Assembly: GCA_023910675.1 (NCBI GenBank)
Contig: JAAVWC010000002.1
Span: 1-64,000 of the forward strand
Direction of reading: 5' to 3'
From: Gemmatimonas sp.
GTDB lineage: Bacteria; Gemmatimonadota; Gemmatimonadetes; Gemmatimonadales; Gemmatimonadaceae
Length of the DNA: 64,000 nt
Below the pieces are notes generated by a model. It did no database searches. It had not been told where the DNA came from and saw nothing but the letters and a program-made list of their open reading frames with translations. Made by a program: the position numbers and the translations under genes. Positions 1 to 64,000 of this stretch are shown in pieces; position 1 is the stretch's first letter, and the number at the start of each line of letters is the position of its first letter.

Positions 1-67
1 CGATGCTTCACCCTGCGCGGATGGTCGGTCCGCTCGGCAACAGCAAGCACCGTTAGGCCGACACCAC

Positions 68-1480
68 GTGGACATTGCGTCGAAACAGCCCGTCGCGCAA
101 CGGAACGGTGATGGTCCGCACCCGAGTCGGATGTATGCTCGGCGCTCCTCGGTCCCGGAGCGCGCATGCCCGACGCGGCCTCGGTGGCGCGCGGCGTCGA
201 CAAGCCCCGACGTCCCCAAGGCGTCGCCGCTCTTTCGGTTGGTCTCGGACCATCTGCATCGCCTGCAGACGGTCTACGACGAGCGCTTCGCACGCGAGTA
301 CGGCCCGTGGCGCCCCGTGGTCGCGCAGGTGGCCGACAAGTTCCTCGAATGCGGCGTGCTCGACCACGGCTTCGCGCGCATCCGGTGCGACGCGTGCACG
401 CACGAGTATCTGCTCGCGTTCTCGTGCAAGTGCCGCTACTTCTGCCCCAGCGGTCACGCCAAGCGGTTGGCGATCTGGACGCAGTGGCTGGACACGACCC
501 TGCTCGCGCCGGTGCCGCACCGCCAAGTGGTGCTCACCATCCCCAAGCGGCTCCGCGCCTACTGTCTGTACCGCCGCCGCCTGCTCGGCGAGATCGCCCG
601 CGTCGCCGCCCGCACCGTGACCGCCGCCATTCGCACACTGACCGGCGAGCGCGACCTCGCCGTGGGGATCGTCGCGTGCCTGCAGACGCACGGCTCCCGG
701 GCGAACTGGCATCCGCACCTGCACCTCCTCGTGACCGACGGCGGCTTCCGGCTGGATGGCACCTTCGTCACCTGGCCCGCCCACGACACCGCGCGCTTGA
801 CCGAGGCGTTCCGCCGCGCCGTACTCCGGCTCTTCGTGCGCCTCGAGCTGTTTGATGAGGAGCAGGCCGCCGGCATGCTCACCTGGCCGCACTCGGGGTT
901 CCACGTCCACACCGCCGTGTGGGTGCCCGAGGACGATCGCGCGTTCGTCACCCGACTCGCCAGGTACTGTGCGCGGAATCCGGTCGCGCTGGAGCGCTTG
1001 ACGTACGACCGCGCCGCGAAGGCGGTGACGTACCGGTCCGACAAGGCGGACGGCCCGACGGCGGGCACCGAGACCGCCGACCCGCTGGAGTTTCTGGCGC
1101 GGGTGTTGGTCCATATCCCCGACAAGGGGCATGTCACGACGCGGTATTATGGCTGGTATGCCAACCGTCCTCCGTGGCATGAGGGACAAGGCGGCGCCCG
1201 CCGTAGCGGACGGGCCACCCGCGATCGTCCCCGCCCCACGGCTGGCGCCGACCGAGGCCACCCGCCGGTGGGCGAAGGCCCTACGGCAGCCCTCCTCCAG
1301 CAGATCTTTGAGGTCGACCCGCTAAGGTGTCCCGTCCTGCCACGGCGCGATGCGGCATCGTCGCCTTCATCACCCAGACGTCGGTGATCGACCAGATCCT
1401 CACCCACCTCCGGACCCGCGCTTCCCGTGCGGCGCACGCCGGGCCACGGAGCCCCCCATCGCGCCGGGCCCCCGCGAGCC
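68..1480 (+). pseudogene. IS91-family transposase, multiply frameshifted
   Basis: The main frame (68-1387) carries an N-terminal zinc-finger region (CDAC, CKC), the HUH metal motif HPHLHLL near 714-735 and the catalytic-tyrosine region RYYGWYANR near 1141-1167, all typical of Y1/HUH IS91 transposases. One zinc-finger cysteine is replaced: the usual CPSCH reads CPSGH. After the tyrosine motif the conserved C-terminus is split over frames: GMRDKAAP (frame of 1131) near 1176, LLQQIFEVDPLRCP back in the first frame near 1292, CHGAMR near 1338, and IVAFITQTSVIDQILTHLR in the frame of 1327. At least four indels are needed to join them. The element therefore cannot make a full transposase unless these are sequencing errors. 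Confidence 0.85.
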
Positions 1481-1781
1481 GAGGCCCGGCGCGCGCCCCA
1501 CGCCCGTTCCGCCGACGCTGCGCCGGTCACTCTGAGGACGGCCCCGACGCTCCGCCACCACGCGGGGACCGTCGGCGTGGGCGGCCGTCCCGCCGGCACG
1601 GATCATTGGTCCCCGCCGGCATCGCCCCCCCACAGTCACCGCCGTTCCCACGGCCCTCGAGTCGCACGAACACGTCAGTGGGCACGCCGCCACCCGCCAG
1701 TCGGTGCGTACGCGGTCGGTGATCTCGCCCTATACTCGACCGATAGTCGACCCGCCCCGATTGAAATTCCTATCCCCCAAG
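68..1781 (+). mobile_element. Decayed IS91-family element
   Basis: This is the remains of a rolling-circle (HUH) insertion sequence. The transposase reading frame is described in the next entry. The right boundary is placed at 1781 because the neighbouring hydroxylase gene loses its family resemblance there. A CAAG tetranucleotide lies at 1778-1781; CAAG or GAAC is the known target flanking the origin end of IS91-type elements, and the transposase points toward that end, as expected. A short stem (TCGAC/GTCGA, about 1737-1750) sits just inside the end, where IS91 origins carry a hairpin. The left end was not identified and may lie outside the window. Confidence 0.6.
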
Positions 1782-2227
1782 CGGACAACGCTCTCGCCTG
1801 GGTGATGGCGGTTGGCGGTCGTCGTGTCGACGTGGCGGTCCGAGTGGTGAACAAGATGGAGCCGCCAGAGCAGCGGGGTCTTGTGCTCGACGAAATGCGG
1901 CAGCCACGCCCCCACGAGATCGAGGACGAGGAGTCCGATGAGGGCCTGCGCGACGAGCGGCAGGGTGGCGAGCCACGGGAGCAACCCCACCCCGGCCGCT
2001 TCTGCCCACGCCGACGTGCGCAGGAGCAGGAAGGCGAGCGCGAAGTTGACGACGATTGTCGTGCCGGTGAAGAAGAAGTTCACCAGCGCATGACGCCCCT
2101 TGGCGTAGGGCTGACGGTCGAGCGGGGCCGCCAGCTCCCAAAGCCAGAAGAACGCGATGCCGCCCGCGAGAATAAGTGAGCGGTGGCTGCTGGGGATGGT
2201 GGCGAAATAGGTGACGAGCCGGTCCAT
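1730..2227 (-). pseudogene. Fatty acid hydroxylase / sterol desaturase family protein, 3' truncated
   Basis: The N-terminal two thirds of an integral-membrane di-iron hydroxylase: several hydrophobic segments followed by the histidine clusters HLVHHSD and RHHPGE that bind iron in this superfamily. Family members continue with further membrane helices and a third HxxHH cluster; here family resemblance stops after GESVVR (about 1781) and the frame runs only 16 codons more. The break coincides with the inferred end of the IS91 remnant, so disruption by that element is the simplest reading. Start ATG at 2227 has GAGG just upstream; the longer frame to 2317 lacks conserved sequence. Confidence 0.7.
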
Positions 2228-2430
2228 ACCTCGGATCACTCCCCGGGTGCTTCGCGCTGTCCAGAGCTCGGCCCCCCCGCGTCCCCTTGATCCGATCATG
2301 CCGTACGAGGCACGCATGAGGAAATCGCCGGGACCTCGTGCCGCTCGACGATCCCCCTAACACCTCCACCAGTCGGTCGTCTTACGGAGCGATACCCGCA
2401 CGCCGCGACGTCCCTCGTCTCTTTCCGCCA

Positions 2431-3438
2431 ATGCGACCGATCCTTGCCGCCCTTCTCCTCGGTGCCATCCTGTCCGCCTGCTCCAGTGCGGCCACCCAGC
2501 CCGACGCATCCGGCCCCGCGCCGTCATCGCCGCCATATCCTGTGGGTCAGATGACCGACCAGACCCTCGTGGTGGGTGGGGTTTCGCGACAGTATCGTGT
2601 GCATGTGCCGGCGGGCCTCACGACCCCGAAGGCGGTCGTGTTCGTCCTGCATGGCGGCGGAGGCGAAGGGCTCGATGTGGCGATCCTCGGGCGGCACCCG
2701 CTCTCGGTTTTCCGTACCGTGGCGGACCGTGACGGGTTCGTGGTGGTGTACCCCGGGGGGCTGCCCGCGAACGACCCCCAGCGCCTGCCGGGGTGGGTCG
2801 ATTGCCGGGCCGACAACACGGTCGAGAGCAATGCCGACGACATCGGCTTCCTGGCGGCGCTCGTGGAGCGAGTCCGCGGCGAGTACGGGCTGACGACATC
2901 TCGCATCTTCATGGCCGGCGCATCGAACGGCGCCCAGATGACGCACGCGTTCGCGTTCCAGCGTGCCGATCTCGTGGGGGCCGTGGCCACCGGCGCCGGC
3001 AGTCTGCCCGTGACCCCGAAGTCGGGCCGCTGCACCACCGGCCCCACGCGCCCCCTCCCCATCCTGCTGCTGCACGGCAGCGGTGACACGCAGATGCCGT
3101 GGAATGGCGGCTGCGTGGCCGACCTCGGCGGCGCCTGCAATCGGGGACGCGTGATTTCCGCCCTCGACACGCGCGACCGCTGGCTCGCCATCAACGGACG
3201 CGCCGGCGTTACGCCCACCACCGCCGTGATCGATTCGAGCACCACCGACACCGGGCCCGCCAACCGGTTCGAGTACACCGGCGCGACCCCCGTGCAGTGG
3301 TGGCGACTCGACGGGGCGGGGCACGCGGTACCCAGTCGTACCGTGTTCTCGGCCAGCAACCCGACCACTGGCACGCAGAATCGGGATGTGGAGTTCGCCG
3401 AGGTGGTGTGGGCGTTCTTCAAGGCGCGGTTGCCGTAG
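2431..3438 (+). CDS. Secreted alpha/beta-hydrolase esterase lipoprotein (LpqC / PHB depolymerase-like)
   Basis: A lipoprotein signal (MRPILAALLLGAILSAC, lipobox LSAC) anchors it outside the cytoplasmic membrane. The body is an alpha/beta hydrolase of the esterase PHB / feruloyl esterase group: an oxyanion motif LHGGGG, nucleophile elbow GASNGAQ (Ser), Asp in HGSGDTQMPW and His in DGAGHAVPS. Several cysteines (DCR, GRCTTG, GGCVAD, GACNRG) suggest extracellular disulfides. The start at 2431 was chosen because the signal peptide begins there; the frame is open upstream to 2338 without conserved sequence. Substrate is not predictable from sequence. It is divergent from the truncated hydroxylase gene. 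Confidence 0.85.
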   Translation: MRPILAALLLGAILSACSSAATQPDASGPAPSSPPYPVGQMTDQTLVVGGVSRQYRVHVPAGLTTPKAVVFVLHGGGGEGLDVAILGRHPLSVFRTVADRDGFVVVYPGGLPANDPQRLPGWVDCRADNTVESNADDIGFLAALVERVRGEYGLTTSRIFMAGASNGAQMTHAFAFQRADLVGAVATGAGSLPVTPKSGRCTTGPTRPLPILLLHGSGDTQMPWNGGCVADLGGACNRGRVISALDTRDRWLAINGRAGVTPTTAVIDSSTTDTGPANRFEYTGATPVQWWRLDGAGHAVPSRTVFSASNPTTGTQNRDVEFAEVVWAFFKARLP

Positions 3439-3683
3439 CCCACGGGCATCGCGCACACGTTGCACCCCGGGAGGACGTCGGGGGACCAGCACCAGGTCCC
3501 GGCGCGCGCCGAGTTGACCGCTGCCCGAGCTGTTCGCGACGGCAATGCCGCTCGCGCTGCTTTACGGACGCTGGCAGGGTCGGCGGTATCAAACGCACAT
3601 CGATCTCCTCGACGCGTTTACTGGTGATCCGCAGTTGGCGCAGCCAAGGCGCACCGGCCGCGCGCGGGTGTCTGCGCGCGGCC
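3439..3683. other. Intergenic stretch, no recognised gene
   Basis: No gene is recognised. A short plus-strand frame (about 3543-3690, MPLALLYGRWQGRRYQ...) looks protein-like but matches nothing I know and has no start signal. If the adjacent attC is real, this would be the next position in the cassette array, yet no complete cassette gene is visible. Confidence 0.4.
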
Positions 3684-3782
3684 ATCTAACGCCTTAGCGT
3701 TCAACTGCGAGCGCATCAGATCAAATGCGAGCGTAGCGAGCAATCCGAAACGCGCTTGTCAGTTGCAACGCTCTGTTCGGCA
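3684..3782 (-). other. Putative integron attC recombination site
   Basis: Read on the minus strand the site begins directly after the hicA stop with GCCGAAC (R''), then GCGTTGCAACTG (L''), a ~50-nt variable middle, CAGTTGAACGC (L') and ends with GCGTTAGAT. The last box, GTTAGAT, fits the GTTRRRY crossover consensus exactly. The two L boxes are complementary apart from one extra G in L'', the kind of extrahelical base known in folded attC sites. Position (3' of a small toxin-antitoxin gene pair) and orientation fit a gene cassette. R'' deviates from RYYYAAC at one base. No integrase or second attC was seen in the window. Confidence 0.6.
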
Positions 3783-3968
3783 TCATGGCTCCGGAATTTC
3801 GAGATCGCGGCAGATCTTTCGCGCGAGATAATCATTCACCTCACGATGGCGCGGGATAACGGACGTCCGACGCGCGGGGCGATTAACGAAGACCGAGTGG
3901 TTGCCGCCCTCCCGGAGGAGGACACAGCCGTGCGCCTCGACATGGCGCACGAGATCGACGCGCTTCAC
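3783..3968 (-). CDS. hicA: HicA family toxin, mRNA interferase
   Basis: 61 residues, the usual HicA length. It has the double-stranded-RNA-binding-like HicA pattern: N-terminal KRVDLVRHVEAHGC, then REGGNHSVFVN containing the GxxH-type catalytic histidine, and the C-terminal NDYLARKICRDLEI. HicA toxins cleave mRNA; the partner antitoxin HicB is encoded immediately upstream with a 4-nt ATGA overlap, giving the hicB-hicA order. The gene ends at a probable attC site, suggesting arrival as an integron cassette. Confidence 0.85.
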   Translation of the reverse strand: MKRVDLVRHVEAHGCVLLREGGNHSVFVNRPARRTSVIPRHREVNDYLARKICRDLEIPEP

Positions 3969-4186
3969 GCGCTGAGGCGGAGGGGTTCGCGAATCACGGC
4001 GGCGCCCGCAAGGTCTTCTTCCGCCATGGCGCGATTCGCCTCCATCACGAGCACCACGGCCTCGCGTAAGTTGGCTCGCGCTTCGTCGAGCGTGGCACCT
4101 TGCGTGTTGGCACCCGGCAGTTCTTCTACGAAGGCAATGTACCCTTCAGGTACCGCCTGATAGACAGCAGTCAGCTCTACGGCCAT
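3965..4186 (-). CDS. hicB: HicB family antitoxin
   Basis: 73 residues with the degraded RNase-H-like HicB fold: YQAVPEGYIAFVEELPGANTQGATLDEARANLREAV, the canonical HicB core motif (E-x-P-G-x-x-T-x-G-x-T-x-x-E-A). It should bind and neutralise HicA. There is no C-terminal DNA-binding extension, so it is the short HicB form and may not autoregulate alone. Start ATG at 4186 is chosen because the domain begins there; the frame is open upstream to 4342 without conservation. Confidence 0.85.
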   Translation of the reverse strand: MAVELTAVYQAVPEGYIAFVEELPGANTQGATLDEARANLREAVVLVMEANRAMAEEDLAGAAVIREPLRLSA

Positions 4187-4458
4187 TGCGAACTCCGAGG
4201 TTGTTGGGACTCTTGCAATGTATGGTCGCCACGGCTGAAACGCACGCGTGCATTGCGCAACCCGCCGCATTGGGTCGGCCGGGCACTTGCCGCAGATTGC
4301 ACTGATCGTCCGAGCCGGCACGGCTCGTTGTCTGCTAGACATCCGCGCCCTGCTGTGGGGCCTGGAAACGATGCGGCAGGCGAAAGACGTCAGGCAGCCG
4401 ACGTCCGCGATGAGCCCCGTCGCCAGCAGCGATCGGGTCGGTAACTCCGAGGGAAGGG
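4187..4458. other. Intergenic stretch with one small hairpin
   Basis: No convincing gene. A 7-bp stem with a 3-nt loop (CGAGCCG/CGGCTCG, 4310-4326) is present without a T-tract. No second attC box could be recognised here, so the left-hand cassette boundary of hicBA stays undefined. Confidence 0.4.
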
Positions 4459-4791
4459 CTACGAATGACGATGGTGCGGAATTGGTGATGGAGCGATCGC
4501 AGCTGACACTGGGACCGCGTCGACGGCTTGCCCATTGCTGAGCGCTCTCTGGCTGTCCCGCGGGTCGGCTATCTCTGCCACTCGTTGCGCGGCGATATCG
4601 GGCTCGCCTGGTATTCCGCGCGCGAGCCAGATCGCACCGATTGCACTTAGAACGGCTTGGACGATGACCGTGAACCGACGGAAGTCACTCGCCTCAGGGT
4701 GAGCAGAGTACAGCCAGTTGACGGCTTGGAGCATCAGTCCAACGAGAATCCCAGCGATCATTCCGCGGACAAAGATCTGGCGTCGTGTCAT
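4459..4791 (-). CDS. Small putative two-helix membrane protein, unknown function
   Basis: 110 residues. Two hydrophobic segments are visible: roughly residues 9-29 (VRGMIAGILVGLMLQAVNWL) and 42-60 (FTVIVQAVLSAIGAIWLARG). A hydrophilic C-terminal tail rich in Ala, Arg and Pro follows. No family was recognised. It lies upstream of hicB on the same strand in a region of probable horizontal acquisition. An alternative start is the methionine at residue 11. Confidence 0.45.
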   Translation of the reverse strand: MTRRQIFVRGMIAGILVGLMLQAVNWLYSAHPEASDFRRFTVIVQAVLSAIGAIWLARGIPGEPDIAAQRVAEIADPRDSQRALSNGQAVDAVPVSAAIAPSPIPHHRHS

Positions 4792-4962
4792 CGATTCAAG
4801 ATTGGTGCGACGTGTGTGAATCGGGCCCCTTTCTGTGCATCAGGCGCAGGGACATTACGAACGCCCTCTCAATCTGCGGCAAAGCTACCCAACTTGCTGA
4901 CGCCGAACGCCTATTAGCCTGCAGGAAAATCTTGCAAGGCGGCCGCTATATGGCAATTTCCC

Positions 4963-5084
4963 GCAAGAGAACAAAATCGTTCGCTCGCGCACGGCGTTCC
5001 GCAAGCGACGGCTGTCCAACGACTTGGGACCAACAACCACCGGTGCGGACGCCGCTGTTCTCTTGCGAGCGCTGCAAGAGAACA
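4963..5084. repeat. 11-bp perfect palindrome plus a third copy of its arm
   Basis: TGTTCTCTTGC at 5056-5066 is followed after a 7-nt loop by its exact complement GCAAGAGAACA at 5074-5084. A third, identical GCAAGAGAACA occurs at 4963-4973. This lies in the 349-bp gap between the end of the cystathionine beta-synthase gene and the small membrane-protein gene. No T-tract follows in either direction, so it is not an obvious intrinsic terminator; an operator for a dimeric regulator is possible. Nothing else is recognised in 4792-5140. Confidence 0.6.
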
Positions 5085-5140
5085 CGAATTCGCCGAGAGA
5101 CGCGCGCACAGAGCAAGCCCTCCGCTCGGTGCGCCGGCGC

Positions 5141-6586
5141 CTACCGGTGCATCAAATACTCCAGCACATCGAACCGCGTCACGATCCCCTGCACCACACC
5201 GTCCTTGCGCATCAGCACCGCACGGTTCGACTTCGACAGCAGCTTCGCCACACTCTCCACCGGCTGGTCGCTGTCCACCGTCGGAAACGGCTGGTCCATC
5301 ACATCACCCACACTCTTGTCGAGCGTCTTGGGGTCGGCCAATGACTGCGACGTGAGCTGGCTCTCCGCCACGCTCCCCACACTCATCGCGCCGTCCATTA
5401 CCGGCACCTGACTCACGTTGTGCAACGCCATGAGACGGATGGCTTGCCGCACCGTCGCACCCGGCGTCACGCTCACAATCGCCGGCGCGCTCGCGTCCTT
5501 GTTCCCGAGCACACTCTCGATGCTCGTGTGCGGCGAATCGAGCAGCTGATTCTCCCGCATCCACTCGTCGTTGAACACCTTGCTGAGATACCGCTCGCCG
5601 GTGTCGCACAAGAACGTCACGACCAACGCGTCCGGATCATCGAGACGACGCGCCACCGTGAGCGCGGCGTGCGCAATCATGCCGGCACTGCCGCCCACAA
5701 AAATGCCCTCTTCACGCGTGAGCCGGCGCGCCATCGAGAATGCGTCCTTATCGCTCACGGAGATGAACTCGTCCACCATGTTCATATCGAGCGTGGCCGG
5801 CACACAGTCCTGCCCCACCCCTTCCACCTTGTACGGTGCGCCGGTGGGATGGCCTTCGCCCTTCGTGCGCCACAACTCCGCCAGCACACTCCCCTGCGGG
5901 TCGGCGGCGATGATCTTGATGTTGGGGTTCCTCCTCTTGAGATAGCGCGCCACGCCCGTGATCGTGCCGCCGGTGCCGGCGCCCGCCACAAAATGCGTAA
6001 TGCGCCCCTCGGTCTGCTCCCACAGCTCCGGGCCCGTCGTGGCCACGTGCGCCGCCGGGTTGGCCGGGTTCTCGAACTGCCCCGCCAGCACCGCCCCCGG
6101 CGTCTCACGCACGATGCGCTTGGCCATCTGCACGTAATTCTGCGGGTGATCGTGCGCCACCGCCGTCGGCGTAATGATTACTTCGGCACCGAACGCTTTG
6201 AGCAGACGCACCTTCTCCTGGCTCATCTTGTCCGGCATCGTGAAAATGCACTTGTACCCCTTGAGCGCCGCCGCAATCGCGAGCCCGACGCCCGTGTTGC
6301 CGCTCGTCGCCTCCACGATCGTCCCGCCTGGCTTGAGCGTCCCCGCCGCCTCGTGCGCTTCGATCATGGGCATCCCGATGCGGTCCTTCACGCTGCCGCC
6401 GGGATTGAAGAAATCCGCCTTGCCATACAGCGGCGTACGGATACCACGCGCCACGCGCGCCAGACGAATGAGCGGCGTCCACCCGATCGTGTCGAGGACG
6501 CTGTCATAGGGGCGGCGGTGCCGCACGTGTTCCTGCTGAGTAAGATCGACCGGGGCCGTCACGTCACTGGGGAGAGAGGTGGGCAT
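5141..6586 (-). CDS. cbs: Cystathionine beta-synthase (PLP domain plus two CBS domains)
   Basis: Condenses serine (or an activated serine) with homocysteine to cystathionine in reverse transsulfuration. The fold-type-II PLP domain spans roughly residues 20-340, with the cofactor lysine in NPGGSVKDR (about K67) and the phosphate-binding SGNTG. Residues about 350-480 carry a tandem CBS (Bateman) module, which separates it from plain cysteine synthase. The cluster GTG-GTG-ATG gives three start options; ATG at 6586 was preferred. It follows the TonB-domain lipoprotein gene by 17 nt and is probably cotranscribed. Confidence 0.9.
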   Translation of the reverse strand: MPTSLPSDVTAPVDLTQQEHVRHRRPYDSVLDTIGWTPLIRLARVARGIRTPLYGKADFFNPGGSVKDRIGMPMIEAHEAAGTLKPGGTIVEATSGNTGVGLAIAAALKGYKCIFTMPDKMSQEKVRLLKAFGAEVIITPTAVAHDHPQNYVQMAKRIVRETPGAVLAGQFENPANPAAHVATTGPELWEQTEGRITHFVAGAGTGGTITGVARYLKRRNPNIKIIAADPQGSVLAELWRTKGEGHPTGAPYKVEGVGQDCVPATLDMNMVDEFISVSDKDAFSMARRLTREEGIFVGGSAGMIAHAALTVARRLDDPDALVVTFLCDTGERYLSKVFNDEWMRENQLLDSPHTSIESVLGNKDASAPAIVSVTPGATVRQAIRLMALHNVSQVPVMDGAMSVGSVAESQLTSQSLADPKTLDKSVGDVMDQPFPTVDSDQPVESVAKLLSKSNRAVLMRKDGVVQGIVTRFDVLEYLMHR

Positions 6587-6603
6587 CACCACGCCTACGC
6601 GTG

Positions 6604-7053
6604 TTACTGCGAAAGAGAATCACCCGCCGGCACCGTGCCTGGCGGCAAACGGAAGTGCACGGGATACAGCAGCGCTACCGGAATAGGCGTACCACCACGA
6701 CGCGCGGGACGGAAGGACAGCAACCGCGCACCCGCCAACGCCGCCGCGTCGAACTCGCTGTGACCCGACGGCTCCACGATCCGTGTACTGTCGGACACCA
6801 CACGACCATCGGCATCCACGAACAGCCGCAGCGTCACATTCCCTTGTACCTGCTGCAGATACAACGACACGGGATACCGGAACGGCACCTCCGCGTTGAG
6901 CATGCGGGGACGCTCATCGGGCATCGACGACGCCGACGATCCGCCAAACCACGCCGCCCCCTGACGCACCGTCCGTGTTCGCTCGGAACAGCCGAGCACG
7001 GAGAGGGGAATCAGTAGAATCGGCACCAGCAGCTCCATCCGACCCGCACGCAT
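6604..7053 (-). CDS. TonB C-terminal-domain lipoprotein
   Basis: A short lipoprotein (lipobox LSVLGC after MELLVPILLIP) whose residues about 50-140 match the TonB/TolA C-terminal fold: PVSLYLQQVQGNVTLRLFVDADGRV, SGHSEFDAAAL and LSFRPARRGGTPIPV, ending in a strand PVHFRLP. Classical TonB has an N-terminal membrane helix and proline-rich linker; here a lipid anchor and a very short linker replace them, so it may not span the periplasm as an energy transducer. The true start could be the ATG at 7038, where the signal begins. Confidence 0.8.
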   Translation of the reverse strand: MRAGRMELLVPILLIPLSVLGCSERTRTVRQGAAWFGGSSASSMPDERPRMLNAEVPFRYPVSLYLQQVQGNVTLRLFVDADGRVVSDSTRIVEPSGHSEFDAAALAGARLLSFRPARRGGTPIPVALLYPVHFRLPPGTVPAGDSLSQ

Positions 7054-7161
7054 GCCGGAATGTACACCGCAGACTCACCGCTGACACACCTCGCATAAGC
7101 CCGCTCGGCAGCCATCTTTCCTCATCAGCTGCCCTCCCGTTTGTCCCCTTCGCGCCACCCC

Positions 7162-9501
7162 ATGCGATTGCCGTCCTTTGCGCTGCCGCGCCTGTCCCGC
7201 ACGACCGCCCTCCGCAGTCTCCTGCTCGGCACCGTCGTGCTCGGCGGCTGCAAGTCGTCCGACGCCAGTGCCCCGAGCGCCACGCCGACCGCCATTCGCG
7301 CGCAAACCGGTGACCAGCAAACAGCGGCCGCCGGAGCGGCACTCCCCGTATCGCTCAGCGTCCTGGTTACCGACAAGGACAACAAACCGGTCTCCGGACG
7401 CCGCGTAGACTGGGACGTGGGCGCCGGCGCGGGGAGCGTCTCGCCCACCTCGAGCACCACCGATTCTCGCGGGCTCGCGACCACCTCGTGGACCGTCGGC
7501 ACGAGCGCCGGCCTCGCCCGTGTGAACGCGCAGATCAACGGCCTCAACCCCGTCGCCTTCACCGCCACAGTCCTGCCCGGACCCGCCGCCGCCCTCTTCG
7601 CCTCCCCGGATGCGGCCTTTATCGGCGTCGGGGATACACTGCGCGTGCGCGCGTCGCTTCGCGATCAGTTTGGCAACGAACTCGTTGGACAGGCCGTCAC
7701 CTACGAGTCGCTCGAGCCGGTTGCGACCGTCAACAGCGGAGGACTCGTCACGGCCGTTGCCCCAGGCACCGCGCGCATCGTACTCGGGGCGTCCGGTCGC
7801 GCCGATACCGTGCCCGTGACGATCGGCGCCGCGGGCAGCGCCCCCTGCGGTCCCACCGCTCCGCGCGTGCTGGCGCTGGGCGAAGTCATCAACCCGGTCG
7901 CCGGCAGCAACAACCTCAGCGCCTGCGTCGAAGCCCCCGCCGGCGCCACGACCGCGGAGTACGCGCTCACACTCATCTCCACCGCCACCTCGTTCGGCAG
8001 CACCACGGTCGCCGATGTCGTCGGTATCGGCACCAACCGCCCCCTCACGGCGGCGCTCGTCGCCCCGCTGTCGGCGTCGGTCACGGTTCCCCTTGGCGCT
8101 GATCGCACGTTCAGCAACGCCCTCACACCGGCCGAGCGGTTCGAACAGCAGCTGCGCGCGACCGAAACGCGTGAACTGACGCCGCTCGTCGACGAGGCGC
8201 GCGACTGGCTGCCGGTCACACGGCAGCGGGTCTCACTCACGGCGGTGACTGTCGGCGAAGAAATCAAACTGAACGCCAACGCCAACTCCGCCTGCACGAA
8301 TCCGGAAACACACACCGGTCGCGTCGCGGCGGTGGGCACGCGTGCACTCGTCGTCGCCGACAAGGAAAACCCCACGGGCGGGTACACCGACGCGGAATAC
8401 GCGAGCATCGCGGCCACTTTCGATACCCTCGTGTTCCCCATGGACACCGCAGCGTTTGGTGCGCCGTCGAACATCTCGCCGTACGGCAAGATCATTCTGT
8501 TCTACACGCGTGCCGTGAATGCGCTCACCCCGGCCAACGCCGCGTTCACCATTGGTGGCTTCTTCTTCGCGCGCGACCTGTATCCCAAAACGGCACGCAA
8601 CGGGCTCCCTGCCTGCGCTGCCTCCAACGAGCAGGAAATGTTCTACCTGCTCACCCCCGACCCCGACGGCGTGGTAAACAGCAACCGGCGCACCAAGGAC
8701 GTCGTCACGCGACTCAACCTCGCCACCATCGCGCACGAGCTGCAGCATCTCATCAACGCGTCGCGGCGCATTTATGTGAACAATGCGTCCAATGCCACCG
8801 AACTGGTGTGGCTCGACGAAGGGCTTTCGCACATTGCCGAAGAGCTGCTCTACTTCCGCGTGAGCAACTACACGTCGCGGCAGAATCTCGTCCTGAGCGA
8901 TGTGAACGGCGGGCGCGCCGAACAGTTCTCCACCTTCGCGTCGCAGAATTTCTCACGCTATTACAACTTTCTCATCTCACCGGAAACCAATTCGCCGTAC
9001 GCTCCCAACGACTCGCTCGCAACACGCGGCGCGATCTGGAGCTTTCTGCGCTTCGCCGCCGCGCGACAGGGCGCCGACGGGGAAGCCACGTTCCTGCGTC
9101 AGCTCGTGAACTCCACGGCCACCGGCGTGAACAACCTGCAGCAGGTGCTGTCTGGTGGCGCCTTCGCCGACTATCTGCGCGACTGGACGATTGCCAACAT
9201 CGCCGACGATTTTTCCGTCGCCACGACCCAGGGGTTGGGCACACGATACATCAACCCCGCGTGGAGCTTCCGGAGCGTATATCCGGGCCTGCGCATTGGC
9301 GGCGGCAACGCACTGGGCGTGTATCCCATCGCGGCGCGCTCACTCGTGAGCAACACCCCGCAACGCATCACCCTCGCCGGTGGCACGAGCAGCTACATCC
9401 GCTTCAGCGTCCCGCCCGGTCAGCGGGCCCTGCTCACCTTGTCGAGCAACGGTGCATTGCCGCCGAGCACCCTGCGATACGGCATCGTGCGCCTGCGCTG
9501 A
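7162..9501 (+). CDS. Secreted lipoprotein with Ig-like domains and an HExxH zincin domain
   Basis: A signal peptide ends in lipobox LGGC. Residues about 40-135 form a Big_1/invasin-type Ig-like domain (SVLVTDKDNKPVSGRRVDW...TTSWTVGTSAG), then a second Ig-like (Big_2) module to about residue 225. The C-terminal half holds a zincin motif IAHELQHLIN (about residue 524) followed by WLDEGLSHIAEE, which could supply the downstream Glu ligand; the later body resembles M30/gluzin-like surface peptidases. Substrate unknown. Start ATG 7162 is preferred to TTG 7141 because the signal peptide begins there. It is divergent from the TonB lipoprotein gene. Confidence 0.75.
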   Translation: MRLPSFALPRLSRTTALRSLLLGTVVLGGCKSSDASAPSATPTAIRAQTGDQQTAAAGAALPVSLSVLVTDKDNKPVSGRRVDWDVGAGAGSVSPTSSTTDSRGLATTSWTVGTSAGLARVNAQINGLNPVAFTATVLPGPAAALFASPDAAFIGVGDTLRVRASLRDQFGNELVGQAVTYESLEPVATVNSGGLVTAVAPGTARIVLGASGRADTVPVTIGAAGSAPCGPTAPRVLALGEVINPVAGSNNLSACVEAPAGATTAEYALTLISTATSFGSTTVADVVGIGTNRPLTAALVAPLSASVTVPLGADRTFSNALTPAERFEQQLRATETRELTPLVDEARDWLPVTRQRVSLTAVTVGEEIKLNANANSACTNPETHTGRVAAVGTRALVVADKENPTGGYTDAEYASIAATFDTLVFPMDTAAFGAPSNISPYGKIILFYTRAVNALTPANAAFTIGGFFFARDLYPKTARNGLPACAASNEQEMFYLLTPDPDGVVNSNRRTKDVVTRLNLATIAHELQHLINASRRIYVNNASNATELVWLDEGLSHIAEELLYFRVSNYTSRQNLVLSDVNGGRAEQFSTFASQNFSRYYNFLISPETNSPYAPNDSLATRGAIWSFLRFAAARQGADGEATFLRQLVNSTATGVNNLQQVLSGGAFADYLRDWTIANIADDFSVATTQGLGTRYINPAWSFRSVYPGLRIGGGNALGVYPIAARSLVSNTPQRITLAGGTSSYIRFSVPPGQRALLTLSSNGALPPSTLRYGIVRLR

Positions 9502-9503
9502 TC

Positions 9504-9566
9504 TGAGGCCTGAGAACTGAGGCCTGAGAACTGAGAACTGCGAACTCAGAACTCAGAACTCAGCTC
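9504..9566 (+). repeat. Heptamer tandem repeat (nine units of TGAGAAC type)
   Basis: Nine consecutive 7-nt units: TGAGGCC, TGAGAAC, TGAGGCC, TGAGAAC, TGAGAAC, TGCGAAC, TCAGAAC, TCAGAAC, TCAGCTC. It lies just after the stop codon of the Ig/zincin gene and 16 nt before a giant hairpin. The arrangement resembles the heptanucleotide short tandem repeats known from some cyanobacterial genomes. Related heptamers occur near 45.32 and 45.43 kb. Confidence 0.85.
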
Positions 9567-9582
9567 TGGATAGGCGCGAGAA

Positions 9583-9669
9583 TCGAGTAACGCAGAAGCG
9601 AGACGCGAGGCCCTGCGGTTGGGGAAACTGCCACCGCAGGGCCTCGCGTCTCGCTTCTGCGTTACTCGA
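9583..9669. terminator. Giant perfect inverted repeat between convergent genes (37-bp arms)
   Basis: The arm 9583-9619 is exactly complementary to 9633-9669, separated by a 13-nt loop. It stands between two convergent genes, so a bidirectional transcription barrier is plausible, but the arm length far exceeds an ordinary intrinsic terminator and no U-tract follows the stem. It may instead be a palindromic repeat element or a nuclease-processing site. Confidence 0.75.
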
Positions 9670-9745
9670 CTCTCACACCGATCCGAGCTCACGTCTGACC
9701 GACTGAAATCTGCGTCTCGACTCTCCCAGACTCACCCCTCATCTC

Positions 9746-10609
9746 TCAGCGGGGCTTGAGCTGAATTTCGTAGAGCTTGGGCCACAGCTTCCCCGTCACG
9801 TGAATCTTGTCCGTGGCGGGGTTGTAGGCGATGCCATTGAGCACGTCTTCCGTGCCGGTGCGATCGAGCTTCGGCAGAATGCCCGTCAGATCGATCCATC
9901 CCGTCACGTTCCCCGTGGCCGGGTCGATGCGCGCGATCGAATCTTTCTGCCACACGTTGGCCCAGATCTCACCCTTCACCCACTCCAGCTCGTTGAGCTG
10001 CGACACCTGGTTACCACGGTCGGTCACCGTCACGGCCTTCTGTGCCGCGAACGTCTTGGGGTCGCGGTAGATGAGCGTGTTGCTGCCGTTGCTCATGATG
10101 AGCGACGTGCCATCGGTGGTGAGGCCCCACCCTTCGCCATCGTACGAAAACTCACCGGTGCGCTTGAACGTCTTCCAGTCGTACGTGAAGGCCTTGCCGC
10201 TCTGCCAGGTGATCTGATACAGCGTCTCGCCCAGAATCACGATGCCCTCACCAAAGTGCGGCGCCTCGAGATCCTGCTGCCGCAGCACGCGTCCCGACGC
10301 GAGCGTCACCTCGCGAATGTTCGACTTGCCCACCGTACCGGTACTTTCGAACAGGCGCCCATCGTGCCAGAGCAGCCCCTGCGTGAAGGCGGCCGTATCG
10401 TGCGGATACTCCGCTACCACATCGAACGTGTAGCCCGGCGTACGCGATCCTGCGGGGGCCGTCGTCGTGCTGTCGGCCGTGGCGACCGCGGGCTGTTCCC
10501 CGTCGCGGCACGCGCCAAAGGCACCGGCGGTGCCCACGAGTCCGACCGTGGAGAGCGCGATCATGGCGGCCGAAGCGCGCGTGCGGCGAAGCGAAGCGAG
10601 AATGGACAT
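9746..10609 (-). CDS. Glutamine cyclotransferase (plant/bacterial beta-propeller type), lipoprotein
   Basis: Belongs to the Glu_cyclase_2 family that turns N-terminal glutamine into pyroglutamate. The family blocks are clear: YPHDTAAFTQGLLWHDGRLFESTG, EAPHFGEGIVILGETLYQITW, FSYDGEGWGLTTDG, LNELEWVKGEIWANVWQ and NGIAYNPATDKIHVTGKLWP. An N-terminal hydrophobic stretch ends GAFGAC, a possible lipobox, so it is probably periplasmic. The ATG at 10609 is chosen over the TTG at 10621. It is the last gene of the holA-SPOR-mutS-mug operon, 16 nt after the mug-like gene. Confidence 0.88.
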   Translation of the reverse strand: MSILASLRRTRASAAMIALSTVGLVGTAGAFGACRDGEQPAVATADSTTTAPAGSRTPGYTFDVVAEYPHDTAAFTQGLLWHDGRLFESTGTVGKSNIREVTLASGRVLRQQDLEAPHFGEGIVILGETLYQITWQSGKAFTYDWKTFKRTGEFSYDGEGWGLTTDGTSLIMSNGSNTLIYRDPKTFAAQKAVTVTDRGNQVSQLNELEWVKGEIWANVWQKDSIARIDPATGNVTGWIDLTGILPKLDRTGTEDVLNGIAYNPATDKIHVTGKLWPKLYEIQLKPR

Positions 10610-10625
10610 GTGCGTAGGCAACGGG

Positions 10626-10979
10626 TTACGTGGAGACCCACTCGCGCAGCGCTGTCAGCAGCGCCACGAGATCCTGCAACTGCTGATTCGCATGGAGTCC
10701 GCTCGGACTCGGCAACGCCCACACCGCACTCCCAGCCAACGTTTCCGGCTGCAATCCCAAGTGAGCCCTGGAACGGCCGAACGCGGAGCGATACGCGCCA
10801 TTGCGCGTGAGACGCTTTCCGCCCTCGATGTACGCGTCGCGTGACAGCGCAGACGCCGCGTTGGTCGTCCGCTCCGCCATGTTGGTGATGCCATACCCCA
10901 ACGCCAGCAGATCGGGCACGGTGTTGTGTACGGCTGCAGCAAGCTCTGCCTTGGTCGGCTTTGGCGGGATCGTCATCAT
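10626..10979 (-). CDS. Mug-like uracil/thymine DNA glycosylase with two internal deletions
   Basis: Family blocks are present in the right order but with gaps. N-terminal PPKPTKAELAAAVHNTVPDLLA runs directly into LGYGITNMAERTTNAASALS; the stretch that should lie between, including the catalytic GINPG region and the HHFARPGNRFW block, is missing. A second gap falls between YIEGGKRL and NGAYRSAFGR. Both losses keep the frame, leaving 117 residues where about 165 are usual. Without the active-site loop it should not be an active glycosylase. Start ATG overlaps the mutS stop (ATGA), so coupling with mismatch repair is retained. It could be a pseudogene or a rebuilt protein with another role. Confidence 0.65.
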   Translation of the reverse strand: MMTIPPKPTKAELAAAVHNTVPDLLALGYGITNMAERTTNAASALSRDAYIEGGKRLTRNGAYRSAFGRSRAHLGLQPETLAGSAVWALPSPSGLHANQQLQDLVALLTALREWVST

Positions 10980-13693
10980 GACGACGATGCACCCTGCTTG
11001 AGGGCCGCGAGCGTGGTGAGCGCTTCGAGCGGCGTCATGCTGTCGGTATCGAGCGCCGACACAACCGCCTTGAGACGGGTGGCCGCTTCGTCAACCGATG
11101 CGCTCGGCGCTTCACCAAAGAATCCGAGCTGATCGCTCTGCAGCTGATGCTTCATGCGCGGACCGCGCCGCTTGGTGCTCACCGGCGCCTGCATGCCGTC
11201 GGCGGTCAGACGCGCTGCCATCTGCTCGCCTTCGCCTTCGAGCAACGCCAATACTTCCTTGGCGCGCGTAATGACTGCCGGCGGCAGTCCCGCCAATCGC
11301 CCCACCTCGATACCGTACGAACGATCGGCACCGCCCGGAATAAGCGTGTGCAGAAAGAGCACCTGATCGCCCACTTCACGTACCGCGACGGTGAAGTTCT
11401 TCACGCCACCCAGTTCGTTTTCGAGCTGGGTGAGTTCGTGGTAGTGCGTGGCGAAAACGGTTTTGCAGCCGATGGCGTCGTGCAGATGCTCACTCACGCT
11501 CCACGCAATCGATACGCCGTCGTACGTGCTCGTGCCACGCCCGATTTCGTCGAGCAGCACCAGCGACCGACGCGTGGCTGTATGCAGAATGGCGCTCGTC
11601 TCGCTCATCTCCACCATGAAGGTGGATTGTCCGCGCACGAGATTGTCGCTCGCACCTACACGCGTGAACAGCCGGTCGACAATGGGCAGTCGTGCACGAC
11701 GTGCCGGCACGTACCCACCCACCTGCGCGAGCAGTTGAATGAGCCCCACCTGACGCAGAATGGTGCTCTTGCCCGCCATGTTGGGGCCGGTGAGCACGAT
11801 GAGCTGCGCATCGTCGGTGAGCAGCAGATCGTTGGGGATAAACTTCTCGCGCGCCATCATGCGCTCGACCACCGGATGCCGACCGGCCACAATGTCGAGA
11901 TCGTACCCGTCGTGCAGTTCGGGGCGCACATACTGCTCGCGTTCGGCCACGTCGGCGAAGCTCGCCAGCACATCAATCGTCGCCACGCGACGCGCCACCA
12001 GCTGCCAACGTGCAATCGCCGCGCCCGCGTCACGACGCAACGCTTCAAACAGTTCGCGCTCACGCGTTTCAATGCGATCGGCGGCGCTCAGCACTTTTTC
12101 TTCATACTCCTTGAGCGCCGGCGTCACGTAGCGTTCCGCCCCGGTGAGCGTCTGTCGCCGCTGATAATCGTCCGGCACCAGATGACGGTTGGCGTTGGAG
12201 ATTTCCAGGAAATATCCAAACACCTTGTTGTAGCCCACCTTGAGCGACGAAATGCCGGTGCGCGCGCGCTCCTGCTGCTGAATGGTCGCAATGGCATCCC
12301 TGCCGCCATCGCGCAGCGCACGCAGTTCGTCGAGCTCCGCATCCACGCCCGGCGCAATCGTGTCTTCGTCGCCAATCATGAGCGGTGGCCGCGCCACCAG
12401 CATATGCGTCAGACGCGCCGCGCAATCGGCGCCGTCGTCCCAGTCGTGCAGCATGGCGCGCAGTTCCCCGCCGTGCGCGCCGCCCTGACTGGCGTGCGCC
12501 AGTACATCCGACACCGCCTTGGCCACCTGCGGCAGTCGCGCGAGCGAATCACCCAGCGCGCGCACTTCGCGGGGCGTGGCGCGTCCCGCGGCGGCCTTGC
12601 TCGCCAGTCGCTCCACATCGCGCACGCCATCGAGCGCATCGCGTAACGCCGTACGCCCCACGGCATCGCGCACGAGCACCGTGACGGCATCGAGACGGCG
12701 CTCGATCGCCTCGCGCTCGAGCAACGGCGCCAGCAACCACGAGCGCAACAACCGCTGCCCCATGGGCGTGGTCGTGCGGTCGAGCACCGACAACAGCGTT
12801 CCCGCCACTTCGCCACCGCGCAGCGACTCCACCAACTCGAGATTGCGCCGCGTCATTTCGTCGAGCGGCATGATGCCACCGGGACGCTCGACAATGGGTC
12901 GCGCCAAATGCGGCAAGCCGCCTGGCTGCAACTCACGCAAGTAGCGCAGCAGCGCACCCGCGGCCCCAATCGCCGCACTGTCATCGGTGCCCAGACCGAA
13001 GCCCTCGAGACTGCGCACATCGAACTGCCGCGTGAGTTCATCGCCAGCCAGCTGCGCGTCGAACTCCCACCCTTCACGTTCCGTCACGAGCGCGTTGTCC
13101 ACCACCTGCACTGCGGCGTCCACCTCCGGCCACGACGCGTTGCGCACCAACAGCAGTTCGCGTGGCGCCAGTCGCGCCAACACCGCCGGTGCATCGGCTG
13201 CCGTCACCACGAACAATCGCAGTTCACCGGTAGACAGGTCGGCCGCAGCCACGCCGATCTGATCACGCGCGCCATCGCGTGCGGTGTCGCGCCCCATGGC
13301 CACCGCACACACGTAATTCGCGCGCGCGCCATCGAGCAGATCGTCGGCAAACACCGCGCCCGGCGTGATCGTCTCCACCACTTCGCGCTTGACGATCCCC
13401 TTAGCGAGCTTTGGGTCTTCCACCTGCTCGCAGATCGCGACGCGGTGCCCCTGCCCCACCAATCGCCGCAAATACTCGGCAGCAGCCTTGACCGGAATAC
13501 CTGCCAGCGGCACCTCGGCTGCGCCACCGTTGTTGCGTGACGTGAGCGTCAGGCCAATCGCACGCGAGGCCACTTCCGCGTCCTCGTAAAACATCTCGTA
13601 GAAGTCACCCATCCGGAAAAACAGGATCGCGTCCTGATGACGCGCCTTGATCTCCCGGTACTGCTGCATCAACGGGGTGGCACTTCCACTCAC
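10976..13693 (-). CDS. mutS: DNA mismatch repair protein MutS
   Basis: 905 residues, the usual MutS1 length. It begins with MQQYREIKARHQDAILFF and the mismatch-reading MGDFYEMF; the C-terminal ATPase has Walker A TGPNMAGKST, LDEIGRGTSTYDG (Walker B/signature) and ATHYHELT. It binds mismatches and starts repair with MutL. The GTG start at 13693 is chosen because it overlaps the stop of the SPOR gene (GTGA) and has GGAG eight nt upstream; ATG 13669 is an alternative. The gene sits inside a tightly overlapping operon, an unusual place for mutS next to holA. Confidence 0.95.
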   Translation of the reverse strand: MSGSATPLMQQYREIKARHQDAILFFRMGDFYEMFYEDAEVASRAIGLTLTSRNNGGAAEVPLAGIPVKAAAEYLRRLVGQGHRVAICEQVEDPKLAKGIVKREVVETITPGAVFADDLLDGARANYVCAVAMGRDTARDGARDQIGVAAADLSTGELRLFVVTAADAPAVLARLAPRELLLVRNASWPEVDAAVQVVDNALVTEREGWEFDAQLAGDELTRQFDVRSLEGFGLGTDDSAAIGAAGALLRYLRELQPGGLPHLARPIVERPGGIMPLDEMTRRNLELVESLRGGEVAGTLLSVLDRTTTPMGQRLLRSWLLAPLLEREAIERRLDAVTVLVRDAVGRTALRDALDGVRDVERLASKAAAGRATPREVRALGDSLARLPQVAKAVSDVLAHASQGGAHGGELRAMLHDWDDGADCAARLTHMLVARPPLMIGDEDTIAPGVDAELDELRALRDGGRDAIATIQQQERARTGISSLKVGYNKVFGYFLEISNANRHLVPDDYQRRQTLTGAERYVTPALKEYEEKVLSAADRIETRERELFEALRRDAGAAIARWQLVARRVATIDVLASFADVAEREQYVRPELHDGYDLDIVAGRHPVVERMMAREKFIPNDLLLTDDAQLIVLTGPNMAGKSTILRQVGLIQLLAQVGGYVPARRARLPIVDRLFTRVGASDNLVRGQSTFMVEMSETSAILHTATRRSLVLLDEIGRGTSTYDGVSIAWSVSEHLHDAIGCKTVFATHYHELTQLENELGGVKNFTVAVREVGDQVLFLHTLIPGGADRSYGIEVGRLAGLPPAVITRAKEVLALLEGEGEQMAARLTADGMQAPVSTKRRGPRMKHQLQSDQLGFFGEAPSASVDEAATRLKAVVSALDTDSMTPLEALTTLAALKQGASSS

Positions 13694-14589
13694 TTCGCGA
13701 TCTCCGCGATGAATCCGGTCTGTCCCCGCTTCTTCAGCATGGCGAGCGCGGCACTCGCCGCCGCCCGCGTTTCGTAATAGCCGGCGCGCACACGAAACGG
13801 CTTCACATCGCCGTCCACACGGGCATCGATGCCACGCGATACCATTCGCTTGGCCGACGCGTCTGCTTCCGCGCGGGTATCGTACGCCGCCAGCTGCACG
13901 CTGAACTTGCCGTTGCCCGGGACAGCGGCCGTGGGCTTCGTCGTGGGCTTCGCGGGCACCTCCGACGCCTTCGCGATCAGCGCCTTGTCCACCGTTGCAC
14001 ACTGACGACCGAGTTCCTCGGCCTGAAGGCGCAACTCGCCTTCCGGAACTCCCGTCGCGGCCGCGTCGACGAGCGCCACGCACGCACGCGGCAGATCACG
14101 CTGCGCCGCGTAGCTCTTGGCAATCCACAGCTGGCTGCGCGCCGTACCAGCGCCTCCAGGATACTCCCGCACCACGCGCGAGAAATACGTGCGCGCTTCC
14201 ACCGGGTGTCCACGCAGCATTTCCAGCTCCCCCAGGCGCACGAGCGCGTCACTACCGCGCGGTGACAGCGGCACCTCGATGATCAGCCGTTTCCAATCGC
14301 GTTCGGCATCACCAATCCGTTCCGCCAGTGCTGCGCGCCAGAACAGCGCTTCGCCCAGGTCGTTCGCGTTCGCCGCCGCACCCACGAGCGAGTCGAGCAC
14401 GTTCCGCGCATCGGAGCCGCTGCCGCTGTCTACGAGCGCGCGCGCACGACTGATGGCGCGGTCCATCGCTGCCGACACAGCGGGGGCAGCCTGTGCCTGC
14501 GCATCACCAGCGCCGGCGATGCTCACCGCCGCCAACGCCGCACCAAGCACCGCGCACCGCGAAGCCCGCTGAGAGACGCGACGCATCAT
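13690..14589 (-). CDS. SPOR-domain periplasmic protein with tetratricopeptide-like region
   Basis: A signal peptide (AVLGAALAAVSIAGAGDAQA) is followed by helical repeats, about residues 35-200, with alternating Ala/Leu and patterns such as FWRAALAERIGDAERDW and EARTYFSRVVREYP that look like TPR/tol-pal outer-membrane-assembly repeats. The C-terminal ~75 residues (FSVQLAAYDTRAEADASAKRM ... RVRAGYYETRAAASAAL) form a SPOR domain that binds peptidoglycan stripped of side chains at division sites. Start ATGATG at 14589/14586 overlaps the holA stop. Role is inferred as envelope or septum related. Confidence 0.8.
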   Translation of the reverse strand: MMRRVSQRASRCAVLGAALAAVSIAGAGDAQAQAAPAVSAAMDRAISRARALVDSGSGSDARNVLDSLVGAAANANDLGEALFWRAALAERIGDAERDWKRLIIEVPLSPRGSDALVRLGELEMLRGHPVEARTYFSRVVREYPGGAGTARSQLWIAKSYAAQRDLPRACVALVDAAATGVPEGELRLQAEELGRQCATVDKALIAKASEVPAKPTTKPTAAVPGNGKFSVQLAAYDTRAEADASAKRMVSRGIDARVDGDVKPFRVRAGYYETRAAASAALAMLKKRGQTGFIAEIAK

Positions 14590-15695
14590 GCCGCCTTCCG
14601 CGTGCGCGTCGCGCACAATGCCAGCACCAACGACATCAATAATTGCTCCTCGTTCGACACGCGCGTGTCCTTGAGCGCCATGTCCGTTTCCAGTAGCAGC
14701 TGCAACGCCCGCTGACAGGCATCGGCACTCCACTGGTCCGTCACGTTCGTCCACGCCGAGGCGGCTTCGCCCCACGGACGTCCAGGATACCCACCGGTCT
14801 CCTTGAGAAACGCAAAGAACTCCTGCGGCAACCGGTTGGTGGGAATCCCCGCATCACGACGCGCGCGACCAAAGCTCAACGCAAAGGCCTGCGTGCTCAG
14901 CATCATCACCACCTGGACCGCATTCACCTTCGGCTGCGCCAGCACGTGTGCCACCAGGTTCGTTGCGGTGGCGGCATCGTGACGCGCCACGGCGTCGAGC
15001 AAGTCGGTCACCGTTTCGCCACGGCGCACGCCGACCACCGCCGACACCGCATCGATATCCACCATGGGCCGCGCGACGTTCGCCGCATCGTGCGCGCCGA
15101 GCACATAGCTCGCACACTTGTCGATCTCGGCGGCGAGCATGTGCAGATCGTTCCCTACCGCCTGCTGCAGCAGCTGCGCCGCATCCTCGGCGATATCCAC
15201 CTGCAGCACCGTGCTCGCGTGGTGGGCAATCCACTTGCGAATGCGCTCGGGCGTGAGCGGCGCAAAGTCGAGCGACACCGATGCGGTGCACAGCGCGGTG
15301 TCGGGCTTGGTGCCCGTAGGGCTGTGCAGCAGCAGCAACGTGTCCGTCGCCGGATTCTTGAGATAGCGGTCGAGCTGCGAGCGTGCTGCCTTCTTGAGCG
15401 TCGTGACATCGCGCAACACCACGGCGCGGCGCTCGGCAAGCATGGGCGGGGTCGTCAGCAGACTCGCGAGCGCTTCCGCGTCGAGGTCGGCCGCGCGCCG
15501 CTGCTCGAGATTGAAGTCGCGTGTCCCCTCGTCGATAGCGGCGGCGAGCAGGTCACGCAGCGCGGCGTCCTTCAGGAAATCGTCGTCCCCGTGGAGATAG
15601 TACACCGGCGCGAACTGCTGCGATTGAATCGCAGCGGTCACAACGCGGAGCGGGGAGGCTTCCTTGGCGGGAGCCGCAGTGGACTTCGGAGGCAT
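14586..15695 (-). CDS. holA: DNA polymerase III subunit delta
   Basis: The clamp-loader delta subunit that opens the beta sliding clamp. Sequence blocks fit the HolA family: PVYYLHGDDDFLKDAALRDLL at the N-terminus, DFNLEQRRAADLDAEALASLLTTPPMLAERRAVVLRDV, and RIRKWIAHH, followed by the all-helical C-terminal collar (ETVTDLLDAVARHDAATATNLV). ATG 15695 is chosen; the upstream TTG would add two residues. First gene of the operon holA-SPOR-mutS-mug-QC, 67 nt downstream of the anti-sigma gene. Confidence 0.92.
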   Translation of the reverse strand: MPPKSTAAPAKEASPLRVVTAAIQSQQFAPVYYLHGDDDFLKDAALRDLLAAAIDEGTRDFNLEQRRAADLDAEALASLLTTPPMLAERRAVVLRDVTTLKKAARSQLDRYLKNPATDTLLLLHSPTGTKPDTALCTASVSLDFAPLTPERIRKWIAHHASTVLQVDIAEDAAQLLQQAVGNDLHMLAAEIDKCASYVLGAHDAANVARPMVDIDAVSAVVGVRRGETVTDLLDAVARHDAATATNLVAHVLAQPKVNAVQVVMMLSTQAFALSFGRARRDAGIPTNRLPQEFFAFLKETGGYPGRPWGEAASAWTNVTDQWSADACQRALQLLLETDMALKDTRVSNEEQLLMSLVLALCATRTRKAA

Positions 15696-15762
15696 CCCCA
15701 AAAATGGGTACTCCGGGAATACAGGGGAATGGCGTTGGCGACACCCGTTCCCCGCCCGGCGA

Positions 15763-16356
15763 TCAGCGCAATTCGGCGAAGCGGTATTCGGCGTTCACAA
15801 AACCCACGGGCGCATCTTCTACCACCATGGCCGCCGACCAGACGGGATTCCCCGTCGACATGGCCTGCTGGAGCATGGGGGTGAGGTAGGGTGCCGATGA
15901 CACCGCCGCCGGCCGTGACGCGATGACCGGCTGCATGGCGAGGGTGGGAACGGCTTCGTTGTGGAACGCACGGAAGGCGATCACACCCAGAACCGCGCTG
16001 GCCGCCACGGCGACGAGCGCGCGGGCAGGGCGGGGCGACACAGAGCGCGCCATGGGAACCACTCGTGGGGCGAAGTCGTCCGCCATCGCGATATGTGGGC
16101 GGACTCCCGACGCCGTCATGGCCGCGCGTTCTTCGCGACATTCGGCCAGCCGAGCCCGCAGCCGCGACTGAAACTCGGCGCTCGGCTCGATGACGTTCAG
16201 GCTGCGCGCCACCATGAGCGAGCGGCGCACCAGCGTGTCATGGGCCGCGCAACAATCACAGCTGAACACGTGATGCTGCGCCTGCGCCATCAGATCACCC
16301 GGCAGCGTATCGTCGAGATACGCGAGGTGGTGTTTGCGAAAATGCTTGCAGTCCAT
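15763..16356 (-). CDS. Zinc-finger anti-sigma factor (putative)
   Basis: N-terminal MDCKHFRKHHLAYLDDTL and HHVFSCDCCAAH form the zf-HC2 pattern (HxxxCxxC) of ECF anti-sigma factors. One transmembrane helix (about residues 112-130, ALVAVAASAVLGVIAFRAF) puts the C-terminal ~65 residues outside the cytoplasm. It follows the ECF sigma gene on the same strand with a 171-nt gap that contains a terminator-like hairpin, which would lower its expression relative to the sigma factor. Confidence 0.8.
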   Translation of the reverse strand: MDCKHFRKHHLAYLDDTLPGDLMAQAQHHVFSCDCCAAHDTLVRRSLMVARSLNVIEPSAEFQSRLRARLAECREERAAMTASGVRPHIAMADDFAPRVVPMARSVSPRPARALVAVAASAVLGVIAFRAFHNEAVPTLAMQPVIASRPAAVSSAPYLTPMLQQAMSTGNPVWSAAMVVEDAPVGFVNAEYRFAELR

Positions 16357-16454
16357 CGGGATTCGGAGTCCTGCGGAAAAGGAGCGTGCAGGGCAGGATA
16401 CCCGTCCCGATGCGAGCGGTTCCGGGCGTTCTCCCTACACACCCCCCAATAAAC

Positions 16455-16490
16455 AGCGCGGGACGCCCCCGGAAAGGGTCGTCCCGCGCT
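16455..16490 (-). terminator. Hairpin between ECF sigma and anti-sigma genes
   Basis: AGCGCGGGACG (16455-16465) pairs exactly with CGTCCCGCGCT (16480-16490), an 11-bp GC-rich stem with a 14-nt loop. On the minus strand it is followed by TGTTTATT, a modest U-rich tract. Its position after the sigma stop suggests partial termination or attenuation before the anti-sigma gene. Confidence 0.65.
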
Positions 16491-16527
16491 CACCACACCC
16501 ACGGGTTCCCGCTCAACCTACCGTTCG

Positions 16528-17172
16528 TTAGCGAACGAGTGGGGCAATAATGTCGGCAAACGCCGTCCGCGCCCGGTTGAGTCGCGACTTCACGGTGCCA
16601 AGATTGACGCCCGTAATCTCCGCAATCTCTTCGTACGACTTGCCTTCCAGTTCCCGCAACACGAACACCTCGCGGTGATGTGCTGGTAGTTGGCCTACCG
16701 ACTGTTCCACCATCTCCCGCAAGTGACGCTTGCGGAACAGGTCGTCCGGGCGGGTGTTGAGGTCCTCGAACTGGAGCGGACGCTCTTCGTCTTCGAACTT
16801 CGCCTTGATCGTCTGGAAAAGCACCAGCGGGTTCCGCGAACGGTTTCGGAGCTCGTTCTTGGCCAGATTCGACGCGATCGTGTAAATCCACGTCGAAAAC
16901 TTCTTCGACCGGTCGAAGCGGTTGATGTGGCGGTACACGCGGATGAACACTTCCTGCACCAAATCTTCGGCGCGGTCGCGATCACCAATGGTGCGGTACA
17001 CGAAGTTGAGAAGCCGGCCCTGATACCGGTCGACAAGCTCCTCGAACGCCCGCTCCTCTCCGCCGAGGAACGCCGACACCACGTCTCCATCCTCGAGCGA
17101 CCGCAGGTGCTCCCGCACCGGCACCGCAGAGGTGGTGTGGGATGTCAGTTTCGTACGAGCCAGTTCGGCCAT
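16528..17172 (-). CDS. ECF (extracytoplasmic function) RNA polymerase sigma factor
   Basis: Region 2 (ELVDRYQGRLLNFVYRTIGDRDRAEDLVQEVFIRVYRHI) and region 4 (LPAHHREVFVLRELEGKSYEEIAEITGVNLGTVKSRLNRAR) are both complete; region 3 is missing, as in group IV factors. It should direct transcription of an envelope or stress regulon and be held by the zinc-finger anti-sigma factor encoded downstream. ATG 17172 was chosen because GGAGG lies 7-11 nt upstream; the frame to 17265 lacks conservation. The 270-nt upstream gap has no other gene. Confidence 0.93.
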   Translation of the reverse strand: MAELARTKLTSHTTSAVPVREHLRSLEDGDVVSAFLGGEERAFEELVDRYQGRLLNFVYRTIGDRDRAEDLVQEVFIRVYRHINRFDRSKKFSTWIYTIASNLAKNELRNRSRNPLVLFQTIKAKFEDEERPLQFEDLNTRPDDLFRKRHLREMVEQSVGQLPAHHREVFVLRELEGKSYEEIAEITGVNLGTVKSRLNRARTAFADIIAPLVR

Positions 17173-17445
17173 GGGTCGAGCCCTCCTTCCTGGTGACGCG
17201 AGTCTGGGACTCGCGGTGCGAAAGCCAGATCGCCGGACGACCCGGTAGACCATGTTGCCGCACACTTATGGGTATTGCACGGGGCATGCCGGAAGGAACC
17301 AAATGGAACCTCCTTGGCTAACATCCTACAGAACAAGCACTTAGCCGTCTGTGCCCCGTATCACCCTGTCACGTGTCGCCGTTTGAACGTCCTTTTTCCG
17401 AGCATGCTTGTCCGGAATAGTGGACACCGGCTGACACAAAGGCGC

Positions 17446-17991
17446 TCACTTCATGCGAAATGCTGCCGTGTAGAGCAGGGCTAACGCCGTTTTGGCGTCC
17501 TGAATGGCCCCGTCCTTGATCATGGCGAGTGCCACCGAAAGCCGAGTGGGCACCAATTCCATGAATTCGTCCGCTTCCCGCTGCGCCTCGCCGGCAACCA
17601 GACCACTCGCCACGAACAGGTGGATGGTCTCGTCGGTAAAGCCCGGCGTCGTGAACATGGTGAACAGCTGTTCGACACGCGCAGCCGTGTATCCGGTTTC
17701 CTCGTGCAATTCACGCCGCGCGCATTCCGCTGGCGTTTCCCCCGGGTCCAATCGACCCGCCGGGATTTCGTACAAGTACCCCTCGGCCGCATAGCGATAC
17801 TGCCTGATGAGCAGCACCTCGGGGTCGTCCTTCATGTCACCCAGCAGCGGCACCACCGCGCTCGCCCCGGGATGACGGATCATCTCCAGCTTCCCGATCG
17901 AGCCATCCGGGAAGCGCACCTCGTCGAGATCCACGGAAATGATACGTCCGTGGTAGACGCGCTCCCCTCCCACCTTGCCTGTGTTGCTCAC
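17446..17991 (-). CDS. Nudix hydrolase, ADP-ribose pyrophosphatase type
   Basis: The Nudix box is complete: GRLDPGETPAECARRELHEETGY. Preceding VVPLLGD...VLLIRQYRYAAEGYLYEIPAG is typical of the ADP-ribose pyrophosphatase (NudF-like) subgroup, which hydrolyses ADP-ribose to AMP and ribose 5-phosphate. The GTG start at 17991 overlaps the stop of the SET-domain gene (GTGA). A longer frame extends upstream but only overlaps the SET gene. It is the last of a four-gene overlapping run. Confidence 0.9.
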   Translation of the reverse strand: MSNTGKVGGERVYHGRIISVDLDEVRFPDGSIGKLEMIRHPGASAVVPLLGDMKDDPEVLLIRQYRYAAEGYLYEIPAGRLDPGETPAECARRELHEETGYTAARVEQLFTMFTTPGFTDETIHLFVASGLVAGEAQREADEFMELVPTRLSVALAMIKDGAIQDAKTALALLYTAAFRMK

Positions 17992-18674
17992 GTGCGGGTC
18001 TTCGAGGCCTTCTTTGAGGTTTTCTGCGTCGCCTTCTTGGCCGCCTTCTTCACCACCTTCTTGGCGACCTTCTTGGCGGCCGACGTCCGTACCGGCTTCC
18101 GGGGCCGTTTCACATCGTTCCCCGCGAGCCACTCGCGGATGGTCGGACGGAGGTACACTGGAATGCGCAGAATCGTCCCGCGGCACTTCTTCGATCCGCA
18201 CCGACAGGCGTAGTAGCGCACATCGTCCGGCTCGTACTCGTCCTGCCATTCGAACCGGTAATCGTACGCCAGCTCGGTTTCCGGCTTGATCGGCTTGATG
18301 GCCTTGATGTAAATGTGGCCATCCTCGATTTCCGTTTCGCAGTTCGGCTCGCACGAGTGATTGATGAATCGTGCGTCGTTGCCACCGAAGCGCGCGTCCA
18401 GCACCGTGTCGTCGTCGAGCACGAAGAGAAACGTGTGGTGACGTCCTTCGCTGTCGTCGTAGCGACGGTCCGCTTCTTCGTGGGTGATGCGCTGTCCCCA
18501 GTACTCATCCACGATCTGCCCGGTGCGGATGGGCTTCACGGCAAAGGCCCCACGCCCCTGGATCTTCGAGCGGCGTACCTCGTACAGCGTCGACTTGGGC
18601 GGCTTTACCAGCGCCGGCTTTTTGGGTGCCTTCTTCGCAACGGGCGTCGTCGTGGATTTCTTGGCAGGCGTCAC
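17988..18674 (-). CDS. SET-domain protein lysine methyltransferase with lysine-rich tail
   Basis: A complete SET domain: KIQGRGAFAVKPIRTGQIVDEY, ARFINHSCEPNCE (pseudoknot NHSC), ELAYDYRFEW (catalytic Tyr region) and a post-SET cluster CRCGSKKCRG that would bind zinc with the NHSCEPNC cysteine. It should transfer methyl groups from SAM to lysine. The C-terminus (about 30 residues) repeats AKK/VKK units like eukaryotic H1 or bacterial H1-like proteins, and the N-terminus is also Lys/Pro-rich, which suggests DNA or nucleoid binding. GTG 18674 is chosen; GTG 18737 is an alternative adding 21 non-conserved residues. Confidence 0.85.
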   Translation of the reverse strand: MTPAKKSTTTPVAKKAPKKPALVKPPKSTLYEVRRSKIQGRGAFAVKPIRTGQIVDEYWGQRITHEEADRRYDDSEGRHHTFLFVLDDDTVLDARFGGNDARFINHSCEPNCETEIEDGHIYIKAIKPIKPETELAYDYRFEWQDEYEPDDVRYYACRCGSKKCRGTILRIPVYLRPTIREWLAGNDVKRPRKPVRTSAAKKVAKKVVKKAAKKATQKTSKKASKTRT

Positions 18675-18746
18675 GTCGGGGCGGTGGAGAGGGAGAGGGA
18701 GAGGGGAGAACCAGCCAAGTACAGCGTACGGTGTCACGGCGCGCGG

Positions 18747-20144
18747 TCAGACCGCGTCGGCGTGATCCTCGTCGAGGGGATCATACACCGTAACGGGCCC
18801 AAGCCCCAGTGCATCGACCGATTCACGGATCGCCGCAGCGTCGCCCACCACCACCACCTGCAACCGCGCCAGATCAAGATGCGTGCGCGCCACGCGCAAG
18901 ACATCCTCGGCGGTGACGGCCGCAATGCGCTCTCTATACGTGTCGAAGTAATTGCTGGGGAGGCGGAAGATCTCCACGTTCGCCAATCCACCGGCTACCT
19001 CAGCCGTCGTCTCGAAGCGAATGGGGAAGACGCCCACGAGATACGACACCGCGAGTGACAACTCGGCGTCCGATACCGGTGTTTCGCGAATGCGCGTGAA
19101 CTCGTGCACGATTTCGTGCAGCGCCTTGGCGGTCACGGCGGTTTCGACCGCGGTGCTCACCTCGAACGGGCTTGCCGCGCGACGCCAGTCGAACGCGGAG
19201 TGCGCGCCGTACGTGTACGCGTGCTCTTCGCGCAGATTGAGGTTGAGCCGCGACGAGAAGAGTCCGCCCAGAATCGCGTTCATCACCACGACGGGGAAGT
19301 AGTCGGGGTGAAAGCGCGGAATGGCCACGTGCCCCACACGCACTTCCGACTGCGGCGCATCGGCCTTGTGCACGAGATGCACTCGCGGCTCAAGATGACG
19401 CTGTGCGGCCGGCGGTTCGGTCACCGGCGGTGCTGTGCCGGCCCAGTCGCCAAAGTGGGCGCTCGCAATGCGTACCGCCTGATCCACATCGATATCACCC
19501 ACGAGCATGAGCGCCGTGGAATCGGGCCGATAGTAGGTCTCGTGATGCGACACGACGACATCGCGCGACAACCGCTCGATGCTGCGTTCGTCGCCGCCGG
19601 CGAGACGCGCGAAGCGCGACGTGGGCTCGTAGAGCAGGCGCGAAAAGAAGACGTCGGACAACCCGCGCGGCTCCGCACGCAATTGCGCGAGATCGGCGCG
19701 ACGTTCGGCGCGCAACCGTTCGAGTTCGTGCTCGGGGAAGGCGGGAAAGCGCAACACTTCGGCCAGTACCGCCATGGCATCCTCCACCCGCGACGACAAC
19801 GCGGTGAGCTGCACGATGGCCGAATCCCAATCGGCGCCGGTGTCGAGCGTCGTGCCGAGCATTTCCAGACGCGTGCTGAGCTCGAGCGCGTTCATGGAAC
19901 GCGTGCCTTCACTCAAGCCGCGCGTCACCAGCTGTGCCAACCCTTCGAAATCACGCGGATCACGCGTCGCGCCCGCTTCGACCACTGCGAGCGTAGTGAC
20001 GACGGGATAGGCCGGCACGCGCGCCACCATGATGCGCAGACCGTTGGACAGAATGCGCGTTTCGAAATGCGGGAAGCGATACGGGCGCGGCTCACCGGCG
20101 CCCGGGCGCGGCATCGCCGGCGGCGTTTCGAGTGTCGTGCTCAT
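18747..20144 (-). CDS. M16 family peptidase, catalytically inactive subunit type
   Basis: 465 residues with the M16 two-lobe architecture: THFETRILSNGLRIMVAR-like N-terminus and a C-terminal SRLNLNLREEHAYTYGAHSAF block with the substrate-binding R/Y pair. The zinc motif HxxEH is absent: the matching place reads FEGLAQLVTRGLSEGT. Such proteins pair with an active M16 subunit, and here the active partner is encoded immediately upstream with a 4-nt overlap. The pair probably forms a periplasmic or cytoplasmic heterodimer that degrades short peptides. Confidence 0.88.
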   Translation of the reverse strand: MSTTLETPPAMPRPGAGEPRPYRFPHFETRILSNGLRIMVARVPAYPVVTTLAVVEAGATRDPRDFEGLAQLVTRGLSEGTRSMNALELSTRLEMLGTTLDTGADWDSAIVQLTALSSRVEDAMAVLAEVLRFPAFPEHELERLRAERRADLAQLRAEPRGLSDVFFSRLLYEPTSRFARLAGGDERSIERLSRDVVVSHHETYYRPDSTALMLVGDIDVDQAVRIASAHFGDWAGTAPPVTEPPAAQRHLEPRVHLVHKADAPQSEVRVGHVAIPRFHPDYFPVVVMNAILGGLFSSRLNLNLREEHAYTYGAHSAFDWRRAASPFEVSTAVETAVTAKALHEIVHEFTRIRETPVSDAELSLAVSYLVGVFPIRFETTAEVAGGLANVEIFRLPSNYFDTYRERIAAVTAEDVLRVARTHLDLARLQVVVVGDAAAIRESVDALGLGPVTVYDPLDEDHADAV

Positions 20145-21451
20145 GCCATCGCCTCCGCCAGTTCCGTCGATGCTTCGGCGGGCGGTTCCTCGGCGGGCAC
20201 GAACACCAGCAACACGCGATTGTCGGCGCCAAGCCGTTCGCGCGCGAGGCGTGACACATCGGCGGCGGTCGTGGCCTGATAGCGAGCCACCTGCGTGTTG
20301 ATCAACGTCGGGTCACCAAAATAGGTCGCAAAGCGTGACAGCTGGTCGGCGCGTTCGGCCGCCGACTGCATGCTCATCACGAAACTCGTTTCAATGAGCG
20401 CGCGGGCACGCGTCACTTCGTCGTCGGTCACGCCGTTGGCCGAGATGTCGTCGAGCTCCGCGAGCACGGCGGCTTCGAGCTGCTCCACGCTCACCCCCGG
20501 GTGCGCCGTAGCGTCGACGATGAGCAGGTCGCTCCCCTTGGCCAGGTCGTACGTGAACGCGCTCGCCTGCGACGCGATGCGCTGGCGGCGCACCAGCGAC
20601 TGCTCGAGACGGCATCCCGTGCGCAATCCCAACACCGCGGCGGCCAGACTGGCGGCATAGTAGCCATCGCTGCCAAATACCGGGGTGCGGCAGCTCACAA
20701 AGACCCGCGGGAGCGCGACGGCGTCGGGTACCACTTCCCGTCGCGTGTTTCCGGTGGTGGGAGGTACCTGCATATCACGCAGCGGCGGACGGTTGCTGCC
20801 ACGCGGGATACCGCCGTAGTACTCCTCGATGAGGCGCATCGCCTCCGTTCGGTCAAAATCACCGGCCACCGTGAGTACGGCGTTGTCCGGTGTGTAGTAC
20901 GTGCGGAAAAAGTCGGCCACGTCTTCCAGCGACGCGTCGGTCAGATGCTCCATCGATCCAATCAGCGAGTGATTGAACGGATGCTCCTCCGGAAACGCGA
21001 GGGCCGGGAGACGTTCCCACCATGTGCCGTACGGCTGGTTGTCTACCGACCAGCGACGTTCGTTCTTCACGACATCGCGTTGCGTGTCCAGCTTGTGTTG
21101 CGTCATCGCTGGGAGCATGCGCCCCATGCGATCCGCTTCGAGCCAGAGCGCCAGCGCCAGCTGATGTGACGGCAGCGTTTCGTAGTAGTTGGTCCGGTCG
21201 AGCCACGTGGACCCGTTCAGCGTGCCCCCGGCCCGTTGCACCAGCTCGAAGTGTTCGTTAGCGTCAACGTTGGCCGACCCCTGAAAGAGCATATGCTCGA
21301 ACAGGTGGGCAAAACCGGTACGATCGAGTCGCTCGTTCGCCGAGCCGACGTGGTACCATAAATTCACCGCAACGATGGGCGCCGTGTGGTCCTCAGAGAA
21401 CACCACGTGCAAGCCATTCGGGAGGTGGTAGCTCTCGACGGGGATGTGCAT
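20141..21451 (-). CDS. M16 family zinc peptidase, active subunit
   Basis: Contains the inverted zinc motif HLFEH in GFAHLFEHMLFQGS and a downstream Glu region, and starts with YHLPNGLHVVFSEDH as insulinase-family proteins do. 436 residues is the single-module (processing-peptidase-like) size. No signal peptide is evident. It overlaps by 4 nt with the gene for the inactive partner. First gene of the run M16-M16-SET-Nudix. Confidence 0.92.
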   Translation of the reverse strand: MHIPVESYHLPNGLHVVFSEDHTAPIVAVNLWYHVGSANERLDRTGFAHLFEHMLFQGSANVDANEHFELVQRAGGTLNGSTWLDRTNYYETLPSHQLALALWLEADRMGRMLPAMTQHKLDTQRDVVKNERRWSVDNQPYGTWWERLPALAFPEEHPFNHSLIGSMEHLTDASLEDVADFFRTYYTPDNAVLTVAGDFDRTEAMRLIEEYYGGIPRGSNRPPLRDMQVPPTTGNTRREVVPDAVALPRVFVSCRTPVFGSDGYYAASLAAAVLGLRTGCRLEQSLVRRQRIASQASAFTYDLAKGSDLLIVDATAHPGVSVEQLEAAVLAELDDISANGVTDDEVTRARALIETSFVMSMQSAAERADQLSRFATYFGDPTLINTQVARYQATTAADVSRLARERLGADNRVLLVFVPAEEPPAEASTELAEAMA

Positions 21452-21556
21452 CAGTCAATATTCAGGTGTGTACCAGAAAGCCGAAACCCCGGGCGGCCGC
21501 ATTCGCCGCTTCTCCGCGTGTTCTCTTTGTCACGACGTGCCCTGAGGTCTCCATTT

Positions 21557-23407
21557 ATGTCTACCCGGTCCTATTGCCTTCGGCTGTGCACGTCACTTGC
21601 CGCGCTGTTGCTGGCGGCGTGTGGTGATGACCCGCAGATCCCCACAGCGGCCGTGCCCGTGTCGACCGAGGCATTGAGCGAGCGCGTGGGGGTGGTACTG
21701 CAGAACGTGCCCACCGTGCGCATTACCGATCAGAAGGGGAAGAACATCAAGGGGCTGCTGGTCCGTTGGCGCGTCACCAGCGGCGGCGGGCGCGTCGTGA
21801 ACGACACCGCTCGCACCGATGGCAGTGGTGTAGCCACGTCGGGCGGGTGGTTTCTCGGCACCTCAGCCGGCACGCAGTTGCTGCAAGCCAGCGCCGATGG
21901 CATCGGTCCGGTGACCTTCACGGCGCAGGCGACCCCAGGCCCACTCACCAGCCTACTCGTGCGCGGCAGCAGCACCGTCAGTGCGCCGGTCGCCACACCA
22001 CTGAGCGTCCTCCCGGTCGTGCGCGCCGAAGACCAGTACGGCAACGGGATTCCGGGACTTCCGGTCACCTTCGCCGTTGTTCAGGGCAATGGCAGCATCA
22101 CCGGGGCGTCGCAGGTCACGAACGCCGACGGAAACGCCAGTCCGGGGTCGTGGACCATCGGCACCATTGCCGGGCTGCAGCGGCTCACCGCCACCGCCAT
22201 CGACGCCGGCGTCGGCACATCGGCCAGTGTCAGCCTCAACGTCACGGCCCAGCCCGGGCCGGCGGTATCGCTCGTCAAACTCGCCGGCGACAATCAGCGG
22301 GGCAGCTTCAACGCCGCCGTCGGCGTTCCGCCCGGTGTGCGCGTCATCGATCAGTTCGGCAACGGGGTGGGGAATGTGGTGGTGACCTTCACCCCCGGCG
22401 CGAACTCCGGCGTTGTGCAAAGCAGCACGACGTCCTCCGATCCCGCCAACGGCTCGGCCTTCGTTGGGGCGTGGACACTCGGCACGGCCGAAACACAAAC
22501 GCTGATCGCGACGGCAGCGGCACTGCCGAACGCGACGGCAACCTTCACGGCGACCGCGTCGGCCAGTCAGTTCGATCTCGACGTGCGTTTCATTGGCGCC
22601 ACCCCAAGCCCCGCCATTCGTCAGGCGTTCCAAACGGCCATCGCGAAATGGCGCACCGTCATTGTTGGTGATCTGCACCGCACATCGATCAATCATCCAG
22701 CGGGGCTGTGCGAAGATTTGGTGCCCGCCATCAACGAAATCATCAACGACGTCGTGATCTTTGCCCGCGTCGACAGCATTGACGGCGCTGGTGACACCAA
22801 CGGGAACATCCTGGGTCTGGCGGGCCCATGTTTCGTGAACGAGGACACTCGTCTGCCGTCGTACAGTCTCATGGTATTCGACAGTGCCGACGTCTCCGGA
22901 CTCGTCGCCGATGGCTCCATCACCGACGTCATCATTCACGAAATGGGACACGCGCTGGGCATCGGATCCCTCTGGAATTTCGAGCGTGGTTTCCTGATCG
23001 GCTCCGGCGGGAGTGACCCGTACTTCATCGGGGCGGGCGCACGCACGCAGTTCTCCGCGCTCAACACCCTCACGTACTCGGGAAACCCGGTGCCGGTGGA
23101 GAATATGGGTGGTCAAGGGACGCAAGACACACACTGGCGCGAGAGTATTCTCGGGAACGAACTCATGACCGGCTTCCTCAATCCCGGTCGCAATCCGCTC
23201 AGCCGGATCACTGCCGCGTCGTTGCAAGATCTCGGCTACGTGGTGAACATCGCCGCCGCCGACAGTTTTTCGTTCCGGGTCGCGCTGTACAGCTTCCCGT
23301 TCAACGTGGGCACGAACGGGCGCGCCATGCACAACGACATCCGACCGCTGCCGCGGTACAAGACAGACGCGGGGGGACGGATGAGGCGCGTGGGCGGCGC
23401 TTTGTAA
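21557..23407 (+). CDS. Lipoprotein with three Ig-like domains and a leishmanolysin-like zincin domain
   Basis: Signal peptide ends in lipobox LLAAC. Residues about 30-335 form three Big_1/invasin-like Ig domains, each with the DQ-x-GN-x-(V/I)-x-GLPV and GSWTIGT-type strands. The catalytic part begins at DLDVRFIGATPSPAIRQAFQTA and has the metzincin-like motif HEMGHALGIGSLWN, then MTGFLN, a possible Met-turn. The C-terminal domain is near-identical in layout to the next gene's product. ATG 21557 is chosen because the signal starts there; the frame is open upstream to 21386. Confidence 0.82.
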   Translation: MSTRSYCLRLCTSLAALLLAACGDDPQIPTAAVPVSTEALSERVGVVLQNVPTVRITDQKGKNIKGLLVRWRVTSGGGRVVNDTARTDGSGVATSGGWFLGTSAGTQLLQASADGIGPVTFTAQATPGPLTSLLVRGSSTVSAPVATPLSVLPVVRAEDQYGNGIPGLPVTFAVVQGNGSITGASQVTNADGNASPGSWTIGTIAGLQRLTATAIDAGVGTSASVSLNVTAQPGPAVSLVKLAGDNQRGSFNAAVGVPPGVRVIDQFGNGVGNVVVTFTPGANSGVVQSSTTSSDPANGSAFVGAWTLGTAETQTLIATAAALPNATATFTATASASQFDLDVRFIGATPSPAIRQAFQTAIAKWRTVIVGDLHRTSINHPAGLCEDLVPAINEIINDVVIFARVDSIDGAGDTNGNILGLAGPCFVNEDTRLPSYSLMVFDSADVSGLVADGSITDVIIHEMGHALGIGSLWNFERGFLIGSGGSDPYFIGAGARTQFSALNTLTYSGNPVPVENMGGQGTQDTHWRESILGNELMTGFLNPGRNPLSRITAASLQDLGYVVNIAAADSFSFRVALYSFPFNVGTNGRAMHNDIRPLPRYKTDAGGRMRRVGGAL

Positions 23408-23423
23408 CAGCGGTCTGGGTTGG

Positions 23424-23623
23424 GGTTTGCATCGCGCCGTTCACTGGCGGCGCATCGAGCCCTCAGAGGGAAGGACGTAAGGGGAAAGGGAAAAGCACGG
23501 GGCGATCCACTGAACCTCAACTGCAGTTGTGGTTTGTGGTGGATGGCCCCGTGCTTCTCCCTTTCCCCTTGCTTTCTTCCCCCTGAGGGCTCAATCCGTC
23601 GCCCGTTAACCGCCGGACCAAAC
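23424..23623. repeat. ~200-nt palindromic element, copy 1
   Basis: A long imperfect palindrome. The inner arms (from GAGCCCTCAG at 23457 and to CTGAGGGCTC ending at 23592) pair over roughly 50 nt; weaker pairing continues outward to 23424/23623, including GTTAACCGCCGGA on the right. The loop contains AACTGCAGTTGTGGTT. Its ends and loop match copies at 46.92-47.12 and 48.19-48.39 kb. It separates two paralogous metallopeptidase genes and contains no gene. Confidence 0.85.
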
Positions 23624-23819
23624 ACTCCGCAGTTGAACGTGACCCAATAGCCCGCCCCGTAACACCGCCCCCGGCACACGTCGTTCATTGTGCGCATCCC
23701 GGCCTGCGTGATCACCATCACGCAGGCCGTTCTTCGTTGCGGAACCGCGCACAAAACGTCGCGTAGGCAGAGGCACGGCGATGATGCCGCCGTTCGTTGT
23801 TTCGCTGTCAGAAGGGTCC

Positions 23820-24806
23820 ATGACTCGGCATCGCCGCTGCTTTGCACACTCGGTTGTCCGTTCGCTCTCGGCGTTCACGTGGAGTCTCGCGCTGCTCTCC
23901 GCGTGTGGTGACGCACCCGCGCCGTCGGGTCCGGTCCGCGCCACTGTGCCACCGCCAGTGGCGCCGGTGTCTCCGGCGTCGACGTACGACATGCAGCTGC
24001 GCTTCGTCGGTAACGGCGCCACGCCACGCATGCGTGAAGCGTTCGGCAAGGGCGTCGCGCGGTGGCGCGAAATCATCACGACCGATATCGGCACCACGCG
24101 GCTCGACGCACCGGCCGCCGATTGCCAGGAGTGGATACCGGCGGTCGCCGAGTCGGTGAACGATCTCCTCGTGTTCGTGCGCGTGACGAGCATCGATGGA
24201 CCCGGCAAGACCGTCGCGAAAGCCAGTCCGTGTTTCGTGAACTCCGAAACGAAGCTCCCCATCATGGGCTTCTTCGAGATCGACGACGACGACGTGAGTC
24301 TGTTGGAGGAGCACGGCACGCTCGATGATGTCGTGCTGCACGAACTCGGCCATGTGCTCGGCATCGGCACTCTCTGGAACTACAAGCGCACACTGCTTGT
24401 CGGCGCCGGCACCGACAACCCGTACTTCACGGGAAGTGGCGCGCGCGCGGCGTTCGGGGCCGGCGGCGGTGCGCTATTTCCCGGAGACATCGTGCCCGTC
24501 GAAAACACCGGCGCACAAGGCACGCGCGACGTCCACTGGCGCGCTACCGTCTTCGGCGCAGAACTCATGCAGGGTTTCGCTGTTCCCGGTGGCATGCCGT
24601 TGAGCCGCGTGACCGTCGCCTCACTCGCCGACTTGGGCTACAAAGTGAACATGGCCAAGGCCAGTGAGTTTTCGTTTGTGGCGGCACTTCGCATCGGCGC
24701 GGCGAGCGGCGAACGCGTGGCGCTTGGCGACGACATCGCGCAGGCACCGCTCATCGAGGTCGATGCGCGCGGTGTTCATCGGCTCGTACCGCCACCGCAG
24801 AAGTAG
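23820..24806 (+). CDS. Leishmanolysin-like zincin lipoprotein without Ig domains
   Basis: Paralogue of the C-terminal half of the preceding gene: YDMQLRFVGNGATPRMREAFGKGVARWREI, HELGHVLGIGTLWNYKR, NPYFTGSGARAAF and ENTGAQGTRDVHWR align block for block. Zinc ligands are the HELGH histidines. A signal peptide with lipobox LLSAC is present. ATG 23820 has GAAGG nine nt upstream, so it is preferred to the ATG pair at 23781. A tandem duplication with gain or loss of Ig modules is inferred; the palindromic element lies between the copies. Confidence 0.82.
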   Translation: MTRHRRCFAHSVVRSLSAFTWSLALLSACGDAPAPSGPVRATVPPPVAPVSPASTYDMQLRFVGNGATPRMREAFGKGVARWREIITTDIGTTRLDAPAADCQEWIPAVAESVNDLLVFVRVTSIDGPGKTVAKASPCFVNSETKLPIMGFFEIDDDDVSLLEEHGTLDDVVLHELGHVLGIGTLWNYKRTLLVGAGTDNPYFTGSGARAAFGAGGGALFPGDIVPVENTGAQGTRDVHWRATVFGAELMQGFAVPGGMPLSRVTVASLADLGYKVNMAKASEFSFVAALRIGAASGERVALGDDIAQAPLIEVDARGVHRLVPPPQK

Positions 24807-24833
24807 CCAGCGCGATACGCGCCGGCGACGCGC

Positions 24834-25517
24834 TCACCCTTCGACTTTACGCCCCGTCATTTTCAGCCAGAGCATGAGCGCAAGGTCGGTCGGCAACGCC
24901 ACCGACTCGCGCAACATATATTCGAGCACCGCGCGGTTGGCGGAAATGGGGCTCGTGCGCGTGGGCGACGGTAGCGGCGTGAGGCCGTTCAACCGCGCGA
25001 GCACTTCGAGGCGCAGCATGTGAAACGGGTCGCTCACCAGCAACACGCGCGGGTTGATGGCGGCGGCGCTGTCGGCCCGTCCAGACAAGGAATCGCGACG
25101 GGCTACCAGCAGCTTGGCAGCACCGCGAATGGAGGCCAGCGAGGTGCGGCCGGCTGGCTCGAGCAACATGGCGTCGTTGGGAATGCCACGCCGCACCAGA
25201 TAGCGCCGGCCTGCGGCCGCTTCGCTGATGAGATCACCAGGGCGCCGGCCACCCGTGAGCACCACGTGGGGCGCACGCTCGGCCTTGAACAGCCCCAGCG
25301 CGTGATCCAGACGCGACTTGAGCACTGGCGACGGTCGGCCGCCGTACTGGGCCGCACCGAGGACCACGATCGCGTCCGCCTGCTCGGTGGAGCTACGGCG
25401 CGACCAGCCTGCAATACACAGCAGACTGACCAGCCATCCTGCCCCCAACACCACGAGGGCGCGGGAGAGGACGCGGACGAGACGGGGGCGGGGGATCTTG
25501 GGAGCCGAACGAGCCAT
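24834..25517 (-). CDS. YdcF/SanA-like DUF218 membrane-anchored protein
   Basis: An N-terminal transmembrane helix (about residues 18-38) is followed by the DUF218 core: ADAIVVLGAAQYGGRPSPVLKSRLDHALGLF, VVLTGG, EAAAGRRYLVRRGIP, EPAGRTSLASIRGA and VLLVSDPFHMLR. Members include SanA, ElyC and YdcF, linked to envelope or undecaprenyl-phosphate metabolism; the exact reaction is not settled. It is convergent with the zincin gene. Confidence 0.88.
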   Translation of the reverse strand: MARSAPKIPRPRLVRVLSRALVVLGAGWLVSLLCIAGWSRRSSTEQADAIVVLGAAQYGGRPSPVLKSRLDHALGLFKAERAPHVVLTGGRRPGDLISEAAAGRRYLVRRGIPNDAMLLEPAGRTSLASIRGAAKLLVARRDSLSGRADSAAAINPRVLLVSDPFHMLRLEVLARLNGLTPLPSPTRTSPISANRAVLEYMLRESVALPTDLALMLWLKMTGRKVEG

Positions 25518-25580
25518 GACTCCGCCAAACTATGCCAGCGCGCCCCCTAACGGCACCACAAAAGCCCTGACTTTTGGCGG

Positions 25581-26990
25581 TCAGACCGGAACGACGGTCC
25601 CAGCGGCTGGGATTTCCGTCCGGAAGCCATCGCCGCGGAGCTGCGTGGCAAAGGCTTCCTGCGCCGAGTGTTCCCCGTGCACCAGATACACGGTGGGGGT
25701 GCCGCGCCCATCCCGCTCGCCGTGCCTCCGCACGTCGCGCAGCCACGAGAGCAGCCCTGAACGATCGGCGTGGGCGCTGTAGCCGTTCAGCACTTCCACC
25801 TCCGCCGTGAGCGGTACCTCGTCGCCGAAAATGCGCAGCGTGGGTCGTTGCTCGACAATGCGACGCCCCAGCGTGTGTTCGGCTTGAAAGCCCACGATGA
25901 GGATCGTGTTGCGCGGATCGCTGGCGCCGTAATGCAGGTGATGCAGTATGCGCCCCGACTCCGCCATCCCCGACGCCGCAATGATGATCATGGGGCCGTG
26001 CATGCTGTTCAGGCGTTTCGATTCGCTTACGTCGCGCGTGAACGACACCATCGGGAAATCGAACAGGTTGGGCGAACGACGCACCAGCTCTTCGTTCTGG
26101 TCGTAGGCCTCGGGGTGCATGGCGAAGACCGCAGTGGCATTCGTGGCCAGCGGGGAGTCGATGTAAATGGGAATCTCGGGAATTTTTCCGTCGCGCCGCA
26201 GGGTGTGCAAATCGTATACGAGTTCCTGCGTACGTCCTACAGCAAACGCAGGAATGAGAATACGGCCGCCGCGCGCCGCCGTATCGCGCACCACCTTCGC
26301 CAGCTGATCACGCGCGCCCTCGACCGATTCGTGATCGCGGTTACCGTAGGTGCTTTCGCAGATGATCACGTCGGCGCCGTCCTCTGGCGGGGCCGGGTCG
26401 CGGATGATAGGCAATCCCGCGCGCCCAATGTCACCGGAAAATATGATGCGCTTGAGACGCTCGCCTTCGCGCACCTCGACCACCACCGACGCGCTCCCCA
26501 GAATGTGTCCCGCCTCGGTGAAGCGCGCGCGCACGCCATCGGTCACGTCGAACCACTTGTTGTACGGCATGCCCACCATGCACTCCTGCGTGCGCGTGGC
26601 GTCTTCCATCCGGTACAGCGGCTCGATGATCTCATCGCGGTGACGCGCCAGATACTCGGCGTCTTTCTCCTGAATATGCGCGCTGTCGGCGAGCATGATG
26701 GCACACAGGTCGCGCGTAGCGGCGGTGGCCCAGATGGTGCCCGTGTACCCCCGCGCGACGAGATACGGCAGACGGCCGGCGTGGTCGATGTGCGCGTGGC
26801 TCAGGATGACCGCGTCGATGTCGTCGATCGGCACCGGCAGCCGTTTGTTCTTCTCACGCGACTCGCTGCGTTTCCCCTGAAACATGCCGCAGTCGAGCAG
26901 GACCGTGCGCTGCGTACTGCCGCTGCCTACGCGGAGAATGTGACACGAGCCGGTGACTTCCTGTGCGGCGCCGAAGAATTCGATCTGCAT
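25581..26990 (-). CDS. MBL-fold/beta-CASP RNA-processing exonuclease
   Basis: The metallo-beta-lactamase part has HAHIDHAGRLP (HxHxDH), the His of TEAGHILGSAS and FSGDIGR; the inserted beta-CASP part has PAFAVGRTQELVYDL, GRILHHL and a final YSAHADRSGLLSW (His of motif C), with HGEH following. This is the CPSF-73-like bacterial group that acts on RNA. No C-terminal KH or RNase J domain is present. ATG 26990 lies 4 nt downstream of the ArsR stop; the upstream frame to 27026 overlaps the ArsR gene. Confidence 0.9.
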   Translation of the reverse strand: MQIEFFGAAQEVTGSCHILRVGSGSTQRTVLLDCGMFQGKRSESREKNKRLPVPIDDIDAVILSHAHIDHAGRLPYLVARGYTGTIWATAATRDLCAIMLADSAHIQEKDAEYLARHRDEIIEPLYRMEDATRTQECMVGMPYNKWFDVTDGVRARFTEAGHILGSASVVVEVREGERLKRIIFSGDIGRAGLPIIRDPAPPEDGADVIICESTYGNRDHESVEGARDQLAKVVRDTAARGGRILIPAFAVGRTQELVYDLHTLRRDGKIPEIPIYIDSPLATNATAVFAMHPEAYDQNEELVRRSPNLFDFPMVSFTRDVSESKRLNSMHGPMIIIAASGMAESGRILHHLHYGASDPRNTILIVGFQAEHTLGRRIVEQRPTLRIFGDEVPLTAEVEVLNGYSAHADRSGLLSWLRDVRRHGERDGRGTPTVYLVHGEHSAQEAFATQLRGDGFRTEIPAAGTVVPV

Positions 26991-26994
26991 CCGT

Positions 26995-27312
26995 TCAATC
27001 AAGCGGGTCGGTCGCTGGAGCACCAACCCGGCTGCTCATCGTGTCGCACAGTTTCACCACCTGACGATCGGCAATGGCATAGTGCACGAACAGCCCGGCC
27101 TTCCGGCGCCGCACGAAGCCGTGCGTGTGCAGCACTTGCAGGTGCTTCGACACGTTGGCCTGTCCGAATCCGGTGGTTTCCACCAACTCGTTCACCGTGC
27201 GCTCACCACGCATGAGCGCACGCAACAAAAGCAGGCGCGCCGGTTCGGAGAGCGCCTTGAATCGTTCAGCCACAACCGGAACGACATCGTCGGACAGGGT
27301 TTCCCGACCCAT
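26995..27312 (-). CDS. ArsR family winged-helix transcriptional regulator
   Basis: A compact winged helix: FKALSEPARLLLLRALMRGERTVNELVETTGFGQANVSKHLQVLHTHGFVRRRKAG. No ArsR-type metal cysteine pair (CxC) is present in the alpha-3 helix, so metal sensing is doubtful. ATG 27312 is preferred because GAGG lies five nt upstream; an ATG at 27348 would add 12 residues. The gene directly precedes and probably cotranscribes with the beta-CASP nuclease gene. Confidence 0.85.
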   Translation of the reverse strand: MGRETLSDDVVPVVAERFKALSEPARLLLLRALMRGERTVNELVETTGFGQANVSKHLQVLHTHGFVRRRKAGLFVHYAIADRQVVKLCDTMSSRVGAPATDPLD

Positions 27313-27523
27313 CACTGCCTCGTGGGCACAGCTTTTCATTGAATGCACCAGCGTCGGTGCCTAGCGCGTGACAGACGCGACCATGCGGGAAATGTACCTC
27401 ACGGCAGCGTCACAAGAAAGCAACCAGTGGCGGTCCGCATAGGCGTTTCCCTCGGGATGCGACGACGGATGGATCGGGCATTGCCCCTCTGGAAGCGTTC
27501 AACCTTTCTCCACGAGCTCTGCA

Positions 27524-27763
27524 ATGGCGGAGATCAACATCCAACAAAAGGAAAATGACGTCTGGCCCTGGTTGCTGGCCGGCATTCTGCTCCATGGTCT
27601 GGTCTGGTTCCTCGTTGCGTGGAACAACACCGACACCATGACGGCCTCGGGGGTCGGCAGCACGGCGGTGCGCGACTCCAGTGCCGGAGCGGGCACGCTC
27701 GCGCCGCCGGACAGCGGCACGCGACAGGACACGCGTCGTGATGCCTCGTCAGTCCCTCGCTGA
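27524..27763 (+). CDS. Small single-pass membrane protein, unknown function
   Basis: 79 residues: a short cytoplasmic N-terminus, one transmembrane helix (about residues 14-32, WPWLLAGILLHGLVWFLVAW) and a hydrophilic Ser/Asp/Arg-rich tail. No family recognised. Divergent from the ArsR gene. The hydrophobic helix and length suggest it is real, but no homologue is known to me. Confidence 0.5.
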   Translation: MAEINIQQKENDVWPWLLAGILLHGLVWFLVAWNNTDTMTASGVGSTAVRDSSAGAGTLAPPDSGTRQDTRRDASSVPR

Positions 27764-28465
27764 TCCACGCTTTACCATCGCCCTCGGATCAGCGCAGGAG
27801 TGCGTCGCATGCCGCAACAGCATCCCTAGTTGGATCGCGGTGACGAAGATGATGTCTAGCTGAGTTCGTCGATCGTCGCTCCACGGACGTTGCCGGCGTA
27901 TGATCGCAACACGCTGTCGCGCGAATGCGAAGTGTCGTGGCGCGAACCGTTCCCGGGGAACAGTGGCACGAATCCCGCACTGATATCACAGCAGTCACTC
28001 GCCGATCGCGGCAGTAACGATGACGATGTCTATCGTGGCGAGCGGTACGATGATGCCACGTTCTTCGGAACGCGTCGACGGAACGAAGCGCTGTACCACC
28101 CGCAGTCATTGACGTAGCACAACAACAATATCGCGACGACGCACCCTCGGGTGTGCACGATCGGCGGTGTGTCCGGCGCGGAGGGGTGCCAGATGTGCCG
28201 CCGTTTCGTGTGCCCGATCGGGAATCGCACGAGGTGAACGTGGACATGGTCAGCTCCGGCTGCACCAGCAATGCTTCCACTGCTCGTGCGGCTCTGTCCA
28301 GTGTGACGCAGCGTGCATACGCGCAGTGTATCTGATGCAGAATTGATGGAATGCACGGGGACGCTCAACACTGGAGTCTTGGCACTCGCCTTGCCCTGCA
28401 CGCTGACCCGAGAGGCGCACTGTTCAGGGTGCTTCTGGACTCTTCTCATTCCGCTGGACGCACTC
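27764..28465. other. 700-bp stretch without a recognised gene
   Basis: The frames that exist here (for example 27890-28117 on the plus strand) have no recognisable family and no good start signal. Base composition is less GC-biased than in the flanking genes. It may hold the promoter of the glycosyltransferase gene or a decayed gene; I see nothing decisive. Confidence 0.4.
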
Positions 28466-29701
28466 GTGACGACTTGCATTGCAGATGTGATCAGCGCGCG
28501 GCCCATCATTGTCCACAGCCATCTGCGCTGGGACTTCGTGTGGCAGCGCCCACAGCAGCTGTTTTCACGCTTTGCGCGCTCGCGCGACGTGCTGTACGTC
28601 GAAGAGCCCCAGTTTCTCGACGACGTAGTCAGACCAGTCGTCGATCGTTCGGAACCACAGCCCAACGTGCACCGCATCATCCCGCAGTTACCCTCGTCGT
28701 ATCGCGACAGCGAATCCGCGACCCTCACCGCCGTGCGCACGCTGCTGCTCGATCTCGTCGGTGCCACCGGCGAGCTGGCGCACCGCTTCGACACGCCCAT
28801 TCAGTGGTTCTACACGCCCATGCCGGCGCCCACCATGCTCGGCGCGTTCGGTGAAGGCGCCGTCGTGTACGATTGCATGGACGAGTGGACGCAGTTCCGC
28901 TTTGCGCCGGCGGAACTGGTACCGCGCGAGCGCTATCTCCTCGCCCGTACCGATGTCGTTTTTGCCAGCGGTCGTGCCTTGGCCGATGCGAAGTCGCGCC
29001 TTCATGACCACGTGCATTTCTTCGGCGGCGGCGTCGACGCCAATCACTTTGCAGCGGCGCACGATCCCGCCACCAACGTCCCGGTGGCGCTTGCTGCGTT
29101 GCGGGGCCCGGTCCTCGGCTACGTCGGTGTGATGGACGAACGCCTCGACTACGCGCTGCTCGCGCATGTCGCGGAGCATCTGCCCGATACCACGCTGGCC
29201 ATGGTCGGTCCGGTGGTGAACGTCGATCCGCGCGCTCTGCCGCAGCGCGAGAACATTCACTGGTTCGGTCAGCAGTCGTACGAGGCACTTCCTGCATTCA
29301 TCAAGGGGTTCGACGTCTGTCTCATGCCGTTCGCCTTCAACAAGGCCACGCGGTACATCAATCCGACCACGACGCTGGAATACATGGCATCGGGCAAGCC
29401 GATCGTGTCGACCCCCGTCGCCGATGTGGTGCGACACTTCACGCCCATTGTGACCGTCGCCGAGACGGCGGGGGGATTCGTGCGAGCCATCCGTGAAGCG
29501 CTGGAAGGCCCGGACGTGGAACGGCGGCAGCTCGCCATCGAACGGGCGCGACAATCGTCGTGGGAGAGCATCACGGACACAATGACGATGCTCATGGAAG
29601 AAGCGGTCGCGACACGGCGGTATCAGGCGGCGTTCAAGTACGAACGGCGCGGACTTTGGAACCGATCACCATCTCACGAGCGAGCGGTTCCGCGACCATG
29701 A
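28466..29701 (+). CDS. Glycosyltransferase, GT4-like
   Basis: Begins with IIVHSHLRWDFVWQRPQQLFSRFA, a signature of a group of predicted family-4-like glycosyltransferases, and continues with VVYDCMDEW, LLARTDVVFASGRAL, HFFGGGVDANHF, GPVLGYVGVMDERLDY and the C-terminal donor-binding block TTTLEYMASGKPIVSTPV. Probably uses a nucleotide sugar to build surface polysaccharide. Start is uncertain: GTG at 28466 or 28487; no good Shine-Dalgarno sequence is visible, and the longer frame to 28313 is not conserved. Confidence 0.8.
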   Translation: MTTCIADVISARPIIVHSHLRWDFVWQRPQQLFSRFARSRDVLYVEEPQFLDDVVRPVVDRSEPQPNVHRIIPQLPSSYRDSESATLTAVRTLLLDLVGATGELAHRFDTPIQWFYTPMPAPTMLGAFGEGAVVYDCMDEWTQFRFAPAELVPRERYLLARTDVVFASGRALADAKSRLHDHVHFFGGGVDANHFAAAHDPATNVPVALAALRGPVLGYVGVMDERLDYALLAHVAEHLPDTTLAMVGPVVNVDPRALPQRENIHWFGQQSYEALPAFIKGFDVCLMPFAFNKATRYINPTTTLEYMASGKPIVSTPVADVVRHFTPIVTVAETAGGFVRAIREALEGPDVERRQLAIERARQSSWESITDTMTMLMEEAVATRRYQAAFKYERRGLWNRSPSHERAVPRP

Positions 29702-29799
29702 GCTCACCGACATGGCCACGCGCGGCGGCTGCGGGTCAGCAGCCGCGCCATTCCCTGCGGACAACCCTCCGTCGTCGCCGGCGGAGGTCCACGCCCGGC

Positions 29800-31359
29800 T
29801 CAGAGCTCGCGCACCGTTTCCCCGTTTCGCAGGTCGCGACGTGCGAGGAGCTTCTGCAACGACTGACGATGCAAGCCGAGCGCACGGGCCGTGCGGGCAA
29901 TGTTGCCGCCGTTGCGCGACAATGCCGCGCCCAAAAATGCGCGGTCGAATTCGCGCAACGCCCGTTCGCGCGCTTCCACAAACGGCAGGTCGGCGGACTG
30001 CTCCATCAACGACGTCGGCACCGAGAGACGGGGCGACGCGGTGGTGAGGCTCGACGGCAGATCGCACACCGCGATCTCGGCGCCGTCACACATGACCAAC
30101 GCGCCCTCGATCACGTTGCGCAGCTCACGCACGTTCCCCGGCCAGTCGTACTGCATGAGCATATCACGAGCATCGGGACTGAGAGCACGAGCCGGCAGGC
30201 TGTGACGCTCGGCAAACACATGGAGGAAGTGACTCGCCAGCAACGGAATATCCGACTTGCGCTCACGCAGTGGCGGCAGCGCCAGCGAAATCACCTTGAG
30301 CCGATACAGCAGGTCCTCGCGGAAACGGCCGTCGAGTACCATCTCGTCCAATGGACGGTTCGTCGCCGCAATGACGCGAACATCCACGTGTGACGACTTC
30401 GTACCACCCACGCGCATCACTTCGCCGCTTTCCACGGCACGCAGCACCTTGGCCTGCGCCAATGGACCCAGATCACCGATTTCGTCGAGAAAGAGTGTAC
30501 CATCATGGGCCGCTTCGAACAGACCACCGCGATCCTTCACGGCGCCCGTGAACGCGCCGCGTGTGTGACCAAACAGCTCGCTCTCCACGAGCTCCGACGG
30601 CAACGCCGAGCAGTTGAGGGCGATGAACGGCTTGTTGCGCCGTGCGCTTTCGTCGTGCAGCGCGCGCGCTACCAGCTCCTTGCCTGTGCCGCTTTCGCCG
30701 GTCACCAGCACGGTCACCCCCGTACGGCCCACCCGCGTGATCATCTTGAAGACATCACGCATCACCGACGTGGTGCCGTACATGCCACGGAAGTCAGGCG
30801 CTTCGTATTCAGCGGTGCTCGGCCTCGCGACATGCCCACGCACGGCGTGCAGCTGTTCAGCGCGGCGCAGGAACGCCACCGCTTCCTCGGCGTCGATAGG
30901 CTGCGTGAGAAAGTCCGACGCACCGCGTTCGAACGCCAGCAGCGGCGCCTGCGACATCCCGGGGGCCGCCATGAGGGCGGTCATCACGGTGGGATGTTGG
31001 TCGCGCACCGATTCGAGGAGCGCATAGCCACTGTCGTCGGGCAACAACTGATCGCTGATGAGCAAGTCCACTTCGGCGCGACCGATCATCTCGACCACAC
31101 CTGCCGGCGACGACGCGCTCAAGACCTCTCGCCCTTCGCGCTCGAAGACCCCACGCAGCGCCGTGCAGGCCTGCGCGTTGGGAGACACGACAAGGATTCG
31201 CATGAGGGCGTGGCTCGGCGTGGGCGAGCTCACTTGCCCCTCAGGGGCAATGCGCAGTTGACGATCACGGCCGGTTGGCACGCGCGTGGTGAGTGACGCG
31301 CCGCGGGCCAGTGGGAAGGCGGACGGAACCTCGGTGTTGTATAGAGCGACGTTGCTCAT
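29800..31359 (-). CDS. NtrC-family sigma-54-dependent response regulator
   Basis: After a 52-residue non-conserved extension comes a receiver domain (ILVVSPNAQACTALR ... DLLISDQLLPDD with the phospho-acceptor Asp), an AAA+ domain with Walker A GESGTGKE, the sigma-54 contact GAFTGA, LFLDEIGDL and R-finger region, and a Fis-type HTH (GGNIARTARALGLHRQSLQKLL). It should activate sigma-54 promoters, such as the match in front of the pilin gene at 56.28 kb, though that pairing is a guess. The ATG at 31359 has AGGA upstream; ATG 31203 begins the receiver itself. Confidence 0.9.
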   Translation of the reverse strand: MSNVALYNTEVPSAFPLARGASLTTRVPTGRDRQLRIAPEGQVSSPTPSHALMRILVVSPNAQACTALRGVFEREGREVLSASSPAGVVEMIGRAEVDLLISDQLLPDDSGYALLESVRDQHPTVMTALMAAPGMSQAPLLAFERGASDFLTQPIDAEEAVAFLRRAEQLHAVRGHVARPSTAEYEAPDFRGMYGTTSVMRDVFKMITRVGRTGVTVLVTGESGTGKELVARALHDESARRNKPFIALNCSALPSELVESELFGHTRGAFTGAVKDRGGLFEAAHDGTLFLDEIGDLGPLAQAKVLRAVESGEVMRVGGTKSSHVDVRVIAATNRPLDEMVLDGRFREDLLYRLKVISLALPPLRERKSDIPLLASHFLHVFAERHSLPARALSPDARDMLMQYDWPGNVRELRNVIEGALVMCDGAEIAVCDLPSSLTTASPRLSVPTSLMEQSADLPFVEARERALREFDRAFLGAALSRNGGNIARTARALGLHRQSLQKLLARRDLRNGETVREL

Positions 31360-31427
31360 ATCCTGACCTGGAAGGACGCCGGTGCATACCGGCCTCGTGA
31401 GGGGTGCGCTGCATCACCACGGGCAAG

Positions 31428-31476
31428 AACAAAAAAGGCGCGAGACCGCACTCTGATGAGCGGGTTTCGCGCCTTC
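31428..31476 (-). terminator. Rho-independent terminator in the leader of the NtrC-family gene
   Basis: On the minus strand a nine-base stem AAGGCGCGA/TCGCGCCTT (31475-31467 with 31443-31435) is followed by TTTTTTG. It lies 76 nt before the start codon of the NtrC-family gene and 290 nt after the upstream response regulator gene. It either ends the kinase-regulator transcript or attenuates the downstream gene. Confidence 0.75.
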
Positions 31477-31511
31477 GACTGACCGGGACCTGTGTCCCGT
31501 CCGTCAAGGTT

Positions 31512-31538
31512 GGATCGATCGAGCGATCCGGTTTTTTT
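31512..31538 (+). terminator. Intrinsic terminator on the plus strand
   Basis: GGATCG (31512-31517) pairs with CGATCC (31524-31529); the stem is followed by GG and seven T residues. It points the opposite way from the nearby minus-strand terminator. No plus-strand coding gene ends here, which implies an unannotated plus-strand transcript. Confidence 0.6.
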
Positions 31539-31769
31539 GTGCCGTTGGTACTGGTCCAGCGTTCAGCGAGTGCTGAAGTACCCTTGGCCGTGATGCTCCG
31601 ACCGTTCACAGGAGAAGGGACGTGAGCACTGCAGCAATCAGGCTCTACGAGTATTGCGGAAACCGCCAGGCTTCGCAAGAGTCAAAACTTCCCATCATGC
31701 CCTGCTGCGCACCAAATGTGGATTCGTTGTGCAAAACCGCCAGATTTCCGTGCACCCGGGGGCGTCTGC

Positions 31770-32513
31770 TCACACATGCTTGAGCAACAGCTCGAGCTTG
31801 TGGCGCAAATCACCCAGCGTTTTCGACTTGAATGCACCCTTTGTTTCCTCCAGCACACTGATCGTCTCTTCCACGGCCGCCCGCAGCTGAGCGCCCCGCG
31901 GGCAATTGATCAGCTGGCAGGCGTGGGCGTCGGGGGTCGTTTGGCCCGCCAGCGCACGGCCAAGCTGCTCGAGGTCGGTCAGCGAGCCCATCACATTGCG
32001 CAGCGTCAGCGCGAGGAACGAGTCGACGCCATTTCGCGCGTTACCCGTTGAGGCGAGCGGGAGCGTGCCCGGAGCCGGCGGCGGCTCCAGCTGCTGACGG
32101 TATTCGCGCAGTCGCGTTTCCGCTGTCTGCATGGCCCGGTACGACCGGAATCGCGCGACGGCGCTCGACACCCGCTTGAGCAGCTCGGGGAAGTGCACCG
32201 GCTTCACCAGGTACGCCGCAACCGGCAGCTCGATGGAGGCCACCGCCGAACGGACCGACGGAAACCCGGTGATGATGATGATGGGCAGCCCGCCACTGAG
32301 ATGGGCAACCTGCTGCACGAGATCGAGATCGGCGTTGCCCGGCATCTCGAGGTCGGTAATGAGCAAGTCATATGAATTGGCCGTGATGGCCTCAAGCGCG
32401 CTTTCGGCCTCCTCGACAGTGTCGACCGTGAACCCTTCATGTCGCAGCAATTCGGCGGTTGACGTGAGATAGGTGGGTTCATCATCAGCAATCAGTATTC
32501 GGCCGCGACTCAT
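31770..32513 (-). CDS. Response regulator with non-DNA-binding C-terminal region
   Basis: Receiver domain at residues 1-120: ILIADDEPTYL (acidic pair), DLLITDLEMPG (phospho-acceptor Asp), ITGF and YLVKPVHF (Lys). The remaining ~125 residues hold no HTH or other output domain that I recognise; the pattern suggests a helical segment (CQLINCPRGAQLRAAVEETISVLEETK). It overlaps the histidine kinase gene by 4 nt and is its obvious partner. Confidence 0.88.
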   Translation of the reverse strand: MSRGRILIADDEPTYLTSTAELLRHEGFTVDTVEEAESALEAITANSYDLLITDLEMPGNADLDLVQQVAHLSGGLPIIIITGFPSVRSAVASIELPVAAYLVKPVHFPELLKRVSSAVARFRSYRAMQTAETRLREYRQQLEPPPAPGTLPLASTGNARNGVDSFLALTLRNVMGSLTDLEQLGRALAGQTTPDAHACQLINCPRGAQLRAAVEETISVLEETKGAFKSKTLGDLRHKLELLLKHV

Positions 32514-35059
32514 CGCAGTGCTCCGGTATCCAGAGGGGTCATCGGTAAACGTACTTCGAACTCCGTTCCGCCGGACGCACGGTCATGCACCGTGATCTGG
32601 CCACCGACGGCCAGCACCGACTGTCGCACCAGCGCAAGGCCAATACCCATGCCGCCCGTCTTCATGGTGCGGTCTTTCGTGCTGAAGAACGGATCGAAGA
32701 TCCGTTCGCGAATGGCGGCAGGAATACCCGGGCCGTCATCCGAGACACGCAACACACACTCGTCATCTTCCTGCACCGCGCTCACCGTCACCGTCCCACC
32801 GGAAGGCGACACATCCATGGCATTCTGCACCAGGTTGTACAACGTCTGACGAAGCAGCGCGTCTGGCACCGGTACCAGGGAGGGCGCCTGCGCCGTGTTT
32901 GCCACAATGCGCACGTTGCGGTTGCGATTCACCTGCTCCAGAAAACTGACGGCGTCGCTCACCGCCAGAATCACGCTCGATGCCGCCACCGTACTCTGAT
33001 CGGGACGGTACGTCTCGTACAACTGACGCGTCACCGCCGCAATTCGGGAGATCTCGCGTTCGATGGCGCCCACGAAACGGTAATGCGGATGGTCGGTGGG
33101 AATCGCCCCGCGAATGAGCAGGAACGAGTTCTGAATCCCGGCCAGCGGATTGTTGATCTCATGCGCCACGCGCGCCGCCAGCCGCCCCATCGTCGTCAGC
33201 GCACTCATCTCGCGCATCGACTCCTCCGCGCGCTTGCGAATGGTGAGGTCGCGACCTTCAACAATCACCTGCGAGGTTTTTTGGAGCGCGTCGAGAACAG
33301 GCTTGAGCGAGAAGTCGAGCGTGAGCGCCCGGTCGCGACCGCGCCCGATCTCCACTTCGAAACGTTGCGTTTCACCTGCCAGTGCACGATTGAAGCGTTC
33401 ATGTACCCGTGCTTCGGTCACCTGATCCTCATTCCACCACGGTACCTTCCATAACGACTTGCCGGCGAGTGCATCCGGGTCACACTCGGCGAGCTTGCCA
33501 GCCGCGCGATTGGCCTCAAGGACGGTGCCGTTCGCATCGAGCAGCAGCTGCACCTGAAATGCGGTTTCGAACACGGCACGAAAGCGCCGCCCCTCTGCGT
33601 GCGCTTGTAACCAGTTGCGACGTTGCAGCCACAGCGTGAGCGCCAGCAGTACCGATACCGTGAGGCCAAGCGCGAGGACGACGTCAGGCAACGGCGCACG
33701 CAGTACTCCCGGCCGTTGCGACACGTCCAGCGTCAGCTGGCGCGCGCCAACCGCAAGCGGCGAGACAAACGGCAACGCATCAGGCTCCGTGTCTCCGACG
33801 CGCAGCAACAGCGTGTCACCGGCGCGCACGCGCAGCGAAAACTCGCGGCTCGCATCCTCGGCAAAGAGGCGGATCATGTCGACCTCGTCGACCAACGCCA
33901 CCAGCACCGTCGCGCCGCGCGTCGGTGACAGCACGGGCCACCAGAGCGCCAGATGCCATGCGCCGGTGTGCATCGTCGTGCTGTGCGCCGCGAATAGGCG
34001 GCTGCGCACATTGGACGTGCGGATGTGCGTCGAGAGCTCCGCCAGCACATCGGCCGGCAGCGACTGTGGGGATGCCGAGTGAAGCAGTGTACCGCTGCCG
34101 TCGAACCACAGCACGTGCTTCAATTCGTGCATATCCGCAATGAGTCGTGGAAGCCCCACCGACCAGAGCGGTTCGTTGTGGTCGGTCGAGGCCGACAGAT
34201 TGGCGCCAACCCGACCCATCGTTCGGACCAAGGCCGCATACTGCCGCTGCACCGCGCGGTTCACCGCCTCGGCCGTGATGGCGCTACGCGCCTGCAGTTG
34301 CGACGCCTCGCGCGCGAGCAATGCCTGCCAGAGGACGAGGACCACGAGCGCCGAGCTCACCCCAGCGAGCATCGGCGCCCACCGTGGTGGCGCCACACTC
34401 GTCTGCTCCCGCCGCGCCAATTGTTCGAGCAGCGCGAGCCCCAACGCGAGCGCCGATAGCAGGGAGAAGAGCGGGGCACGCAGCGGCTGTACCGCCGTAC
34501 CGTCGATCACTCCTGCCAACTGCGTGGTGAACATCACGCCGGCAAGTGCCACCTGCGATGACGCCAAGGCCCCGATCATCACCAGCGTCTGCTCCGGGTG
34601 CTTCTCCTTGCTGAGGAGAAGCAGCGCGATGGAGTACAGCAGAAAGAGCGCGCTGACAGTGATCGGTAGGGTGTGCGTGGCACCCCCCCCATACGCCTTG
34701 CCCAAACGGCGGGCGACCACGGGGTCCATTGGCGGCGCATACCCGCGAATCGAGAGGTACAGGCCGTACAGCGCGAGGAGCCCTCCGGCCACGGCGAGTG
34801 CGCGGGCGAGGAGTCGCTTCTGCTCCAGCTTTGCCAGCAGACCCAGCGCGGCAACGGAGACGAGCATCGCTTCGCCCACACGCGCCGGAGCGAAGGTGTT
34901 CAGTGGTTGCGCGAGCCGCGGCATACCAAGCAGCAGACCGGCCAACCCCGGCAACACGGACAGAAGGCTGAGGATGGCCAGCCATCGTGAAAGGCCCGCC
35001 TCAGGACGGTCCCCGTTCATGCGCTGTTGTCCTGGTATTTCCGTAGAAGACCCCGTCAT
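32510..35059 (-). CDS. Membrane sensor histidine kinase with PAS domain
   Basis: 849 residues. About six to seven transmembrane helices lie in the first 250 residues, then an extracytoplasmic sensing region, another helix near residue 470 (LPDVVLALGLTVSVLLALTLWL), a PAS domain (FRAVFETAFQVQLLLDANGTVLEANRAAG), a HisKA domain with phospho-acceptor in RVAHEINNPLAG, and a HATPase (NLVQNAMD, DDGPGIP, GGMGIGLAL). It signals to the response regulator encoded directly downstream. The ATG at 35020 (residue 14) is an alternative start with AGGA upstream. Confidence 0.92.
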   Translation of the reverse strand: MTGSSTEIPGQQRMNGDRPEAGLSRWLAILSLLSVLPGLAGLLLGMPRLAQPLNTFAPARVGEAMLVSVAALGLLAKLEQKRLLARALAVAGGLLALYGLYLSIRGYAPPMDPVVARRLGKAYGGGATHTLPITVSALFLLYSIALLLLSKEKHPEQTLVMIGALASSQVALAGVMFTTQLAGVIDGTAVQPLRAPLFSLLSALALGLALLEQLARREQTSVAPPRWAPMLAGVSSALVVLVLWQALLAREASQLQARSAITAEAVNRAVQRQYAALVRTMGRVGANLSASTDHNEPLWSVGLPRLIADMHELKHVLWFDGSGTLLHSASPQSLPADVLAELSTHIRTSNVRSRLFAAHSTTMHTGAWHLALWWPVLSPTRGATVLVALVDEVDMIRLFAEDASREFSLRVRAGDTLLLRVGDTEPDALPFVSPLAVGARQLTLDVSQRPGVLRAPLPDVVLALGLTVSVLLALTLWLQRRNWLQAHAEGRRFRAVFETAFQVQLLLDANGTVLEANRAAGKLAECDPDALAGKSLWKVPWWNEDQVTEARVHERFNRALAGETQRFEVEIGRGRDRALTLDFSLKPVLDALQKTSQVIVEGRDLTIRKRAEESMREMSALTTMGRLAARVAHEINNPLAGIQNSFLLIRGAIPTDHPHYRFVGAIEREISRIAAVTRQLYETYRPDQSTVAASSVILAVSDAVSFLEQVNRNRNVRIVANTAQAPSLVPVPDALLRQTLYNLVQNAMDVSPSGGTVTVSAVQEDDECVLRVSDDGPGIPAAIRERIFDPFFSTKDRTMKTGGMGIGLALVRQSVLAVGGQITVHDRASGGTEFEVRLPMTPLDTGALR

Positions 35060-35161
35060 GGATGTTGGATTCTCAGCGATCCCGTCCGGTGACGCCAGTG
35101 CAGCGTCAGGGCTGCACCTGCTCAGGCTGTAACCGTCACCGTGTGGTCACAGCCCCGGTGC

Positions 35162-35758
35162 TCACGTCTCGCCCAGTCGGATCCACTTGCGAACCGATGG
35201 CGGCTCGAACGACTCGAGCGCGCTCAACAGCTCGACCGGGTTGTCGCTGCGCACGAGCCAGTCGCGCGGCGTCCCCCGCAGGAACCCTTCGCTGTTGAGT
35301 TGGTCGAGCAGCGTTAGGAGCGGATCCCAGAACTGTGCGGCGTCGAGCAGTCCCACCGGCTTCTGGTGTACCCCGAGCTGCGCCCAGGTCCACGTTTCGA
35401 AGAACTCCTCAAGCGTCCCGATCCCACCGGGCATCGTGATGAACGCGTCGGCGAGTTCGGCGATGAGTGCTTTCCGCTCGTGCATCGAATCGACGACCTG
35501 TAGACTCGTAATCCCCTGGTGCGCGACTTCACGCTCCACGAGTCCGTGTGGCATGACGCCTATGACTTCGCCGCCAGCGGCCAGAGCCGCATCGGCGAGT
35601 GCGCCCATGAGTCCGGTCTGTCCGCCGCCATACACCACGGCAATGCCGCGAGCGGCGAGAAGCGCGCCAAGCGCGCGCGCGGTGTCGACGTACACGGGCT
35701 TCGCACCGTCGTTGGAGGCGCAGTACACCGCGATGCGCTGAAAGGTCTTCGTAGCCAT
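35162..35758 (-). CDS. LOG family protein (TIGR00730-type nucleotide phosphoribohydrolase)
   Basis: Rossmann-like core of the LOG/YgdH family: RIAVYCASNDG, VVYGGGQTGLMGALADAAL, GVMPHGL, SMHERKALIAELADAFITMPGGIGTLEEFFE. The PGGxGTxxE motif is the nucleotide 5'-monophosphate phosphoribohydrolase signature; older annotation calls such proteins lysine decarboxylases, which is misleading. ATG 35758 starts the domain; the upstream frame to 35863 is not conserved. Divergent from upp. Confidence 0.9.
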   Translation of the reverse strand: MATKTFQRIAVYCASNDGAKPVYVDTARALGALLAARGIAVVYGGGQTGLMGALADAALAAGGEVIGVMPHGLVEREVAHQGITSLQVVDSMHERKALIAELADAFITMPGGIGTLEEFFETWTWAQLGVHQKPVGLLDAAQFWDPLLTLLDQLNSEGFLRGTPRDWLVRSDNPVELLSALESFEPPSVRKWIRLGET

Positions 35759-35871
35759 GGGTGAAAAACTAACCCGTTCGGCGACGAACTGCCTGCGAAA
35801 CGCCTCGCCGCTGGCGAGGTTGATGGACACCACCCGCTCGCGCTCCGCGTCACTTCCGGTCATAATCGGGT

Positions 35872-36528
35872 ATGGCTCACTCGCACAATGGTTCCGACTT
35901 TCCGACGCTCAGCATCGTAGAGCACCCACTGGTGCGTCACAAGATCACGCTGCTGCGCGATCGCGCGACGCCCACCAAGCAGTTCAAGGAGCTGGTAGAC
36001 GAGATCGCCATGCTCATGGCCTACGAAGCCACGCGCGATCTCGCCCTCGACGCGGCCACGGTGGAAACGCCGCTCGAGACGACGACCGGCTGGAGCGTGC
36101 GCGGCAAGAAGCTCACCCTCGTCCCCATTCTGCGCGCCGGCCTCGGCATGGTCGAAGGCATTCTGCGTCTGATGCCGTCGGCACGCGTGGGACATATCGG
36201 CCTGTATCGCGATCACGATACGCTCGAACCGGTGGACTACTACTTCAAAGTCCCAGGCGACGTGAACGAGCGCGACTTTCTGCTCCTCGATCCCATGCTC
36301 GCCACCGGTGGCAGCGCCGCCGCGGCCGTGAGCTCACTCAAGCGCGCGGGGGCCACACGCATTCGCTTTCTGTGCCTGGTGGCCGCGCCGGAAGGCGTCA
36401 AGCGGCTGGCCGCTGCGCACCCCGACGTGCCCGTACTCACCGCGTCACTCGACCGGGAACTCAACGAGCACGGGTACATCCTCCCCGGACTCGGCGACGC
36501 GGGTGACCGATTGTTCGGCACCCGCTGA
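35872..36528 (+). CDS. upp: Uracil phosphoribosyltransferase
   Basis: Salvages uracil to UMP with PRPP. Conserved blocks: [55 protein letters not shown], and the PRPP loop [15 protein letters not shown], ending [18 protein letters not shown]. Length (218) is normal. Its start has no clear Shine-Dalgarno sequence. Only 113 nt separate it from the divergent LOG gene start, so promoters for both lie there. Confidence 0.96.
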
Positions 36529-36542
36529 TTCGCCCGGTCAGA

Positions 36543-37196
36543 TCAGGTAAACCACTCCCGCGGCTGCACGCGCTGCTGCTCGGCCACTTCGAGCACCCAG
36601 CTTTGTGCGGTCGGTTCGGTGACCTCCTCGGCCACGCGGCTGAACCAGTGTCCGGCCTGCGCTTCATCACCCACGCGGCGCCAGAGTTCACCGACCAGAT
36701 ACGTGATCACGGCGCGCTCTTCCGGCGGGATGCCGTCGAAGCTGGCCAGCGATTCGGCAAAACGCCACGCCGCCTTGCGACGGAAGAAACGTTCGGCCTC
36801 GGTGTCCCCCTCGTCCACGCAGCACCAGGCGGCGCGCAGATACAGGTCGGCCAGATAGCGCGGGTCAGCGTCCTGCCAGGCCGCGACTTTCGCGGCGTGC
36901 TCGTACTTGAGCGAGCCCGATGGCAACGAGGTGCGCAGCGCCGAGGCGAGTTCACCCCACACCTGCTCTTTGAGCCGATCGCTCGGATTCACATCGTCGC
37001 CGAAATCGCGCGCCGCACCGGCGTAGCCGCAGTGCGTACACAAATGCACGAAGTAGGGGAGCGGCTGCATCCCCGCCGCCCGCTCGTGAAAGTCGGTCCG
37101 CTTGCCGCAAAAGCCATTGGTAGCCACAACCGTCTGCGAGCGGAAGCCGCTTTCGCAGATCGGGCAGGTGAGTTCGATGAGATGGAGCGTCGTCAT
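36543..37196 (-). CDS. DUF2225 family protein
   Basis: Two zinc-ribbon-like CxxC pairs near the N-terminus: CPICESGF and CTHCGYAG, spaced about 40 residues apart. The rest is helical and TPR-like (YLADLYLRAAWCCVDEGDTEAERFFRRKAAWRF ... YLVGELWRRVGDEAQAGHWFSRV). This is the pattern of DUF2225 proteins, whose function is unknown. ATG 37196 starts the first CxxC region; the frame to 37283 is not conserved. Convergent with upp. Confidence 0.82.
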   Translation of the reverse strand: MTTLHLIELTCPICESGFRSQTVVATNGFCGKRTDFHERAAGMQPLPYFVHLCTHCGYAGAARDFGDDVNPSDRLKEQVWGELASALRTSLPSGSLKYEHAAKVAAWQDADPRYLADLYLRAAWCCVDEGDTEAERFFRRKAAWRFAESLASFDGIPPEERAVITYLVGELWRRVGDEAQAGHWFSRVAEEVTEPTAQSWVLEVAEQQRVQPREWFT

Positions 37197-37391
37197 AAGT
37201 GCTTCGTGGGCCGGATGTTGCCGTTGAGTGTCGGCACACACCGTCACGGAGTTGAACGAGTTCTCCACATCCGACCGCGACACTGCCTTGTTGCCACTTC
37301 ATTGGCGGGCTAACTTGCCGCCTCTCACTAGTCGCGTGGCTGTTTTTCCTCTCCACGTCGACCGCGCCGGGTTCACGACTCTGGGTCGTTG

Positions 37392-38348
37392 ATGTTGATC
37401 AATCTCGTTCCAGATTTTCTCGCCGTTCTCGAAGCCGAAGACCGCTTTGCGGCGTATCTCGCGTACTTCGAGCGCCACCGTGATCTGCTGGCGGCGTATT
37501 GGGACAACTACGTCCTCGAGCCCTCCGGCCCACACTTCGAAGACGTCGTGCGTGCCACTGTCGCCGCCGATCGCAGCGACCTGCTGTCGCTCCTCGCCAA
37601 CACCGACCTCGTCACCCTCGCGCGCCTGACGGAAGACAAGGTGCGCATGCTGCTCGATGTCGACGTGCCGTATGACATCGTGCTCATGGTTGGCGTCGGT
37701 GCCGCCAACGCCGGTGAACTGGTCGTCAACGGCCGCGGCGTCGCCTTCGTGTGCCTCGAGCACTTCACCGGCGTCACCAATCCGGACACCCAGGGATTGG
37801 GACTCGACCCCGAGCTCATTCCGCTCTGGCTCGCGCACGAAATCACGCACGTCATTCGCTACACGTCGCCGGCCAGCCGCAGCAGCATGCGCGACCTCGT
37901 GCAGGATGCGGGCGGGTACTACTCGTACTGGGACACGGGGCGCCAAGCCACGTTGCGCGAGCTGCTCGTGAACGAAGGGCTCGCGGTGCACGTGTCGCGC
38001 ACCGTCAGCCCGGGCCACGCGGCCTGGGAATACTTCGGCTTTGCGCGCCGCCAGTATGCGCGCATCCGCGAAGTGGAGCCCGTCCTCGCACGGGCCGCCG
38101 GCAACCATTTCGATCGCGCCGGCCTCGGGCTGCGCCTGCGCTATCTGTCGGGCGGTATGAGCGACGAAGCCCGCACCGTCGAGCGCATAGTCCTCCCCGA
38201 ACGCGCCGGCTACTTCCTCGGCGCGCGCATGGTCGAAGCCGCTATTAGTGCCCGCGGTTTCGCGTGGTCCGTGCGCGCCAGCGCCGAAGAAATCGCCGCA
38301 GCGGCGGAACCGTTTGTTGAGCGGCCGCGGCTGACCGTCGTGAGCTGA
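37392..38348 (+). CDS. Putative zincin metallopeptidase (DUF2268/DUF5700-like)
   Basis: 319 residues. A gluzin-type motif HEITHVIRYT (about residue 155) and a downstream NEGLAVHVSR that could supply the third ligand (Glu). No signal peptide is seen, so it should be cytosolic. The overall layout resembles predicted Zn-dependent proteases of the DUF2268 group, but family assignment is uncertain. Start is ATG 37392, directly after an in-frame TTG. Confidence 0.7.
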   Translation: MLINLVPDFLAVLEAEDRFAAYLAYFERHRDLLAAYWDNYVLEPSGPHFEDVVRATVAADRSDLLSLLANTDLVTLARLTEDKVRMLLDVDVPYDIVLMVGVGAANAGELVVNGRGVAFVCLEHFTGVTNPDTQGLGLDPELIPLWLAHEITHVIRYTSPASRSSMRDLVQDAGGYYSYWDTGRQATLRELLVNEGLAVHVSRTVSPGHAAWEYFGFARRQYARIREVEPVLARAAGNHFDRAGLGLRLRYLSGGMSDEARTVERIVLPERAGYFLGARMVEAAISARGFAWSVRASAEEIAAAAEPFVERPRLTVVS

Positions 38349-38383
38349 GCGGCGGGAACCGCGGGAACAGCAGCGCCGTTCCG

Positions 38384-39766
38384 TCACTTCCCGATGCAGA
38401 AGTCCCGGAAGACGCGGTCGAGCACATCCTCGATATCCACGCTGCCGATCAACTCGGAGATGGCTTCGCGTGCGGCCAGAAGATGAACCGCGGCCACTGG
38501 CGCGGGTAAGGCACCCGCACTCCACGCGTCCCCAAACGCGACCACTTCGTCGAGTGCCACCTGGAGTGCTACACGATGACGCTCACGCGTGAGCAGTGCG
38601 TCGTTGGCCCCGTCCGCGGGGAGTACCTGCACGGCGGCTGCATCGACGGCTGCCAACAGCTGCTCGAGTCCCTCGCCCCGCTCCGCGCTTACCTGTAGCA
38701 CAACGGCGCTCTCGCCAACGTCGGCCTTGGTGCGCACCGGAATCACCACGCCCTCAGTGTGCTCCTGTAGCGCCTGCACCGTGTGCTGCACATCGGCGTC
38801 CGTGGCGCCGCAGGCAAGTACCACCTGCGCCTGCCCCACGTAGCGGCTGCTCACCTCGATCCCCAGCTGCTCCAGCGCATCGGTCGTATCACGAATGCCG
38901 GCGGTATCCACGAGCCGCAGCGGCAGCGATGGTCTATCGAGTAACGCTTCGATCGCGTCGCGGGTGGTGCCAGGAATGGCGGTGACAATGGCGCGCGCTT
39001 CGCCCAGCAGCGCGTTGAACAAGCTCGACTTGCCCGCATTGGGCGGGCCGGCAATGACGACGAGCACGCCGTCGCGAACCAGTGCGCCGTGCGGTGCGGT
39101 GCGCAGCAGCGCTTCGAGTGCGGTGCGCAGGGTGCTTACCGCATCGGCAATCCGCGCCGGAGCGATGGGCCCGTCGTCTTCTTCGGGGAAATCGATGTCG
39201 TACGCGAGCAGCGCGTCGAGGTGAATGACGTCGTCGCGCAGCGCGAGCAGCCGACGCGACAAGCCACCGTCGAGCTGCGACAGCGCCAGGCGCTGCATGG
39301 CCCGCGTGCGCGCGTCGACGAGGTCGGCCACGGCTTCCGCCTGCACCAGGTCCATGCGCCCGTGCATCACCGCGCGCCGCGTGAATTCGCCGGGGAGTGC
39401 CATGCGTGCGCCAGCGGCAAGACAAGCGGCCACCACCAGCGAGGGCGACACCACGCCGCCGTGCACGGCGAGTTCGACGACCTCTTCGCCCGTGTACGAT
39501 CGCGGTGCAGCAAACCAGGTGACGAGGGCCTGCTCCAGCTGCCCACCGCTCTCCGGGTGCGTCAGTGTCGACAGCGTCGCATGGCGCGGCACCGCAGCAG
39601 CGCCGTGTACGCCCCCGAATGCACCAAGGGCGCGAGCGATGGTCATCGCGCGCGCCCCCGAGAGTCGTACCAGCGCCACCGCGCCGCGTCCGGGAGCCGT
39701 GGCCGGTGCGACGATCGTCTCGTCGTCGCCAGGCAACAGCGTCGGTGTGGCGCGCGGCGCGTGCAT
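38384..39766 (-). CDS. mnmE: tRNA uridine-5-carboxymethylaminomethyl modification GTPase MnmE
   Basis: All MnmE landmarks are present: N-terminal folate-binding domain starting with DETIVAPATAPGRGAVALVRLSG, G-domain GPPNAGKSSLFN (G1), GTTRD (G2), DTAG (G3), TKAD (G4) and the C-terminal CIGK with the catalytic-zone cysteine. With MnmG it modifies the wobble uridine of some tRNAs. ATG 39766 is chosen over GTG 39769. It follows yidC by 4 nt; the jag/khg gene often found between them is absent. Confidence 0.95.
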   Translation of the reverse strand: MHAPRATPTLLPGDDETIVAPATAPGRGAVALVRLSGARAMTIARALGAFGGVHGAAAVPRHATLSTLTHPESGGQLEQALVTWFAAPRSYTGEEVVELAVHGGVVSPSLVVAACLAAGARMALPGEFTRRAVMHGRMDLVQAEAVADLVDARTRAMQRLALSQLDGGLSRRLLALRDDVIHLDALLAYDIDFPEEDDGPIAPARIADAVSTLRTALEALLRTAPHGALVRDGVLVVIAGPPNAGKSSLFNALLGEARAIVTAIPGTTRDAIEALLDRPSLPLRLVDTAGIRDTTDALEQLGIEVSSRYVGQAQVVLACGATDADVQHTVQALQEHTEGVVIPVRTKADVGESAVVLQVSAERGEGLEQLLAAVDAAAVQVLPADGANDALLTRERHRVALQVALDEVVAFGDAWSAGALPAPVAAVHLLAAREAISELIGSVDIEDVLDRVFRDFCIGK

Positions 39767-39770
39767 CACG

Positions 39771-41456
39771 TCATCCGCGCACGAGCGGCGTGGAAGCCTT
39801 GCTCCGCTCCTGCGAGATGAGCCACTGCTGCGGCAACGACGCGAGGTTCTGGATGAAGTAGTACAGGTTGAGCCCCGAGGCCATGCTGAAGAAGAAAATG
39901 AGCATCATGGCGGGCATGAGATACATCATCATCTTCTGCTGTTCGTTGGCCTTCATGCCGCGCATCCCGATCCACGACATGAGCATCGTGGTGACGGCGA
40001 CGAGAATGGGGATCACGTAGAACGGATCCTTCACCGAAATGTCGGGGAACCACAGGAACGACACCCCGCGGAACTCGATCGTGTTCTGAAACACGAAGAA
40101 GAGCGCGAAGAACACCGGCAATGGGATGAGCATGGGGAGACAACCGGACAGCGAGCTGAATGGGCTCATGCCATGCTCCTTGTACAGCTCCATCATCGCC
40201 TGTTGCAGCTTCTGCGGGTCGCCCTTGTAGCGCGTCTGCAAGGCCTGCATTTCCGGCTGAATGCGCTGCATCTGCATGCTGCTGCGCATCGCCTTCTGGT
40301 TGAGCGGCCACAGAATGATGCGAATGGCGACGCCGAAGATGACCAGGATCCAGCCGTACGACACACCCAGCGTGGCCTTCATCCAGAGCAGCAGACGAAT
40401 GATCATCGTCGCGAAGGGCTGCACGATGCCCTGAATCCAGCCGCCGTACGGGTTGCTCGTTTCGAACTCGCGTCCCATGGCGAGCAGGCGCTTGAACTCC
40501 TGGGGGCCCGCGTACACGTCGAATGACACATTGCCGGCCTTGAGCGGCGCGACGAGCGTGGCCTGCGCGCGCGTGGCGTTCTTGCCGATGCGCACGCCAC
40601 CCGTGGCGTTAAGCTCCGCGAAGTTCTGGCCGCCCTTGGGGGCGAGTACGCCGAGGATGAAGTACTTGCTTTTGGCCACACCCCACGTGATGGGGCCGCC
40701 TTCGATTTCGCGCTCACCCGGATCGAGCGAGGCGAACGTAATGGGCTTGGCGCCCGAGAGCTCCGGCTTGTACGCGTACGCGAGGTGCGAATGATCTTCG
40801 GTCGTGTCCGACTCGGAGCTGCGGAAGCCCGGCGGCAGATCGACGAGCAGATAGCTGTTCTCGGGGACCCCGGCGACAGCGGCCGCGACACTGACGCGGT
40901 AGCTGTCGGGGAGGAACGAGTAGCGCACCGACACGGTCTTGCCGGCAAGCGCGGCACTGTACGACACCACCGTGTTGCCGTTCTCTTCGGTGGTGGTGCC
41001 GCTGAAGAGCTGCGTGGTGAGGTCGATCGTGTCGCCAGGAATGACCAGACGGAACCCGAGCAACCGCTCGCCGGGGAGGGCGAGCTCGACGCTCCCGCTG
41101 CGTGTGCGTCCACCATTGGAGAGCGCGGCGTACTGCGTGAGCGACGCTCCAATGAGCGCGGCGCCTTTGTTGGTCGTGCGGTAGTCGGCGACCGCGGTCT
41201 TGATGACGGCGGTGTCGATGGGAAGCGCGACGGCCTGGGTGGCGATCATGGCCGGCGACTGCGCGCCGATCGTGCCCTGCGAGTCGGCGATGGCAGCGGC
41301 CGAGGCGGCCGGCGCGGCGGCCGTGTCACGCGACAGCGAGTCGGCAGCAACGATCTTGTTCACGGGCGCCACGGGGGGCGCCGGGAAGATGTAGTTGCTG
41401 ACGAGAATGACGGCGGCCATCAGGACAACCGCGAGGGCAATGCGACGTGGTTCCAT
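39771..41456 (-). CDS. yidC: Membrane protein insertase YidC
   Basis: 561 residues. An N-terminal helix (MEPRRIALAVVLMAAVILVSNYIF), a long Ala/Ser-rich linker and periplasmic P1 domain with a beta-supersandwich, then the conserved five-helix core: GWILVIFGVAIRIILWPLNQKAMRSS (positive groove Arg), cytoplasmic KYK/YKEHGMSPFSSLSGCLPMLIPLPVFFALF and the helix block SVKDPFYVIPILVAVTTMLMSWIGM. Sec-dependent or independent insertion of inner-membrane proteins. Part of the rpmH-rnpA-yidD-yidC-mnmE cluster. Confidence 0.96.
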   Translation of the reverse strand: MEPRRIALAVVLMAAVILVSNYIFPAPPVAPVNKIVAADSLSRDTAAAPAASAAAIADSQGTIGAQSPAMIATQAVALPIDTAVIKTAVADYRTTNKGAALIGASLTQYAALSNGGRTRSGSVELALPGERLLGFRLVIPGDTIDLTTQLFSGTTTEENGNTVVSYSAALAGKTVSVRYSFLPDSYRVSVAAAVAGVPENSYLLVDLPPGFRSSESDTTEDHSHLAYAYKPELSGAKPITFASLDPGEREIEGGPITWGVAKSKYFILGVLAPKGGQNFAELNATGGVRIGKNATRAQATLVAPLKAGNVSFDVYAGPQEFKRLLAMGREFETSNPYGGWIQGIVQPFATMIIRLLLWMKATLGVSYGWILVIFGVAIRIILWPLNQKAMRSSMQMQRIQPEMQALQTRYKGDPQKLQQAMMELYKEHGMSPFSSLSGCLPMLIPLPVFFALFFVFQNTIEFRGVSFLWFPDISVKDPFYVIPILVAVTTMLMSWIGMRGMKANEQQKMMMYLMPAMMLIFFFSMASGLNLYYFIQNLASLPQQWLISQERSKASTPLVRG

Positions 41457-41497
41457 GGGAAATTGAAAGTGATGCTATCAACGCGGCAGCCGCGTTG

Positions 41498-41728
41498 TCA
41501 GGGCACGGGATCGAAGCCGCCGGGGTGAAACGGATGGCAGCGCCCAATGCGGCGCAGGGCCATCCATCCTCCGCGCCACGCGCCGTGTTTGTCGAGCGCT
41601 TCGATCGCGTAGGCCGAGCAGGAAGGATAATACCGGCACGCGCCCCCGAAGATGGGCGAGAGCACGAGCTGGTAGCCGCGGACGCCGAGGATGAGCGCGT
41701 TCCGGGGCCAGCTGCGCCACGAGGTCAC
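41498..41728 (-). CDS. yidD: Membrane protein insertion efficiency factor YidD
   Basis: 76 residues: [60 protein letters not shown] is the complete YidD pattern, including the CRYxPSCS and HP motifs. GTG 41728 has GAGG upstream. It lies between rnpA and yidC as in many bacteria. Confidence 0.95.
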
Positions 41729-41735
41729 GAGCACC

Positions 41736-42014
41736 TCAGGTGAGGCGCCGGAGCGCGTGGAGCAGCTCGGTCCGGAGCGTTTCGTAGTCGCGAGCGTAGG
41801 CCGACGGAAAGACACGCACCACGAGATCGAGGGGCGTGGTGGCCACGGCCGGATCGAGCAGTTGGAGCATGTGGAGTCGTACGATTTCGCGCAGCCGTCG
41901 TTTCACGCGGTTCCGCTCGACGCCCGAGTGCTTGTACTTGGGCACGACGAACCCCACGCGTGGAAACGCATGAAGGGAAGCGGTGGCGCGCACGTCTAAC
42001 GACGCGGTGCGCAC
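41736..42014 (-). CDS. rnpA: Ribonuclease P protein component
   Basis: Protein subunit of RNase P; the RNA subunit gene is at 46.45 kb in this window. The RNR motif is complete: [22 protein letters not shown]. The first standard start codon in frame, GTG 42014, gives only 92 residues and cuts off the family's N-terminus. The same frame upstream to 42086 encodes [26 protein letters not shown], clearly RnpA sequence, yet no ATG, GTG or TTG occurs before the upstream stop codon. CTG 42062 is one possible non-standard start. Confidence 0.9.
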
Positions 42015-42090
42015 TCGCTTCCCTTCGTGACGGACCCGTTCGAGCTCGGTCCCGCGCGTCAGTCGCTGCTGGCGCGGGAACGCTCGTGAA

Positions 42091-42255
42091 TCAGGCGCCC
42101 GCGTACTTCGACGGGAGCTGAACGGTCAGGACTTTGCGTCCCTTCTTGCGGCGACGAGCGAGGACAGCGCGCCCCCACTTCGTCTCCATGCGCGCACGGA
42201 AACCGTGCTTGCGGATGCGACGCGTGTTGCGCGGACGATAGGTGGGCTTGCCCAT
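42091..42255 (-). CDS. rpmH: 50S ribosomal protein L34
   Basis: 54 residues, sequence read directly from the DNA: starts [20 protein letters not shown] and ends PSKYAGA. The L34 core ([23 protein letters not shown]) is complete and unusually well kept. The stop codon TGA (42091-42093) lies very close to the start of the conserved RnpA frame. It begins the minus-strand cluster that leads away from the origin. Confidence 0.97.
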
Positions 42256-42530
42256 GACGAAACTCTAAGAAAACGGAGACGAATAACCGAGCGTAAATGC
42301 GAATGAGCCTTAGAATGTAGCCGACTCCACCCCCGAAGGTCAAGGGGCCCAGCTCGGTCCGCGTAATGTGCAAAGTGGCCTCGGGCAACGAGTTGGACCA
42401 TGGCAGGTGGACTTGCTTGCGATCACGAACCGAAGCGGAACTCACGCCCGGTTGCCCAATTGACTTATCCACACGAAACGGGGTACCTTCGCCGCCCCCC
42501 TCCTCTGTATCGCCATCGTTCGGGACACCA
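42256..42530. promoter_or_regulatory. Probable oriC / rpmH-dnaA intergenic region
   Basis: The classic rpmH-dnaA gap. It holds one perfect DnaA box TTATCCACA (42465-42473) and a near box on the other strand, TGTGCAAAG (42367-42375). Genes left of here mostly run on the minus strand and dnaA/dnaN on the plus strand, as expected when replication leaves from this place. It must also hold the divergent promoters of rpmH and dnaA. Only one clear box was found, so the initiator cluster may instead be in the dnaA-dnaN gap. Confidence 0.6.
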
Positions 42531-43949
42531 ATGTCGCTCTCGCCTGCTGAAATCTGGGATCGCCTGCGTCAGCGGGCGCGGCAGGTGCTTCCGGAGCAGA
42601 CGTTCCGGACGTGGCTCGAGCCCACGGAAGCGATCGTCGTCGAAGGCGATACCTTGTTCGTCGGCGCGCCGGACCAGTTTTCGGCGGACTGGAACGAGTC
42701 GAAGCACGCGGACCTGCTGGCGACGTTTGCCGCGGTCGCGCTGGGCCATCCGATGCAGGTGCGTTTCAAGGTGGCGGAGGAGCGGGTGGGGCGGGTGCAG
42801 ATGGACATGTTCGTGGCGCCACCACCAGCCCCAATTGTCGCGGCACCATTAAAACAGCAATCGCGTATTTCTGCGCCACTCAACCCGCTGTACACGTTCG
42901 ACCAGTTCGTCATCGGCAAGTCCAACGACGTCGCCGCCGCCGCCGCACAGGCCGCCGCCCAAGCCCCAGGCAAGGTCTACAACCCCCTCTTCATCTACGG
43001 CGAGACCGGGCTCGGCAAAACCCACCTCATGCAGGGCATCGCCCACGAACAGCTCCGCCGCAACCCGGCGCTGCGCATCGCCTTCGTGGGCACCGAGCAG
43101 TTCACCAACGAATTCATCGGCGCCATTCAAACCGGACAGATGGGCGACTTCCGGCGCCGCTTCCGCGAAATCGACCTCCTGCTCGTCGACGACGTCCAGT
43201 TCCTGAAGGGGAAAGAATCCACGCAAGAGGAATTCTTCCACACCTTCAACGCCATCTACGAAGCCGGACGGCAGATCGTGCTCACCTCCGATCGGCCCCC
43301 CAAGGAAATCCCCGGGCTCGAGTCCCGCCTCATCTCCCGCTTCGAATGGGGGATGGTCGCCAACGTCGATTCCCCCGATCTCGAACACCGCATCGCCATC
43401 CTCAAGAAAAAGGCGAGCGTCGACCACCTCGAGCTCACCATCCCCGACGAAGTCATCGAGTTCATCGCGCAACACGTGAAGTCGTCCGTCCGCGAGCTCG
43501 AAGGCTCCATCATCAAGCTCCTCGCCTACGCGTCGTTCAAGCACCGCGACATCTCCGTCGACCTCGCCCGCGAAGCGCTGCGCGACAAGCTCCGCGGCGC
43601 CAGCAACGCCGACTTCCCCGACATTCCCCCCACCACCATCACGGTGGCGACCATCCAGCAGGTCGTCGCCCGCGAATGGGGGGTCACCCCCGACGGGCTC
43701 CGCTCGAAAACCCGCACCAAGCAGCTCACCACGCCCCGCCAGGTCGCCATGTACCTCTGCCGAGAGCTGCTGGCGCTCCAACTGGTCGAAATCGGCAACG
43801 CGTTCGGAGGACGGGACCACTCCACCGTCATCCATTCCCTCGAACGCGTCGCCGAAGACATGGCCGGCGAAGCCGGCTTCACCGAGCGCGTTTTGAAGGT
43901 CCGGGGCATGTTGGAAACTCTGCGGACAACCGGTCAGCTCGGCACCTGA
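42531..43949 (+). CDS. dnaA: Chromosomal replication initiator protein DnaA
   Basis: 472 residues. Domain I (IWDRLRQRARQVLPEQTFRTWLEPTEAIVV), a linker, AAA+ domain with YNPLFIYGETGLGKTHLMQGIAHE (Walker A), LLLVDDVQFLKGKES (Walker B) and SRLISRFEWG (sensor), and domain IV DNA-binding helix ending GGRDHSTVIHSLERV. It opens the origin by binding DnaA boxes. ATG 42531 begins the domain; the frame to 42366 is not conserved. Confidence 0.98.
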   Translation: MSLSPAEIWDRLRQRARQVLPEQTFRTWLEPTEAIVVEGDTLFVGAPDQFSADWNESKHADLLATFAAVALGHPMQVRFKVAEERVGRVQMDMFVAPPPAPIVAAPLKQQSRISAPLNPLYTFDQFVIGKSNDVAAAAAQAAAQAPGKVYNPLFIYGETGLGKTHLMQGIAHEQLRRNPALRIAFVGTEQFTNEFIGAIQTGQMGDFRRRFREIDLLLVDDVQFLKGKESTQEEFFHTFNAIYEAGRQIVLTSDRPPKEIPGLESRLISRFEWGMVANVDSPDLEHRIAILKKKASVDHLELTIPDEVIEFIAQHVKSSVRELEGSIIKLLAYASFKHRDISVDLAREALRDKLRGASNADFPDIPPTTITVATIQQVVAREWGVTPDGLRSKTRTKQLTTPRQVAMYLCRELLALQLVEIGNAFGGRDHSTVIHSLERVAEDMAGEAGFTERVLKVRGMLETLRTTGQLGT

Positions 43950-44182
43950 ATCCCCGCCGCTCCACAGTCCCCCACAATTTTGCCACCCCCTCCTGTGCAC
44001 TTCCGGGGAGTCTTCTCGCCTCCCCACAGGAACTCCACATGAGGTCATATGGCGAAAGCTGTTCTGAACGCGTAGGTTGCAGCGTTTATAGACAAGCCCA
44101 CATCCCCTGCTACTACCACTGTTTTTATATCTAAGTCTGTTTTTAAACAGCAGGTGTGCGCAGTCCTTCCACAACAACGGGC
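43950..44182. promoter_or_regulatory. dnaA-dnaN intergenic region with AT-rich stretch
   Basis: 233 nt without a gene. The stretch 44119-44150 (TTTTTATATCTAAG..., CTGTTTTTAAACAG) is far more AT-rich than the surroundings and could be a DNA-unwinding element. Several CTCCACA/CCCCACA motifs resembling degenerate DnaA boxes are present. A 6-bp inverted repeat CTGTTT/AAACAG ends the AT-rich part. It also holds the dnaN promoter. Confidence 0.5.
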
Positions 44183-45295
44183 ATGAAGTTCACGATCTCG
44201 CGTGAAAAACTGCAGGAAGGCCTCCAGGCCGTGACCGCCGCCGTACCGGCCAAGACCACCCTGCCGGTCCTCGCCAATTTGCTCGTCGAGACCACCGATC
44301 GCGGTATTCGGTTCTCCGCAACCGATCTCGATATCGCCGTCAGCACCGAAGTCAGTGCCGATGTCGAAACGCCCGGCGCAATCACCATTCCCGCCAAGAA
44401 GCTCAGCGAGATCGCCCGCGAGCTCCCACCGTCGCCAGTGAAAGTCTCGGCGAGCGGCGAACAGCGCGTCACCATCGAGTGCGGTCGCTCCAAGTTCAAA
44501 CTGCTTGGACTGCCACGCGACGAGTTCCCCACCTTCCCGGTGGTGCGCTTCAACGACTCGTGGCGCGTCAAGTCGGGCGAACTGCAAAAGCTCATCTCGC
44601 ACGTCGCCTTCGCCGTCAGCACCGAAGAGTCACGCCCCATTCTCAACGGCGTCCTCTGGGAGCTGCGCGAAGAGCGCATGCGCATGGTGGCCACCAACGG
44701 CCACCGGCTCGCGAAGATGGAACTCCCCGTCGAAGCCAGCAGCGCGCCGCCGGGCGATCTCATCGTGCCCCCCAAGGCGCTCGAACAGATCCGTCGCCTC
44801 TTCCCCGCCGAAGAGGAGCTCGAAATCGCGCGCGGTGACAACCACCTCGGCTTCCGCTCCCCGTTCACCCAGGTCTTCACGCGACTCGTCGAAGGCCCGT
44901 ATCCGAACTACGAGCAGGTCATCCCCAAGGACAACGACCGCTATGCGCTGGCCGACAAGGCCGCGCTCACCAGCGCCCTCAAGCGCATGAGCGTCATCGC
45001 AAGCGATCAGACGCACCGCATCAAGATGTCCTTCAACACCGGCATGCTGAAGTTCAGCGTCACCACGCCCGACCTCGGCGAAGCCAGCGACGAACTGCCA
45101 ATCAACTACACCGGCGATCAGCTCGATATCGGCTTCAACGCCACGTATCTGCTCGAGATCCTGCGCTTCATGCCCACCGAACAGGTGCGCCTGACGTTCA
45201 AGGCCCCCGAGCGCGCCGCCACGATCGAGCCCGAAGGCTGGGACGATCCGGCAAAGTATTTGTGCCTGGTGATGCCGCTACGCTTGATGGACTGA
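44183..45295 (+). CDS. dnaN: DNA polymerase III subunit beta (sliding clamp)
   Basis: 371 residues, three clamp folds. It begins MKFTISREKLQEGLQAVTAAVPAKTTLPVLANLL and ends in the conserved YLCLVMPLRL motif that contacts clamp-binding proteins. ATG 44183 is chosen over the upstream frame start at 44156. It holds the polymerase on DNA; the delta clamp-loader subunit is encoded at 14.6-15.7 kb. Confidence 0.97.
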   Translation: MKFTISREKLQEGLQAVTAAVPAKTTLPVLANLLVETTDRGIRFSATDLDIAVSTEVSADVETPGAITIPAKKLSEIARELPPSPVKVSASGEQRVTIECGRSKFKLLGLPRDEFPTFPVVRFNDSWRVKSGELQKLISHVAFAVSTEESRPILNGVLWELREERMRMVATNGHRLAKMELPVEASSAPPGDLIVPPKALEQIRRLFPAEEELEIARGDNHLGFRSPFTQVFTRLVEGPYPNYEQVIPKDNDRYALADKAALTSALKRMSVIASDQTHRIKMSFNTGMLKFSVTTPDLGEASDELPINYTGDQLDIGFNATYLLEILRFMPTEQVRLTFKAPERAATIEPEGWDDPAKYLCLVMPLRLMD

Positions 45296-45333
45296 GGAGG
45301 GGTGCCCGTCGCCAGCTGGCTACCGGCAACTCA

Positions 45334-45438
45334 AACTGAGAACTGACAACTTCGTACGACGAACGGGAAACTCGCCGGGAGATCACGTGATCTTCCGGCG
45401 AGTTTCCCGTTCGTCGTACGAGTTGTCGGTTCTCAGTT
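45334..45438. repeat. Giant inverted repeat after dnaN (52-nt arms, no loop)
   Basis: The two halves meet in the perfect palindrome GATCACGTGATC; arms of about 52 nt pair with two mismatches and one bulged base. The outer parts of each arm are made of heptamers such as AACTGAG and AACTGAC, and further heptamers (AGTTGTC, GGTTCTC, AGTGCAA) follow to about 45480. It sits between dnaN and a convergent lipoprotein gene, like the hairpin at 9583-9669. Confidence 0.85.
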
Positions 45439-45502
45439 GTCAGTGCAAGTGCTCAGCGCAAGTGCTCAGTGGCCAGTGGATCGTGCCCTGCGCACCACAT
45501 CC

Positions 45503-46399
45503 CTACCGCCGCTCCGCCCGTATCTCCACCCGCTGCGTCACCTGCTGCACCCGCGGCACCGCTCCAGAAAGCCGTTCGGTGGCCTGCAGGGTCAGAGTCG
45601 AAGTGCCCTCCAGACGCTCCACAGCGCCCCGCTGCGCCCCGATCTCCACCCGCTGCGCCCCGGTGGATGTCCCGGACAATTCGAGGCTCCTGAAGGGCGA
45701 TCCGCTCTTCCCCTCGAACCTCGAGACCATTTCCCGCCGGACGACGACCACGACCTCATCGACCGATTCAACAGTCGATGTGACCGTTGTGTGTACGGTC
45801 ATCGGCACACCACTGCGGCAGATAAGAGTCACTGAGCTGTCACGCCACCGTTCTCCAACCAGAATGCCATTGGGGATGCGCACCAGAAGCTCCCGGGCCA
45901 TCGCCGACGCGCCCGCTTCGGGGCGGTCGCATTCGTTGGCCAGCGGCGGTTTGGTAGTCACGCGTACGGTGGCGCTGTCGAGCGTCGCGTCGAGCAACAA
46001 CAGCCCGGGCATGGTGGGGAGCATCGCCCCTTTGCCGGCATCGAAGCTGGTGCGCACGGTAAACGAGTCCACCTGACCGCTCGCCCTGATCGCGCCGGCA
46101 CTCGTGCGCTCTACCGTCCACGACACCAGCCCGCGGGACTCGATGCGCTGTTCCTCGGCGGCCGCGCCGCTCACACCGCCACCGGTGACCTTCACCCGGG
46201 CGACAGACGACACCCGCCACGTGGCGCCCATGACGCGCAGCGGCAACGACACACGGCGCGCTTCGGCCCCCGCCGGCAGTGCGGCAGGCGAAGAAGGTGC
46301 CGGGATAGGTGAGGAATTGACCGCAGCACCACCAGCGCACGATGACGCCAGAACAAAAACAATACACGGAAAGACGGTGGACTTCGCGAAACGCGTCAA
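45503..46399 (-). CDS. Putative lipoprotein, unknown function
   Basis: A signal peptide with lipobox (FVLASSC) followed by ~270 residues, mostly beta-strand-like and rich in Val/Thr/Ser (ATWRVSSVARVKVTGGGV, VTSTVESVDEVVVVVRREMVSRFEG). No domain recognised. TTG 46399 is chosen as start because GAGGAG lies just upstream and the signal begins there; the frame extends to 46504 but that part overlaps the 3' end of rnpB. Confidence 0.65.
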   Translation of the reverse strand: MTRFAKSTVFPCIVFVLASSCAGGAAVNSSPIPAPSSPAALPAGAEARRVSLPLRVMGATWRVSSVARVKVTGGGVSGAAAEEQRIESRGLVSWTVERTSAGAIRASGQVDSFTVRTSFDAGKGAMLPTMPGLLLLDATLDSATVRVTTKPPLANECDRPEAGASAMARELLVRIPNGILVGERWRDSSVTLICRSGVPMTVHTTVTSTVESVDEVVVVVRREMVSRFEGKSGSPFRSLELSGTSTGAQRVEIGAQRGAVERLEGTSTLTLQATERLSGAVPRVQQVTQRVEIRAERR

Positions 46400-46449
46400 C
46401 AGAATCTCCTCTTGCCCGCCGCGGACGCGGGCCAGCCAGCACACGGATA

Positions 46450-46878
46450 TCGCCGGCCTATAAGCCGGGTTCTGTCGGTACACCGAGGTGCACCGGACGG
46501 TCATTCCTCTCGGCGTGCCGTCACCGACACGCTCTAGCAGCCTACCCGCGGTTCACTGCGTCAGCCCGAAAGCCTGGCAGCCCTTTCGAGACGGGCCGTC
46601 TCTCACCGCCTATTTGGCCTTGCTCCGGCCGGGGTTTACCGAGCCACGTCCGTTACCGGCCGTGCGGTGGGCTCTTACCCCACCCTTTCACCCTTACCGC
46701 CTCCTTGCGAAGACGGCGGTTTGCTTTCTGTTGCACTGTCCGTTGCGTGAAGCTCGCGCCGCACGCACCCAGGCGTTACCTGGCAACCTGCCCTGTGGAG
46801 CCCGGACTTTCCTCGGAGCTGAGGCGCGACCACATGGGTCCGTCCCCCAACTTCGCGACCGTCCGGCCGGCGACATCC
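46450..46878 (-). ncRNA. rnpB: RNase P RNA (bacterial type A)
   Basis: Minus-strand RNA of about 430 nt. Universal P RNA segments are easily read: near the 5' end GAGGAAAGTCCGGGCTCC, then CAGGGCAGGTTGCCAGGTAA, and at the 3' end ACAGAACCCGGCTTAT before 46450. The complementary conserved strands for P4 (GAGGAAAGTCC with ACAGAACCC) are both present. It matures tRNA 5' ends together with RnpA, encoded at 41.7-42.0 kb. Frames that appear to code through this stretch are spurious. Confidence 0.95.
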
Positions 46879-46887
46879 GTGTGCCGG

Positions 46888-46893
46888 AATATA
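46888..46893 (-). promoter_or_regulatory. rnpB -10 box (candidate)
   Basis: TATATT on the minus strand, about 8-12 nt before the expected rnpB 5' end near 46878. No convincing -35 box was found at 17 nt. The upstream edge of the promoter is close to the palindromic element starting at 46920. Confidence 0.45.
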
Positions 46894-46919
46894 GCCGGAC
46901 CTTTGGGGAACATGAGGTT

Positions 46920-47122
46920 GGGGTCTGTCCCGGCGACTTACTGGCTGACGGCGTTAGCCCTCAGGGGGAAGAACGCAAGGCAAAAGGAGAAAGCACGGTT
47001 CGCTTGGCACGGAACAACGGGTCGGTATTCCGAGTGGATGGCACCGCGCTTTTCCCTTTGTCCTTGCGTTCTTCCCCCTGAGGGCTAACGCGGTCAGCCA
47101 GTAAGTCGCCGGGACAGACCCC
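46920..47122. repeat. ~200-nt palindromic element, copy 2
   Basis: The best-paired copy: 80-nt arms starting GGGGTCTGTCCCGGCGACTT and ending in its complement at 47122, with only about five mismatches over the arm. The inner conserved block is AGCCCTCAGGGGGAAGAACG. The loop (about 47001-47046) differs from the loops of copies 1 and 3. It lies just upstream of the rnpB promoter and 170 nt before the AraC-type gene. Confidence 0.9.
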
Positions 47123-47294
47123 GACCGCTGTTCCTTGGCCAACTGACACCCGCCCCGAATCAATTTTCCGCACCATCAGTCAACGAGCATCACAAAGATG
47201 ACGTCCTACTGACGGCCGGCCGTATCGTCGGCTTTGCAAACTCACGCGCCAGGCCTCCCCACCTGCCGCACCAGGAGCAACACACGATCGGAGC

Positions 47295-48215
47295 ATGTGC
47301 ATGGCTACCAGCAGTCGTTCAACCCGAGCGGTCGTCACGTTTCTCACACCGGCGGAGCGGCAACGGGTGGATGCCGTGACCAACGCCACCTGCGTGACGG
47401 TCCATCGCGAGTCTCTCGATCAGGTCATGGCCGATCTGCGCTCGCAATCCGTCTCGGCGGTCATCGTCAGCGTCTCCCGATATCAGCAGCAGTTCGCCCC
47501 GTCGGTGGCGCGCATGGTGCGCGAGTTTCCGCGAGTGCCGGCCGTCGCGCTACTCACGGCGTACGAAACGCGATCGTCGTCCGCCTTGCTGTCGTTGGGA
47601 GAGCATGGGGTGCGCACACTGGTCGACGCGCGCGATCCCGCCGGATGGCGTGAACTCCGCACCTTGGTGAGTGCGAATGCGCAGGTGAGCATCGATAACC
47701 TCGCCATTCAAACGCTGCGCACCGATCTGCGTGGCGCGAGTGACGCGTGTGTGCGCTTCTTCGACACACTGTTCACCATTCCGCCATCGATGACGACGGT
47801 GCAGCAGCTCTCACGCTACATCGGGGTGATGCCCACGACGCTCATGAGCCGATTCTCGAGGCAAGGTATCCCTGCACCCAAGAAGTATCTCGCGATGGCG
47901 CGCCTCGTCCGCGCGGCCTATCTGCTCGAGAACCCCGGGTGCTCGCTCACGCAGGTATCGTTTCTCATGGAGTACTCGTCGCCGCAGAGTTTCTCGCGGC
48001 ATGTGAGCGGACTGCTGAACATTGGGGCCGCAGAATTCCGGCGGCGATTTACCGGCGAGGCGATGCTGAACAAAATGCGCGCGCTGTTGGTGGAACCGTA
48101 CCGGACCCAGCTACAGAACTTCGATCCGTTTGCGACGCCACCGCAGTGGCTGGTGGTGCGGAATGGCAGAAGCGGTTCGGGTGAAAAACGGTTGTCTGGT
48201 CCGGCGGTCAACTAG
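47295..48215 (+). CDS. AraC-type helix-turn-helix transcriptional regulator
   Basis: 306 residues. The first ~130 resemble a degenerate receiver-like fold (VVTFLTPAERQRV ... AVIVSVSRYQQQFAP ... VPAVALLTAYE ... VRTLVDARDP) without clear phospho-acceptor. Residues about 170-260 form the AraC double HTH: QQLSRYIGVMPTTLMSRFSRQGIPAPKKYLAMARLVRAAYLLE and LTQVSFLMEYSSPQSFSRHVSGLLNIGAAEFRR. The gene is bracketed by two palindromic elements, and its last codons and TAG stop lie within the left arm of copy 3. Confidence 0.8.
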   Translation: MCMATSSRSTRAVVTFLTPAERQRVDAVTNATCVTVHRESLDQVMADLRSQSVSAVIVSVSRYQQQFAPSVARMVREFPRVPAVALLTAYETRSSSALLSLGEHGVRTLVDARDPAGWRELRTLVSANAQVSIDNLAIQTLRTDLRGASDACVRFFDTLFTIPPSMTTVQQLSRYIGVMPTTLMSRFSRQGIPAPKKYLAMARLVRAAYLLENPGCSLTQVSFLMEYSSPQSFSRHVSGLLNIGAAEFRRRFTGEAMLNKMRALLVEPYRTQLQNFDPFATPPQWLVVRNGRSGSGEKRLSGPAVN

Positions 48216-48388
48216 CCGCCGCATTAGCCCTCAGGGGGAAGAACGCAAGAGCACAGGGCGAAGCGCGGTTTCGTCCACTGAGAACTGCAGTTGTGGTTCA
48301 GGTAGACGGAAGCGCGCTTCATCCTTTCTCCTTGCGTTCTTCCCCCTGAGGGCTAGAGCCGTAGCCTGTTAACCGCCGGAGCAACCCC
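48190..48388. repeat. ~200-nt palindromic element, copy 3
   Basis: Arms start GGTTGTCTGGTCCGGCGGT and end in the mirrored GTTAACCGCCGGAGCAACC, with the shared block AGCCCTCAGGGGGAAGAACG and loop AACTGCAGTTGTGGTT as in copy 1. The left arm overlaps the last nine codons of the AraC-type gene; the right end lies 15 nt from the stop of the chemoreceptor gene. Thus it separates two convergent genes. Confidence 0.88.
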
Positions 48389-48402
48389 CGACCGCAGTCC
48401 CT

Positions 48403-50103
48403 TCAATTCACCACCGGAAACTCCGTCGTATGCCGCAGTGCCACCGTCCGCATGCGCGCGGCCGCCTGCGACAGCTGCCGCGCACTGCGCGAGAGTTCCT
48501 CGATGCTGCTCTGCTGAGCGGTCGAGCTTTCGGCTGCGGTACGTGCCCCCGACGACGCGCGCTGTGCCGACAGATCAAGCGCTTCAAACGCAGAAGCCGC
48601 GGTGGCCGACAGCTGTGCCTGGGTCTGTGCCAACAGTGCTACTTCATCACTCTGCTTGGTGATGCGCGATATCCCTTCCACCATGCCCGACAGCGCGCGC
48701 GTGGCATCGCGGGCAATCGTCCCGGCGCCCTGCACTTCGTCGGCCGTGGTATCCATGGCCAACACGGCGGCGCTGATATCGTCGCGCACACGCTGCACGG
48801 TGGCGGCGACCCGTTTGGCCGCCAGCCCGCTCTCCACCGACAAGGCGCGGATCTCGTCGGCGACGACGGCAAAACCCAACCCATCTTCGCCGGCGCGCGA
48901 GGCTTCAATCGCCGCGTTGAGCGCGAGCATGTTGGTCTGTCGCGCAATGCGGGAGACCGTGTCGACGAAGTTGCCAACCTGCTCCGACGCGGGTTGCAGC
49001 GCACGAACTGTGGTGGCGGCGGCGTTGACGTCCGTGCCAACCCGCAGCAGCGCCTGTGCCGCGCGCTCAATCGCCTCTCGGCTCGCTCCAGCCATGTCAT
49101 CGAGTGTATGCGCGCCGTTGGCGGTGATTTCCGCCGTACGTCGCGCGGCATCGGCCGTGCGTCTCGCGTCCTGACCGGTCCGCAGTCCTTCGGCCGCGTG
49201 CTCCTGTTGCACATGCAGTTCGTCGCTCAGCGAGTGCGCGCCGCCAGCCACTTCGACAGCACGCCGCTGCAGCGTGCTGGCCGCGCCGTATACCTGCGTC
49301 GCGACCGCCGCGAGTTCATCGGCTTCGCGTTGCACGGTTTCGATGAGCAGCTGCAGTTCATCGAGCATGCCGTTGAAGCTGCGTTCCAGAAAGCCCAGCT
49401 CATCGCAATGGCGGGCATCGGCGCGTGCCGACAGATCGCCACGCTCCACCTGGGCCATGCGTTCGCGCGTGCGGCGCAGGCGCATGATGAGGCGGGTGGG
49501 CATTTGAATGACCTGCTGCGCCACGACGAGGAGCAGCCCGGCGGCCAGCAGAATGTGCGGCACCGGTGTGGGGTCCTGGCCGGTGACCGCATTGTGTGCG
49601 AAGCTCGCCGCGACAAATCCTGCTACCGAGACGCCGGTGGTGACGTAGCCGAGCGCTGGGCCGCGATCGAAGGAGTAGGGGACGATCGCGAGGATGTACG
49701 CGAGCACGAGCACCGGGGCGCCGAACACATACACGACGCTGCTGATGAGCAGCGCGTCGAAGGTGGCGAAGACGTATTTGAGCCAGCGGCGATAGAGGGC
49801 GGGCCGGCTGCCGAGGACGGCCAGCACGCCGTTGAGACCGATGGCGGCGCCGAACATGCTGCAGACGGTCCAGAGCGACACCGTCGCGAGCCCGGTTTGC
49901 AGGGCGGCCACGAGGACCGCGGCAATGATGACGGTGCTCCAGAACCGGCGTCGGGCGGCGATGCGAAAGGTTGTGACGTCTTTGGCGCGCTCTTCTTCGA
50001 AGAGCGTCGCGGCCGACACGGGGAGTGCGCGCAGCGCTGCCGGGGTGGGCAGGCGCCGGACGGACCGTGGTGTCGGCGAGGAGAAAAACGCGGGGGCGGC
50101 CAT
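48403..50103 (-). CDS. Methyl-accepting chemotaxis protein
   Basis: 566 residues. Four to six transmembrane helices in residues about 50-210, a HAMP-like segment ([47 protein letters not shown]) and a long coiled-coil signalling domain with the hairpin tip [38 protein letters not shown]. No large periplasmic ligand domain is present, so sensing may occur in the membrane region. No other che genes lie in the window. Confidence 0.92.
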
Positions 50104-50129
50104 ACGACGACAGACGCCCCAGCCCCCTC

Positions 50130-50690
50130 TCAGGCAATAAGCGGCAGCAGCTGTTCGGCGGTGACGAGGCTCATGACCTTGAGCCCGGCGGCCTCGAGGG
50201 CCTCGCGCCCGCCTTCCTGCCGGTCCACGAGGGCGAGTACCCCCTGCACATCACCGCCGGCGGCGCGGATCGCGTCGACGGCTTTGAGCGCGGAACCACC
50301 GGTGGTGATCACGTCTTCGACGACGAGCACCTTGTCTCCGGCCTGGAAGGGCCCTTCGATGAGCTTTCCGGTACCGTGCTGCTTGGCTTCCTTGCGGACG
50401 GTAAAGCCCCGAACCATCTCGCCATCGCCACGCTCATGGGCGAGGGCGCTGGCATGGGCAATGGCATAGGCGATGGGGTCAGCGCCCAAGGTGAGGCCAC
50501 CGACGGAATCGACGGGCCAGCCGCTCTGGCGGATGGCCGCGAGGCCGGCGCGCCCGATGAGGAGCTGCCCTTCCGGGTGCATGGCCGTGAGGCGGCAGTC
50601 GACATAGAGATTCGAGCGCCGGCCGGAGGCCAGCACAAAAGCGCCCCGCTTGGCCGAAAGGCTGGCCAGCAGGGCAATCAGGCGTTCCAT
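50130..50690 (-). CDS. pyrE: Orotate phosphoribosyltransferase
   Basis: Makes OMP from orotate and PRPP in pyrimidine synthesis. Blocks: [91 protein letters not shown] (PRPP loop). ATG 50690 is chosen; a TTG at 50705 overlaps the stop of the kinase gene and would add five residues. Possibly coupled to the upstream kinase gene. Confidence 0.95.
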
Positions 50691-50701
50691 GGTGGTATCG
50701 G

Positions 50702-51655
50702 TCAACGTCCGAACAGTCCCTTCATTTTGCCCAGGAGTCCGCCCTCTTTCTTGACGGCGTCGTTGCTACCGGACGCCTCGGCGGCCGACTGCCCTGAAAG
50801 CATGGCGGTGGAGAGCGCCGCCTCGTTGAACGCAGCGGAAAATGCCTTGACCGACACGTAGCGTTCGCCGGGCGCCTTGGAGAGGGCCTTCATGAGGACC
50901 GCTTCGACGGCCATGGGGAATGTCATGTTGGGCTTGGCCTTGTTGAGCGCGACCGGCGGCTGGGTAAGCAGCTGCGAGAAGAGCTCGCGGGGCGACTTGC
51001 CCGTGTACGGGAGGCATCCGGAGAGCAGGTAGTACGCGATGGTAGCCAGGGAGTACTGGTCAGCCGCCGGTCCAACGAGTTCGCCGGAGAGTGCTTCTGG
51101 TGCGACGTACATGAGCGTGCCCACGAAGAAGCCGGCGCGGGTGAGGCGCTGATCGGGGGCGGCGTCGGTGTCGGCCGCGATCCCGAAGTCGAGCAGCTTG
51201 ATGTGCTTGGCTTCGGGGTCGTACATGATGTTTTCAGGCTTCAGGTCGCGGTGCACGATGCCGACATCGTGCGCGGCCTGAACGGCACCGCAGATCTGGG
51301 TCATGATTGCGGCGACGTCCTTGCATGGCAAAGGACCGTGCGTTTCCGCGTACTTGTCCAGAATGGCGCCGCCCGCCCACTCGATCGCCAGGTAATAGCG
51401 GTCGCTGTCGGATTGCCCATAGTCTAGGGTGCGTACGATGTTCGGGTGTTCTACCCGTGCACCGAACTGCGCCTCGCGCAGGAAGCGCGCGACGGCAGTT
51501 TTATCGTGCTGCAGCTTTTCACGCAGCACCTTCAGGGCCACGGTGCCATGTGTGGCATGGTCAGCACGAAAAACGGTAGCCGTCCCGCCTTCGCCAACCT
51601 TCCCACGCACCGTGTACCCGGCAAGAGTCGTCCCGACTAGCGTCTCGATGGCCAC
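50702..51655 (-). CDS. Eukaryotic-type serine/threonine protein kinase, soluble
   Basis: Complete kinase domain, residues about 12-275: glycine loop GKVGEGGTATVFRA, VALKVLREKL (Lys), HRDLKPENIMYD (catalytic loop), LLDFGIA (DFG), APEALSG (APE). The C-terminal ~40 residues have no transmembrane helix or PASTA repeats, so it should be cytosolic. The tail ends KKEGGLLGKMKGLFGR. It overlaps the pyrE region at its 3' end; targets are unknown. Confidence 0.93.
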   Translation of the reverse strand: MAIETLVGTTLAGYTVRGKVGEGGTATVFRADHATHGTVALKVLREKLQHDKTAVARFLREAQFGARVEHPNIVRTLDYGQSDSDRYYLAIEWAGGAILDKYAETHGPLPCKDVAAIMTQICGAVQAAHDVGIVHRDLKPENIMYDPEAKHIKLLDFGIAADTDAAPDQRLTRAGFFVGTLMYVAPEALSGELVGPAADQYSLATIAYYLLSGCLPYTGKSPRELFSQLLTQPPVALNKAKPNMTFPMAVEAVLMKALSKAPGERYVSVKAFSAAFNEAALSTAMLSGQSAAEASGSNDAVKKEGGLLGKMKGLFGR

Positions 51656-51735
51656 GGGGCGAACGTAACGCCGTTCAGCAGCTGCAGCAAGACAATTATC
51701 AGGAACGTGTCGTACCCCTTCGATTATACGTCAAC

Positions 51736-53166
51736 ATGAATATGACACGGAAGACAAGTCTCGGTCCCCCCATCGCGACGCGCATTTCGACCGTTGCCGT
51801 CCTGTTGTTCGCCGCCTGTGCCTCGCCTCGTCCCACGGGGACGGCCACACCAAACGGGGGCCCGCGAGGGGCACCGGGTGGCGGCCCGCCAGGTACGCCG
51901 GTATCCGCCGCAGGGGCCCCGGCCGAAATGCAACGGCTGTACCGCTCCATGGGACTCGTGGCGGGCTCGGGCGCGATCCCCTTTGCCGCGTCCGTCTCGT
52001 TCTTGCGGGCGCCGTCGCCCGATTCCACGCTCACCCTGCTGGCGCTGTCGCTGCCGTCGCGGGCGCTGGGCTTCACGCGCGAAGGCGACCGGTATGCGGC
52101 TGCCTATGTGGCCCGGGTGCAGATCCGGCAGGGCGCCACGATGGTGCGTTCCATCGAAAGCACGGAACAGGTGCGGGTGCCGACCTTCCGCGAAACGTCG
52201 CGGACCGACGAAAGCATCATCTGGCAGCAGTTCATCCGTCTCGCGCCGGGACGCTACACCATGACGGTGAGCATCAAGGACGAGTCGAGCATCCGGAATT
52301 CGACCGAAGAGGTCTCGCTCGAAGTGCCACGTCTCACCCCCGAGGGACTCACGTCGCCGGTCCCGGTGTACGAGGCCATTCCGCGTCAGAGCGTCGACTC
52401 GCTGCCGAGGCTGCTGGCCCGTCCACGGGCGAGCGTGGTGTACGGCGTGGACCCCGAGCTGGCGCTGTACATCGATGCGGTTGGGGGCAACGCGCCGTCT
52501 TCGGTGCAGATCCGGGTCGTTGGTGACGGCGACATCGTGGGGATGGACACCCTGGCGGTGCTGCCGCAGCGCGTCGGTGGCCGCAGCGGGACGGTCGGCA
52601 TCCCGGTGAACCGGTTGGCGGTGGGGATCAATACAGTGCTAGTGACCGCGCCCGGTCGTTCCGACACCGCCCGCACCCGCGTGCTGGTGTCGCTTGGCGA
52701 AGAAGTGCCCATTGGCACCTTCGACGAGATGCTCGTCTATCTGCGCCTCTTCACCACGGCCGATCGCCTCAAGGCGCTGCGCGACGCCGACCTGCAGGGA
52801 CGGGCCGCGGCGTGGAATGCGTTCCTCAAGGAGACCGATCCGGTTCCGGGCACGGCTGAACACGAGGGGCTTCGTGATTACTTTGCGCGCATCCGCAGTG
52901 CCAACATCCGTTTCCGTGACGAGGCCGGAGCTGGGTGGCAGTCGGATCGCGGCACCGCGTTCGTCGCGTTGGGCGATCCGGATAACATTATCGATACCGG
53001 GTTGCTCAATCCAAATGAGCGCGTCCGCCAGCAGATCTGGGAATATCGCGAGCTGCGCGTGCAGCTCATCTTCGTGGACCAGACCGGCTTCGGCCGCTGG
53101 CGCCTCATCGCGCAGAGCCGCGGCGACCTCGACGTTGCCATTCGCCGCAAGCTCGGCTCACGCTGA
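51736..53166 (+). CDS. GWxTD-domain lipoprotein
   Basis: A signal peptide with lipobox LLFAAC and a Gly/Pro-rich linker precede the body. The C-terminal ~120 residues match the GWxTD domain: YLRLFTTADRLKAL, RIRSANIRFRDEAGAGWQSDRG (here GWQSD), FVALGDPDNI, RQQIWEYRELRVQLIFVDQTGFGRWRL. Such proteins are frequent in Gemmatimonadota and Acidobacteria; function unknown. Close spacing to polA (29 nt) suggests cotranscription. Confidence 0.85.
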   Translation: MNMTRKTSLGPPIATRISTVAVLLFAACASPRPTGTATPNGGPRGAPGGGPPGTPVSAAGAPAEMQRLYRSMGLVAGSGAIPFAASVSFLRAPSPDSTLTLLALSLPSRALGFTREGDRYAAAYVARVQIRQGATMVRSIESTEQVRVPTFRETSRTDESIIWQQFIRLAPGRYTMTVSIKDESSIRNSTEEVSLEVPRLTPEGLTSPVPVYEAIPRQSVDSLPRLLARPRASVVYGVDPELALYIDAVGGNAPSSVQIRVVGDGDIVGMDTLAVLPQRVGGRSGTVGIPVNRLAVGINTVLVTAPGRSDTARTRVLVSLGEEVPIGTFDEMLVYLRLFTTADRLKALRDADLQGRAAAWNAFLKETDPVPGTAEHEGLRDYFARIRSANIRFRDEAGAGWQSDRGTAFVALGDPDNIIDTGLLNPNERVRQQIWEYRELRVQLIFVDQTGFGRWRLIAQSRGDLDVAIRRKLGSR

Positions 53167-53195
53167 ACCACCCATGAAGCGGGAGGGTGCGCGTC

Positions 53196-56156
53196 ATGGC
53201 TGACGTCACCCTCCCCCCGTCACCACGGCTCTTCCTGGTCGACGGTTACGCGCTCATCTATCGCGCGTTCTTTGCGCTCATGCAGCGCCCGCTTTCCACG
53301 AGTCGTGGGGAGAACAGCTCGATTGCCTGGGGCGTCGCCAATTTTCTCAAGCGCCTGCTCAACACGCACAAGCCGGAATTGCTGGCGTGGGTGCACGACA
53401 GCGGCGCGACGTTCCGCGACGAGCTCTATCCCGACTACAAGGCGACGCGCGAACGGCTGACCGACGATCTGCAGGCCGATTTCGATCAGGGGCTCGACCG
53501 TGTGCTGCAGTTGCTCGCGGCCTACGACATCCCGGTCCTCACCGCCGAAGGCTTCGAAGCCGACGACGTGATCGGCACCATGGCGCGCAAGGGCGTCGAC
53601 GCCGGCTACAACGTCGTGATCGTGTCGGGCGACAAGGACTTTCAGCAGCTGGTGCGTCCCGGCGTGTGGCTGCTCAACCCCGGGCGCGGCGGCCCGGCGA
53701 GTGTCGAGGAAACCTGGGTGGGCGTCGAGAACGCCACCGACCGGTTGGGTGTGCCGCCAGAGCGGGTCATCGATTACCTCGCTCTCGTGGGTGACAGCTC
53801 CGACAATGTGCCGGGGGTGAAGGGTATTGGCGAAAAGGGCGCCATCGAACTCATCACGCAATACGGCGCGCTCGAGAACATCATCGCGCACGTCAACGAG
53901 ATCACCAAAAAGCGTCCGCGCGAAGCGCTGCTGCAGTACGAGGCCGAAGCGCGGCTCTCCAAGCAGCTCGTCACGATTCATCAGGATGTGCCCGTCGACC
54001 TCGATGTGACGAAGCTGCGGGTGAATGCGCCCAACGCCGACGCGTTGCGCGCGCTCTATCTCGATCTCGAGTTTTCGAGCCTGCTCAAGGATGTCGGCGG
54101 CGCCGCGACCGCGAGCGCGCCAGCCAGCGTATCGCGTCCGGTTGCCGGACCCGATGGCGTGACGGACGCGGGGCGTTCACCCGCATCGCCCGGTCGTCCA
54201 GAAGCGCCGGCGGTGGTGCGTGGTGAAAGTGGGGTCGCGGTCCTGGCCGATGCGCGTTATGTAACCGTGGACAGCATCGACGCGCTCCACGCGCTATTGA
54301 CGCGCGTGCGCGAAGTGCCGTACATCGCCATCGACACCGAAACCATCACCGATGCCGACGCGCCGTACGCCATCGATGCGATGCGCGCGCAGCTGGTCGG
54401 ACTGTCGATTGCCGTGATGCCGGGCGAGGCCTATTACCTGCCGTTCCGTCACCGGCGTGATGATGGCGGCGGCAATCTGGCGCTGCTCTCGGGTGACGCC
54501 GGTATCGCCGGCCAGCGCATCAACGCCGGAGCGCCGGAGCCGGTGAATCTGCCCCCCTTCGGCAGCGCCGAATGTGCCCCGCTGCGGGCGATGCTCGAAG
54601 ACGCCAGCGTGAAGAAAATTGCGCAGAACGCCAAGTACGATGTGCTGGTGTTGCGTGGTGCCGGCGTGCGCATGGCGGGGCTCGAGTTCGACACGATGCT
54701 CGCGAGCTATGTGCTCGATCCGGGACGTCGCTCGCACGGACTCGATCTGCTCGCGCTGGAGTTTCTGGGCCACAGCATGACGGCCTACGAACAGCTGTGC
54801 GGCAAGGGCAAGAGTCAGCTGGGCTTCGATGTCGTGCCCATCGATGCGGCGCGCGATTATTCGTGCGAGGATGTCGATGTCACGATGCGGCTGCGCCTCC
54901 TGCTCGAGCCACTGCTGGCGAGCCACGAAATGCTGTCGCTGCTGCAGACGGTGGAAGTACCGCTCGTATCGGTGCTCGCCGATATGGAGTACGACGGCAT
55001 CGCCATCAATTTGCCGTGGTTCGAAAGTCTCAAGACGCGCTTCAAGGCTGAACGCGAGCGCGTCGAGCAGGCCATTTACGCCGAGGCGGGCAAGGAGTTC
55101 AACATCAACTCCAACCCGCAGCTGCGGACGGTGCTGTTCGAAGATCTGCAGCTGCCGGTGAAGAAAAAGACCGCCACCGGCCCGAGCACCGATGCCAGCG
55201 TGCTGCAGGAACTCGCGGAAGAAGGACACACGCTGCCGACGCTGCTCATGGAGTATCGCGAGATCTTCAAGCTCGAAGGCACGTACATCGATTCGCTCCC
55301 CAAGCTCGTGCATCCGCGCGATCACCGCTTGCACACGTCGTACAACCAGACGGTGGCCGCGACGGGACGCTTGTCGAGCTCCGATCCCAACCTGCAGAAC
55401 ATTCCCAGCCGACGTGAACTGGGGCGCGAAATCCGTCGCGGCTTTGTCCCGCGTGAGGGCTGGCGCCTGCTCAGTGCCGACTACTCGCAAATCGAGCTGC
55501 GACTGCTCGCGCACCTGAGTGCCGACCCCGCGTTCGTCACGGCGTTCAAGGCGGGTGGTGACATTCACAAGCAGACGGCCGCGATCATCTTTGGTGTGCC
55601 ACTCGCCGAGGTGACCAGTGATATGCGCGCCCGCGCCAAGACCATCAACTTTGCCACGATTTATGGGCAGGGGGCACACGCGCTGTCACGGCAGTTGCGC
55701 ATTACCCACGCCGAGGCGAAGGCCTTCATCGACACGTACTTCGAACGGTTCGCTGGTGTGAAGGCGTTCCTCGACGGCTGCGTCGTGGACGCGAAGCAGA
55801 AGGGCTTCGTTGAAACGATCTTCAAACGTCGTCGCTACATCCCCGAGCTGAAGGAGCGGAACTTCAACATCCGCGCGTTCGGAGAACGGGTGGCGGCCAA
55901 CGCCCCCATTCAGGGGTCGGCGGCCGACCTCATCAAGATCGCCATGATCCGGGTGCACGAAGCCCTCGCCACCGAGCGGCTTGCGTCGCGGATGTTGTTA
56001 CAGGTGCACGACGAATTGGTCTTCGAATTCCCCCCCGAGGAGGAGCTCGCCCTGTCGGCGCTCGTGAAGCGGGAGATGGAAGGCGCGGCCGTCCTCAATG
56101 TGCCGCTGCTGGTGGAGATGGGGATGGGCGGCGATTGGGTGGCCGCCAAGTCCTGA
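53196..56156 (+). CDS. polA: DNA polymerase I
   Basis: 986 residues with all three activities. 5'-3' exonuclease at residues ~1-300 (LFLVDGYALIYRAFFAL, EGFEADDVIGTMA, SGDKDFQQLV, GDSSDNVPGVKGIG). 3'-5' proofreading exonuclease ~350-560 with IAIDTET, NAKYDVLVL and YSCEDVD all present. Polymerase ~600-986 with SADYSQIELRLLAHLS, RARAKTINFATIYGQG and QVHDELVFE. ATG 53196 is chosen because GGGAGG lies nine nt upstream. Confidence 0.97.
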   Translation: MADVTLPPSPRLFLVDGYALIYRAFFALMQRPLSTSRGENSSIAWGVANFLKRLLNTHKPELLAWVHDSGATFRDELYPDYKATRERLTDDLQADFDQGLDRVLQLLAAYDIPVLTAEGFEADDVIGTMARKGVDAGYNVVIVSGDKDFQQLVRPGVWLLNPGRGGPASVEETWVGVENATDRLGVPPERVIDYLALVGDSSDNVPGVKGIGEKGAIELITQYGALENIIAHVNEITKKRPREALLQYEAEARLSKQLVTIHQDVPVDLDVTKLRVNAPNADALRALYLDLEFSSLLKDVGGAATASAPASVSRPVAGPDGVTDAGRSPASPGRPEAPAVVRGESGVAVLADARYVTVDSIDALHALLTRVREVPYIAIDTETITDADAPYAIDAMRAQLVGLSIAVMPGEAYYLPFRHRRDDGGGNLALLSGDAGIAGQRINAGAPEPVNLPPFGSAECAPLRAMLEDASVKKIAQNAKYDVLVLRGAGVRMAGLEFDTMLASYVLDPGRRSHGLDLLALEFLGHSMTAYEQLCGKGKSQLGFDVVPIDAARDYSCEDVDVTMRLRLLLEPLLASHEMLSLLQTVEVPLVSVLADMEYDGIAINLPWFESLKTRFKAERERVEQAIYAEAGKEFNINSNPQLRTVLFEDLQLPVKKKTATGPSTDASVLQELAEEGHTLPTLLMEYREIFKLEGTYIDSLPKLVHPRDHRLHTSYNQTVAATGRLSSSDPNLQNIPSRRELGREIRRGFVPREGWRLLSADYSQIELRLLAHLSADPAFVTAFKAGGDIHKQTAAIIFGVPLAEVTSDMRARAKTINFATIYGQGAHALSRQLRITHAEAKAFIDTYFERFAGVKAFLDGCVVDAKQKGFVETIFKRRRYIPELKERNFNIRAFGERVAANAPIQGSAADLIKIAMIRVHEALATERLASRMLLQVHDELVFEFPPEEELALSALVKREMEGAAVLNVPLLVEMGMGGDWVAAKS

Positions 56157-56276
56157 TCCCGTAAACGCTTGTCTGCAATCACGACCCCCCCCCGCTCTTG
56201 CAATGTGCAGCACGAACGGGGGTGTGCGAGACCGTATCTCGTTCTCTTTTGTGGAAAGCGTTGTTCAACCAATTGA

Positions 56277-56293
56277 TTGGCAACGACTTGGCT
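56277..56293 (+). promoter_or_regulatory. Sigma-54 (-24/-12) promoter match before the pilin gene
   Basis: TTGGCAACGACTTGGCT matches YTGGCACGRNNNTTGCW with the obligatory GG and GC separated by exactly 10 nt; three positions differ. The start codon lies 123 nt downstream. Pilin genes are classic sigma-54 targets (PilR type), and a GAFTGA activator is encoded at 29.8-31.4 kb, though the pairing is not shown. Confidence 0.55.
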
Positions 56294-56415
56294 GCGCTCC
56301 GCGCCGCGGCACCGCGATTGCTCTACCTGAGAACGTCTGCGGGAATCTGCCCGAGGCAGAACCGCTCCCGTAATCAGTACGGCCCCTCCGCCGGCCCCGA
56401 CCAGAGGCTCAGCTT

Positions 56416-56799
56416 ATGCGATCCACCCGTAAGGGCTTCACGCTGATCGAATTGCTCATTGTGGTCGTCGTTATTGGCATTCTTGCGGCGATTGCCATCC
56501 CCAAGTTCCAGACGACCAAAGGGAAGGCGTATGCCTCCAGCATCAAGAGCGACCTGAAGAATCTGACCAGCGTCCAGGAAGACTACTTCTACTTCAACGA
56601 GCGGTACGCGTCGGCGATGAACCTGGTCAACTTCGTTGCCACCGATGGGGTGACCATCAACATCATCGAAGCTGATGGCCGTGGGTGGTCGGCCACCGCC
56701 ACGCACCCGTCGGCCTTCCCGCTAACTTGTGCGGTGTATTACGGCGATGCGTCACCCGTTGCGCCGGCCGTCGCAGAAGGGGTCATCAACTGCCAGTAA
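56416..56799 (+). CDS. Type IV pilin / prepilin-like major subunit
   Basis: Class IVa prepilin signal: RKGFTLIELLIVVVVIGILAAIAIPKF, cleaved after Gly with the +1 Phe and +5 Glu. Mature protein about 120 residues with a C-terminal cysteine pair (LTCAVYY, INCQ) that would close a D-loop. No other pilus genes are near, so assembly genes must be elsewhere. It follows a sigma-54 promoter match and ends 55 nt before the next plus-strand gene. Confidence 0.9.
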   Translation: MRSTRKGFTLIELLIVVVVIGILAAIAIPKFQTTKGKAYASSIKSDLKNLTSVQEDYFYFNERYASAMNLVNFVATDGVTINIIEADGRGWSATATHPSAFPLTCAVYYGDASPVAPAVAEGVINCQ

Positions 56800-56854
56800 C
56801 GCCTTGAGCGAACTTCCTCCCATCGCGAACGACCCTGACTCCCGCCGGCGCGCT

Positions 56855-57202
56855 ATGCGTCTGCGGGAGCTGACGTTTGTGCAGGGGTGTCGCGAGTTCG
56901 TCTCTCGCAAAGCGGGAATGACGCACGCGATGGACGGCGGGCTCTGGCTGCACCGACACATCTGGAAAGGAGAGCCGCTGGTGCATCTGGTGAGTACCGA
57001 CCGGGCTCGGCTCGTCGACTTCGGCAACGCCGTGGGACTGCGCGAATCGCGCCTGCAGTACAAGCCGCTCAAAGATCCGCGCACGGGACAGCGACGGGAG
57101 GCCTGGCACTGGGATCTCGGGGGACCGGTGTATCCGCCGCTCGATCCTCGGCTGCTTAATGCGCCCGAGGGCGACGGTACGAATGGCTCGTTATCCGAGT
57201 AG
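56855..57202 (+). CDS. Hypothetical protein, DUF4031-like
   Basis: 115 residues from ATG 56855. No signal peptide. The centre (LWLHRHIWKGEPLVHLVSTDRARLVDFGNAVGLRESRLQYK) loosely resembles small DUF4031-type proteins. No function known. Start is uncertain: the frame extends upstream to 56729 (TTG 56804 also possible), and no Shine-Dalgarno sequence supports any option. Its 3' end overlaps the end of a minus-strand acyltransferase relic. Confidence 0.5.
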   Translation: MRLRELTFVQGCREFVSRKAGMTHAMDGGLWLHRHIWKGEPLVHLVSTDRARLVDFGNAVGLRESRLQYKPLKDPRTGQRREAWHWDLGGPVYPPLDPRLLNAPEGDGTNGSLSE

Positions 57203-57395
57203 CGCGCGCTGCAATGACGGGTTGCGCCGGAAGGTGAAGTAGGCGCGCAGACGGGCCCGGGCCCGACGTCTTGGGAGGATTGGCCGCCAGAACGACCGGG
57301 CCGCCCTGCGGAATGCGTTCGAGCCCGGTGGTCGTGATGCTACGGTAGTACCAGCCGAGCGCGGTGCGAACGACTGGCAACAGCAGCGCATACAT
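57191..57395 (-). pseudogene. Acyltransferase (PlsC-like) remnant
   Basis: The start ATG overlaps the stop of the transporter gene (TGATG). The first ~40 residues, MYALLLPVVRTALGWYY...TGLERIPQGGPVVLAAN, match the N-terminus of 1-acyl-glycerol-phosphate acyltransferases, but the next block (HP...D) does not follow. The continuation shifts frame to RARLRAYFTFRRNPSLQRALLG and a stop at 57191, resembling a C-terminus. The central ~150 residues with the catalytic HxxxxD are gone. Confidence 0.6.
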
Positions 57396-58765
57396 CACGC
57401 GGTGTGCGTACGGGCATCGGCCTCGCGTGCCATGCGTTCGCCTTCGGGAATGTTCACACGCGTCAGCAGCGCACCGCCGACAACGAAGAAGCCAATCACC
57501 CACAGAATGGCGCCGCGGCTGCTCCCCGTTTCCCCAATGGCGATACTGAAGACGAGCGGCCCGAGGATGCCGCCGAACTTCTCGAACACGCTGTAGAAGC
57601 CGAAGAACTCGCCGCTCTTGTGCTTGGGCACCATGCTCGCGAAGAGCGAGCGGCTGAGTGCTTGCGTGCCACCCTGCACCATGCCCAAGAGTACGGCTAG
57701 CATGTAGAACTCGCGCGAGCTGCTGATCCCGTACGCGAAGATGCAGATGCCGGTGTAGACGGCGAGTCCAAGCAGAATGGACAACTTGGTGCCGAGTTTG
57801 CCGGCGAGCGCCCCGAACGCGAAGGCGAACGGGATGCCGACGAACTGCACGATGAGAATGGCGGTGATGAGATCGGTGCGCGCGATGCCGATTTCCGTGC
57901 CGAACGCCGTTGCCATCTTGATGATGGTACCGATCCCATCGTTATAGATCGTGAAGGCCAGCATCACGAGAAACGCTTGCTTGTACTGCCGCAGCTCGCG
58001 GAGCGTTTCGCCGAGTCGGCGGAAGGCGGCGACGACCGGATTGCCACGCGGTGTTTCGTCGGCTTCAATGGTGCGCGCCGGTTCGCGTACGCCGCGGAAG
58101 AGTGGAATGCTGAAGAGGAGCCACCAGACACCCACACTCACGAAAGCGAGTCGTGCCGGCAGCGTGGCCTGCTCGCGCGGCAGGTCGTCTCCGACGGGGA
58201 GTCCGATGAGCGCGGGGTTGGTGATCCAGGCGAGGTTGAGTGCCAGCAGCAGCCCACCGCCGATGTACCCAAAGGCATAGGCCGCGGTGGATACGCGATC
58301 GACTTCCTGGTCGCTCGCGATATGCGGCAGCAGCGATTCGTAGAACGTCATGCTGCCGGTAGCACCGGCCATGGAGAGCACGAATAGCGTGGCGGCGAGA
58401 AACAGGTCGCCATGCTGAATGAAGTACATGGCCATCGTGGCGAAGACGCCGATCATCATGAAGACGGCGAGGAACTTCTTCTTCGCGGCCTGGTAGTCGG
58501 CGACGGCGCCAAGGATGGGCCCGAGAATCGCGATGACCACCGCGGCCACCGTGTTGGCGTTGGCGAGCGACTGCGTGGCGGCCTCGGGCGTACCGTTGGC
58601 GCCCGCGACCGAGATGAAGTAGATGGGGAAGACGGCCGTCATGATGACGGTTTGCATGGCCGACACGGCCCAGTCGTACATGGCCCATGCGCGCAGCTCG
58701 GGGCGATGCAGGCCGAGTGCGTTGAGAAATCCGCTGGGCGCGGTGGGCGCGGTGGCGTCAGGCAT
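57395..58765 (-). CDS. UMF1/Atg22-like major facilitator transporter
   Basis: 456 residues with about 11-12 transmembrane helices, including AWAMYDWAVSAMQTVIMTAVFPIYFI, VVAIAILGPILGAVADYQAAKKKFL (MFS motif A), YIGGGLLLALNLAW and QALSRSLFASMVPKHKSGEFFGFYSVFEKFGGILGPL. This layout is typical of bacterial UMF1-family (vacuole-effluxer-like) transporters; substrate unknown. ATG 58765 begins the conserved part; a much longer frame exists upstream but overlaps the divergent gene. Confidence 0.88.
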   Translation of the reverse strand: MPDATAPTAPSGFLNALGLHRPELRAWAMYDWAVSAMQTVIMTAVFPIYFISVAGANGTPEAATQSLANANTVAAVVIAILGPILGAVADYQAAKKKFLAVFMMIGVFATMAMYFIQHGDLFLAATLFVLSMAGATGSMTFYESLLPHIASDQEVDRVSTAAYAFGYIGGGLLLALNLAWITNPALIGLPVGDDLPREQATLPARLAFVSVGVWWLLFSIPLFRGVREPARTIEADETPRGNPVVAAFRRLGETLRELRQYKQAFLVMLAFTIYNDGIGTIIKMATAFGTEIGIARTDLITAILIVQFVGIPFAFAFGALAGKLGTKLSILLGLAVYTGICIFAYGISSSREFYMLAVLLGMVQGGTQALSRSLFASMVPKHKSGEFFGFYSVFEKFGGILGPLVFSIAIGETGSSRGAILWVIGFFVVGGALLTRVNIPEGERMAREADARTHTA

Positions 58766-58856
58766 GAACGATGGAGAAGGAGGTGGTCGAAACGTCAGAC
58801 AATCCTCTGGGACGGCGTGGTCGCTGTCCAGTACGTCACGTGACATACTTCTTGGC

Positions 58857-59822
58857 ATGCAGACACTCTGGCGACGTATTTCCCGGGCGGCGCGATGGGC
58901 GCCGGTGCTGTTGGTTCTGGCGTGCGACCGGAGCCCGTCGCCGGGCGTCGGTGATTCAGCAGGCGGTGTTGCCAATGGTTCGGGGGCGTACAGTATCGCA
59001 ACGACCGTGAGCAGCACCGGCTGGGATATAGCCGCAGGGCCGTTCGTGGTGCTTCCCACGGTGGACGGCGGGATGGTGGCGGGCTCGTTGCTGCTCCCGG
59101 AGGCCACCGACAGGACGGTGAGCGATACGACCGGCGTTGGGGCGCTGCTGGGCGACGGTCGGCTCGAGCTCTTTGCCCGCGGCGGCAAGGTGGGGGTGGC
59201 GCGCATTTCGGTCGAGGCAGGCGCGTCTCCGGAACGCGGGTGCAGCGCGTGGCCGGTGGCCCGTTTGAGCGTCGATGCCGGAGTGACCGTGCTGCCGTGG
59301 ACGGCGGCCTTTGCGGCGGGGCGGGTGACGGCCATTCCGCTCGACTCCATCGAGGGGCTCGCGCCGCGCGATTCGGCGCGATTGGCGGCCGATCTGACGC
59401 GGCTCGCGTCGCGGTTACCCGATGACACGAGCGCGACATTTCGTGCACTGCCCTTCGTGGTGCTGCGCGCCTGGCGTGGGCACAACACCGACACCGAGGC
59501 GACTGGCGGCTTTGTGGTGGCCACGTTGGCTCGCCGCGTGAATCAGGAGGACGATCCCAAGGAGGAGCGTCTTGTGCTCGTGGTGGATGCGCCGGGCGCC
59601 GACAGCAAGGAGTGGACGGTTGGGTGGCACGAGCGCGCGTCGGGACATGAGGAAGAGCTCGTGGTGGCGGAGCCGCTGCTCGCGTTCCGCGCGACGGGTG
59701 CCCGTGACGTACGACTGCTCTTTGGCCGCGACGACGGGATCGCCCTCAGTGCGGCCGTTCTGTCTCAATCGGCCGGCGGCTGGCGCGTGTTGTGGGAAAG
59801 TGCGCTGGCCGGATGTAACTAA
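58857..59822 (+). CDS. Putative lipoprotein, unknown function
   Basis: A signal peptide with lipobox LVLAC, then ~300 residues without a recognised domain. The sequence is beta-rich with periodic hydrophobic stretches. Two extra cysteines (GCSAW and terminal AGCN) might pair. It is divergent from the transporter gene. No better assignment is possible from the sequence. Confidence 0.6.
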   Translation: MQTLWRRISRAARWAPVLLVLACDRSPSPGVGDSAGGVANGSGAYSIATTVSSTGWDIAAGPFVVLPTVDGGMVAGSLLLPEATDRTVSDTTGVGALLGDGRLELFARGGKVGVARISVEAGASPERGCSAWPVARLSVDAGVTVLPWTAAFAAGRVTAIPLDSIEGLAPRDSARLAADLTRLASRLPDDTSATFRALPFVVLRAWRGHNTDTEATGGFVVATLARRVNQEDDPKEERLVLVVDAPGADSKEWTVGWHERASGHEEELVVAEPLLAFRATGARDVRLLFGRDDGIALSAAVLSQSAGGWRVLWESALAGCN

Positions 59823-60358
59823 CGGGCGCACAAGATTGCGGTCCTCTTTTTCGGAGCCGCGTTATGTCTGCAGGAACCACGTGGGGCCGCCTGAGTGCGG
59901 TCCTTGTGGCTTAGACCCAGGCCTCTTCGCTCGGCGCCTCGTGAGCCGATCAAGTTCGCGCGCTATGCGCACGTGGCCAACGACGGCACGAGGGCTTTTT
60001 CCTGGCAGGACGACATCTGGGTGGCCGACAAGGACGGCGGCAATCTGCACCGGCTCACCGCTGTACCGGTTGCCCATCGACGGGTCGGCGCCGCGCGCCA
60101 TGTCCATGGCTGTTGGGCGAAGCGGCAGGATGAAGCAGGACGCCGACGTGTTCGTCTTCGACGTGCGCAGGAAGCGCGAAGGGAACGTGACGAAGAATCC
60201 GTTCAACGAAGTGAGTGGGTTCGGGGTCAGGGTCGGTCTTGATGACGGCGCTGATCCCGGCAGCCACAAGAAGAGCTCTTGACAGAAACGCGGGGGGGGT
60301 ACCGTGATGGTGTATCGAAGCACTGTGCGAGGTCAATCAATCAATCTGCGACGGTAAC
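59823..60358. pseudogene. Decayed WD40-like/Tricorn-type propeller fragment
   Basis: Two propeller-like fragments lie in different plus-strand frames. One, about 59946-60060, reads IKFARYAHVANDGTRAFSWQDDIWVADKDGGNLHRLTA, a PD40-type repeat found in Tricorn peptidases and amidohydrolases. The next, about 60065-60200, reads LYRLPIDGSAPRAM ... QDADVFVFDVRRKREGNVTKNPFNE. They are joined only through a frameshift and lack the rest of the protein. Boundaries are approximate. Confidence 0.55.
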
Positions 60359-61420
60359 ATGCGAGTGATATCGATTTCTATGCGGCGCTCTATGAGAGCG
60401 TTCATATGTTCCACGATAGTGCTATCATCGGCTGCGGGATGCGGTCAGCAGGAAGCGAGACCTGTAGATACGGGAGCGCTAAGCACGATAGGGTTCGACT
60501 CTGCTTTTCGACTTGTTGATTCGGTCACCCTTGAAGTCGATACCGCGACGCCTTTGGTCGCCGTGTCGGCATTCGCGGTTGCCGCCAACGGCGATATCGT
60601 AATCGCCGACGCCTCCGAGCGGCGCGTCTTCGTGTACGACCCCACTGGGCGTCGCTTGAGAGTTCTGGGCAGATCGGGAGACGGCCCCGGGGAATTCCGA
60701 CAGCCGCGTAACCTCGCTATAGCATCCAACGGCGATGTGCTCGTTGTGGAGGCCGTGGGAAAGTTCCATCGATTTCGCGGAGACTCACTCATTGGAACAC
60801 TCCAGCTCGACAGCGTGACGTTGGTGTCGAGTATGGACATGAACAGCGACAGCACGATGCTGATAACGACGTCCAACGGAAAGTCAGGTGCAGTTGTCGA
60901 ATACACCCTGGAAGGAAGGGTGAGGCAGCGTGTAGATCTGTTCACGACGGTGCCCGTGCGGAACGCGCCGGAGGATCAACGGTGGAGGTCTTTTCTCCAG
61001 TTGCGCGGAGCCGCATGCAACGGGAAGATGCGAGCGGCGGCGTCCATCAGCGATACGGTCTGGTCGATAGATCCGACAACTTTGCGCTTCTCAGCGAAGC
61101 GTGTCACGCCAAGCGGATATAACGCACCAAGGTTGCCAGGTGCGGCGGACAATGCCAATACGGTTGATCCCTTCAAGTGGATTAATCAGTTCGACGTGGT
61201 TCAAGGCATCTTCTGCAGCGGTAGCGCGTTCGCATTTTCCTTCGTTCGCGGAGCCAGAAATATCGGCGACCCTCAGGTTTTCATGCTGACTCTGGATGGA
61301 GAATCCTGGAGAGCGTTTTCCGAAGCGCCGCCGGTAATCGCCATGCGTGCTGACACGCTCATCACTCTTCGGGATAACGGGACCGCCGACTATGTCCTTC
61401 GCCGTTTTGTGGCACGGTAG
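60359..61420 (+). CDS. 6-bladed beta-propeller lipoprotein
   Basis: A signal peptide with lipobox-like AAGC precedes ~330 residues. Propeller blades show the pattern VSAFAVAANGDIVIADASERRVFVYDPTGRRLRVLGRSGDGPGEFRQPRNLAIASNGDVLVVE, typical of NHL-like 6-bladed propellers that often accompany secreted Cys-rich peptides in other phyla. Its 3' end overlaps the next gene by 29 nt. GC content here is clearly lower than in the window core. Confidence 0.75.
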   Translation: MRVISISMRRSMRAFICSTIVLSSAAGCGQQEARPVDTGALSTIGFDSAFRLVDSVTLEVDTATPLVAVSAFAVAANGDIVIADASERRVFVYDPTGRRLRVLGRSGDGPGEFRQPRNLAIASNGDVLVVEAVGKFHRFRGDSLIGTLQLDSVTLVSSMDMNSDSTMLITTSNGKSGAVVEYTLEGRVRQRVDLFTTVPVRNAPEDQRWRSFLQLRGAACNGKMRAAASISDTVWSIDPTTLRFSAKRVTPSGYNAPRLPGAADNANTVDPFKWINQFDVVQGIFCSGSAFAFSFVRGARNIGDPQVFMLTLDGESWRAFSEAPPVIAMRADTLITLRDNGTADYVLRRFVAR

Positions 61421-61967
61421 ACTCAGGTGTGACGGCCGTTCGGTCTTCGCAGCGCTGCTATTGGCGCTAAGCATCACGGCTTGTCAGGAGCGAGAAGCAC
61501 GAGTAGCAGAACGCAGTTCCGGATCAACCGATTTGAACAGCGTTGAAAACGCAGATTCCAGAAGCGGCATTCGCAACCTGCTCCAGATTTTGGATCCAGT
61601 CAACCTGCCATCACAGGGACCCCGTTACCTCGTTGTAATCGATGCCAAGGAATGCACATCTTGCAGCGGTGCGGGGCTTGGACTTCGCGAGCTACAAAGG
61701 CGAGCCCCCCACTCGTCCTTGGTGATTTTTGCAAAAGGCTTCGATAGCGAAATCTTGGAATTCTACGATCGCGAGCTCTTGGAGATTCCCAAACGTCACG
61801 TAAACGTCGGCGCGTTGAAATCCGCGATTGGTAAAGGTAGCGGCGGTGCTGTGGTAAGACTTTGCGGTAATGATGTGGCGGTACTGCGAACCTCGACGCG
61901 CGTGGATTGGCCGAAGGCGATTGATTCGGCGCTGGCGTTGCCGGCTTGCGATCCGGCATCTGGCTGA
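61392..61967 (+). CDS. Thioredoxin-like CxxC lipoprotein (putative)
   Basis: A signal peptide with lipobox SITAC is followed by ~160 residues. The block RYLVVIDAKECTSCSGAGLGLRELQRR places a CTSC motif at the end of a beta strand and before a helix, as in thioredoxin-fold oxidoreductases. No clear cis-Pro loop was identified, so the fold is inferred. ATG 61392 is chosen because the signal starts there; it overlaps the propeller gene. Confidence 0.6.
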   Translation: MSFAVLWHGRLRCDGRSVFAALLLALSITACQEREARVAERSSGSTDLNSVENADSRSGIRNLLQILDPVNLPSQGPRYLVVIDAKECTSCSGAGLGLRELQRRAPHSSLVIFAKGFDSEILEFYDRELLEIPKRHVNVGALKSAIGKGSGGAVVRLCGNDVAVLRTSTRVDWPKAIDSALALPACDPASG

Positions 61968-62027
61968 TGATTCAGCCACTGTGACACTCGATCGCATGGG
62001 TAAGACGTTCACAAACGAGGAGGAGAT

Positions 62028-62231
62028 GTGAAGAAGTTGATTGTGTTGATGATTCGTAGCGCTACTGCGCTTACGCTGGTGGCGGCGGCGCTCCCCGCTC
62101 AGGAGTTGCCAGAAGCAGGGGGAGGAGGCCCGGGTCTTCTCATCTTGGCTTGCAACGCAGACAAGAGCTACGTGTGCGGCAGCAGCTGCGGGAACTCTGC
62201 ATGCCACTGGTGCTGTACCACCTGTACATAA
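62028..62231 (+). CDS. Small secreted cysteine-rich peptide A
   Basis: 67 residues from a GTG start preceded by GAGGAGGAG. A signal peptide (MKKLIVLMIRSATALTLVAAALPAQ) is followed by ELPEAGGGGPG and a tail with seven cysteines: AC, VCGSSC, SACHWCC, TTCT. The second gene downstream has the same layout and shares ELP directly after its signal. Function unknown; a disulfide-rich secreted peptide or modified-peptide precursor is possible. Confidence 0.7.
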   Translation: MKKLIVLMIRSATALTLVAAALPAQELPEAGGGGPGLLILACNADKSYVCGSSCGNSACHWCCTTCT

Positions 62232-62244
62232 GGAGAAAGCCGAG

Positions 62245-62433
62245 ATGACAAAGCAACTACTTGTGTCAACCGTTGTTGTAGCACTCCTTCTCGCCCCATC
62301 CGCAGTGAGAGCCGAGGAGTTGCCAATCGAAGGAGAATCTCGTCCTTGGACGAAGACCGGGACGAATCCGGACGGCAACACATTGTGTAAGTCTGATCCG
62401 TGTCACCCTCCACTGCTCATCTGTTGCCTGTGA
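62245..62433 (+). CDS. Small secreted cysteine-rich peptide B
   Basis: 62 residues, start ATG with AAGGAG nine nt upstream. Signal peptide MTKQLLVSTVVVALLLAPSAVRA, then EELPIEGES and a tail with four cysteines (TLCKSDPC, ICCL). It lies 13 nt after the stop of peptide A, so both are one transcript. An IS256-type element is inserted 36 nt downstream and may have separated the operon from further genes. Confidence 0.7.
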   Translation: MTKQLLVSTVVVALLLAPSAVRAEELPIEGESRPWTKTGTNPDGNTLCKSDPCHPPLLICCL

Positions 62434-62468
62434 CCATAAGCTATCTCCGGCGCAGGCAAGAGGTACAA

Positions 62469-63828
62469 TCAAAAAGTGTGGAAATGAACGGCAGACGGTG
62501 GCACCTTTTCAGGTAACCCAGTCACCCCCGGGAGAATCCCGGCAACAAAAAGGAGCCACCGCCCGTGATGAAGATCGACATTCCTGCGACCGCGTCAAGC
62601 CCGACTTGGTCGACGCTGGAAACGTGTATTCGTGAGCAAGTGCAAACCTGCCTGCAGCGCGTGTTGGACGACGAGGTCGACGCGCTGCTCGGCCGCGGCC
62701 GTCATGAGCAGCGGGCGGCGGATACCGTCGTCGGCTATCGCAATGGCCATGGGCAGCCACGACAGGTGGCGTTGATGAACGGCACGATCTCGATTCGTCG
62801 TCCCCGCGTGCGTGGGCTCGACGCGCGCTTTGAGAGTCGGATCCTGCCGTTGTTTCAGCGCCGCACGCCGGAGATCGCGACGCTGTTGCCGGAGCGGTAT
62901 TTGCACGGCCTGTCCAGCGGCGACTTCACGCGGGCGCTGCGCGGGCTGCTGGGCGATGGCGCGCCGCTGAGTGCGAGCCGTGTGCAACGCCTGACCGAAG
63001 ACTGGCAGCGCGACTACGCGCCGTGGCGCACGCAGGACTTGTCCGCGCTCGAGCCCGTCTCCGTGTGGGCCGACGGGATTTATGTGAAAGCCGGCCTCGA
63101 GTCGACGAAGGCCGCGCTGTTGGTGCTGATCGCCGCGCTCGCGGATGGCACGAAGGTGGTCCTGGCGGTCGAGAGCGGCCACCGCGAGTCGAGCGAGCGC
63201 TGGGCGGAGATCCTGCGCGATCTCACGGCGCGCGGCCTGCCGGCCCCCGCGTGCGTCATCGGCGATGGGGCGTTGGGCCTGTGGAACGCGGTGGGCCAGG
63301 TATGGCCACACGCGGCGGAGCAACGGTGCTGGAACCACCAGCTCCGGAACGTGGTCGACGCGGTCCCGCTCAAACACCAGCCGGACGTGCAGGGCGCGGT
63401 ACAGCGCATCGCCGCCGCCGAATCCGTTGCCGACGCGGAGCAGGAGCGGCAGCGCTTCCACCGCGCCTATCGGCTCCGCTTCCCGAAAGCGTGCGAGCGT
63501 CTGGATCGCGACTGGGCGCGGATGCTCACGTACTACCAGTTTCCGAAAGAGCATTGGCGCCATCTGCGCACGACGAACGTCGTCGAGTCCCCCTTCGCGG
63601 CGGTGCGGCTCCGCACGAGCGCGGCCAAGCGTTTCAAGAAAGTGGAGCGCGCCACGGCGATCATCTGGCGGCTGCTGCGCGTCGCCGAGAAGCGCTTTCG
63701 CAAGCTGAACGCGCCGGAGCAGTGCCGCGATGTGTATCGTGGCGTCCGCTACGCCGATGGCATCGAAATCCCCGCTATGTCACCCACCCAGAAAGCCGCC
63801 GCCTGACGCGCATTTACACACTTCTTGA
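62469..63828 (+). mobile_element. IS256-family insertion sequence, apparently complete
   Basis: About 1360 bp with imperfect terminal inverted repeats: left TCAAAAAGTGTGGAAATGAA (62469 on) against the complement of the right end at 63828 (TCAAGAAGTGTGTAAATGCG). A short hairpin, CCGGGA/TCCCGG at 62528-62542, stands just before the ribosome binding site and could block readthrough from outside promoters, a known feature of insertion sequences. No matching 8-9-bp target duplication could be seen. Confidence 0.85.
62565..63806 (+). CDS. IS256 (mutator-type) transposase
   Basis: 413 residues, uninterrupted. DDE residues lie in VWADGIYVK (Asp), VIGDGALGLWNAV (Asp) and RTTNVVESPFAAVR (Glu), and the family block QRCWNHQLRNVVDAVP is intact. 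AAGGAG precedes GTG 62565 by nine nt; ATG 62568 is the alternative. Unlike the IS91 copy at the other end of the window, this element looks functional. Confidence 0.93.
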   Translation: MMKIDIPATASSPTWSTLETCIREQVQTCLQRVLDDEVDALLGRGRHEQRAADTVVGYRNGHGQPRQVALMNGTISIRRPRVRGLDARFESRILPLFQRRTPEIATLLPERYLHGLSSGDFTRALRGLLGDGAPLSASRVQRLTEDWQRDYAPWRTQDLSALEPVSVWADGIYVKAGLESTKAALLVLIAALADGTKVVLAVESGHRESSERWAEILRDLTARGLPAPACVIGDGALGLWNAVGQVWPHAAEQRCWNHQLRNVVDAVPLKHQPDVQGAVQRIAAAESVADAEQERQRFHRAYRLRFPKACERLDRDWARMLTYYQFPKEHWRHLRTTNVVESPFAAVRLRTSAAKRFKKVERATAIIWRLLRVAEKRFRKLNAPEQCRDVYRGVRYADGIEIPAMSPTQKAAA

Positions 63829-64000
63829 CGAGACCTCGCAGGCAACCACTCGTTCCGCTCCGCTCGGCGCACACAACAGTGCATGACATGATGCTAGCGA
63901 TGGCTCTTTGCATCAGAGGAATGCGCGTTGCTTCCCAAGGCTCACACAGGAGCATGACAGATAGGACAGATCGAGCGGAGGAACACGGATCAGATCCGCG
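63829..64000. other. Window end, no complete gene
   Basis: 172 nt after the IS. A possible plus-strand start at 63954 (preceded by AGGAG) opens a frame that leaves the window; it is too short to judge. No other feature is seen. Confidence 0.35.

Follow-up and report, generated by a model that had tools for sequence, protein, structure and literature searches.

The cassette at positions 60359-62433 of the stretch analysed here (the window; 64,000 nucleotides of a Gemmatimonas contig) is a member of a recurring three-part kit, in which small cysteine-rich peptides with signal-like N-termini are encoded together with a thiol protein and a beta-propeller lipoprotein. That this combination is more than a chance arrangement follows from the presence, in other genomes of the genus, of cassettes that unite these parts and whose peptides are related, and from the enrichment of peptide-like open reading frames (ORFs) beside propeller genes.

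The cassette and its setting

The preliminary description of this region reported four plus-strand genes in a row, the second overlapping the first, and all four frames are indeed present (propeller, CxxC lipoprotein, peptide A and peptide B). Their features, and the element that borders them downstream, are as follows.

60359..61420, + strand: six-bladed NHL-type beta-propeller lipoprotein, 353 aa (PF17170; lipobox end AAGC)
61392..61967, + strand: CxxC lipoprotein, 191 aa from ATG 61392 (or from GTG 61347); lipobox LSITAC
61653..61664, + strand: codons of the CTSC motif of the CxxC lipoprotein (sequence)
62018..62023, + strand: AGGAGG ribosome-binding site of peptide A, ahead of GTG 62028 (sequence)
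62028..62231, + strand: peptide A, 67 aa, with signal-like N-terminus (by eye), ELP and 7-Cys tail (alignments A7, A8)
62175..62216, + strand: CC-box of peptide A, CGSSCGNSACHWCC (motif, alignment A8)
62230..62235, + strand: AAGGAG ribosome-binding site of peptide B, sharing bases with the stop codon of peptide A, ahead of ATG 62245
62245..62433, + strand: peptide B, 62 aa, with signal sequence, ELP and 4-Cys tail (signal rule, alignments A7, A8)
62386..62427, + strand: CC-box of peptide B, CKSDPCHPPLLICC (motif, alignment A8)
62565..63806, + strand: IS256-family transposase, downstream edge (NF033543, 275.8 bits against a cut-off of 150)

Read from ATG 61392, the CxxC gene shares 29 nt with the propeller gene, and the gaps after the preceding stop codons are 60 nt before peptide A and 13 nt before peptide B, both of which have a good ribosome-binding site. 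The cassette has a GC content of 0.55-0.59, against 0.59-0.71 on both flanks, which together with the adjoining IS256 element agrees with the low-GC, IS-bordered region described earlier. The window's assembly contains eight copies of this element with 97-100% identity, two of which adjoin peptide cassettes (that of the window and locus L034), and the mobile-island setting suggested for the cassette region matches the variable and IS-associated places in which cassettes sit. Upstream of the cassette, positions 59572-60282 possibly hold a gene remnant, for which no Pfam match was obtained in the two frames tried, and the upstream neighbour on the opposite strand resembles an MFS transporter by eye. 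Promoter and terminator scans gave results at chance level, and the repeats include nothing remarkable.

The DNA beyond the IS256 element had been proposed as a place to look for an exporter, peptidase or modification enzyme. The genes identified by Pfam in the 14 kb there encode Tex, an SNF2 helicase and a TldD-type metallopeptidase, with no exporter or modification enzyme recognised among them. Likewise, among the part of the neighbouring ORFs that was searched, neither an exporter or modification enzyme beside the window cassette nor neighbours of the RiPP type (modification enzyme, leader peptidase, exporter) near it were recognised. The TldD-type gene lies about 9 kb downstream of the cassette and adjoins an IS in L266; as a candidate leader-peptidase part of the cassette it was rejected because relatives are present in 30/30 same-genus genomes. 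The TldD loci (L031, 13370-16413; L266, 9163-10977) encode proteins with a Tat-like N-terminus by eye, and the TldD proteins of genomes G000 and G025 are 90% identical.

Components of the cassette

The window propeller belongs to PF17170 (DUF5128), with 39.9 bits where the cut-off is 22.9, and a 12-propeller profile retrieves NHL propellers from the PDB with a best E of 1.6e-33. The 30 same-genus genomes contain 96 PF17170 propeller places. The two propellers closest to that of the window, in L118 (40%) and L167 (28%), stand without a neighbouring peptide or CxxC gene in the stretches examined; the window propeller as sole query against the genome contigs returned three weak and uninformative loci, and plasmids gave no propeller match. 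One PF17170 propeller lies inside a lanthipeptide-like cluster (L096; G021:C75, 1225-9592), where it adjoins a LANC_like protein and where LanB-like and GNAT-like proteins and a peptidase-domain ABC exporter were recognised by eye.

The window CxxC protein likely has a thioredoxin fold, weakly shown by several indications. Both cysteines of its CTSC motif are invariant in a five-row alignment (A4). Members of the thioredoxin superfamily carry the CxxC after a strand and at a helix start in a beta-alpha-beta-alpha-beta-beta-alpha fold, and the motif agrees with this, as does the predicted strand/helix order of a low-confidence model (pLDDT 41.7). The protein has no Pfam match; a PDB profile search reached a best E of 0.027, and hhalign placed its CxxC against a CPYC protein at E 6e-4 and a probability of only 28%. 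Because of the low pLDDT, and because a fold search gave no match at E<=0.001, the model is treated as a hint.

A CxxC lipoprotein is present at five of the six loci that carry CC-box peptides (see below), the contig of the sixth (L039) stopping just past the peptide. Elsewhere, DsbA-like proteins that exceed the PF13462 or PF01323 cut-off stand beside peptides (L116, L122 at 3867-4526, L160, L329 and L333), the Pfam confirmation in L122 covering one of its two DsbA-like proteins. Since such proteins replace the CxxC protein in its position in other cassettes, the disulfide-forming role proposed for the latter in the preliminary description is plausible. The middle protein of L034, L036 and the semi-core locus (see below) has only one of the two cysteines, so that redox activity is not to be assumed everywhere. 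A thioredoxin-like partner was found near 5/19 peptide-positive as against 4/77 peptide-negative propellers (Fisher p 0.014), in an automatic search that missed several partners recognisable by eye.

Peptide A contains seven cysteines after its signal-like part and peptide B four; the signal-peptide rule passed peptide B and not peptide A, whose signal was judged by eye. The two had been described as alike in signal and ELP motif and different in their tails. The ELP motif is common to both, whereas the identities do not set the two regions apart, at 36% for the signal and 36% for the remainder. Moreover, a motif C-x3-4-C-x2-7-CC, here called the CC-box, is common to nine peptides from six loci in five genomes (peptides A and B of the window, of L037 and of L038, and those of L039, L095 and L266), and its four Cys columns are invariant in alignment A8 of these nine. 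The motif was formulated post hoc, on peptides that had come by other routes beforehand. Its frequency in shuffled tails is 0.0008-0.092 per peptide, and a scan of 1,752,662 partly redundant bases yielded these nine and three others that by eye have no credible signal. The cassettes outside this set show unrelated Cys patterns.

L037 and L038 provide the only clear orthologous peptide pair, with 50-61% identity in the Cys core, 39-43% in the signal and 25-28% in the linker; the propellers of these loci are 39-41% identical and their CxxC proteins 39%. Thus, in this one pair, the core is conserved above signal and linker, the opposite of the conserved leader and variable core that had been read from the window peptides.

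None of the scanned peptides exceeded the curated cut-off of any Pfam or NCBIfam model (one subset was scanned without Pfam, the single exception being a relative of its last peptide), and the L034 peptide gave sub-threshold scores only, with TIGR04117 (17.8 bits, cut-off 50) and DUF6520 (16.8 bits, cut-off 25.4). Peptide A as sole query against the genome contigs produced 595 pattern matches and no confirmed relative; against 61 whole genomes it gave, besides itself, weak matches only, one of which (L020/L039) is a CC-box peptide. In a search of 99 genomes of the family with a six-peptide alignment, in which scoring covered at most 59 candidates of each genome and the sample included neither G012 nor G018, the convincing matches were the window's own peptides only.

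Recurrence of the three-part cassette

A search with the window CxxC protein yielded L037 and L038, loci of the same genus in both of which a propeller, two peptides, a second propeller and a CxxC lipoprotein follow one another. The window, L095 and L266 share the order propeller, CxxC, peptide; L106 has peptide, CxxC, propeller; L132 has peptide, propeller, thioredoxin-like protein; L116 has peptide, DsbA-like protein, propeller; and L122 has two pairs of peptide and DsbA-like protein followed by a propeller. The association of peptide, propeller and CxxC protein noted in the window therefore exists elsewhere, as homologous cassettes in same-genus genomes. It had been allowed that the two small frames might prove to have no homologues, or the propeller to occur always without peptides in other genomes; homologous cassettes were found, and some propellers have peptides beside them while others do not.

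The surroundings of the propeller genes were assessed by a fixed rule (a signal-like N-terminus, at least three Cys in a short tail, and a position not mainly within an ORF of at least 300 aa). A secreted Cys-rich small ORF lies within 2.5 kb at 21/96 propeller places of the 30 same-genus genomes, on the same strand in 19/21, and 75/96 places have no peptide by this rule. Control counts were one in 180,015 bases, none in window positions 1-58,000, and two in 132,366 bases surrounding TldD genes, which are unrelated; about 3.4 rule-positive ORFs would be expected in the 414,083 flank bases, as against the 21 observed. The corresponding Poisson values, 9e-11 for 21 and 7e-4 for 11, treat related loci as independent and serve as a guide only. 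The 21 places comprise 20 distinct candidates, namely one that is apparently spurious (G018:C388, on the opposite strand), eight semi-core homologues (one of them, L150, assigned by eye) and 11 accessory ones. The rule is conservative, having overlooked the window's peptide A, the L160 peptide, and homologues in L114 and L329. Twenty propeller regions picked from other genera contained no credible peptide, with one spurious candidate.

Genomic places of the cassettes

Cassettes are found in three kinds of place: a semi-core locus, an interval upstream of an RND pump operon, and scattered positions such as that of the window. The semi-core locus encodes a Cys-rich secreted protein of about 128 aa, a middle protein and a propeller; its representatives are L033, L098, L143, L136-L142, L251 and L252, and it was found in another genus too. 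Homologues are present in 15/30 same-genus genomes, and in the family sample the semi-core profile detected it in 4/6 same-genus and 2/93 other-genus genomes. Between G000 and G017 dN is 0.08 and dS 0.36; a second, very close pair (dN 0.027, dS 0.036) carries little information. This version would point to an older function in the envelope.

The pump operon encodes HlyD and AcrB by Pfam, with rho identified by Pfam in one genome (L334); the loci of its interval are L326-L345 and L358-L362, together with L034, L039, L099 and L116. There are 26 pump matches in 24 genomes. Among the 24 upstream regions examined, several of them shortened by contig ends, propellers occur in 14 and rule-positive peptides in six (G000, G002, G008, G017, G025 and G029), G003 being a seventh by homology. 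Sequence motifs of rho or of ruvX/mltG mark the far boundary in 14/24 regions, and of these two-sided intervals four are empty (467-563 bp; G009, G011, G016 and G027), eight have propellers and two have other genes. The peptide-bearing regions with both boundaries are those of G017 and G029 only, and their peptides are unrelated to each other; the contigs of G002, G003, G008 and G025 end before the far boundary. The contig of G000 shows no boundary marker within 25 kb upstream, so its copy of the neighbourhood is rearranged or lies elsewhere. Furthermore, the variable interval between rho/ruvX and the pump carries DsbA-like proteins in some genomes. The pump itself was considered as a dedicated exporter and rejected: it adjoins rho without a cassette in four genomes and is thus taken as a neighbour.

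Possible functions

With regard to function, we put forward, with the chances for and against it evenly balanced, that these are accessory cassettes, repeatedly reassembled, which make disulfide-stabilised miniproteins of the envelope that are folded by the thiol protein and bound by the propeller. The starting point, seen in the sequence itself, is two small proteins that each begin with a signal-like stretch and contain a compact Cys box, C-x3-4-C-x2-7-CC. Once exported, these peptides would be oxidised or folded by the thiol protein of their own cassette, a CxxC lipoprotein of probable thioredoxin fold here and a DsbA-like protein elsewhere. The gene association points to this step: because the trio recurs with interchangeable thiol proteins, oxidative folding of the peptides would be the most economical link between the parts, and a role of the thiol protein in peptide disulfides is likely. 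The propeller lipoprotein would most likely bind the folded peptide, which it might serve as a carrier, receptor or immunity protein, to judge from the associations of the genes, including that of the L096 propeller with a LanC-like gene. More speculatively, the peptide could act on, or be recognised by, neighbouring cells; the differing gene content of one interval in close relatives would fit such action and suggests a use between cells. We infer that the peptides may be bioactive, possibly as a bacteriocin/immunity-like or recognition system. In favour of the explanation put forward here are the enrichment of peptide ORFs near propellers, the gene order common to the window, L095 and L266, the invariant Cys columns, the thiol proteins beside peptides and the variable interval at the pump. 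The wide retention of the semi-core version is unlike a bacteriocin and counts against this explanation, as do the failure to recognise an exporter or modification enzyme beside the window cassette, the lone position of the closest relatives of the window propeller, the propeller places without a peptide (75/96 by the rule, and the 20 other-genus regions), the middle proteins with a single Cys and the weakly shown thioredoxin fold of the window protein.

A related proposal, which we consider unlikely, is an undescribed polymorphic, genus-specific peptide system, in which exported CC-box and other disulfide miniproteins would each be folded by a thiol protein of the cassette and recognised by a cognate propeller, with cassettes being gained, lost and exchanged at the pump interval and elsewhere. 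Such a system would amount to a propeller-based repertoire of diderm bacteria, either bacteriocin/immunity-like or serving kin recognition, and we rate it slightly lower than we otherwise would because the pump interval is two-sided in only two peptide-bearing genomes.

The same parts could belong to a periplasmic two-part complex serving envelope physiology, with the propeller as its large subunit, the Cys-rich peptide as a small disulfide-locked subunit and the thiol protein as an assembly factor, as might be modelled by analogy on methylamine dehydrogenase and its MauD/MauE. All the parts seem destined for the envelope, and next to the cassette no exporter could be recognised; the ~128-aa version is kept in many genomes and also in another genus, one semi-core pair shows a dN of 0.08 against a dS of 0.36, and the Cys core is better conserved than the linker, all of which favours such a complex. 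Nevertheless, we regard it as somewhat unlikely, given that the content of one interval differs among close relatives, that the window has two peptides for one propeller, and that the propellers are of the six-bladed NHL type, those of amine dehydrogenases being seven-bladed. The variable interval beside the pump, the IS256 element adjoining two cassettes and the existence of lone propellers would also be accounted for by common lineage-specific genes that gather in the same variable places as passengers without any joint action. This appears quite improbable in view of the gene order, with overlaps or short spacings, that recurs at separate places (the window, L095 and L266), the enrichment of peptide ORFs over controls, the greater frequency of a thiol protein near peptide-positive propellers, and the occurrence of the peptide-DsbA pair twice in L122. 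Signalling, with the peptide as a pheromone and the propeller lipoprotein as its receptor, would suit a small secreted peptide with a lipoprotein partner, and two peptides per cassette in the window, L037 and L038, but it is very improbable considering that inspection by eye of the genes immediately adjacent to the window cassette revealed none for a regulator, kinase or sigma factor, and that no export route was recognised either.

The kit of peptide, thiol protein and propeller offers a testable partner set for a large propeller family that is represented in Pfam by a DUF model. The cassettes also supply small Cys-rich secreted proteins, and no scanned member of this set lies above the curated Pfam or NCBIfam cut-offs. 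Should the peptides act between cells, the propeller lipoproteins would represent a novel kind of partner, for immunity or as receptors.

Comparison with known systems

Literature searches retrieved no paper that describes a link between PF17170 and Cys-rich peptides; in the openly licensed PMC literature, none was recognised that describes the association of propeller, thiol protein and peptide, and the word NVEALA did not occur in the openly licensed PMC papers searched. The NVEALA peptides (PF14055) of Bacteroidetes, to which the window peptides had been likened, and which in the view of the preliminary description would likewise accompany six-bladed propellers, are small, secreted and contain Cys; the window peptides are also small and Cys-containing and are predicted to be secreted. 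The difference lies in the sequence: the window peptides have no PF14055 match at E<=1, and 0/61 genomes have a match over the cut-off, the three weak sub-threshold matches across these genomes including none from the window peptides. Membership of the window peptides in this family was rejected on these grounds.

Methylamine dehydrogenase combines a propeller subunit, a small Cys-rich subunit and a thioredoxin-like maturation factor, a set of parts like that of the cassettes. MauD/MauE are mentioned in PMC7794033. The propellers here differ in being of the six-bladed NHL type, and the likeness is one of parts, not of demonstrated sequence relation. We know of no peptide partner of NHLRC2, another case in which a thioredoxin-like fold is paired with an NHL propeller. 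In NHLRC2 the two domains occur in one human protein (PMC6107167), a fusion that differs from the separate genes of the cassettes.

By analogy, the closest parallel in print that we found would be the bacteriocin TMcin with its own DsbA-like protein (PMC13252029, a preprint). In TMcin, a small peptide that is exported, disulfide formation is promoted by the cluster-encoded DsbA-family protein TmcD, and the cluster also contains an S2P-clan protease and an ABC transporter (PMC13252029). The word propeller is absent from the main text of the paper, and the window cassette differs in having a propeller and in that an S2P-clan protease and an ABC transporter were not recognised there. What the two have in common is a small exported peptide, predicted as such in the window, that is accompanied by a DsbA-like protein, borne by the cluster in TMcin (PMC13252029) and by the cassette in several of the loci described here.
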